From positions 1 to 30,503 of the IMG/VR virus record IMGVR_UViG_3300044961_000128: a stretch of 30,503 nucleotides of DNA; one strand, 5' to 3'. Made by a program: the position numbers and the translations under genes. The notes beneath the pieces were generated by a model that saw only the letters and a program-made list of their open reading frames with translations, did no database searches and was not told the origin of the DNA. Source of the stretch: a virus. Shown piece by piece: positions 1 through 30,503 of this stretch (positions are counted from its first letter, which is position 1; every line of letters starts with the position of its first letter).

Positions 1-48
1 CACCACAACCATAATAGTTACCACAACAAAAAAACAAAACAATCTTGA
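1..48 (+). CDS. Possible 3' end of a gene cut by the window start
   Basis: The frame starting at position 1 is open to a TGA at 46-48, immediately followed by an ATG at 49. The 15 visible residues are rich in His, Asn and Lys. Another frame is also open here and reads as a Thr-rich stretch, so the coding frame is uncertain. No function can be assigned. Confidence 0.2.
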   Translation, partial: HHNHNSYHNKKTKQS

Positions 49-165
49 ATGGTTACAACAAAAAAAACCAAGAATGTCAAGAAGAACGAAAAGAACACGT
101 GTGTAGCATTAGTTATTGACAGTTCAGGTTCAATTGAAAAGAAACTCAACATGTTAACATTCTGA
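49..165 (+). pseudogene. Truncated von Willebrand A (vWA) domain fragment
   Basis: This 38-codon ORF starts with a Lys/Thr-rich segment and then reads VALVIDSSGSIEKKLN. That matches the first beta strand and the DxSxS part of the metal-binding MIDAS motif at the start of vWA domains. A normal vWA domain has about 150-200 residues, but here a stop follows some 12 residues after the motif, just before the ribosome binding site of dut. No continuation is visible in another frame before dut. It is probably a gene remnant left at the dut junction. A functional short peptide or a chance resemblance are the alternatives. Confidence 0.4.
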
Positions 166-171
166 GGATAT

Positions 172-609
172 ATGAACGAACTCACAATTGGTTTTTGTAA
201 GCTAGATAGTCGAGCAACAATTCCGAGTAAAGCACATGAAGATGATTTGGGATTTGATTTACATACATTGGAATCAGTGACATTGGAACCCGGCGTGGTT
301 ACCAAGATACGGACAGGCATTGCTACGCAGTTTCCGGCTTGGTGCGGTGGACTCATCCGTGACCGAAGTGGAGTAGCTACCAAAAAAGGTGTATTCGTGG
401 TAGCTGGTGTAATTGATACGCAGTATACAGGTGAGATTATCGTGGCATTTCAGAATCCCACTGGTCAACCAGTGATATTTGATGCCGGTGACCGCATTGC
501 TCAGATGATTGTCACGCCGGTCATCCCAGTACAGGTCGAAGAAATCACGGCTGAAATGTTGATGGATACAATCCGTGGTGATCGAGGATTTGGGAGCACC
601 GGACAATGA
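172..609 (+). CDS. dut: Deoxyuridine 5'-triphosphate nucleotidohydrolase (dUTPase)
   Basis: It hydrolyses dUTP to dUMP and pyrophosphate, keeping uracil out of phage DNA and feeding dTMP synthesis. All five motifs of the trimeric dUTPase family are visible in order: HEDDLGFDL near residues 23-31, RDRSGVATKKG near 63-73, GVIDTQYTGEI near 79-89, GDRIAQMIV near 106-114, and the C-terminal RGDRGFGSTGQ that closes over the active site. The length of 145 residues is normal for the family. GAGG at 164-167 lies a few bases before the ATG and supports this start. Its TGA overlaps the ATG of a 15-codon ORF (ATGA at 606). Confidence 0.95.
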   Translation: MNELTIGFCKLDSRATIPSKAHEDDLGFDLHTLESVTLEPGVVTKIRTGIATQFPAWCGGLIRDRSGVATKKGVFVVAGVIDTQYTGEIIVAFQNPTGQPVIFDAGDRIAQMIVTPVIPVQVEEITAEMLMDTIRGDRGFGSTGQ

Positions 610-653
610 CGGAAACGCCGGACGTACTACAAAGTCAGAAGACAATCCAATGA
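606..653 (+). CDS. 15-codon linking ORF between dut and the next gene
   Basis: A tiny ORF (MTETPDVLQSQKTIQ) starts on the ATGA that ends dut and stops on the ATGA that starts the gene at 650. It could pass terminating ribosomes from dut to the downstream gene by termination-reinitiation. The double overlap is seen directly. Translation is an inference, and the peptide resembles nothing I know. Confidence 0.3.
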   Translation: MTETPDVLQSQKTIQ

Positions 654-949
654 CATTGAAACAATGGGTAAAAGACAATAATATCCGGTTCCGGCAGAAC
701 AACATCCGTCCGTGGGGCACCTATGATCTTTTGGTGTCTGCGGACGGTGGTGTTTCCTGGGTCGGAATGCCTAGAGCATTTGGAAGTAGAATAGACGAAA
801 TTGTTGCATTTGAAATGGTCTTGACAGAAAATAAAACAGACGATAGATTTAAGTCTGAGCTAATCCATTGGATCGGTCAAGACCGTGCAACTGAATTGTT
901 AAAAATTATTGAGATCAATTGTAACAAAAGTGTAACACTCTCAGAGTGA
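650..949 (+). CDS. Hypothetical protein, 99 residues
   Basis: I do not recognise this protein. The frame is open from 575, but a start there would lie inside dut, so ATG 650 (MTLKQWVKDN) is preferred; it sits in an ATGA overlap with the preceding 15-codon ORF. The protein is soluble-looking, with mixed charge, a Gly/Trp-rich central segment (SADGGVSWVGMP) and a likely helical C-terminal third. No signal peptide, membrane segment or cysteine motif is visible. It lies between dut and a nuclease-like gene. Confidence 0.65.
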   Translation: MTLKQWVKDNNIRFRQNNIRPWGTYDLLVSADGGVSWVGMPRAFGSRIDEIVAFEMVLTENKTDDRFKSELIHWIGQDRATELLKIIEINCNKSVTLSE

Positions 950-983
950 CTTGATTTTTAGAGATTATCGAGGAGTTATACTG

Positions 984-1304
984 ATGAAGCCGAAAAACTT
1001 TGAATACGATGTATCTATACCGGCTATGGCATCGGTAAATGGTGGTTTGTCGGTCGAACTGCTTAGTAAATTTTTTAATGATGGTCGTATAGTCGGTCGA
1101 TATGCAGAGTTTATTATTGAATCTCTTGGAATAGGTAAGCGGGCCGGAAATGAAAATTGTTCTTACGATAATGTCTCGCCCGACGGCCTTAAGATTGAAG
1201 TTCGATCAATGTATGATCGCGTTTCATTTGCACCATCAAATGAAGTAGGTAAGGGAAGGAAGTACACCGATGATGGGTGGGAAAAAAAAATTACAAAATG
1301 TTGA
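984..1304 (+). CDS. PD-(D/E)XK-like nuclease, 5' part before a frameshift
   Basis: A likely nuclease of the restriction-endonuclease fold, split into two frames. The N-terminal part has an acidic helix (GRYAEFIIE), then D67 in SPDG and IEVRS with E72 and R74, consistent with a D-x4-E-x-K/R catalytic core in which Lys is replaced by Arg. GAGGAG at 969-974 lies 9 bases before ATG 984 and decides the start, although the frame is open from 951. The ORF reads through nine A's at 1282-1290 and stops after ITKC. The rest of the domain continues in the frame of 1270-1461. Assignment to the superfamily is moderately sure; DNA specificity is unknown. Confidence 0.6.
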   Translation: MKPKNFEYDVSIPAMASVNGGLSVELLSKFFNDGRIVGRYAEFIIESLGIGKRAGNENCSYDNVSPDGLKIEVRSMYDRVSFAPSNEVGKGRKYTDDGWEKKITKC

Positions 1305-1461
1305 TCTGTGGTGTTTGGTAGACTATACAAATTATAATGTATGGAAATTTGTATTTCTTACTACGGATGAAGTGATTTCTTTAAAACAGCATGGGATAAT
1401 TACTAAAAATAATAAAACCGCTTCAAGAAAGAAACTCTACAAATATCTAAATTTAATTTAG
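1270..1461 (+). CDS. PD-(D/E)XK-like nuclease, 3' part after the frameshift
   Basis: This frame carries on where the preceding ORF breaks at the A run: LQNVDLWCLVDYTNYNVWKF gives the hydrophobic core strands (VDLWCLVDY, VWKFVFL) expected after the catalytic strand of restriction-like nucleases, then a basic C-terminus. The ATGs at 1270 and 1273 have no ribosome binding site, so independent translation is unlikely. A fused protein of about 159-160 residues would need a +1 (or -2) shift at the A run. This could be a mutation, a sequencing indel, or slippage by RNA polymerase or the ribosome. Confidence 0.5.
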   Translation: MMGGKKKLQNVDLWCLVDYTNYNVWKFVFLTTDEVISLKQHGIITKNNKTASRKKLYKYLNLI

Positions 1462-1465
1462 TCAT

Positions 1466-2182
1466 ATGTCATTTTTCGATTACAGAGACTTATACAATTA
1501 TCCCATATTCTTTGAGGAATGTGTTTCCTCTGCGCAAAACAGATTATTTGCCAAAACCATAAATACACATCACAGTTATGTAAAGTTTAAGTGTGTTCCG
1601 CAACGCAGAATTAATTGGCTCATTTATAAAAGTGATGGTGGTGATTTGTTGGGCGCGGTGGGACTTAGTAGTTGTGTATTGGCCGTTGGTGGCCGTGACC
1701 GATATATAGGATGGGATAGGGCGACGCGATTGCTTCATAGCAACAATGTTGCTAACAACTATCGGTTTTGTTTAATACCTAACAGTGGTGTAAAAAATCT
1801 TGGAACTATGAGTTTAAGATTATTGCGTGAACATGGCGCTCGTCGTTGGCAAGAAAAGTATGGTGATGAACTCGTATTACTAGAAACTTATGTTCAACCC
1901 GAGATCGACGGTTCAGATAATAAGAGAAATGGGGCCGTGTATTTGGCTGATAACTGGACTTTTGTGGGACGAACCTCGGGAAACAGCGTAAAAAAAGCAC
2001 CGGTGTTGTTATGGCAAAAGGAAACCAGCGCTAGAGGCGAATTGGCCAGAACTGATCCAAAAGCTGCGATTGCCAAATATGCAGTTGGTCGAGAACATTA
2101 TGTCGTCACCGATAGCACACAGAAGTTGATTTTCGTGAAACCACTCACAAAAGATTGGAAAAGCAAGTTAAACAAATTCTAA
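1466..2182 (+). CDS. DUF4338 (DruA-like) protein
   Basis: It matches the DUF4338 family, known from the DruA subunit of Druantia anti-phage systems and from stand-alone genes; the biochemical role is not established as far as I know. Family hallmarks are present in order: GAVGLSS near 63-69, RDRYIGW 77-83, a VANNYRFCLIP segment near 95-105, WQEKYG 128-133, LLETYV 138-143, and GAVYLADNW 156-164 followed by VGRTSG. At 238 residues it is shorter than full DruA, lacking part of the N-terminus. A second family member is encoded at 10462. The GxxYxAxNW motif is shared with the Mom-like protein at 5563, suggesting a related fold (inference). No other Druantia genes are in the window. Confidence 0.75.
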   Translation: MSFFDYRDLYNYPIFFEECVSSAQNRLFAKTINTHHSYVKFKCVPQRRINWLIYKSDGGDLLGAVGLSSCVLAVGGRDRYIGWDRATRLLHSNNVANNYRFCLIPNSGVKNLGTMSLRLLREHGARRWQEKYGDELVLLETYVQPEIDGSDNKRNGAVYLADNWTFVGRTSGNSVKKAPVLLWQKETSARGELARTDPKAAIAKYAVGREHYVVTDSTQKLIFVKPLTKDWKSKLNKF

Positions 2183-2207
2183 ATCCATCGAAAACTCCGT
2201 CTGTAGA

Positions 2208-2215
2208 CTATTTAT
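2208..2215 (+). promoter_or_regulatory. CTATTTAT motif upstream of the HNH gene
   Basis: This is one of four CTA(C/T)TTAT octamers seen in intergenic gaps (others at 6382, 13120 and 16868), each a short way upstream of a gene. It could be a phage -10-like promoter element. No convincing -35 box accompanies it. Confidence 0.25.
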
Positions 2216-2224
2216 CTAGTAATA

Positions 2225-2254
2225 ATGACTTACATACGGATGTATAATTTATGA
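2225..2254 (+). CDS. 9-codon ORF ending on the HNH start codon
   Basis: A minimal ORF (MTYIRMYNL) ends in an ATGA that overlaps the ATG of the HNH gene at 2251. It contains a small inverted repeat, TACAT-ACGG-ATGTA. It may act as a translational leader, but such overlaps also arise by chance. Confidence 0.2.
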   Translation: MTYIRMYNL

Positions 2255-2877
2255 ATTCTGATATGTTACAACTTGCCAAACAGACCAAATATACTGGGTT
2301 TGTTTCCATCGGCGATCTATTTGGATATTGGAAGATACTTGACAACAGACCATACATCACAAAGAATAAACGACAAGGTAGTATATATTTTTTATGTCAG
2401 TGTAAGCAATGCTATAAAGTAGATAAATTTGTAAATGTCCACCAGTTAAAAAAATACAAATTGAATGACGCTGGTGGGTGTATTTCCTGTTCACGAAAAC
2501 GAAATACACCAACTGGAAATAAAAATGTGTTGTGGAAAGGTTATGAAGAAATTCCAATGTCATATATTCACAACATCAGAAACTCAGCAATACGACGGGG
2601 TTTAACCTGGCAAGTTACAGAGGAATATATCTGGAATTTGTTTGTTGAACAGAACAGACGATGTAAGATTTCGGGCGTTGATCTTAAATTTTCTTCTACT
2701 ATAAACGCAAGAGATGGCACTGCTTCATTAGATCGAATTGATAGACATTGTGGATATGTGGAAGGTAACTTACAATGGCTTCATAAAAAAGTAAATGAGA
2801 TGAAGTGGGATATGTCCGATGAAGAATTCATTAGTTGGTGTAACATTATATCACAATACAATAATACACATGTTTAA
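2251..2877 (+). CDS. HNH homing-type endonuclease
   Basis: A probable free-standing homing endonuclease that cuts DNA and promotes its own spread. The N-terminal half has a zinc-ribbon-like Cys set (C49, C51, C54, then C77 and C80). A helical DNA-binding segment follows, then a C-terminal HNH domain with CKISG at 138-142, LDRIDRHCGYVEGNLQW at 160-176 and HKKVNEMK at 178-185. This arrangement is common in phage-encoded HNH enzymes. It sits directly upstream of the DNA polymerase gene, and its last codons overlap the polymerase start by 8 bases. Arginine is often AGA or CGA here, and the gene is more AT-rich than the polymerase, as expected for a mobile insert. Confidence 0.85.
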   Translation: MNSDMLQLAKQTKYTGFVSIGDLFGYWKILDNRPYITKNKRQGSIYFLCQCKQCYKVDKFVNVHQLKKYKLNDAGGCISCSRKRNTPTGNKNVLWKGYEEIPMSYIHNIRNSAIRRGLTWQVTEEYIWNLFVEQNRRCKISGVDLKFSSTINARDGTASLDRIDRHCGYVEGNLQWLHKKVNEMKWDMSDEEFISWCNIISQYNNTHV

Positions 2878-5515
2878 GAATATTTTTGTAACTAACAGAA
2901 CACAAGATCAAGATGCTATTGTATATGTGTGGGGCGACGGACAACATAATGACCTCGGATTGAGAACTTACAAATGGTCTGACTTCGATTACGCTTATAA
3001 GTTGGATCGTGCCGGTGACAAAGTAACAATTTTTGGTGATCGTGTATCAAAAACATTTCGTTGGAAAGAAGGTCAGCCCGGTATCTTTGAGAGCGATGTC
3101 CCGCGTGAAACTCGCGTATTGACAGATTTATACCAAGACAGCGATGAGGTAGCAAAAAATCATCGTGTATTATTTTTTGACATTGAGGTAGAAAAGGTCA
3201 ACGGTGAGTTTGCAAATATTGAACGTGCCGATGGCGTAATTAATGCTATCGGCTGCTACGCACAGGCCAAGGATGAATATGTAGTATTTTTGCTGGATCG
3301 TGATTCTCGTATGGATAACCGGCGACAAGTCAAAAACGAAACCGTTGTGACCTTTGCTTCCGAGGCGGAATTGCTCGAAGCATTTATGGCTTATTATAGT
3401 GACTACGCGCCAACTATTCTCACGGGATGGAACATTTCGCAGTTCGATATTCCATATTTGTATCGTCGTCTGTCAGTAATTTTTGATGACGACACCGCAA
3501 ATATGTTGAGTCCTATTGGTATGATAAAGTATAGCAAGCTTCGTCGTCAGTATCAGTTGGCGGGCGTGAGCTGTCTCGACTACTTGGAAATGTATCAGAA
3601 GTTTACGTTTGCTCGTCGTCCAAGTTATCGACTTGATGCTATTGGTATGTATGAAGTTGGTATGGGTAAGATTGAATATGAAGGAACACTTGATGATCTA
3701 TACGCAAGTGATCTTGAAAAATTCATTGAATACAACTTGCAAGACGTGCGTATCGTAGTGGCGCTCGACCGAAAGATGAAACTCATTGATTTGGTCAAGA
3801 ACATTAGTCACGTTGGTCATACGCAATACGAAGACTACAAGTATAGTTCCAAGTATATCGAAGGGACCATTCTGGTATACCTACATCGTAAGAATATCGT
3901 AGTGCCAAACAAGCGTCCCGAGGGTCGTGAAGAATTTGACCAGAAGCTCGAGGATGATGATGAAGGTTTCGCCGGCGCGTTCGTAAAGCCGCCGATGCCG
4001 GGTCTGTATGATTGGGTATATAATCTCGACTTGCAGAGTCTATATCCGTCAATCATTATGACGTTGAACATTAGCCCAGAAACAAAGATGGGGTATGTCA
4101 CAAATTGGAACGTCGAACAGTTTATGAAGAACACCTTGATGGATCTTCAACTTAAAATTGATGATGTGGAAGTAAGCATGAACCGTGAGGAGTTCGCGGA
4201 TTTTATGGAAACTAATCGTTTTATGTTGAGTTCCAACGGTGTATTATATCGTGCAGACAAGACCGGGGTAATTCCAGAAATTCTTGATGTCTGGTTCAAG
4301 CAACGTGTCGAATACAAGGGTTTGATGAAGAAGTACAAGAAGGAAGGTAATGATGAACTGGCTGACTATTATGATCGACGCCAGCACGTACAAAAGATTC
4401 TTCTGAATTCTATTTACGGCGTGTTGGGTCTACCCGTCTTCCGATTCTACGACTTGGACAATGCGTTGGCAGTGACGGCTACAGGTCAAGATGTAATCAA
4501 AACCAGTGCGAGATTTCTTTCGAATCAGTATGTAAAGATGGGAGCAGAACCCAAGTCGGAATCGTGGTTGTTTGAATACAAAGAAGTCTTGGATACAGAA
4601 GTCAAAAAAGGTAGATTGACCCGTGAAGAAGCGGATAAGTTGATGAGTCCTAATGATCACTGTATCTATATTGACACTGATTCTGTGTATTTCTCGGCTA
4701 TGTCTGTGGCAAAGAATGTATCGGATATGAAACAGTTCACTGTAGAGTTGGCCCGTGATATGGAACGTCAACTCAACAAGTTTTACGATACAATGGCGCG
4801 TAAATTGTTCTTCTGTAATGAAAATCACCGATTTGTAATCAAGGGTGAAGCTGTGTGTGAAACCGCGTTTTGGGTAACCAAAAAGCGATACGCAATGAAG
4901 AAAGTATATGACCTTGAAAGTGGTATTGACTTAGAAAAGGCGAAACTGGTCGTAAAAGGATTAGATACGGTTCGGTCAAGTTTTCCACCGGCTTTTCAGA
5001 AGATCATGTCAGAGTGCTTGGACGCCATTCTAAATAAGAAGGATAAGGTCACACTCGATGATATGATTTTGAGCTTCCGTTCTGTATTGAATACCATGCC
5101 GTTTGAGGCGGTGGCACGTAATACCGGAGTCAAGAACATCAGTGAATTCGATAACAAGAAGGTCAAGGGATTCAAAATCTTTGATAAGGGTACGCCGGCG
5201 CACGTTAAAGCTAGTATTGCATACAATCGGTGGTTACGTCACCACAATCTGGATAAGAGCTATGAAGTCATCAAAGATGGTGATAAAATCAAGTGGACCT
5301 ATCTGAAAAAGAATGATCTCGGTATTGATACGATGGCATTGAAGGGATATGACGACCCACCAGAACTGGTCGAGTTTGTTAACAAGTACATAGATTACGA
5401 TGCCTTGTTTGAAAATGAGTTGAAAAACAAGATAGAAGATTTCTATTCAGCATTAAAATGGGGTAAATTACCAACCGATGTCAACCAATCTGCTAGTAAG
5501 TTCTTCGAGTTCTAA
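2870..5515 (+). CDS. 43: Family B DNA polymerase (T4 gp43-like)
   Basis: The phage replicative polymerase, with 3'-5' proofreading. Exonuclease motifs are FFDIEVE (D104, E106), NISQFD (D193) and YNLQDV (D292). Polymerase motifs are A, DLQSLYPS (D387); B, KILLNSIYG; and C, YIDTDSVYF (D602, D604). A KKRYA motif follows. All catalytic acids are present. At 881 residues it is close to T4 gp43 (898). The frame is open from 2819, but ATG 2870 (MFKNIFVTNR) gives the expected N-terminus, while the earlier start would lie deep inside the HNH gene. It acts with the sliding clamp and clamp loader encoded downstream. No intein or intron is seen in this gene. Confidence 0.97.
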   Translation: MFKNIFVTNRTQDQDAIVYVWGDGQHNDLGLRTYKWSDFDYAYKLDRAGDKVTIFGDRVSKTFRWKEGQPGIFESDVPRETRVLTDLYQDSDEVAKNHRVLFFDIEVEKVNGEFANIERADGVINAIGCYAQAKDEYVVFLLDRDSRMDNRRQVKNETVVTFASEAELLEAFMAYYSDYAPTILTGWNISQFDIPYLYRRLSVIFDDDTANMLSPIGMIKYSKLRRQYQLAGVSCLDYLEMYQKFTFARRPSYRLDAIGMYEVGMGKIEYEGTLDDLYASDLEKFIEYNLQDVRIVVALDRKMKLIDLVKNISHVGHTQYEDYKYSSKYIEGTILVYLHRKNIVVPNKRPEGREEFDQKLEDDDEGFAGAFVKPPMPGLYDWVYNLDLQSLYPSIIMTLNISPETKMGYVTNWNVEQFMKNTLMDLQLKIDDVEVSMNREEFADFMETNRFMLSSNGVLYRADKTGVIPEILDVWFKQRVEYKGLMKKYKKEGNDELADYYDRRQHVQKILLNSIYGVLGLPVFRFYDLDNALAVTATGQDVIKTSARFLSNQYVKMGAEPKSESWLFEYKEVLDTEVKKGRLTREEADKLMSPNDHCIYIDTDSVYFSAMSVAKNVSDMKQFTVELARDMERQLNKFYDTMARKLFFCNENHRFVIKGEAVCETAFWVTKKRYAMKKVYDLESGIDLEKAKLVVKGLDTVRSSFPPAFQKIMSECLDAILNKKDKVTLDDMILSFRSVLNTMPFEAVARNTGVKNISEFDNKKVKGFKIFDKGTPAHVKASIAYNRWLRHHNLDKSYEVIKDGDKIKWTYLKKNDLGIDTMALKGYDDPPELVEFVNKYIDYDALFENELKNKIEDFYSALKWGKLPTDVNQSASKFFEF

Positions 5516-5562
5516 TAACAACTCATTTTTAAGAAACTAAACATTTTGCAAACTGGTCGCCA

Positions 5563-6363
5563 ATGTTCATAGACAAAACAAAAATATCAATTAGACGAAT
5601 TTCTAATGATGTTGCTCGTGATATGATACGAAAATATCACTATACTAAAAATCTCAATGGATGTAAATATGCGTTGGGTGTGTATTATAAAACTTCTACT
5701 AATGGATTCTTTGATATCGATGAAGAATTGGTGGGGGTTATAGTATATGCACATCCGGTAAGTAATAAAACAGTTGATAGTATTTGTGGACCTTCAATTT
5801 TAAAAAACGACGAAGTGTTGGAACTGGTTAGACTATATGTAAAAGATCTTCCCAATGATAAAAACATTGAAAGCTTTGTAATTGGACAGAGTTTTGAATG
5901 GTTACGTGCAAACGACCCCAAGGTGAAGGTCTTAATTAGTTATGCCGATCCTGAAGTCGGACATACAGGCCGCATCTATAGAGCAACAAACTGGCTATAT
6001 CAAGGGTGCGGAATCAGTAAACTCATGCCCGACTATAGCATCAAGCTCACCGAAGATGGCGAGTGGATTCATAGTCGTAGTGTTGCGTCAAAATTCGGTA
6101 ATAAAAACATCAAGAGTCTCGCTAAAAGAATTGGTCACACGTTCTGGCAAAAGGAAGATTCATCTAAGCATAGATATATTTATTTTCTTACAGATAAACG
6201 AGAAACTAAACGACTCAAAAAAATGCTAAAGTTGCCTATACTACCATATTCCGAAATCAAACATCCGACACAGGTTATTAGAAAGGTGTATGTAAAAGAT
6301 GGTGAAGTTGAAAAAATTGAGGTATTGCAAGGGGAAGACACCGGATGGAAACGTAAAAAGTAG
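5563..6363 (+). CDS. Mom-like DNA modification protein (GNAT-like)
   Basis: It resembles the phage Mu Mom family, GNAT-fold proteins that convert adenine to a carbamoylmethyl form and protect DNA from restriction. The visible match is the early KYHYTKNL (25-32) and GVYYK, the central LELVRLYVKDLP near 87-97, and the diagnostic ISYADPEVGHTGRIYRATNW at 125-144. The conserved Tyr-Ala-Asp-Pro includes D129. At 266 residues it is a little longer than Mu Mom. It follows the polymerase by 47 bases, which hold no clear promoter. A role in masking phage DNA is inferred from the family; the exact modification cannot be read from sequence. Confidence 0.75.
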   Translation: MFIDKTKISIRRISNDVARDMIRKYHYTKNLNGCKYALGVYYKTSTNGFFDIDEELVGVIVYAHPVSNKTVDSICGPSILKNDEVLELVRLYVKDLPNDKNIESFVIGQSFEWLRANDPKVKVLISYADPEVGHTGRIYRATNWLYQGCGISKLMPDYSIKLTEDGEWIHSRSVASKFGNKNIKSLAKRIGHTFWQKEDSSKHRYIYFLTDKRETKRLKKMLKLPILPYSEIKHPTQVIRKVYVKDGEVEKIEVLQGEDTGWKRKK

Positions 6364-6381
6364 TGTTTTTCACAAAATATA

Positions 6382-6389
6382 CTATTTAT
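6382..6389 (+). promoter_or_regulatory. CTATTTAT motif upstream of structured RNA and GIY-YIG gene
   Basis: Second copy of the intergenic CTA(C/T)TTAT octamer, extended here to TATTTATATA. It lies just before the interleaved inverted repeats, so a transcript starting downstream of it would begin with that structure. Function is inferred. Confidence 0.25.
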
Positions 6390-6393
6390 ATAC

Positions 6394-6476
6394 GCCTACC
6401 AAGCACACATATAAAATCCCGCATGAGTATCATCCTTACGCTTGGTAGGCTTTGGGTAGAGAAAATGCGGGATTTT
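6394..6476 (+). other. Interleaved inverted repeats, candidate H-type RNA pseudoknot
   Basis: Two perfect inverted repeats interlock. Arm A is GCCTACCAAGC (6394-6404) with A' at 6440-6450, and arm B is AAAATCCCGCAT (6413-6424) with B' at 6465-6476. The order A-B-A'-B' is that of an H-type pseudoknot with 11 bp and 12 bp stems and loops of 8, 15 and 14 bases. B' runs into TTTTTCTTT, so the B/B' stem alone also resembles a terminator with a large loop. It lies between the Mom-like gene and the ATG of a GIY-YIG gene at 6492. Possible roles are a regulated terminator, translational control of the endonuclease, or a stable small RNA. It matches no riboswitch I know. Confidence 0.55.
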
Positions 6477-6491
6477 TCTTTGGAATAGTGT

Positions 6492-7280
6492 ATGGAATAT
6501 TATGTATACGCTCATTATATACCTGGAGAACCGTTTCCATTTTATATAGGAAAGGGTAAAGCTAATAGAGCATATGATTTAAAAGGACGTTCAAAGTTTT
6601 GGAATAGAAAAGCTAAGAACGGATTTGATGTAGTCTTTATAAGCGTCAATTTGGCGGAACATGAATCCTTACTTCTAGAAAGAAAAATGATACTATTTTA
6701 TGGTAGAAAAGATAATGCTACCGGGTGTTTGGTTAATCATACCGATGGTGGGGATGGATTAACAAACCCCTCAATAAAAACTCGTAAAAAAATTGCAGAT
6801 GCAAACAAAGAACGATTTAAGGATCCACAATTCAGAAAAAGGTTTTCAGTAGCACAGAGAAACAAAGTTATAAAAGAATCTACTAAAACCAAAATGAGTC
6901 AGGCACATATAAACAGATTTAAGTCAATGGAGGAAAGAAATAAACATAAAAAACTGTCAGAAAGAGCTTGGTCTTCCGTGGAATTGAGAAAAAAGCAAAG
7001 TGAACTTATATCCAAGAAACACAAAGAAAATCCAGAAATTGCAAATAAGATAAGACAATATAGATTGGGTAAAACGCTTTCACCTGATAGTAGACGTAAG
7101 CTTAGTCAGAAAAAATGTGGACGGTCTTATATACTTGTGTCTCCTGACGGAAAAGAGTATACTTGTCTGTATCAAAGCGAATTTGCAAGAGAACATAATT
7201 TGAATGTAAAAAGCTTAAATAAACTTCTGTTGGGCAAAATAAAGACGCTTAAAGGATGGACAATAAAAGATGAAATATAG
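6492..7280 (+). CDS. GIY-YIG homing endonuclease with NUMOD repeats
   Basis: Residues 1-85 form a GIY-YIG nuclease domain: YVY (4-6), FYIGKG (17-22), R26, acidic residues at E58/E63 and N82. Then come several Lys-rich NUMOD3-type helical repeats (SIKTRKKIADANKERF, TKTKMSQAH, LGKTLSPDSRRKLSQ), and a C-terminal NUMOD1/IENR1-like segment (LVSPDGKEYTC to LKGWTI). This matches I-TevI-like homing enzymes, which bind DNA through the C-terminal repeats. It is A-rich and uses AGA for most arginines, unlike the polymerase, which suggests transfer. The ATG at 6492 has only a weak GGAA upstream. Confidence 0.88.
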   Translation: MEYYVYAHYIPGEPFPFYIGKGKANRAYDLKGRSKFWNRKAKNGFDVVFISVNLAEHESLLLERKMILFYGRKDNATGCLVNHTDGGDGLTNPSIKTRKKIADANKERFKDPQFRKRFSVAQRNKVIKESTKTKMSQAHINRFKSMEERNKHKKLSERAWSSVELRKKQSELISKKHKENPEIANKIRQYRLGKTLSPDSRRKLSQKKCGRSYILVSPDGKEYTCLYQSEFAREHNLNVKSLNKLLLGKIKTLKGWTIKDEI

Positions 7281-7359
7281 AACCGGTACCGGTGATGGTA
7301 GTTTCAAATTCAAGGGTGAGTGGAGGCCAGACGAGTGGACATCACAAAATTCACAATAA
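7270..7359 (+). CDS. Short ORF or gene remnant after the GIY-YIG gene
   Basis: A 29-codon ORF starts within the last codons of the GIY-YIG gene and reads MKYRTGTGDGSFKFKGEWRP with DEWTSQNSQ after it. The composition looks like real coding sequence. It spans the 12-bp palindrome at 7282-7293. It may be an independent small gene, or the 5' end of the gene continuing at 7320-7640 in another frame after a frameshift. I see no ribosome binding site. Confidence 0.3.
   Translation: MKYRTGTGDGSFKFKGEWRPDEWTSQNSQ
7282..7293. repeat. 12-bp perfect palindrome ACCGGTACCGGT
   Basis: The sequence equals its own reverse complement and begins two bases after the stop codon of the GIY-YIG gene. It may be a protein-binding or insertion-boundary site, but nothing else identifies it. 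Confidence 0.3.
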
Positions 7360-7640
7360 AGCCTATATGTAAGAATATACGCCGAAAAATAGGGAGTCGG
7401 TTTTCCTCAAAACCAATACACCCCCATGTAAAGTTTTCTTTACTTGGAAAAACGGTATATTGGGGAAGCTTGGATATGTCTACCAAACAAGTAATTTCCT
7501 CTAGTGCCGTTATATCTGGACCGACTTGTATATCACAGATGAGGGTAAAAAAATTCATCCTCGGACGAGTCAATCGATCAATAAATGAACAACTACAACA
7601 GACAAAGCAGCACCAATCACCCACAACCCTTAACAAATAA
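7320..7640 (+). CDS. Hypothetical protein of up to 106 residues
   Basis: I do not recognise this gene. The frame is open from a GTG at 7320 to a stop 7 bases before the secreted protein gene at 7648. The N-terminal part is basic (ICKNIRRKIGSRF), and a hydrophobic middle (VKFSLLGKTVYWGSLD) gives way to a polar Gln-rich tail. The start is uncertain; no strong ribosome binding site is visible, and a later ATG at 7475 is possible. A 137-codon ORF on the opposite strand overlaps it but also runs through the next gene's signal peptide, so it is less likely. Together with the 29-codon ORF just upstream, this accounts for the otherwise empty stretch 7281-7647. Confidence 0.4.
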   Translation: MEARRVDITKFTIKPICKNIRRKIGSRFSSKPIHPHVKFSLLGKTVYWGSLDMSTKQVISSSAVISGPTCISQMRVKKFILGRVNRSINEQLQQTKQHQSPTTLNK

Positions 7641-7647
7641 TAAAACA

Positions 7648-8322
7648 ATGACACAACTATCCAAAATACTAAAATTCTCTCTCCTGTTCGCGCTCTTCGC
7701 GGCTTTTTCAACTTCTGAGGCACAGACTTGGCAGAGAGGGCAACAAGTTCTTATTTGGCCGCGACCAGACTCCATTGCAATCGGAGACACGGTTATATTC
7801 AACGGCTATGCACGCACCAGCGCCGGCGCTCCGGTGACAAATCCGCTTCTCCGGTGGAACATTGTGTTTGATAGCACAGCAACGGCGTTATTTACAGGTA
7901 ACAGCGTTGGTCTGATCAGTCAGAGCACAAATCGTCAAGCAACCATTCATATTAGGTGGCAAACTCTAAGTGGGTTGTTTCGTGATTCCATACGAGTGAG
8001 ATTTATTGAACGGCCGGCACCATTACCGTGGCGACCTGGACAGCAAGCCTTATTGATGGTGACGGATACCGTGGCCCGAGCCGGTGATACGGTGTTATTC
8101 CGTGCATATGCACGAACTAGCTCTGGAGTAATTGTATCAGCGCCACAATTCACATACTCATTTACCGACTATTCCTTAATTAAATCAGTTTTCATGGAAG
8201 GTAATACGGGTCAACTCGTATTTCGCGACACACTTAGAAGCAATCCAAATTGGTTTGCAATATCGTGGACTACCAATAGCGGAATTTTCAAAGACAGTGT
8301 AAAAATAGTTACAATTCCGTAG
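7648..8322 (+). CDS. Secreted protein with two Ig-like repeats
   Basis: The N-terminus is a typical Sec signal peptide: a Lys-containing start, hydrophobic core KFSLLFALFAAF (9-20) and a likely cleavage after STSEA. The rest is two copies of a roughly 100-residue beta-rich unit. WQRGQQVLIW at 28-37 matches WRPGQQALLM at 128-137, GDTVIFNGYARTSAG matches GDTVLFRAYARTSSG at 146-160, and LSGLFRDSIRV near 107-117 matches NSGIFKDSVKI near 210-220. The spacing of 100 residues is clear, while the DNA copies have diverged. The pattern suggests an Ig-like (BIG-type) fold. It may be exported by the host to the periplasm or surface. The start at 7648 is chosen because it begins the signal peptide. Its role is unknown. 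Confidence 0.75.
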   Translation: MTQLSKILKFSLLFALFAAFSTSEAQTWQRGQQVLIWPRPDSIAIGDTVIFNGYARTSAGAPVTNPLLRWNIVFDSTATALFTGNSVGLISQSTNRQATIHIRWQTLSGLFRDSIRVRFIERPAPLPWRPGQQALLMVTDTVARAGDTVLFRAYARTSSGVIVSAPQFTYSFTDYSLIKSVFMEGNTGQLVFRDTLRSNPNWFAISWTTNSGIFKDSVKIVTIP

Positions 8323-8378
8323 TGTTACACATTGTTACATACGGGGATCGACATAAAATCTGCCTCATGAGGATGACG

Positions 8379-8663
8379 ATGTATAAACTACTACACAAAC
8401 CCACGGGTCTGTATTTTTGTCCGTCGCGTGAAATCAAAGGAACGTGGACGCGGCCCACAGACGGCCGCAAGTTCAACAATTATGTCAAGAGTAATCTAAG
8501 CAAGACCGGTAAGGTCTATCAAAATCGGCCTAGCTTCAAATATATTAGTGGGGGATTTTGGAATCATCTTGACGTACATCCCTCGTCAACAGCACTGTAC
8601 CCGTGGTTGGTATCACGACTTAACACATTTATTGAAAGTGAATGGGAAATTGTCGAGGTGTAA
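8379..8663 (+). CDS. Hypothetical protein, about 94 residues
   Basis: I do not recognise the family. The protein begins MYKLLHKPTGLYFCPSREIK and is basic and aromatic, with no membrane segment. The frame is open back to 8322 and has ATGs at 8367, 8373 and 8379. GAGGA at 8369-8373 lies about 5 bases before ATG 8379, which decides this start. It sits between the secreted Ig-like protein and the MazG-like gene. Confidence 0.6.
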   Translation: MYKLLHKPTGLYFCPSREIKGTWTRPTDGRKFNNYVKSNLSKTGKVYQNRPSFKYISGGFWNHLDVHPSSTALYPWLVSRLNTFIESEWEIVEV

Positions 8664-8685
8664 TTACAACACAATGAGGTAATAT

Positions 8686-8973
8686 ATGAAGCTTGTAAGA
8701 GACAATTATGATCCCGAACGACTAAAGAGTCGAAAGACAGAATCGGAAACAGAATTTAAGATTTTGCTCCGTGCAAAATTAGTTGAGGAAGCCTCGGAGG
8801 TTTTGGTGGCGATGGATCATAATAATCTTATGGAAGAAATCGGAGACGTGCTTGACGTATTGGATGGGATTATTGAATTATACAAAATTGATACGAAAGA
8901 ACTAAACACCAAACGAAAGGCCAAGCGTAAGCTCAAGGGTGGATTCACAAAAGGCGTTGTGAAACTCAAGTAA
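8686..8973 (+). CDS. MazG-like nucleotide pyrophosphohydrolase
   Basis: A small all-helical protein of the MazG/PRA-PH superfamily, whose members hydrolyse NTPs, dNTPs or phosphoribosyl nucleotides to monophosphates. The metal-binding signature is visible: KLVEEASEVL at 31-40 (E34, E35, E38) followed by LMEEIGDVLDVLDG (E50, E51, D54). It has 95 residues, the size of single-domain members. GAGG at 8676-8679 followed by TAATAT precedes the ATG, the ribosome binding pattern used repeatedly in this window. Phage MazG-like proteins are thought to adjust nucleotide pools or stringent signalling; the substrate here is unknown. Confidence 0.75.
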   Translation: MKLVRDNYDPERLKSRKTESETEFKILLRAKLVEEASEVLVAMDHNNLMEEIGDVLDVLDGIIELYKIDTKELNTKRKAKRKLKGGFTKGVVKLK

Positions 8974-9027
8974 ATAGTCCTATGCTTTCAATAGCCGATT
9001 ATTCATTGTTTGAACACTATCACGGTT

Positions 9028-9672
9028 ATGAGCTCACTACTACCATCGTATCTAAGACTTGATGTAAAGAACATTTCGGAAAAACATATACGACATAAGT
9101 TGTCATTAATCAAGCCGCTTGTATTTGAAAATCGTTCGTTCGTGGCAGGTGGGGTATTTAAGACGGTATTTGCACTTGGCGAAGATTTTAGCCCCAAGGA
9201 TATCGACGTATTCTTTTACAACGACGCCGAACATACACGGATGATGACGAGATTTACAGAGCTATCTGAAAAAGAAAATCCTCCGTATGTTTATTCGCAT
9301 GCAAATGCAAATACCATATCGTACCAAAACGTAGAAACTAAGGTCAACATTGACTTAATTATGCGAGATTATGGTACGCCTGAACACGTTTTGAGTGATT
9401 TCGACTTTACGGTGGTCAAGTGCGCCGCAATAGTTGAAAATGGCGAATATAGACTGGTCTATCATCCGATGTTCTTTTCGGATTTTAATGAAAAAATTCT
9501 TCGATATGATAGCCACAAAGAATTTAATGCTGATGCTGTATTCAATCGTATGATCAAATACGTCCGATATGGGTATGATCCGTCACTAGAATTGAAGACA
9601 CAATTGTTCAATTCTATCAAATCTATGTCATTGGGATCGAAGCTTACCGATCCCAAGATAACGCGATACTAA
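9028..9672 (+). CDS. Nucleotidyltransferase-like protein (pol beta fold)
   Basis: The N-terminal half carries the core of the pol-beta nucleotidyltransferase superfamily: FVAGGVFKTVF (38-48, with GG at 41-42), SPKDIDVFF (55-63, with D58 and D60 as metal ligands), and KVNIDLIM near residue 110 supplying the third acid. The C-terminal half is helical. Such phage proteins often lie among tRNA-CCA or nucleotide-transfer enzymes, but the substrate cannot be told. The frame also allows a TTG start at 9010; ATG 9028 is preferred, though neither has a strong ribosome binding site. It is followed by the promoter and hairpin region of the sliding clamp. Confidence 0.65.
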   Translation: MSSLLPSYLRLDVKNISEKHIRHKLSLIKPLVFENRSFVAGGVFKTVFALGEDFSPKDIDVFFYNDAEHTRMMTRFTELSEKENPPYVYSHANANTISYQNVETKVNIDLIMRDYGTPEHVLSDFDFTVVKCAAIVENGEYRLVYHPMFFSDFNEKILRYDSHKEFNADAVFNRMIKYVRYGYDPSLELKTQLFNSIKSMSLGSKLTDPKITRY

Positions 9673-9675
9673 CCC

Positions 9676-9704
9676 TTGACAGAACACCATATAGATGTTA
9701 CATT
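9676..9704 (+). promoter_or_regulatory. Sigma70-like promoter upstream of the sliding clamp
   Basis: A perfect -35 box TTGACA (9676-9681) is followed after 17 bases by TACATT (9699-9704), which matches 4 of 6 bases of the -10 consensus. The spacing is ideal. The start site would fall around 9710, giving a short leader before the clamp ATG at 9737. Host RNA polymerase could use it early in infection. Confidence 0.55.
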
Positions 9705-9717
9705 TATATGGTGTTCT
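9681..9717 (+). promoter_or_regulatory. Long hairpin overlapping the clamp promoter
   Basis: AGAACACCATATA (9681-9693) pairs perfectly with TATATGGTGTTCT (9705-9717). The pairing extends inward through GATG and CATT (one G-T pair) to a 3-base loop, giving about 17 bp. It sits across the promoter spacer and -10 box. As DNA it could be an operator for a dimeric repressor; as RNA from upstream it could be a processing site or weak terminator, though only CACTTTT follows and there is no strong T run. Confidence 0.55.
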
Positions 9718-9736
9718 CACTTTTACAGAGGAAACA

Positions 9737-10462
9737 ATGAAGAAAAGTATTCTTGAACGGTTTATTTCCAAGTATAATCTTGGTGGCGTGGCTAATGCTG
9801 TCATTCTCAAGTCCGATGGTAAGAGTCTATCCACGACTTTTATCAGTGACGACAAGAGCGTGGTAGGCGAAGTCAGCACCACACAACTACAGATGGACCC
9901 AGGCTCGTATGCTGTATATGATACGCCACAGCTTCGTAGTATGCTCGGTGTATTGGACGAGGATATCACGGTCAAGGTTGTTACCGTGAATGGTAAGAAT
10001 ACATCGTTGTCGTTTAGTGACAACAGCGGCGTAAAGACCAACTTTGTGTTGGCGTCTGAAGATAACATTCCAAGGGCGCCTGTCGCCAAGAAGGCCATGC
10101 CAAATTTTGAAGTCGTGTCCACTCTCGATAAGGTGTTCGTGGAACGATTCATCAAGGCTAAGAACGCATTGCCCGATGTAGAAACGTTTACGGTGTTGTG
10201 TGATGGTAAGTCGGCACAGATTGTTATTGGTCATAGTAAGATGAATACCAATCGTGTCACATTACCTCTGCCGGCATCAACGACAGACAAGATTGAACCC
10301 ATCAACTTCCACGCCCGATATCTCAAGGATATTCTTGTAGCAAACAAGGAAGCAGATAAGGGTAAGATTGAAGTATCATCGCAGGGTATTGCTCGCGTAA
10401 CATTTGAAATCGCGGATTTCTCGGTCACTTACTACCTCCCAGTTATTCAGCTCGAAGACTAA
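9737..10462 (+). CDS. 45: Sliding clamp (T4 gp45-like)
   Basis: The DNA polymerase processivity factor, expected to form a trimeric ring on DNA and, in T4-like phages, also to activate late transcription. At 241 residues it is close to T4 gp45 (228). The recognisable features are the two-domain beta-rich pattern and the neighbourhood of clamp loader and polymerase genes; individual residues are poorly conserved in this family. GAGGAAAC just before ATG 9737 decides the start; the frame is open from 9695, but that ATG lies in the hairpin. Its TAA overlaps the next ATG (TAATG at 10460). Confidence 0.8.
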   Translation: MKKSILERFISKYNLGGVANAVILKSDGKSLSTTFISDDKSVVGEVSTTQLQMDPGSYAVYDTPQLRSMLGVLDEDITVKVVTVNGKNTSLSFSDNSGVKTNFVLASEDNIPRAPVAKKAMPNFEVVSTLDKVFVERFIKAKNALPDVETFTVLCDGKSAQIVIGHSKMNTNRVTLPLPASTTDKIEPINFHARYLKDILVANKEADKGKIEVSSQGIARVTFEIADFSVTYYLPVIQLED

Positions 10463-11634
10463 TGCCAATTTCCGATTTCTTTGATGTAGAAGAAGAAACA
10501 TTTGATGACAAGCGTTCCGCGTTTCTTGCACATATGGATATGTTAAAATCTATGGATGTGAGAGAACTGACCTTGTACAAGAAACATCAAGAAATACAGA
10601 GTTTTTATAAGACATGGCACAATCGAGCGTCCCGCGTCAAAGCCAGAATTTGGCGTCCCACCGATATAATGAACGTAGATCAAACTGTGCAGGAAATTCT
10701 TCACATACAACCACGTATTCGATTCATTGAAAAAGATGATCGAGAAGGTATTGATATGTGGAGAACCCTGCGCGTGTTTGGTCATACCGCTGACTTTGAT
10801 CAAAACCCCGGTCGCTTTTTACGATTCGTGGTAGAAGACCAAGACGGTCGAATTTTAGGATTTGCGAGTTTGTCAAGTGATGTAATGAATCTTGGTGCTC
10901 GTGACCGCTGGATTGGATGGACAGATGCACAAAAAGAATCGGGTATGCTCAATCATACCGCAGTTGGTACTACTATTGCTCCTACACAACCATTAGGTTA
11001 TAACTTTCTTGGTGGTAAGTTGATAGCATCGTTGTTAATATCAAAATACGTGCGTGATATATGGCAACGCGAATATGGTAATGTATTGGTGGGATTTACT
11101 ACTATGTCGCTGTACGGCGATGGTAGTATGTACAATGGTATCAAGTGGTGGAAGTCGTTAGGTGAGACAACAGGCAAAGTCAGCATCAAGCCTAACAACG
11201 ATCACTATGATATTATGCATGATGTTATAAAGAAAAAGTATCCAGTGGAATACGATAAAATGATGACTACGGAACACGGTGGTCCTCCTACCGGCGCAAA
11301 ACAAAAAATCATGCATATGATTTACAAGGAGTGTGGTCTTACCACGACACACTACGAGCATGGATTCAAGCGCGGTGTGTATTTTGCACCGGTATACAAA
11401 AACACACGGGAATTTCTTCGTCAAGAAATCTCAGCAGACTCGTTAGTTTTACAAGATAATCTTTGTAATGACCTCATGGATATTGTACCGTGGTGGCAAA
11501 ACAAAGCAGAAAATAGATATCGAAAGTTGGTGGAAGAAAATCGCGTCAATCCAGATATCTTGTTTTATAATGACGCTATTTCTTTGGGTTGGGAAGAATT
11601 CAAAACCAAATATATCACACAGGTAGGGAGATGA
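10462..11634 (+). CDS. DUF4338 (DruA-like) protein, long form
   Basis: A second member of the DUF4338 family. The core is clear: ILGFASLSSD 131-140, RDRWIGW 147-153, the Asn-rich-to-Pro segment near 164-178, WQREYG 201-206, and GSMYNGIKWWKSLGETTG 221-238, equivalent to the GAVYLADNW motif of the protein at 1466. It has a 120-residue N-terminal extension and a 150-residue C-terminal region that are absent from the shorter paralogue, giving 390 residues, similar to DruA itself. It overlaps the clamp gene by one base and so is probably translated with it. Its conserved position between replisome genes argues for a role in DNA metabolism or modification (inference). Confidence 0.72.
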   Translation: MPISDFFDVEEETFDDKRSAFLAHMDMLKSMDVRELTLYKKHQEIQSFYKTWHNRASRVKARIWRPTDIMNVDQTVQEILHIQPRIRFIEKDDREGIDMWRTLRVFGHTADFDQNPGRFLRFVVEDQDGRILGFASLSSDVMNLGARDRWIGWTDAQKESGMLNHTAVGTTIAPTQPLGYNFLGGKLIASLLISKYVRDIWQREYGNVLVGFTTMSLYGDGSMYNGIKWWKSLGETTGKVSIKPNNDHYDIMHDVIKKKYPVEYDKMMTTEHGGPPTGAKQKIMHMIYKECGLTTTHYEHGFKRGVYFAPVYKNTREFLRQEISADSLVLQDNLCNDLMDIVPWWQNKAENRYRKLVEENRVNPDILFYNDAISLGWEEFKTKYITQVGR

Positions 11635-11684
11635 ATCATACAGTTAATGATTCCGTGGCTAGAAAATCAACGAAAATGGTATAA
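11631..11684 (+). CDS. 17-codon leader ORF before the clamp loader gene
   Basis: A short ORF (MNHTVNDSVARKSTKMV) begins on the ATGA that ends the DUF4338 gene, with AGGGAG directly upstream, and stops 5 bases before the clamp loader ATG at 11690. It could keep ribosomes moving into the clamp loader gene, which has no ribosome binding site of its own. Translation is inferred. Confidence 0.3.
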   Translation: MNHTVNDSVARKSTKMV

Positions 11685-11689
11685 ATAAT

Positions 11690-13045
11690 ATGAACGCTAC
11701 ACACAGTATATGGGTAGAAAAATATCGTCCTACCACACTTGATAATTACATCGGCAACGATAGCATGAAGGCCAAGGTTGGCAAGTTTATTGCCGAGGGT
11801 GATGTTCCACACATCTTGTTGAGTGGACCACCAGGAACAGGCAAGACCACAGTGGCCAAGATTATTGTCAAGAACATTGAGTGTGAAAGCTTGTATATCA
11901 ATGCATCTGACGAGAACAACGTAGATACAGTCCGAAACAAAATAAGGGGATTTGCCTCGACCGTGGGGTTTACAGATCTCAAAGTCATCATTTTGGATGA
12001 GTGTTTGGACGAAAATACATTGGTGTGGGTGCTTCGTGAGGGGTCAGAAACCGCAGTGGCTATAAAAGATGTAAATCCGTTGACGGATTTAGTGAAATCG
12101 TGGAATACAACCCACAATCGAATCGAGTGGAGACAATTTGATAAATTTGATAAAGGTTTACAAGATGTATATGAACTTGAGTTAGAGAACGGTGAGGTCG
12201 TAATCTGTACGGCGGATCACAAATGGTACGTTCGATCAGACACAGGCGAGATACTAGTGGTTAAAACATCAGAATTGGACACTTATTCTCACATACTGTC
12301 CCCAGAAGTGGAATTAAAAACTGTCAAAATTACGAAAATAAAAAAACTCGACGTACAAAGACGTGTATATGATTTATCCGTTCAAGGAAATCATAACTTT
12401 TTTATTGGACGGACACAAACACTGACTCATAATTGTGATTACATGACACCAAACGCACAAGCTGCGCTTCGTAACGTTATGGAAACGTTTAGTCGGTCGT
12501 GCCGATTCATCTTGACTTGTAATTATGTAGAACGCATTATTGATCCGATCATCAGCAGAACTCAGCAATTCCACGTAGTTCCGCCGAATAAGATTGAGGT
12601 AGCCAAGCACCTCGCTGGTATCTTGAAACAGGAAGGCGTGTCGTATAAGCCGGATGACATCAAGTTGCTCGTAGATGCTTATTATCCCGATATTCGTAAG
12701 ATTATCGGCGAAGCCTCGTTGGCCGTTAATGACGGGAAATTGTCAATTGATGCCGAGGAAGTGGTTGCTTCTGATATTAAACTTCGTGTCATTGAACTTC
12801 TTGGACAGAAGGGTGATGCTAAGAAGCGATTCACGGAAATTCGTCAACTGTTCGCTGATGCTGGTATTCGTGACTTTACTGAATTTTATAGTCTTTTATA
12901 CTCCAATGTAGATACCTACGCTAAAGGAAATGTTAGTCAAGTAATTTTACACATTGCTGAGGGTCAAAAATACGACGCGCAGGTGGTCAACAAGGAAATT
13001 AATATGATGGCAACGATTATCAACATTCTACAAACAATAGGGTAA
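11690..13045 (+). CDS. 44: Clamp loader ATPase (T4 gp44-like) with an intein
   Basis: The AAA+ large subunit that loads the sliding clamp onto primed DNA. The N-extein has WVEKYRPTTLDNYIG (box II of RFC-like proteins), Walker A GPPGTGKT (46-53) and Walker B VIILDE (99-104). Translation then runs into a 144-residue intein (105-248) and resumes as CDYMTPNAQAALRNVME, the normal continuation of the DE(A/C)D box. IISRTQQF supplies the Ser-Arg sensor motif that acts across subunits. Spliced length is 307 residues, close to T4 gp44 (319). The start follows a 17-codon leader ORF and has no strong ribosome binding site. Activity should depend on protein splicing, because the intein separates Walker B from the rest of the ATPase. 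Confidence 0.93.
   Translation: MNATHSIWVEKYRPTTLDNYIGNDSMKAKVGKFIAEGDVPHILLSGPPGTGKTTVAKIIVKNIECESLYINASDENNVDTVRNKIRGFASTVGFTDLKVIILDECLDENTLVWVLREGSETAVAIKDVNPLTDLVKSWNTTHNRIEWRQFDKFDKGLQDVYELELENGEVVICTADHKWYVRSDTGEILVVKTSELDTYSHILSPEVELKTVKITKIKKLDVQRRVYDLSVQGNHNFFIGRTQTLTHNCDYMTPNAQAALRNVMETFSRSCRFILTCNYVERIIDPIISRTQQFHVVPPNKIEVAKHLAGILKQEGVSYKPDDIKLLVDAYYPDIRKIIGEASLAVNDGKLSIDAEEVVASDIKLRVIELLGQKGDAKKRFTEIRQLFADAGIRDFTEFYSLLYSNVDTYAKGNVSQVILHIAEGQKYDAQVVNKEINMMATIINILQTIG
12002..12433 (+). mobile_element. Mini-intein in the clamp loader (Walker B site)
   Basis: A self-splicing protein element of 144 residues with no endonuclease domain. It has C1 in CLDENTLV (block A), T70-A71-D72-H73 (block B TxxH), D124 in RRVYDLSV and H131 in GNHNFFIG (block F), and the terminal TLTHN with H143-N144 (block G), followed by Cys+1. 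All residues needed for the standard splicing pathway are present. Size and the ending resemble naturally split phage-type inteins such as gp41-1, but here both halves are in one ORF. It interrupts VIILDE / CDYMT, the catalytic Walker B motif, a typical intein insertion point. Confidence 0.93.
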
Positions 13046-13046
13046 T

Positions 13047-13115
13047 ATGATCACAGCGGCGCTATTTTTTGTAATTGGTATCTGGGTTGGTTCAAAGCTT
13101 ACCAAAAGCAACTAA
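13047..13115 (+). CDS. 22-residue single-pass membrane peptide
   Basis: The ORF reads MITAALFFVIGIWVGSKLTK plus SN. The hydrophobic stretch ALFFVIGIWVG is long enough for one membrane span and is followed by Lys residues, so the C-terminus would probably face the cytoplasm. AGGG at 13039-13042 precedes TAATATG, the ribosome binding pattern of other genes here, and the ORF follows the clamp loader stop by one base. No homologue is known to me. Confidence 0.45.
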   Translation: MITAALFFVIGIWVGSKLTKSN

Positions 13116-13119
13116 CCAG

Positions 13120-13142
13120 CTACTTATAGTAGAAACCTACTA
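13120..13142 (+). promoter_or_regulatory. CTACTTATAGTAGA repeat with alternative hairpins
   Basis: CTACTTATAGTAGA (13120-13133) occurs again at 16868-16881, both times in the gap before a gene. It contains TATAGT, 5 of 6 bases of a -10 box, but no -35 box. Here CTACT/AGTAG and TAGTAG/CTACTA (13127-13132 with 13137-13142) give two mutually exclusive small hairpins. It is a candidate phage promoter or regulator-binding site. Confidence 0.35.
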
Positions 13143-13154
13143 ATCGAGGTATAC

Positions 13155-13457
13155 ATGAGTAAAATTGTTAGTCCCGACGCCGGACAAGTTTCTATTGATA
13201 TAGGAAAAACAAAGGCTCTAGTCTGTAAGTGTGGAAACCATACTTTTACACAGATTAGTTTTCTTCGAGTTCTTCCTGCATTGTTATCACCCAACGGTAA
13301 GGATGCCATCATTCCCATGATGTCATTTGCGTGTAACGCTTGCGGAGCCGTACCTGACCAGGTTATCCCGCCATTCATTCGTGATGAAGCATTGGGGCGC
13401 ACCGGTGCCAACACAACTTCTGCGGACGCAGAAAAACCCAAACTCGGTTTAATCTGA
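13155..13457 (+). CDS. Small zinc-ribbon protein, 100 residues
   Basis: I cannot assign a function. Two Cys pairs, CKCG near 24-27 and CNACG near 60-64, separated by about 35 residues, look like a zinc ribbon. The middle is hydrophobic (FLRVLPALLS) and the C-terminus polar and probably disordered (TTSADAEKPK). GAGG precedes the ATG. It is the first gene after the clamp loader and membrane peptide, and is followed by gp62, so it lies within the replication block. Confidence 0.65.
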   Translation: MSKIVSPDAGQVSIDIGKTKALVCKCGNHTFTQISFLRVLPALLSPNGKDAIIPMMSFACNACGAVPDQVIPPFIRDEALGRTGANTTSADAEKPKLGLI

Positions 13458-13468
13458 GGAGAATCATA

Positions 13469-13762
13469 ATGGCAAATTATTCACAACCCGCCGACGAAAT
13501 CAAAAACATTATCCGTAAAGGATATCCGGATGGACTTGACAGTGCTACTGCGGTTAAGCATATTAGTGTATTAGTTGCTCGGGTCAACGAACTAGAACGA
13601 GCACTAATGCCATTTGTAAAAGTAGGAAGTTCACCAAATTACGGCGATATGATGGTATCTGTCATGTACAAAAATTGTGCCGATGCTGCTAATGTTATGG
13701 ATCGAACCCAGAGCGTTCCTGTCGGTGCAAAGCACGAAACATTTATCCCCGCAGAATACTAA
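13469..13762 (+). CDS. Hypothetical protein, 97 residues
   Basis: Not recognised. An N-terminal polar segment is followed by a helix with heptad-like hydrophobics (AVKHISVLVARVNELERAL, about residues 29-47), which could form a short coiled coil, then a mixed C-terminus. No cysteine motif or membrane segment. GAGGAG in TGAGGAGAATCATAATG is a strong ribosome binding site and fixes the start. It ends 3 bases before gp62. Confidence 0.6.
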   Translation: MANYSQPADEIKNIIRKGYPDGLDSATAVKHISVLVARVNELERALMPFVKVGSSPNYGDMMVSVMYKNCADAANVMDRTQSVPVGAKHETFIPAEY

Positions 13763-13765
13763 ACC

Positions 13766-14212
13766 ATGCCCCCCAAGACACCATTTGATCACATCAATGC
13801 AATTTTTACTAATCAGAAAATCGGCTATTATGATGAACTAAGTGAGGCTGACCGTAAAACGTTCACGCCATACGTCATCAATATGGGGATTAGTATGAAT
13901 CCTGACTTCTTGCCATATGTCAACGAAGTCAACAAGTATTGGGGTCAAATGGGTCCGCGTGAAGTATACTTATTTTACAGTCAGTTGCTTCCCAAAGGTA
14001 AGCAGTTCAATAAGTGGATCAAGGGTAAAAAAGTTGAAGACTATGAACCGTGGCTTGTCGAGTTAGTAGCACAACATTTTTGTGTGTCTAAGGATGAAGC
14101 CATTTCGTATCTTCGGGTATTTTACAAGTCCGATAAAGGACGCCAAGAACTCAGGTCTATTCTTGAAGGATATGGATTAGAATCCAAAAAAATTAAGAGG
14201 GCAAAGTTATGA
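13766..14212 (+). CDS. 62: Clamp loader small subunit (T4 gp62-like)
   Basis: In T4 one gp62 joins four gp44 subunits to load the clamp. The C-terminal half fits gp62: LPKGKQFNKWIKGKKVED near 79-96, where T4 has a similar KRFGKWVKKEKLED pattern, then a helical segment (VELVAQHFCVSKDEAISYLRVF) and a basic tail. The protein is 148 residues, shorter than T4 gp62 (187) and similar to short forms in other T4-like phages. It lies 720 bases after gp44 rather than directly next to it. Its TGA overlaps the next ATG (ATGA at 14209). Confidence 0.65.
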   Translation: MPPKTPFDHINAIFTNQKIGYYDELSEADRKTFTPYVINMGISMNPDFLPYVNEVNKYWGQMGPREVYLFYSQLLPKGKQFNKWIKGKKVEDYEPWLVELVAQHFCVSKDEAISYLRVFYKSDKGRQELRSILEGYGLESKKIKRAKL

Positions 14213-14409
14213 CGCAAAATGGAAAGGGCAGTAAGCCACGACCGATTCTAATTGATCGAGAAACATATGAATCAAACTGGGAAAGAATCTTTAATAAAAG
14301 AACAGAAGACCGCGAAGTATCGAACATTATTTATCAGCGATGTTCACATCGGGTCGGCGGGTTGCCGGTCGGGGGATCTACTGGAATTTCTGAAACACAA
14401 TCCGGCTGA
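14209..14409 (+). CDS. Small GKGSKPRP phage protein
   Basis: The N-terminus MTQNGKGSKPRPILIDRETY followed by ESNWERIFNK matches a small protein found in many phages (short, GKGS-x-PRP start and NW/Y-x-RIF end, usually about 30-45 residues) with no known function. The ATG is in the stop/start overlap with gp62. The visible family part ends near residue 32; the ORF then runs on to 66 residues in a different frame from the overlapping phosphoesterase gene, so the C-terminal half may be non-conserved. Confidence 0.6.
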   Translation: MTQNGKGSKPRPILIDRETYESNWERIFNKRTEDREVSNIIYQRCSHRVGGLPVGGSTGISETQSG

Positions 14410-15037
14410 ACAATACTATTTTGTTGGTGATATCATTGACCTCCGATTGCTTGGGCGTGGAATGAGATGGAACCGAAACAACAATAATCTCATTCGTTGG
14501 ATTCTCAAGCGGTCGAATAAGGTGCCTGTTATTTTTATTCCAGGAAACCATGATGAAGAATTTCGTGAAATTGTTGGTGTTCCATTTGGTGAAATCGCCA
14601 TTAAGCGCGATGATATATTTGTGGCTGCCGATGGTAAGAGATACTATATTACTCATGGTGACGAAGCCGACGGTGTAGTTACTCTTCATCCGCGTCTCGC
14701 ACTTGTGGGCACAATTGCATATGAACTTTTAATCATAATGAATATCCAGATTAATAGACTACGATCATTTCTGGGAATGAAGCATTGGAGCTTCAGTGAA
14801 TTCATTAAACACCGCGTAAAAGATGCTGTTAAGTTTATTACCCACTTTGAAAACATTATTGTAGACCGCGCCAAGGAACGAAACTGTTATGGAGTTATTA
14901 CAGGTCATATTCATACTCCGGCTTGTAAAATGATTGACGGCGTATTATATTTAAACTGCGGAGACTGGATCGGTAACAGGACAGCAATAGCTGAGCATTT
15001 TGATGGAACAATGGAACTTGTAACATATCAAGATTAG
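14252..15037 (+). CDS. LpxH-like metallophosphoesterase
   Basis: A calcineurin-type phosphoesterase resembling UDP-2,3-diacylglucosamine diphosphatase of lipid A synthesis. Metal-binding motifs are in order: FISDVH (D30, H32), GDIID (D60), GNHDE (N99-D101), THGDEAD (H135) and GHIHTP near residue 225. Length 261 is normal for LpxH-type proteins. The core begins near residue 23; starts at 14252 and 14267 are both possible, and both lie inside the preceding small gene in another frame. The true substrate could be a different phosphodiester; phage members have not been shown, to my knowledge, to act on lipid A. It is next to the amidase, consistent with a cell-envelope role. Confidence 0.8.
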   Translation: MIEKHMNQTGKESLIKEQKTAKYRTLFISDVHIGSAGCRSGDLLEFLKHNPAEQYYFVGDIIDLRLLGRGMRWNRNNNNLIRWILKRSNKVPVIFIPGNHDEEFREIVGVPFGEIAIKRDDIFVAADGKRYYITHGDEADGVVTLHPRLALVGTIAYELLIIMNIQINRLRSFLGMKHWSFSEFIKHRVKDAVKFITHFENIIVDRAKERNCYGVITGHIHTPACKMIDGVLYLNCGDWIGNRTAIAEHFDGTMELVTYQD

Positions 15038-15045
15038 GAGATAGT

Positions 15046-15591
15046 ATGTTGACAATTACGGCAGCACTATGGTTATCAGTAGTCGCACAACCACGTATTG
15101 TCAATCGACCATTTCCGGCCCGTGATCGTAGAGATACCACGATCAATTATATTGTAATTCACAATGATAGTAGTCCTGATCCAAAGACCACGTTTCGGTG
15201 GTTGCGGCGCAAGCAAAACTCGTATCACTACTACATTAGTCGCACCGGTACTATATACCGGCTCGTTGACCCGAAATATGAGGCCGGCCATGCCGGTCTT
15301 TCATATTATGATGGTCACTGGCGCATGAATAAAGTCAGTATAGGCATCTGTTTGCAAAATAGTCCACCAGAAGCTTACACAGAAATTCAATACGACCGTT
15401 TATCGTGGCTTGTGTTTCAATTACAAAAGCGTTATCCTGATAGTAGGGGCCGACCCATTATAGGTCATTCCGATGTAGCGTGGCCTAGAGGTAGAAAAAA
15501 TGACCCAGGCGAACATTTCGACTGGAACAAATTTCACAGTTATTTAGAGAAACTCAATAATGGAAGATCTAAAGGAAGAACAAGTCATTGA
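15046..15591 (+). CDS. N-acetylmuramoyl-L-alanine amidase (probable endolysin)
   Basis: It should cleave the bond between muramic acid and the peptide stem of peptidoglycan. Residues 30-170 are an Amidase_2 (AmpD/PGRP-like) domain: zinc ligands H39 in YIVIHND, H141 in IIGHSDVAWPRGRKNDPG and D153, plus AGHAGLS near 80-86 and an SIGICLQN segment. The N-terminus has a short hydrophobic stretch (MLTITAALWLSVVAQ) like a weak signal or signal-arrest peptide, so it may be exported without holin. GGAGATAGT precedes ATG 15046. Its end overlaps the nuclease gene by 32 bases. Confidence 0.85.
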   Translation: MLTITAALWLSVVAQPRIVNRPFPARDRRDTTINYIVIHNDSSPDPKTTFRWLRRKQNSYHYYISRTGTIYRLVDPKYEAGHAGLSYYDGHWRMNKVSIGICLQNSPPEAYTEIQYDRLSWLVFQLQKRYPDSRGRPIIGHSDVAWPRGRKNDPGEHFDWNKFHSYLEKLNNGRSKGRTSH

Positions 15592-16486
15592 AAAGAAGCG
15601 CTCTGTGTCATATTCGCAATATACGAAGTGGATGACTTGTCCGCATCAGTGGAAATTGCAATATGTAGACGGTCATAAACAAGATTCCGGTATCAATCTG
15701 GTTTTTGGTACGGCCATGCACAATGTAATTCAACATTGGCTTGGTCTTTTGTATGGTGACGATAAACTCAAGGCTCGTGTTTTCGATATGAACGCGATGC
15801 TCAAGGAGCAACTCATAGAATTGGTCAGAGATGAACTCATGCCCGAAGGTCGTGAACCACTGACTACGCAGAAAGAAGTGGCTGAGTTTTATGCTGATGG
15901 ATGTAATATTCTCGAACATATCCGTCAACACCACAAAGAGTGGTTTCCACCCAATCGGGAATTGATTGGTGTAGAAGTGCCTCTTGAGAAAGAATTGGAA
16001 AGAGGAATTTTATTTCGTGGTTACATTGACGTGGTGATGTATCACAAGGCCACCAAGACGTATTACATTTATGATTTTAAGACCAGCACCCGTGGTTGGT
16101 CATACGAGAAAACGGATGTTAACAAAACTGATCAGCTCATACTATACAAGCGATTCTATGCTGATTTGTTCGGTGTGCCTGTAGACAATATCATTGTTAA
16201 ATTTATTATTCTTAAGCGTAAACTGCCCGAAAATTCTGATTTTCCGATAAAACATGTAGCGGGATTTGAACCTAGTCACGGCAAGGTTAGCATGAATCGT
16301 GCTGCCGCGCGGTTTCAAAAATTTCTTAATGAAGCGTTCGACGAAGAAGGCAATCCTCGCCCCGAACAGAAGGCCACTCCCTCCGAGAAGAACTGCAAGT
16401 GGTGTCCCTTTAGGAATGATGCATCGTTGTGTTCATTTTCTTGGTATTTACCCTCAAATAAAAAGAAGGTCATTCGTAGAGGATAA
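15560..16486 (+). CDS. RecB/Cas4-like PD-(D/E)XK nuclease with Fe-S cysteines
   Basis: A probable DNA exonuclease of the RecB/Cas4 group. It begins with the SYSQYTKWMTCPHQWKL segment (C27), has the H of motif I in FGTAMHNVIQHW (H54), then GYIDVVM (catalytic D), IYDFKTS (D-x-K) and QLILYKRFY (Q-x3-Y). At the C-terminus C279, C282 and C291 would complete a four-cysteine Fe-S cluster with C27, as in AddB and Cas4. Length is 308 residues. No CRISPR array or cas genes are nearby, so replication, recombination or host DNA degradation is more likely than spacer acquisition. It overlaps the amidase gene. Confidence 0.88.
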   Translation: MEDLKEEQVIEKKRSVSYSQYTKWMTCPHQWKLQYVDGHKQDSGINLVFGTAMHNVIQHWLGLLYGDDKLKARVFDMNAMLKEQLIELVRDELMPEGREPLTTQKEVAEFYADGCNILEHIRQHHKEWFPPNRELIGVEVPLEKELERGILFRGYIDVVMYHKATKTYYIYDFKTSTRGWSYEKTDVNKTDQLILYKRFYADLFGVPVDNIIVKFIILKRKLPENSDFPIKHVAGFEPSHGKVSMNRAAARFQKFLNEAFDEEGNPRPEQKATPSEKNCKWCPFRNDASLCSFSWYLPSNKKKVIRRG

Positions 16487-16487
16487 T

Positions 16488-16547
16488 ATGTTGATTTCTA
16501 TTCTAAGGAATTTCAACAGAAAGAACAATCCAAACTTTAACCATTGA
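16488..16547 (+). CDS. Possible 19-residue peptide
   Basis: The ORF MLISILRNFNRKNNPNFNH begins one base after the nuclease stop and has GAGG at 16479-16482 with ATAAT before the ATG, the same ribosome binding pattern as several clear genes. It is basic and Asn-rich. Translation is inferred from this signal alone. Confidence 0.35.
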   Translation: MLISILRNFNRKNNPNFNH

Positions 16548-16556
16548 GTTCGTAAA

Positions 16557-16826
16557 ATGAATACTGTTCGATTTAACAAGCGGCAATGTCCATACTGTGC
16601 AAATATTCTTGACGCCGCCTCAAATGATGAAGACATTACTCCACAAGTCGGAGACATCAGTATGTGTTTTTACTGTGGAGAATTGTCGCTGTTTGGAGAA
16701 GACAATTTTATTGCCGTGTCTGATGAACAAAAATCTGAACTACGTGAACATCTAAGTCAAAAAGAACAACATGTTCAGATTCTTCTTCAAGCACGATACC
16801 GAGAACTGATGAAACAAGTAGATTAG
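16557..16826 (+). CDS. Small zinc-ribbon protein, 89 residues
   Basis: Two CxxC knuckles, CPYC at 11-14 and CFYC at 37-40, form a likely zinc ribbon. They are followed by an acidic linker and a charged helix (DEQKSELREHLSQKEQHVQI) that could mediate protein contacts. Small zinc-ribbon proteins of this type are common in phages and usually unassigned. The ATG has only a weak TGAG upstream. No partner is evident. Confidence 0.6.
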   Translation: MNTVRFNKRQCPYCANILDAASNDEDITPQVGDISMCFYCGELSLFGEDNFIAVSDEQKSELREHLSQKEQHVQILLQARYRELMKQVD

Positions 16827-16916
16827 CAGAAATCTTGAGGGATTTTCGTTTTTCTACCAAACATCTACTACTTATAGTAGAGTCGTTTTTCTGATAGTAG
16901 ATTTTAGGAGAGTCGC
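16827..16916 (+). promoter_or_regulatory. Repeat-rich leader before the second GIY-YIG gene
   Basis: This 90-base gap holds CTACTTATAGTAGA (16868-16881, identical to the copy at 13120) with its internal TATAGT -10-like box. The direct repeat TCGTTTTTCT occurs at 16846-16855 and 16883-16892 on either side of it. TAGTAGA is repeated near 16895. The arrangement suggests a promoter or regulator-binding region. GGAGAG closely precedes the GIY-YIG ATG at 16917. Confidence 0.35.
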
Positions 16917-17396
16917 ATGGCTAGATCGGATTTTTATGTTTACGAGTTAATAGATCCAAGAACATCCAAGCCATTTTATGTTGGTAAGGGTACAGGTGAT
17001 CGTTTTAAAGAATATTACAAACAAGATTCAAGAATAACGTCACATACTCGAGTAATACTGGAAGATATAAAGCTTTCTGGACAATCAGTAGAAGTAAAGA
17101 TAGTGGCAAAGAATCTTTCCGAGGAAGAAGCTATTAATTTTGAAGCCGATCTTATCAAAAAGTATGGTCGATCAACAAAAGATGTCGGCGGCATATTGAC
17201 CAATGTTTTAGCAAAAGATAAGCCAAAGTCAAAAATTATAAGGTCTGAATATGCCACAATTCAAATTAGAAATGATATCAAAGAACAAGTAACTGATTTT
17301 TGTAATCGTAAAGGTTATAAGATCGGTCGATTCATCGAAAATTTGTTTCTCCAAGCTGTATCAGGTAGTACATCGGGTAGCGCTGTACCGAGGTAA
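16917..17396 (+). CDS. GIY-YIG endonuclease with RHH-like C-terminus
   Basis: Residues 5-100 form a GIY-YIG nuclease domain: FYVYE (6-10), FYVGKGTGDRF (20-30, with R29), the acidic E76 in INFEADLI, and a late N96 in ILTNVL. The C-terminal 45 residues (EYATIQIRNDIKEQVTDFCN and on to FIENLFL) follow a strand-helix-helix pattern like ribbon-helix-helix DNA-binding domains. This combination would make a small site-specific endonuclease. At 159 residues it is compact. It is probably a free-standing homing enzyme located between replication genes and the glycan operon. Confidence 0.8.
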   Translation: MARSDFYVYELIDPRTSKPFYVGKGTGDRFKEYYKQDSRITSHTRVILEDIKLSGQSVEVKIVAKNLSEEEAINFEADLIKKYGRSTKDVGGILTNVLAKDKPKSKIIRSEYATIQIRNDIKEQVTDFCNRKGYKIGRFIENLFLQAVSGSTSGSAVPR

Positions 17397-17399
17397 TAT

Positions 17400-17438
17400 A
17401 TGACTCAGTGTACTCAAGTTAGAAGAAGTAACCAATGA
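17400..17438 (+). CDS. 12-codon linking ORF, first of two
   Basis: MTQCTQVRRSNQ begins 3 bases after the GIY-YIG stop with GAGG at 17390-17393 and TAATAT before its ATG. It ends in an ATGA overlapping the next tiny ORF. The strong ribosome binding site makes translation plausible; function may lie in the act of translation. Confidence 0.3.
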   Translation: MTQCTQVRRSNQ

Positions 17439-17470
17439 AATTTCGCTTAGTTCAAAATAAGAGGTTGTGA
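17435..17470 (+). CDS. 11-codon linking ORF, second of two
   Basis: MKFRLVQNKRL starts on the ATGA of the preceding 12-codon ORF and ends in TGATG, sharing one base with the glycosyltransferase start at 17470. Together the two tiny ORFs bridge the gap between the GIY-YIG gene and the glycan operon. Confidence 0.25.
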   Translation: MKFRLVQNKRL

Positions 17471-19005
17471 TGACGGACACGTTACTACAAGAATCAGAAG
17501 TAGCAGGAACCGGTCGGTTTGATTCGAACGGAATAACAACACTACAATCAGGTGCAATGGAAGACATCAAAAATCAAGTTGTTGGTAGTCATGAACAACG
17601 CGATGGTTGGATTCCAAAAGATCAACGTAAAAAAATCTTACTACTATCTGATGATCTTCGAATGCCGTCTGGTGTCGGTGTTATGTCTCGTGAAATTGTG
17701 TTAGGAACGGCGCATCGAATCAATTGGGTCCAGTTGGGAGCCGCTATCAATCATCCAGAGGCCGGCCGAGGAATTGATATCAGTGCTTCCATAGAAACGG
17801 AATATGGTATCAAAGATCCTTATGTTCGTATTTTCCCATATAATGGATATGGCGATCCACCTATTCTACGTTGGTTGATTAATAATGAACGGCCCGATGC
17901 CATCATGCATTTTACCGACCCGCGATTTTGGGTTTGGTTGTATCAAATGGAGCATGAGTTCCGTGATACCATACCGTTATTATTTTATCATGTGTGGGAT
18001 GATACCCCATATCCAAAGTATAACGAAAATTTCTATCGTAGTTGTGATGCCATTTATGCAATTTCCAAACAGACATATAACATAGTACAACAAGTGTGGA
18101 AGAAAGACCCCCCAAAGCCGTGGCAAGTCAAATATATTCCACACGGTGTAAACCCAAATCTTTGGAAGCGATATACCGAAAAAGAAGACCTTGACCGCGT
18201 TGCACAAATCAGAAAGAACATGTTTGGCGAAGAGGCTGACACGGTTCAGTTTGTAGTGTTTTATAATAACAGAAATATTCGTCGTAAGATGACTAGTGAT
18301 GTTATTCTCGCCTATCGTGACTTTTTATTGGGACTACCCGAAAAGATGCGGGCCGAGTGCCGACTGCTATTACATACCGCACCTGTAGACGATAATGGTA
18401 CCGATTTGTATGCCGTGCTTCGTGACGTGGCCCCGGAAGTTAATGCTGTGTTTTCAACGGCACGACTCGATCCCCGTTCGATGGTGGATATCTATAACAA
18501 TGTTGATGTTGTCATCAATATTGCATCAAATGAAGGATTTGGTATTGGTACACTGGAAGCAATGATGTCAGAACGAATGATCATTGCCAATGTTACAGGC
18601 GGACTACAAGACCAGATGGGCTTTCGTGACGAGAATGGTGAATTACTTAGGGAAGACAAGCATTTTAATGCCGAGTGGGGCACAAATGCTGATGGTCGTT
18701 ACAAGAATCACGGGGAATGGGTTGTACCCGTATTCCCGAATAATCGTTCTCTCATTGGTTCTCCACCAACGCCATACATATTTGATGACCGCTGTGACTA
18801 TCGTGATGCCGCAAAGGCATTGCGGCAAGTGTATGATATGGGACCGGAAGAACGTGCTCGGCGTGGAAAGTTGGGCCGAGAGTTTGCAATGGGTCCAGCA
18901 GGCATGACCACAGATGAAATGAGTCGTAGATTTATGGAGGCATTTGACGAGTGTTTCGAAAATTGGGAACCAAGAGATCGAGTAGGCATCTTCAAAGCGG
19001 AGTAA
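17470..19005 (+). CDS. GT-B fold glycosyltransferase (GT4-like)
   Basis: The first gene of the glycan operon, 511 residues. It should transfer a sugar from a nucleotide-sugar donor. After a 50-residue polar N-terminus, KKILLLSDDLRMPSGVGVMS begins the N-terminal Rossmann domain. The C-terminal domain has VVFYNNRNIRRK, then ARLDPRSMVDIYNNVDVVI and the donor-binding NEGFGIGTLEAMMSERMII, the E-x7-E pattern of GT4 enzymes. YIPHGVNPNLW is the usual hinge segment. A GTG at 17467 directly precedes ATG 17470. The acceptor is unknown: phage DNA, virion glycans and host surface sugars are all possible. Confidence 0.85.
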   Translation: MTDTLLQESEVAGTGRFDSNGITTLQSGAMEDIKNQVVGSHEQRDGWIPKDQRKKILLLSDDLRMPSGVGVMSREIVLGTAHRINWVQLGAAINHPEAGRGIDISASIETEYGIKDPYVRIFPYNGYGDPPILRWLINNERPDAIMHFTDPRFWVWLYQMEHEFRDTIPLLFYHVWDDTPYPKYNENFYRSCDAIYAISKQTYNIVQQVWKKDPPKPWQVKYIPHGVNPNLWKRYTEKEDLDRVAQIRKNMFGEEADTVQFVVFYNNRNIRRKMTSDVILAYRDFLLGLPEKMRAECRLLLHTAPVDDNGTDLYAVLRDVAPEVNAVFSTARLDPRSMVDIYNNVDVVINIASNEGFGIGTLEAMMSERMIIANVTGGLQDQMGFRDENGELLREDKHFNAEWGTNADGRYKNHGEWVVPVFPNNRSLIGSPPTPYIFDDRCDYRDAAKALRQVYDMGPEERARRGKLGREFAMGPAGMTTDEMSRRFMEAFDECFENWEPRDRVGIFKAE

Positions 19006-19268
19006 TTCCGCCGGGTGAAGATCCGAAAGTCAGAAAAATCATCTCGAATACCTCTGTTGCGGACCTTGTATTGCGAGAGTATAAAAAGGAAGAGTTTGAC
19101 GAACAATTGTGGCGATTGAAGTGGGAAGACTTCAGACATCCACATACCGGTGAGAACGGCACTCAATATTTAAATCGTATGAAATCTGAGTTGCCATTCA
19201 ATCCCTCTTTACAAAAAAATTCTAATGTCATTATTGTGATTGAACCGTTATATGGACCAAAGAGGTAA
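18951..19268 (+). CDS. Hypothetical protein, about 105 residues
   Basis: Not recognised. The frame opens inside the end of the glycosyltransferase gene. A GTG start at 18951 is supported by GGAGG at 18936-18940, 10 bases upstream, and gives a 55-base overlap; a TTG at 18963 is the alternative. The protein has a helical, charged middle (VLREYKKEEFDEQLWRLKWE) and a more hydrophobic C-terminus (NVIIVIEPLYGP). It ends 3 bases before the next glycosyltransferase, so it is probably co-translated. Confidence 0.6.
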   Translation: MFRKLGTKRSSRHLQSGVIPPGEDPKVRKIISNTSVADLVLREYKKEEFDEQLWRLKWEDFRHPHTGENGTQYLNRMKSELPFNPSLQKNSNVIIVIEPLYGPKR

Positions 19269-19271
19269 TAG

Positions 19272-20600
19272 ATGATAAAGCCAATGTGTGTTATTCAGAG
19301 CCCACTTGAAACTCGTTCTGGATATGGAGACATGTCACGAGACATTTGCCGTCATATCATTGAACTTGATCTTTATGATGTGAAATTAGTGAGTATGGGT
19401 TGGGGTATGACACCAATGAATGCACTCGACCCAGAAAAAGACACGGAGTTGATTAAGCGTATAGTGCCGCATCCGGTTCAACTTCCACGTCAACCCGAGT
19501 TGTTTATCCAAATTAGTGTACCTAATGAATTCCAACCGGTCGGTAAATACAATATTGGTATCACCGCCGGCATTGAAACTACGGCAATTAGCCTACCGTG
19601 GGTACAAGGATGTAACCGCATGAATACGGTCTGGACTATTTCACAACATTCAAAATTGGTCATTGAATCCACGAGCATAGAAGAACGTACCCCCGATGGG
19701 CGGACCATAGCCAATCATAAGGTTACTGTACCGGTTGAGGTGTTGCATAATTGTATCAATACGGAAATTTTCAAGAAGATACCACCGGAACTTATTGAAC
19801 CAAAAGTTCGTGAGATGTTTACTAAGGTGAAGGAGAAATTTGCATTCTTGTTTGTTGGACACTGGTTGCAGGGTAATATTGGTGAAGACCGAAAAAATGT
19901 GGGTTTGTTAGTTAGCATTTTTTGTCAAGCGTTCAAGGATACAGTATCAACAAACAAACCAGCACTAATTCTCAAGACTTCTGGTGCTGGATTTAGTTTG
20001 TTAGACCGAGAAGATATTCTCAGAAAAATCAAAGATATTCGATCTAGCATTGGTCCAAACTGTCCAAATGTATACTTGATTCACGGTGAATTGACCGAAG
20101 CAGAAATGAATAGTCTTTACAATCATCCCAAAGTCAAGGTACATATCAGTTTGACGAAAGGCGAAGGATTCGGACGCCCATTGTTGGAAGCCACACAAAG
20201 CGGCAAACCAATAATTGCCTCTGGTTGGTCAGGTCCTATCGACTTCTTAGAAAAGGAAAAGTGTATCTTGTTACCTGGTGAACTCAAGAATGTAGACGCC
20301 AGCGCGGTCTGGGAAAATGTCATCATCCCAGAATCACAATGGTTTAATGTCAATCCTGATGCAGCGGGTAGTGCAATGCTTTTTGCATTCAGGAAGTATG
20401 ATAATCTCGTTTTGCCAGCTAAGCAGTTGGCGAAATCCGTTCGTGACAAGTTCAATTATGCAGTGATCAAGGATCGTACTAAAGACTTACTTGAAAAGTA
20501 TGTACCGAAGATGGCCGTTCCGGCTCCGGTAGTATTGCCTAAACTAAACAAAATTACGAAGAAAGTTGTAAATGAAGAATCTATCCAACCAACTGTCTAA
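19272..20600 (+). CDS. GT-B fold glycosyltransferase (GT4-like)
   Basis: A second large glycosyltransferase, 442 residues. The N-terminal domain begins with MCVIQSPLETRSGYGDMSRD, a Gly-containing loop typical of acceptor-binding domains. The C-terminal domain contains FAFLFVGHWLQG, LIHGELTEAEMNSLYNHPKV and the donor motif KGEGFGRPLLEATQSGKPII (E-x7-E) followed by SGPIDFL. GAGG at 19262-19265 with TAATAG precedes the ATG. The last 25 residues are Lys/Val-rich and overlap the next gene by 29 bases. It probably works in series with the upstream and downstream transferases. Confidence 0.87.
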   Translation: MIKPMCVIQSPLETRSGYGDMSRDICRHIIELDLYDVKLVSMGWGMTPMNALDPEKDTELIKRIVPHPVQLPRQPELFIQISVPNEFQPVGKYNIGITAGIETTAISLPWVQGCNRMNTVWTISQHSKLVIESTSIEERTPDGRTIANHKVTVPVEVLHNCINTEIFKKIPPELIEPKVREMFTKVKEKFAFLFVGHWLQGNIGEDRKNVGLLVSIFCQAFKDTVSTNKPALILKTSGAGFSLLDREDILRKIKDIRSSIGPNCPNVYLIHGELTEAEMNSLYNHPKVKVHISLTKGEGFGRPLLEATQSGKPIIASGWSGPIDFLEKEKCILLPGELKNVDASAVWENVIIPESQWFNVNPDAAGSAMLFAFRKYDNLVLPAKQLAKSVRDKFNYAVIKDRTKDLLEKYVPKMAVPAPVVLPKLNKITKKVVNEESIQPTV

Positions 20601-20973
20601 AACTCGCGACGAACTACCAAGTCATCGCTCGTATCTATCGAATGAACGAAAAATAGATATAAGTATGGTACTTCCGGGCGATGTTATTCGATTTTTATAC
20701 GATGGAGAAGAGCGCACTGTGTTTGTGGTCAATCCTGCCTGGAATAAGTTGCTGCACGGATTGGCTATGAATGTCATCAATAGAAGAGACTTGATGGTAG
20801 AAGTTGTATCAAAGCGAAAAGTTGGAGACAACGCGCAAGATTTTTACAAACTGGTCTTGGATACCAACGCCATCAAAAAAATTGACTGCTACAGAACATA
20901 TAAGTTAGAAAAGATACAAAGGCTTCGCCGACTTGACTACCAAATTGATCAACGAGGACGTGGAGAACTATGA
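20572..20973 (+). CDS. Conserved-looking hypothetical protein, 133 residues
   Basis: No known function. The central part VLPGDVIRFLYDGEERTVFV reads as a small beta-barrel (SH3/KOW-like), and VNPAWNKLLHGLAMN follows; I have an impression of similar unassigned proteins in T4-like phages. The C-terminus is strongly basic (YRTYKLEKIQRLRRLDYQ). Start 20572 overlaps the previous gene by 29 bases; its TGA overlaps the next ATG (ATGA at 20970). A nucleic-acid-binding role is a guess from the charge. Confidence 0.65.
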   Translation: MKNLSNQLSKTRDELPSHRSYLSNERKIDISMVLPGDVIRFLYDGEERTVFVVNPAWNKLLHGLAMNVINRRDLMVEVVSKRKVGDNAQDFYKLVLDTNAIKKIDCYRTYKLEKIQRLRRLDYQIDQRGRGEL

Positions 20974-21683
20974 GTGTAAATGTCGTATATAGACTCAGTG
21001 ATAATGGATACGCCAAGGTCAAATTTCCTAATGCAACTAAGATTCATTGTTTGGAAAATTGTCTAGAACATTTCGACGTTAACAATGTACATTTGTTTGT
21101 AGACGAGACCAATCTTCTAGATACCACCCGAACGGCTATAGAAGAAATTGATCTATCGCGATTCTTCGGCGATTTAAACTATTATGTAGGTGGTAGTTCG
21201 GCGGGTAGTTGGCGTCACGTATTTGACTACGCGCTTCAAAACTTTAACGATGACGATATTGTATATTTCCTTGAAGACGACTATCTTCACTTGTCAGGTT
21301 CCGAAAATGCAATTTTAGAAGGGATCCAGATTGCTGATTATGTGAGTCTCTACGACCATAATGACAAGTATATCCCAGGACAAAACGGCGGCAATCCGTT
21401 TGTTGATACCGATGGTGGTGAAATTACCAAGGTATTTCGTACTAAGAGCCACCACTGGAAATTGACAAACAGTACCACCATGACGTTTGCGACCACAATT
21501 CGGCAACTCAAGAAAGATGAACAAACATGGAGAGACTTTACGCAGGGCAGTCACCCTAATGACTTCCAGTGTTTCTTGACGCTTCGTGAACGAGGCCGCA
21601 GTTTGATTACCCCAATTCCTGGCCTTTCTACACATTGCGAACCGCAGTGGGCCTCACCCGGTATTGATTGGAGTCGCGTATGA
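20970..21683 (+). CDS. GT-A-like glycosyltransferase
   Basis: A 237-residue protein that looks like a GT-A fold transferase. VNVVYRLSDNGYAK begins the first strand, HLFVDETN sits near 41-48, and DDDIVYFLEDDYLHL at 94-108 carries the acidic EDDY motif expected to bind the nucleotide-sugar metal ion. The C-terminal half has paired aromatics and His residues (FRTKSHHWKL, STHCEPQW) that may shape the acceptor site. It overlaps both neighbours by ATGA stop/starts, so it belongs to the same operon. The sugar is unknown. Confidence 0.68.
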   Translation: MSVNVVYRLSDNGYAKVKFPNATKIHCLENCLEHFDVNNVHLFVDETNLLDTTRTAIEEIDLSRFFGDLNYYVGGSSAGSWRHVFDYALQNFNDDDIVYFLEDDYLHLSGSENAILEGIQIADYVSLYDHNDKYIPGQNGGNPFVDTDGGEITKVFRTKSHHWKLTNSTTMTFATTIRQLKKDEQTWRDFTQGSHPNDFQCFLTLRERGRSLITPIPGLSTHCEPQWASPGIDWSRV

Positions 21684-22591
21684 CCGCCCCAACATTATAT
21701 GTCCCAAAACAGAAGAAAGACCTACTCATTGGTGCCGCCGATTTGTATGGTTGGGATCAAATTAAAGTGTGGGCACGTTCTATCAAGGAAAGTGGATTTA
21801 CCGGTGATGTGATATTGCTGGCATATCGCATCCAGCCCGATGTTATAGAAAACTGTGAAAAGTTGGGAATTGAAGTATATCAAATCGGCCACGATTCGTT
21901 CGGTCAAGCAATTTTGCACAATAGTCGTGGCCGAGACACGCAGGCCCATCAGATGCGATTCTTTCATGCATGGCAATTTCTCAATGAAGGTAACAACTGG
22001 GAAAATTATACACATGTAATGATCACCGATGTTCGAGATGTCTGGTTTCAAAAAAATCCACAAGAATGGCTTACCCCCAAATATGGCGTGAGTCGTCTCG
22101 ATCATTCATTTACAGCACAGTCGTTCATTGCATCAAGTGAAGGCATCAAATATGGTGATGAACCGTGGGGAGCCGATAATATGTTAAACGGATTTGGTCC
22201 CATTGTATTAGAAACCGCAAAAGATTGGACAATTTATAATGTTGGTGTAGTGGTGGGTAAGTCACGGGATATGATGGGGTTATTCCTGACTCTTTACAAC
22301 ATGACCGTCGGGCGCTATATTCCCAGTGATCAGTCAGCTTACAACATTCTTGTCAATGAAACAATGCCGAGGAATTTTCTAAAGACGCAACATTCTGACG
22401 GGTGGGCATGCCAGTGTGGTACAGTACTAGACCCGGAAAAGGCACATTATGTTCCTTATCTTGTAGATACACAACCTAGGGTTGTGAACGGTGTAGTATT
22501 GAGTATGCCGTATGAAAAACCATTTCACATCGTTCATCAGTGGGATCGGGTGCCTGAGATCAAACAAATTGTAGAGTCAAAGTTTTTATGA
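21680..22591 (+). CDS. GT-A-like glycosyltransferase
   Basis: A 303-residue protein, with ATG 21680 chosen because it lies in the ATGA overlap with the previous gene; the frame is open from 21668. KDLLIGAADLYGW starts the first strand, HVMITDVRDVWFQKNP at 112-127 holds the acidic DVRD motif of GT-A enzymes, and WTIYNVGVVVGKSRDMMGLF resembles the N-x-G segment that follows in this group. QSAYNILV and VHQWDR near the end are also typical. It is likely to add a sugar to a growing glycan. Neighbouring transferases suggest a multi-sugar structure. Confidence 0.72.
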   Translation: MTAPTLYVPKQKKDLLIGAADLYGWDQIKVWARSIKESGFTGDVILLAYRIQPDVIENCEKLGIEVYQIGHDSFGQAILHNSRGRDTQAHQMRFFHAWQFLNEGNNWENYTHVMITDVRDVWFQKNPQEWLTPKYGVSRLDHSFTAQSFIASSEGIKYGDEPWGADNMLNGFGPIVLETAKDWTIYNVGVVVGKSRDMMGLFLTLYNMTVGRYIPSDQSAYNILVNETMPRNFLKTQHSDGWACQCGTVLDPEKAHYVPYLVDTQPRVVNGVVLSMPYEKPFHIVHQWDRVPEIKQIVESKFL

Positions 22592-24054
22592 AGCAACCAA
22601 TTAGTATAATTGTATGTTATAGAAATCGCGAAGATCATCTTCGACGGTTCGTTCCACATATTACATCATTATTTAGTGATATTAAACATGAAATTATTAT
22701 CGTGGAACAGGACGATGAAGAACGATTTAAGAGAGGCGTATTATTGAATGAAGGTGTAAAACTTGCGAAATATGATCTCGTTGCATTACATGATGTAGAT
22801 TATCTACCGGAATCGGTGGATTGTTATTACGGTGATACCGATGTGGTTCAACCGGTTAAACGGGTCAATTTCATCAATATGGATGGAACACCGCGCGCCG
22901 AGTCAGATATTCCAACCGGATACAGACATTTCAAAAACAGTGTAGACGATGATTTTTATGGTGCGGTGACAGTATTTCGCAAGGAGGCATTTTTCAAAAT
23001 TAATGGTTTCAACTCGTTATATAACGGGTGGGGACTTGAAGATGCCGACCTAAGAGAGCGCATCAAACATTATGGATTATCAGTGAGTCGTAATGACGGA
23101 ACATTTCAAGCACTACCACATCCCGATTCCAATCCAGGTCTACAAGACGAAAATTTTCAAAGAAATCAAATGATATTCTCCAACTGGAGAAATTATTTGT
23201 TCTCTGGTGTAAATACACAAAATCTTACATCGGTTTCCGTTCGGACATCTCTGGATTCATTACGGCATATTAAAGTTCGTAATTTGCTGGTGTTTACAGA
23301 AGAAATGCGTCCGCTATGTAGTGTCGAAGAACTTTCTAAGTTTTATCAAGATTCGCCTGAGAAACACGAATATATCTGGCGAAATATGAAGAATTTAGTA
23401 AACAATACCACATTTTTAAAAGATCATAGAGATTTTGTAATCAATAACAACTGGGGATATGGCAATCGAGCATTTCACTGGATGTGGTATATACTAGTAC
23501 GACAAGCGCCTGAAAATTTTAAGTTTCTTGAGATTGGCGTATTCAAGGGTCAGATAATTAGTCTGATATCACTTTTAAACAAAATACTCGGAAAAAACGG
23601 ATCCGTGTATGCCGTCACACCACTGAATAAGTCAGGTGACAAATATGCAACACACCCCGATATTGACTATGAAGAAGCCATTGCTACCATTTATGCTCAA
23701 TTTGGACTGGATGCCAGTGATTTGGTTTTAATAGAAGGATATAGTAATGATTCGGACATCATCGGCTCGGTTCGCAATTCAGCACCATATGATTTAGTCT
23801 TTGTAGATGGATGTCATGATTACGATGTAGTGGTGTCAGACTTGACTAATTATAGAGAGATGGTTACTATTAATGGACATATTGTTGTTGACGACTCCAG
23901 TAACTATCTGAACATTCCAGATAACTTAATTCGAGCCAATTGGAAAGGCTTAGAAGATGTATCTCGAGCCACCCGAGATGTGTTGGAAAAAGATTCTCGA
24001 TTTGTTGAAGTTTTTGCGGTCGGTCATAATAGAATTTTTAAGAGGATTTTATAA
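22588..24054 (+). CDS. Fusion of GT7/GT2-like glycosyltransferase and methyltransferase
   Basis: Two domains in 488 residues. Residues 1-220 resemble GT7-type galactosyltransferases: SIIVCYRNREDHLRRFVPH, ALHDVDYLP (67-74, with D69-V-D71), and the diagnostic FNSLYNGWGLEDADLRERI near 140-158. Residues from about 300 form a class I SAM-dependent methyltransferase (Methyltransf_24 type): FLEIGVFKG (313-321), YDLVFVDGCHDY (401-412) and HIVVDDSSNY. The linked activities suggest a sugar that is transferred and methylated, for example at the end of a glycan chain. It overlaps its neighbours by ATGA and TAATG. Confidence 0.82.
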   Translation: MKQPISIIVCYRNREDHLRRFVPHITSLFSDIKHEIIIVEQDDEERFKRGVLLNEGVKLAKYDLVALHDVDYLPESVDCYYGDTDVVQPVKRVNFINMDGTPRAESDIPTGYRHFKNSVDDDFYGAVTVFRKEAFFKINGFNSLYNGWGLEDADLRERIKHYGLSVSRNDGTFQALPHPDSNPGLQDENFQRNQMIFSNWRNYLFSGVNTQNLTSVSVRTSLDSLRHIKVRNLLVFTEEMRPLCSVEELSKFYQDSPEKHEYIWRNMKNLVNNTTFLKDHRDFVINNNWGYGNRAFHWMWYILVRQAPENFKFLEIGVFKGQIISLISLLNKILGKNGSVYAVTPLNKSGDKYATHPDIDYEEAIATIYAQFGLDASDLVLIEGYSNDSDIIGSVRNSAPYDLVFVDGCHDYDVVVSDLTNYREMVTINGHIVVDDSSNYLNIPDNLIRANWKGLEDVSRATRDVLEKDSRFVEVFAVGHNRIFKRIL

Positions 24055-24707
24055 TGTTTTTTTCGGATGGTTCGGAACTTGACAATAAAATATCAGAAGC
24101 GTTGCACGCCATTCACCTCGGCCAACCGCTTATTATCGTAGATAGTTATGATCGGGAAAATGAAGGCGACCTAATGATTGCGGCGGAAAAAGCCTCACCA
24201 GAAACGCTGGCATTTATTGCAAAGGAAGCTCGTGGAATCATGTGTATCCCAACAGCCGGTGAAATTCTCGACCGACTACAAATTCCAATGAGTCCCAGTA
24301 ATAACAATGATAAGTTTAGTACACCATTTACGGTGAGTATTGATGCCAAAGACGGTGTGACAACTGGCGTTTCCGTGGATGATCGTATGGTTACAATAGG
24401 ATTAGTTCTTGATCCAACAACACAGCCTGATCAACTTGCATATCCCGGTCATTTATTTCCACTTCGTCCACGGCCCGGCCTACTACGTGAACGACAAGGA
24501 CATACCGAAGCTTCAGTTCAGCTTTGTATTTTAGCTGGTCTCAAGCCTGTTGCTATTATCTGTGAGATTATGAACGACGATGGTAGTATGGCTCGGGTGC
24601 CTGATCTAGTGCCATATGCGGAGAGATGGCAACTATCTATGATTTCTATTGACGAGATTATTGAATATCTTGATAAATATGGTATCGAAACTTCACTGGC
24701 TATCTGA
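24054..24707 (+). CDS. ribB: 3,4-dihydroxy-2-butanone-4-phosphate synthase
   Basis: RibB converts ribulose 5-phosphate to 3,4-dihydroxy-2-butanone 4-phosphate and formate, supplying the four-carbon unit of riboflavin. The length of 217 residues equals that of E. coli RibB. Active-site segments are intact: DRENEGDLM (33-41), FTVSIDAKDGVTTGVS (92-107), HLFPLR (133-138), GHTEAS (149-154, with H150) and EIMNDDGSMAR (171-181, with E171). No GTP cyclohydrolase II domain is attached. It is an auxiliary metabolic gene inside a glycan operon, overlapping the previous gene by one base. It may raise flavin supply or provide a four-carbon precursor for another product (inference). Confidence 0.95.
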   Translation: MFFSDGSELDNKISEALHAIHLGQPLIIVDSYDRENEGDLMIAAEKASPETLAFIAKEARGIMCIPTAGEILDRLQIPMSPSNNNDKFSTPFTVSIDAKDGVTTGVSVDDRMVTIGLVLDPTTQPDQLAYPGHLFPLRPRPGLLRERQGHTEASVQLCILAGLKPVAIICEIMNDDGSMARVPDLVPYAERWQLSMISIDEIIEYLDKYGIETSLAI

Positions 24708-24710
24708 ATT

Positions 24711-25679
24711 ATGACGCAATTGGTTACTCGCGCTTACAACCGATTTGAAACGAGTTTTCCTAAAGGAATCATCACGAAGATAAGCAAGGAACCGCGCCTT
24801 CGTGATGAACGTGGTTACTATATTGCTATCAATCGGGATTGTCCTGATCAGGCCGTGTATTTTCCGCGATTTGTTGATTTCGGCACTCGTTCATCGGATG
24901 CCGGTGATGAATATTGGTTTTCGCTCGAATATCTTCGTTATCCCACCCTGTCGGATCTCGTTCTAGGTAAGATTGAACATCTGATTTGGTGGGATAATGT
25001 GTTTCGCGATTTGTCTAGGGTGATGGATGAATGGGACACCGTGAAGGATCCACATCCAGGTAAGAACGATTATACTCGTGAAATGTACATCACAAAAACA
25101 CAAAGCGAGTATAATAAATTCAAGTATGGTTGGTCGGATCAGATTGGTAATTTATTCGATGAAACCGTCATTGGTATTAATAATCGTCCATACTCAAATT
25201 TTCATATTATTTGGCCTGAGATACGTGATTATATAGAACAACATATGTTGGACTATGATTCTGTACTCATTCACGGCGATTGTTGTTTTAGTAATATTTT
25301 TTATTCGGACGGGATGATACGTTTCATTGATCCTCGCGGTAGTTTTGGAAAACTCGGCATATATGGCGACCGTCGGTACGATATTGCAAAGCTGTATCAT
25401 TCTGTAGATGGAATGTATGACTTCATCATCAATGATAGGTTTACTGTTACAACTCACGGTGCCGATCTAGAACTAAAATTCCATCGGTGGCAAGAAGCAG
25501 AACGGGCCTTAGGAGAATTCGAGAAACATTTCTTTCCAAAATATAATCAGAAAGAAATCAAGATTCTTCAAGGCTGTATTTACATCGGTATGTGTGCTCG
25601 TCATTATGATAGTTTGGCTCGACAAACTGTGATGTATGCTACGGGCGTTCGATTACTCAACGAAGCACTGGAACTATGA
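24711..25679 (+). CDS. APH-type kinase / phosphotransferase
   Basis: A 322-residue protein of the aminoglycoside phosphotransferase-choline kinase fold. The catalytic loop LIHGDCCFSNIF (186-197, with D190 and N195) and the metal-binding FIDPRGSFG (205-213, with D207) are clear. The N-terminal lobe is divergent, and WFSLEYLRYPTLSDLV may be the hinge. Directly downstream, with overlapping stop/starts, are a nucleotidyltransferase and a HAD phosphatase, so it probably phosphorylates a sugar or polyol for activation. Similar kinases occur in capsule gene clusters. Antibiotic resistance is unlikely given the context. Confidence 0.78.
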   Translation: MTQLVTRAYNRFETSFPKGIITKISKEPRLRDERGYYIAINRDCPDQAVYFPRFVDFGTRSSDAGDEYWFSLEYLRYPTLSDLVLGKIEHLIWWDNVFRDLSRVMDEWDTVKDPHPGKNDYTREMYITKTQSEYNKFKYGWSDQIGNLFDETVIGINNRPYSNFHIIWPEIRDYIEQHMLDYDSVLIHGDCCFSNIFYSDGMIRFIDPRGSFGKLGIYGDRRYDIAKLYHSVDGMYDFIINDRFTVTTHGADLELKFHRWQEAERALGEFEKHFFPKYNQKEIKILQGCIYIGMCARHYDSLARQTVMYATGVRLLNEALEL

Positions 25680-26449
25680 ACATTATTGTATTGATGGCCG
25701 GTGAAGGGCGGAGGTTTACCGAAGCTGGAATCACCACGCCGAAGCCGTTGGTAGAAGTCAACAACAAAACCATTTTAGAATGGACGACTCGTTCACTGCC
25801 GTTTATTCAACATAAGGATCAGACCATAAATGTTCCCATCTACTCCGAGCAACTTTATTTTGCAATCAGAGAAGAACATGAACAATATGGAATGTCAGAC
25901 TATCTCAAGAGTGTATATGGTAGTGACATCAATATCGTCAGTTTCAAGAAAAGTACTCGTGGTAATTTGGAAACCGCCTACTTTGTGGCTGCCTTGATAG
26001 ACAACGAAGACGATCCGCTATTAGTGCTGGATAGCGACAACAAGTATGATGGAACAGGTTTTCTCAGTACGATATCTGAAGCTTATGACTTTGATGATAG
26101 CATGGTTGTAACTTGTTTTGAACCACAAGACCGCAGCGATAAATGGTCATTTGTGATCGCCGAAGGTAATCTCGCAACCGAGATTTGCGAAAAAGATGTC
26201 TCGGCACTGGATAGAGGTGGCAAGCCGTTGGTTGGAACATTTTGGTTTCATAATACAAATCAGTTTATGGATCATGCAGATAAAATTCTCAGAAGCGGTG
26301 AACGTACTGGTTGGCCTGGAAGAGAAGAGTTTTTCATAAGTCAAGTGCCAAGATCACATATAAAACAGGGCCGACCTGTATTTGTTCATACGATTACCGA
26401 TGTGGTTCCATTAGGTACTCCTGAAGATGTTCAGAGGTTTCAAGTATGA
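25676..26449 (+). CDS. Sugar-phosphate nucleotidyltransferase
   Basis: It probably joins a sugar or polyol phosphate to a nucleotide to make an activated donor. The N-terminal signature LMAGEGRRFTEAGITTPKPL (6-25) is the G-x-G-x-R loop plus the conserved Lys of this family. The acidic LVLDSDNKYDG segment in the middle should bind the metal, and LVGTFWFHN follows. At 257 residues it is the short form without an acyltransferase domain. It overlaps the kinase upstream (ATGA at 25676) and the HAD gene downstream (ATGA at 26446), so the three genes are likely translated together. The nucleotide and sugar are not predictable here. Confidence 0.85.
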   Translation: MNIIVLMAGEGRRFTEAGITTPKPLVEVNNKTILEWTTRSLPFIQHKDQTINVPIYSEQLYFAIREEHEQYGMSDYLKSVYGSDINIVSFKKSTRGNLETAYFVAALIDNEDDPLLVLDSDNKYDGTGFLSTISEAYDFDDSMVVTCFEPQDRSDKWSFVIAEGNLATEICEKDVSALDRGGKPLVGTFWFHNTNQFMDHADKILRSGERTGWPGREEFFISQVPRSHIKQGRPVFVHTITDVVPLGTPEDVQRFQV

Positions 26450-26892
26450 GAATATGTTTAGATATTGATGATACAATAAATTTCTGTAAATCATCCGACG
26501 AAGAATATGGTAATGAACGGCCCCAACCAGGAGCAGTTGAAACGATAAAACGCTGGAAGGCGGAAGGACATTATATCATTTTATATACTGCTCGTCATAT
26601 GAAAACTTGTGACGGTAACCAGGGAAAAGTTTTAGCTAAACAAGCAAAGAATTTATTTTCTTGGTTGGACAAATTTGAAATTCCATATGATGAAATATGG
26701 TGGTCCGCTCCACATGCTGACGTATTCATTAATGATGCTGCAATTAATCATGTTCCGGGTAACTGGGAACATACGACACAGTTGGTTGACTCCATAATTC
26801 AAAGTGGCGGAATCAGAAGCTCTGAATCTCGAAAGAAATTGTTCAGTATGCAGAAAGATCTGACACACAATAAAAGTTCCGAGGACAATTAA
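26446..26892 (+). CDS. HAD-superfamily phosphatase
   Basis: A small HAD hydrolase of 148 residues. Motif I is CLDIDDTI (4-11, with nucleophile D6 and D8), motif II is LYTARH near 45-50, and the acidic FINDAA near 93-98 is motif IV. The cap is minimal, as in capsule-cluster HAD enzymes. The C-terminal 30 residues are polar. Its place right after the nucleotidyltransferase suggests that it removes or checks a phosphate on the sugar intermediate. It overlaps the upstream gene by ATGA and ends 3 bases before the transaldolase. Confidence 0.8.
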   Translation: MRICLDIDDTINFCKSSDEEYGNERPQPGAVETIKRWKAEGHYIILYTARHMKTCDGNQGKVLAKQAKNLFSWLDKFEIPYDEIWWSAPHADVFINDAAINHVPGNWEHTTQLVDSIIQSGGIRSSESRKKLFSMQKDLTHNKSSEDN

Positions 26893-26895
26893 TAT

Positions 26896-27798
26896 ATGAT
26901 TATGTTACAAACAATTCAAAAAATGCCAAAGTTTTTTATTGATACCGCCGATGTTGACTACATCAAGCGTACTTGGGACAAGTTGCTCAAGAACGGTGTG
27001 CAGCCATCATCATTCTTGGGTGTTACGACCAATCCCAATGCACTAGCTAAGGTTGAATGTGATAATTTAGAAAAGCTAGAGTTGTTGGCTTATAAGCTCA
27101 CAAAACTCACGACTGATATTCGTGGAGATAGAAGTGGTGTAGTATATTTTCAACTTCCCAATAGCAAAGCGACTGGTACGGAACTCTTCACATGGGTACA
27201 TCTACTCAAGCGTCTTGGGGATGGTCGTACTCATATTGGTATGAAGATACCGCCATACAAGCACATCCTCGATCAAGTTACACAACTCCGACTCAATGAA
27301 ACGACACAGATTAATGTTACAGGTGTAAGTGATGCAGCAACAGCACTTCGGTGCTTCTCGTATCCAAGTGTAACTTATGTCAGTATTATTCCGGGTCGAA
27401 TGGAGGAGGTAGGAATCAATGCCGACCAGCACCTTCGACTTGTGAATCAACGTTACGGTGCGTTTGATAGAAATCAGTTTATTATTGCCGGTAGTATGCG
27501 TACTTTTGACGGCCTACGTCGTTCGGTGGAGGCGGGTACAGTTCCGACCATCGGCGCTTGGGTATTTGACAGTATGACAGAGCAAGAATATGTTGAATTC
27601 AATGCACTTTGGAAACCGATGGTCATTGAAGGTGATTACGCAAATGACCTCGTAACTGTAGATACGAAGAATCATAATCTTACCATTTCATTTTTTGAAC
27701 AGATGGACGGATTGGGGGAAAAGTTGTATACAGAATTCAGGAGTAAGGTTGGATTGGATACTAGTAGCGTTGCTGATAGGCAGACGCAGACCCCATAA
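26896..27798 (+). CDS. Divergent transaldolase family protein
   Basis: A transaldolase/fructose-6-phosphate aldolase-type TIM barrel, 300 residues. The first strand FFIDTADVDYIKRTWD (13-28) and LGVTTNPNALAK (41-52) are clear, K117 in HIGMKIPPYKH fits the Schiff-base lysine, and TQINVTGVSDAATALR corresponds to the strand that usually reads N-x-T-x-x-F-S. SIIPGRMEEVG and IIAGSMRT match the usual GR-D and AS-R segments. Several positions depart from classical transaldolase, so the sugar substrate may differ. GAGG at 26881-26884 supports ATG 26896; ATG 26902 is possible. Transaldolase genes are well known in cyanophages; here it sits with RibB and sugar activation genes. Confidence 0.82.
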   Translation: MIMLQTIQKMPKFFIDTADVDYIKRTWDKLLKNGVQPSSFLGVTTNPNALAKVECDNLEKLELLAYKLTKLTTDIRGDRSGVVYFQLPNSKATGTELFTWVHLLKRLGDGRTHIGMKIPPYKHILDQVTQLRLNETTQINVTGVSDAATALRCFSYPSVTYVSIIPGRMEEVGINADQHLRLVNQRYGAFDRNQFIIAGSMRTFDGLRRSVEAGTVPTIGAWVFDSMTEQEYVEFNALWKPMVIEGDYANDLVTVDTKNHNLTISFFEQMDGLGEKLYTEFRSKVGLDTSSVADRQTQTP

Positions 27799-27840
27799 AC
27801 GATATAAGCCAGATAGCATTCCATATGAGATTATCAGACC

Positions 27841-28509
27841 ATGAAAGTAGCTTTATGTATTAGTGGACAACCGCGTAATGTCCAATACACATACCCATAT
27901 ATTTACGAAAATCTAATTGAACCAAATAATGCAGATGTTTTCATTCATTCGTGGATCAGTGAAGATATTGTGGGAAAACCGTTCATTAACTCGGGTAATT
28001 TCATTGCCAGCAACATAATTCCACAAAATATTGATCAAATCATATTGGATTTATATAATCCTAAAAAATATATTTTTGAGCCACAAAAATATTTTGATGG
28101 CTCTCGGTATGAAGAGAGAAAATATCCAGGTATAAAACCTGAAAATAGTATTAGTCAACGATATTCGGTTTTCGAATCTATAAATTTAGCTTTGCCGTAT
28201 CAATATGACTGTATTATTCGTATTCGTTTTGATTGGGGCATACAAATACCTGTTGAAGTTGTAGATTTTGAACTCTCTGCGCTTAATTGTCCCGATGATT
28301 CTCCCCACGACAATAGCATCAATGATCAATTTGGATTTGGAAATTCCAAAGTAATGTCGCACTATGGTGATTTATACAACAATATGGATAATTTGTATAA
28401 TAGAAATATACCGTTCTGTGATGAGATTTTACTTTATCATCATATGATGGAAAGAAATATACCAATGAATCTCATTCATATTCCATATCAAATTATTCGA
28501 CAATCATAG
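27841..28509 (+). CDS. Putative glycosyltransferase, 222 residues
   Basis: It begins MKVALCISGQPRNVQYTYPY, followed by NADVFIHSWIS near 31-41. This start is typical of a group of putative glycosyltransferases in lipopolysaccharide and capsule clusters. CIIRIRFDWGI near 125-135 supplies a conserved Arg-x-Arg-x-Asp. No function is proven for the group. The gene is more AT-rich and uses AGA and ATA more than the upstream operon, suggesting later acquisition. It follows a 42-base gap with no evident promoter and no strong ribosome binding site. Confidence 0.65.
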   Translation: MKVALCISGQPRNVQYTYPYIYENLIEPNNADVFIHSWISEDIVGKPFINSGNFIASNIIPQNIDQIILDLYNPKKYIFEPQKYFDGSRYEERKYPGIKPENSISQRYSVFESINLALPYQYDCIIRIRFDWGIQIPVEVVDFELSALNCPDDSPHDNSINDQFGFGNSKVMSHYGDLYNNMDNLYNRNIPFCDEILLYHHMMERNIPMNLIHIPYQIIRQS

Positions 28510-28522
28510 GTTAGTAGAAAAA

Positions 28523-29446
28523 ATGGTTAATACTAAATCGGTTCTAGTAGTTACTCATGGATTTTTCGGGGATATACTATTTGCTTCTAGTATAGCCGAA
28601 CGATTCGTGCTTGACGGGCAATATGAATGTGTGGATTTTGTCATAGGATTTCCCCAAATGCAACAATTGATGAATAATAATCCATTCATAAGAAACGTGT
28701 ATGTGTCAAATACGCCCGGTCCCACTCCGATTTATAACATAAAAAATATTAATGATAGATACGACGCTATTATTAGATTGGGAACATTTGATTTAACTGA
28801 ACCACCGCCATTACAAGTAAAACGTATGGCGGGCTGTAAAACATTAGATGCCGGTTTTACAACCTATATAAGACCAGAAATTAACGATATGGTATTGGAA
28901 CAAATGATAAATTTACGAAATGAGTCGTATTCACCTACAACGCCTATTATTACCGTGATGTCTAATTGGCAGTCCAAAGCGTTCAGTTTTACCGAAGAGG
29001 AATATTGGAGAGGGATAGATGTACCCTATAAAGGTTATGGCGGACGACTCAGAAATATACCAAAGATTATAGATACTTTATCGGAACAATTCTGTGTTAT
29101 TCCCGTAGGATTACCAGACGGAGTAAATCAATATGATAGCCTAAGCATCCAAAATATTAATTCTCTGGAAATTGATGCTGCAATTATAAAAAATTCCAAC
29201 GCATTTGTAGGGGCCGAAGGTGGATTGGCTAATATTGCTTATGGTGTGAGATGTCCCACAATATTAGACAGTGCATTTGTATGGCAACTCTATGGACCAA
29301 ACGGAGTAATTCGTAAAGTTTTACCTGAACCGCAACTGGGGCCACGATTCTATGAGTATACCGGTGTGAATCACGTAGATCTCAACCCCTATTTAAACGA
29401 TGAAGAATTATGTCAACAAATTATCGACAGAATCGAGGCGTTATAA
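28523..29446 (+). CDS. GT9-like (heptosyltransferase-type) glycosyltransferase
   Basis: A 307-residue GT-B protein. The start VLVVTHGFFGDILFASSIAE (8-27) carries the G-D-x-L-x3-P/S loop typical of heptosyltransferases, and the C-terminal domain has NAFVGAEGGLANIAYGVRCP, where family members have a Gly-x-x-H-x-A segment that binds the donor phosphate; here H is replaced by Asn. The N-terminal domain is otherwise divergent. It is AT-rich like its upstream neighbour. Its TAA overlaps the next ATG (TAATG at 29444). A donor other than heptose is likely. Confidence 0.72.
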   Translation: MVNTKSVLVVTHGFFGDILFASSIAERFVLDGQYECVDFVIGFPQMQQLMNNNPFIRNVYVSNTPGPTPIYNIKNINDRYDAIIRLGTFDLTEPPPLQVKRMAGCKTLDAGFTTYIRPEINDMVLEQMINLRNESYSPTTPIITVMSNWQSKAFSFTEEEYWRGIDVPYKGYGGRLRNIPKIIDTLSEQFCVIPVGLPDGVNQYDSLSIQNINSLEIDAAIIKNSNAFVGAEGGLANIAYGVRCPTILDSAFVWQLYGPNGVIRKVLPEPQLGPRFYEYTGVNHVDLNPYLNDEELCQQIIDRIEAL

Positions 29447-30192
29447 TGGAATATGATTTTTTCAATTTTAAACCAGAACCGATGCTAACAATTAATTGTA
29501 GTGTTGTAAAAGATTTTGCTGAATTCAGCGGCGAAGAGTTGTGGGAAATCTCTGATAAAATGCGAATGCATAGATCTCTTAATGCCGTGGATGTAAAATC
29601 ACATGAATCATTGGAACGGTTTTATAGCGATTCGAAAACATATATTTATGATATCTTGACAGCCAATTCGAATTTACAAGGACTGGCCAATAAAATTAAT
29701 AAGTTTATACCCAATGGACTAAAGAATATACACCAACATCCAGGTAAAACCTTTGCTGATTTTGGCGCCGGAACGGGCGTGTTTTGCGATATCATTACAA
29801 AACTTCGTCCTGATGTGGAAGTGCATTATATTGATATTGAAAGTTACATTACCGAGTTTGCTCGGTGGCGTATCAAAAAATACGAATTACCCATTACGAT
29901 GCATATAATTCCTCAAGAGAATTTCGAATTCAAACAAACATATGATATGCTATTTACTGATGCTGTATGGGAGCACTTGCCTCCCGATAAGCAAATTTCT
30001 TATGGAACGAAATTAGCAAATGCGTTGAATGTGGGTGGATTGCTGTATATGATCGTTGATTTATCGGGACACACCGATGATATGCCGATGCATTACAACT
30101 GTGATATACAAGCAGTTCATAACAACTTACGGCAATCGGGATTGACTTGTTTATATGGTAATTACAATTTCGCGTCTGTTTGGACTAAGTAA
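29446..30192 (+). CDS. Class I SAM-dependent methyltransferase
   Basis: A 248-residue protein. The frame is open from 29410, but ATG 29446 is chosen because it overlaps the preceding stop. The SAM-binding motif I is FADFGAGTGVFCD (103-115), followed by EVHYIDIES (125-133, acidic residue for the ribose), MLFTDAVWEHLPP (motif IV region) and GGLLYMIVDLSG. The N-terminal 95 residues are helical and may bind the substrate. Its location among glycosyltransferases suggests sugar or lipid O-methylation, but a small-molecule or nucleic acid target cannot be excluded. Confidence 0.85.
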   Translation: MEYDFFNFKPEPMLTINCSVVKDFAEFSGEELWEISDKMRMHRSLNAVDVKSHESLERFYSDSKTYIYDILTANSNLQGLANKINKFIPNGLKNIHQHPGKTFADFGAGTGVFCDIITKLRPDVEVHYIDIESYITEFARWRIKKYELPITMHIIPQENFEFKQTYDMLFTDAVWEHLPPDKQISYGTKLANALNVGGLLYMIVDLSGHTDDMPMHYNCDIQAVHNNLRQSGLTCLYGNYNFASVWTK

Positions 30193-30213
30193 GAATTTTG
30201 AACTCCACAACCG

Positions 30214-30249
30214 ATGTCGTATGAGAATATCCATTGGACAAAATTATGA
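30214..30249 (+). CDS. 11-codon ORF ending on the next start codon
   Basis: MSYENIHWTKL lies in the short gap after the methyltransferase and ends in an ATGA that overlaps the ATG of the glycosyltransferase at 30246. It follows the same pattern as other tiny ORFs in the window. No ribosome binding site is obvious. Confidence 0.2.
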   Translation: MSYENIHWTKL

Positions 30250-30503
30250 ACAGATTATTACTGGTTACTGATGCGTGGGAACCCCAAGTAAATGGCGTGG
30301 TTACTACATTTCAGAACACTATCCGCGAAATGGAACACATGAAATGGGAAGTTCACGTCATTTCTCCTCAGAACTTTCGTTGCATTCGGTTGCCATTTTA
30401 CAAAGAAATTTCCATATCGTTAAACTTGTGGAAATTTCCGGAACTATTTCATCGTGTTGATCCTACGCATGTTCATATTGCTACCGAGGGTCCATTGGGT
30501 ATT
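30246..30503 (+). CDS. GT4-like glycosyltransferase, N-terminal part (cut by window end)
   Basis: The 86 visible residues begin MNRLLLVTDAWEPQVNGVVT, followed by a helix and FRCIRLPFYKEISISL, then DPTHVHIATEGPLG. This matches the N-terminal domain of GT4 enzymes related to mannosyl- and glycolipid transferases (SqdX-like), including the NGV loop that contacts the acceptor and the H-I-x-T/H-E-G-P-L-G helix start. The catalytic C-terminal domain lies beyond the window. It would be the next glycosyltransferase of the operon. Confidence 0.8.
   Translation, partial: MNRLLLVTDAWEPQVNGVVTTFQNTIREMEHMKWEVHVISPQNFRCIRLPFYKEISISLNLWKFPELFHRVDPTHVHIATEGPLGI

What the first reader, a model, noticed from the sequence alone, without database searches (positions are those of the whole stretch)
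12002..12433. Contiguous 144-residue mini-intein at the Walker B motif of a phage clamp loader
All splicing residues are visible (C1, TADH, D124, H131, H143-N144, Cys+1), and there is no endonuclease domain. Block A (CLDENTLV) and the ending (GNHNFFIG to TLTHN) look like the fast split inteins gp41-1 and NrdJ-1, but this one is unsplit. It may be a relative of the ancestor of those split inteins and a natural fast-splicing cis mini-intein. It also ties clamp loading to splicing, because Walker B is broken until the intein leaves.
Basis: partly seen in the sequence, partly recalled or inferred. Interest (0 to 1): 0.75.

Follow-up and report, generated by a model that had tools for sequence, protein, structure and literature searches.

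The report
Re-fused split intein in phage clamp loader
This phage replication gene carries an intact self-cutting protein insert whose relatives are nearly all broken into two separate genes with a DNA-cutting mobility gene between them, and the sequence scars suggest that the two halves were rejoined when the mobility gene was deleted, the reverse of the direction usually assumed for split inteins.

Summary
The clamp-loader gene (11690-13045) holds one contiguous 144-residue class 1 mini-intein (12002-12433) right after Walker B, with all splicing residues and no endonuclease domain. The ancestry idea is best turned round. I found 54 distinct inteins at the same site (window included), in uncultivated phages and one archaeal MAG contig. 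43 are split 'fractured genes' with a homing endonuclease (HEN) gene between the halves, 6 are split with a decayed or deleted HEN, and 5 (four lineages) are contiguous. One origin of the contiguous state is rejected. Two contiguous forms have near-identical split+HEN sisters (91% and 98% intein identity against 54% and 69% for the C-extein). Contiguous L022 still carries the HEN's last ten codons in another frame. The window reads exactly as the N-half of its split sisters (...HILSPE) followed by their C-half (MELK, here VELK), with the HEN's terminal Gly-Ile codons in the same frame and place. So it is most likely a split intein re-fused by HEN deletion, not an ancestor. The tree alone does not prove this for the window (AU p 0.11-0.24); the junction and parallel cases carry it. 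No special kinship to gp41-1 or NrdJ-1 was found. Splicing is predicted, not shown.

The parts
11690..13045 (+). Clamp-loader ATPase gene (RFC-small / T4 gp44-like), 451-aa precursor, 307 aa after splicing
   Evidence: clamp gene 9695-10462 and clamp-loader small subunit 13766-14212 are near neighbours
11690..12001 (+). N-extein, 104 aa, ends in the Walker B motif VIILDE
   Evidence: intein-free relatives read LDE|xDY at the same point
12002..12433 (+). Contiguous class 1 mini-intein, 144 aa
12002..12307 (+). Part equivalent to the separate IntN of split relatives (CLDENT...HILSPE, 102 aa); in L013 and L038 a stop codon follows this E
12308..12433 (+). Part equivalent to the separate IntC of split relatives (VELKTVKITK...LTHN, 42 aa); L013 and L038 start here with MELK
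12308..12310 (+). GTG codon at the position of the IntC start codon (ATG in L013, L038, L015 and others)
12310..12315 (+). Probable trace of the deleted HEN gene: GGA ATT in the HEN frame (Gly-Ile, place -10), same place and frame as the HEN C-terminal codons of the split sisters
12434..13045 (+). C-extein, 203 aa plus stop; starts with Cys+1 (CDYM)

Best explanation
The window encodes an intact, very probably active cis-splicing class 1 mini-intein at Walker B of a phage clamp loader. It most likely descends from a split intein: an ancestor had the gene fractured into [clamp loader N + IntN], a homing endonuclease gene, and [IntC + clamp loader C]. The HEN spread that allele by cutting uninterrupted clamp-loader genes. 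Later a deletion removed the IntN stop codon and nearly all of the HEN gene and put IntN in frame with IntC. Trans-splicing of two proteins thereby became cis-splicing of one, and the element lost its own means of spread. Shown here: the sequence facts, the split family, the decay series and the junction matches. Inferred: splicing, HEN activity and the time order for the window itself.
For: (1) 54 distinct members at the same site: 43 split+HEN, 6 split without intact HEN, 5 contiguous. (2) On the intein tree the contiguous state needs four changes; one clade of contiguous forms is rejected (AU p 1e-33). Three lie directly beside split+HEN sisters: L022/L026, L048/L050, L204/L203. (3) In the first two pairs intein identity far exceeds C-extein identity (91.4 v 53.8%, 97.9 v 68.9%; also split pair L042/L045, 95.7 v 59.0%), a sign of recent mobility, which normally needs a HEN; the contiguous partner has none. 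(4) Decay series: HEN remnants lie in the gaps of L201 (332 nt), L039, L011, L005 and L042; L040 has overlapping halves with the HEN 3' end. (5) Contiguous L022 reads GIGYNAKDKN* in the HEN frame, its sister's HEN ends GIGYSEQDKD*. (6) Window...HILSPE|VELKTVKITK equals L038 N-half ...HILSPE* plus C-half MELKVIAIKS; the linker matches HEN 3' ends better than all but 1 of 200 shuffles; the Gly-Ile codons sit at place -10 as the corresponding HEN codons do in L013 and L038, chance about 0.8% per place. (7) The window's clamp loader is sister to that of L005 (100/99), which is split with a HEN remnant. (8) Window basal in 0 of 1000 outgroup-rooted bootstrap trees.
Against: Outgroups are distant and AU tests do not reject a basal window (p 0.11 and 0.24). 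A two-rate state model cannot fix direction. The window's own HEN trace is short, and its codons coincide with the IntC N-terminus (MELK) of split members. The clade joining the window to L008, L013, L038 and L185 has only 93/78 support. L048 and L204 keep no HEN trace. HEN-less inteins could move by a HEN acting in trans. HEN and intein trees agree only moderately overall (Mantel rho 0.21, 26 of 2000 permutations as high). No splicing or cleavage was measured.
Confidence: 0.72

Rival explanations
1. Ancestral form: the window keeps the original contiguous intein, and HEN genes repeatedly inserted at the same point of contiguous inteins and split them.
For: A basal window is not rejected by AU tests; literature speculates that split inteins arose from contiguous ones (PMC5874633).
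Against: Needs many insertions of one HEN family at one codon; contiguous L022 and overlapping L040 contain HEN 3' ends; six members show decayed or deleted HENs; the window groups inside split members.
Confidence: 0.15
2. Never-split lineage: an ordinary mini-intein that lost an internal endonuclease domain (for example LAGLIDADG) and only happens to resemble the split family.
For: Common route to mini-inteins (homing cycle, PMC3229294); distant contiguous inteins exist in other proteins (L061).
Against: No contiguous family member with an internal endonuclease domain was found; same site, 59-65% identity to split members, and exact end-to-end match of the halves.
Confidence: 0.07
3. Retained regulator: the intein is kept because splicing gates clamp-loader activity (Walker B is interrupted until excision).
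For: Insertion directly after the Walker B acidic residues; low dN/dS.
Against: Insertion in conserved ATPase motifs is the usual outcome of homing; 72 intein-free relatives exist; purifying selection is expected of any intein in an essential gene.
Confidence: 0.05

Closest known systems
Split inteins of 'fractured genes' (Dassa et al. 2009, cited in PMC3229294; paper itself not held)
   Same: Relatives at this very site have the fractured layout: IntN gene, free-standing HEN gene, IntC gene, split at the usual HEN position
   Different: The window member is contiguous with no HEN; here the HEN looks TnsA-like PD-(D/E)xK by motif and weak family and fold matches; sameness with the HEN family of 2009 was not tested
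gp41-1 split intein (PDB 6QAZ, 6RIZ)
   Same: Hint fold, same split region in relatives, ending LTHN; phmmer E 4e-7, TM 0.70
   Different: About a quarter identity, not nearer than cellular mini-inteins such as Spl DnaX or NpuDnaB
NrdJ-1 split intein (PDB 8UBS)
   Same: Hint fold, TM 0.74
   Different: Not found by sequence search
Archaeal RFC small-subunit inteins
   Same: Homologous host protein; weak NCBIfam match of the C-terminal block to an intein-bearing RFC model
   Different: No HEN domain here; an insertion-site comparison with archaeal inteins was not made
AceL NrdHF split intein (PMC7891396)
   Same: Phage-like fractured gene with IntN of 98 aa, IntC of 48 aa and HEN between
   Different: Class 3, GIY-YIG HEN, other host gene, still split

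Membership tests
Class 1 intein (Hint domain) | Nucleophile C1, block B TxxH, C-terminal HN, Cys/Ser/Thr +1 | tested here: met
   Sequence; conserved through the family
Class 1 intein (Hint domain) | Intein profile and fold | tested here: met
Class 1 intein (Hint domain) | Self-excision with extein ligation | not testable with these tools
   Needs expression
Mini-intein | Contiguous, no endonuclease domain | tested here: met
   144 aa in one ORF
Split intein of a fractured gene | Halves encoded by separate genes | tested here: not met
   One ORF in the window and in L004; 49 of 54 family members are split
Split intein of a fractured gene | HEN gene between the halves | tested here: not met
   No HEN in the window gene; 43 of 54 family members have it
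Split intein of a fractured gene | Descent from that group | tested here: inconclusive
   Inside split members on the best tree and never basal in rooted bootstraps, but AU does not reject a basal place; junction supports descent
gp41-1 / NrdJ-1 lineage | Closer to these than to other inteins | tested here: not met
   Spl DnaX ranks first, NrdJ-1 absent; no joint tree with them was built
Phage clamp loader (gp44 / RFC small) | RFC-type AAA ATPase near clamp and clamp-loader small subunit genes | tested here: met

The most novel reading that the evidence does not exclude
Splitting of inteins is reversible in nature. In phages a homing endonuclease spreads a split intein, decays after fixation, and its deletion rejoins the halves into one cis-splicing mini-intein; this happened at least four times at the clamp-loader Walker B site. 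The naturally contiguous mini-inteins of this family are therefore descendants, not ancestors, of split inteins.
Probability: 0.68. Interest if true: 0.75.

Novelty: new variant of a known kind. Interest (0 to 1): 0.62.

Why it matters
Split inteins are speculated to come from contiguous ones (PMC5874633), and loss of mobility is described as HEN decay inside a contiguous intein (homing cycle, PMC3229294). This family shows each stage of a cycle through a split state in present-day sequences: empty site, split+HEN, decaying HEN, short gap, overlapping halves, contiguous. It makes the direction question testable with natural pairs that differ by little but the split (L048/L050, 98% identical inteins). 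Such pairs are also ready material for comparing cis- and trans-splicing rates. I found no report of natural re-fusion in the papers that could be searched; most subscription papers and Dassa 2009 itself were not available.

Tried and rejected
Outgroup L206 attached to L006 with a branch of 9.1 changes per site, and L061b and L071 were also long; they were dropped. A two-rate Markov model of split/contiguous states gave degenerate rates and no direction. Local-alignment shuffles for L022 were not significant (128 of 200), because of strict penalties; the anchored comparison with its sister is what shows the HEN trace. The L048 and L204 junctions show no HEN trace. I first took the HEN for a Vsr-type enzyme; motif and fold point weakly to TnsA. 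L002, the closest clamp loader in named phages, has its intein at Walker A, not at Walker B. No close relative of the intein exists in 50,697 named phage records. Dassa 2009 could not be read.

Full report
Observation. The clamp-loader ORF 11690-13045 contains a 144-residue intein at 12002-12433, directly after the Walker B residues DE and before Cys+1. The splicing residues claimed are all there. Intein profiles match above their cut-offs, AlphaFold2 gives a confident Hint fold (pLDDT 94.3), and the nearest solved structures are mini-inteins. A second genome with 97.6% identical gene DNA (L004) has the same layout, and the changes between the two are mostly silent.

The family. Scans of viral contigs with the intein and its halves and one scan of cellular genomes gave 54 distinct inteins at the same site, the window's included. 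In 43 the clamp loader is broken into two genes: one ends with IntN of about 100 residues, the other begins with IntC of about 40, and another gene lies between, in most members of about 250-370 codons. Its product is conserved around an E, D, ExK motif, matches the TnsA-like Pfam family weakly and TnsA structures weakly, and has the look of a homing endonuclease (HEN); activity is inferred. Six members are split without an intact HEN. Five (four lineages) are contiguous: the window and L004, L022, L048, L204. 72 intein-free relatives read through the site without interruption. One member lies on an archaeal MAG contig (L209). None is in 50,697 named phage records.

Direction. The contiguous members do not form one group (AU p 1e-33); they need four changes on the intein tree and on the extein tree. 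L022, L048 and L204 are each sister to a split+HEN member. For L022/L026 and L048/L050 intein identity is 91.4 and 97.9%, C-extein identity 53.8 and 68.9%, so the intein moved recently between diverged genes, which normally needs an endonuclease the contiguous partner lacks.

The six split members without HEN show the decay: L201 keeps 332 nt with an internally deleted HEN, L039 273 nt, L011 116 nt with the C-terminus still readable (WINESNIMEYIDES...NKLKSGI), L005 and L042 a few dozen nt, and in L040 the halves overlap with the HEN 3' end still present. In contiguous L022 the other reading frame at the joint gives GIGYNAKDKN*, where the HEN of its sister L026 ends GIGYSEQDKD*. That sequence has no reason to be in a never-split intein.

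The window joint. Its nearest split members on the intein tree include L013 and L038. Their N genes end ...HILSPE-stop and their C genes begin MELKRLEIKS and MELKVIAIKS. The window reads ...HILSPE-VELKTVKITK: the last N codon is followed at once by the position of the C start codon, here GTG. In the HEN frame the window joint encodes S-G-I-K; the corresponding HEN codons of L013 (Gly-Thr) and L038 (Gly-Ile) sit at the same place (-10). Over shuffled linkers such a pair falls on a given place with about 0.8% probability, and the linker matches HEN 3' ends better than 199 of 200 shuffles. Because HEN end and IntC start overlap there, this is good but not independent proof. The clamp loader itself is sister to that of L005, which is split with a HEN remnant.

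What the trees cannot say. Rooting with distant inteins puts the window basal in none of 1000 bootstrap trees, but AU tests do not reject a basal place (p 0.24; 0.11 with more outgroups). A state model with free rates is uninformative; with equal rates it favours a split ancestor. HEN and intein trees share many small clades but correlate only moderately overall. The direction therefore rests on junction traces and on the parallel cases.

Mechanism. Shown: layouts, junctions, distribution. Inferred: the HEN cuts intein-free clamp-loader DNA, repair copies the split allele, the HEN decays once targets are gone, and a deletion fuses the halves; the fused intein then splices in cis by the standard class 1 route (C1 thioester, branch at Cys+1, Asn144 cyclisation; established knowledge). 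Whether Walker B interruption serves regulation is untested.

Known and new. A mini-intein in a replication ATPase is ordinary; fractured genes with split inteins are known (Dassa 2009, cited in PMC3229294; PMC7891396). What appears new is the repeated return from split to contiguous with the intermediate stages preserved. The literature I could search speaks only of the opposite direction (PMC5874633). The same HEN family also splits UvsW-like helicases and another AAA ATPase at Walker B DE|C and terminase genes of cultured coliphages such as kaaroe, which offers a laboratory system.

Noticed in passing
L011, L021, L039, L177, L183, L198, L204: A second intein at Walker A (GTGK|C...HN|T) of the same clamp loaders, split very early (IntN about 25-35 aa). 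In L177, L183 and L198 the protein is encoded in three pieces needing two trans-splicing reactions.
   Followed up: partly
L173 4176-5306; L002 (LR756508) 5965-7359: The Walker A intein also occurs contiguous, so that site too exists in both states; direction not tested.
   Followed up: partly
L071, L072, L077, L080: Relatives of the HEN lie between halves of a CobS/MoxR-like AAA ATPase and of UvsW-like helicases, each split at Walker B DE|C.
   Followed up: partly
L210 (MN850574 kaaroe) 1106-4217; L211 (NC_019909) 1366-4215: Cultured coliphage and Yersinia phage terminase genes are fractured at Walker B (IYIDE|C) by the same HEN family; in kaaroe IntN and HEN are one ORF. Vibrio phage vB_VmeM-32 and a Desulfovibrio phage match the joined intein in one piece.
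   Followed up: partly
L042 and L045: Inteins 95.7% identical, N-exteins 89.1% but C-exteins 59.0%: looks like a one-sided co-conversion tract.
   Followed up: no
L061 4776-6935: One ORF carries two contiguous mini-inteins.
   Followed up: no
L002 2709-4574: DNA polymerase of huge phage LR756508 has an intein ending just before a T-D-S motif.
   Followed up: no
window 6492-7280: Free-standing HNH-type homing endonuclease (phrog_314), downstream of the DNA polymerase gene with one gene between.
   Followed up: no
window 5563-6363 and 17467-20600: Mom-like DNA modification gene and two glycosyltransferase genes.
   Followed up: no
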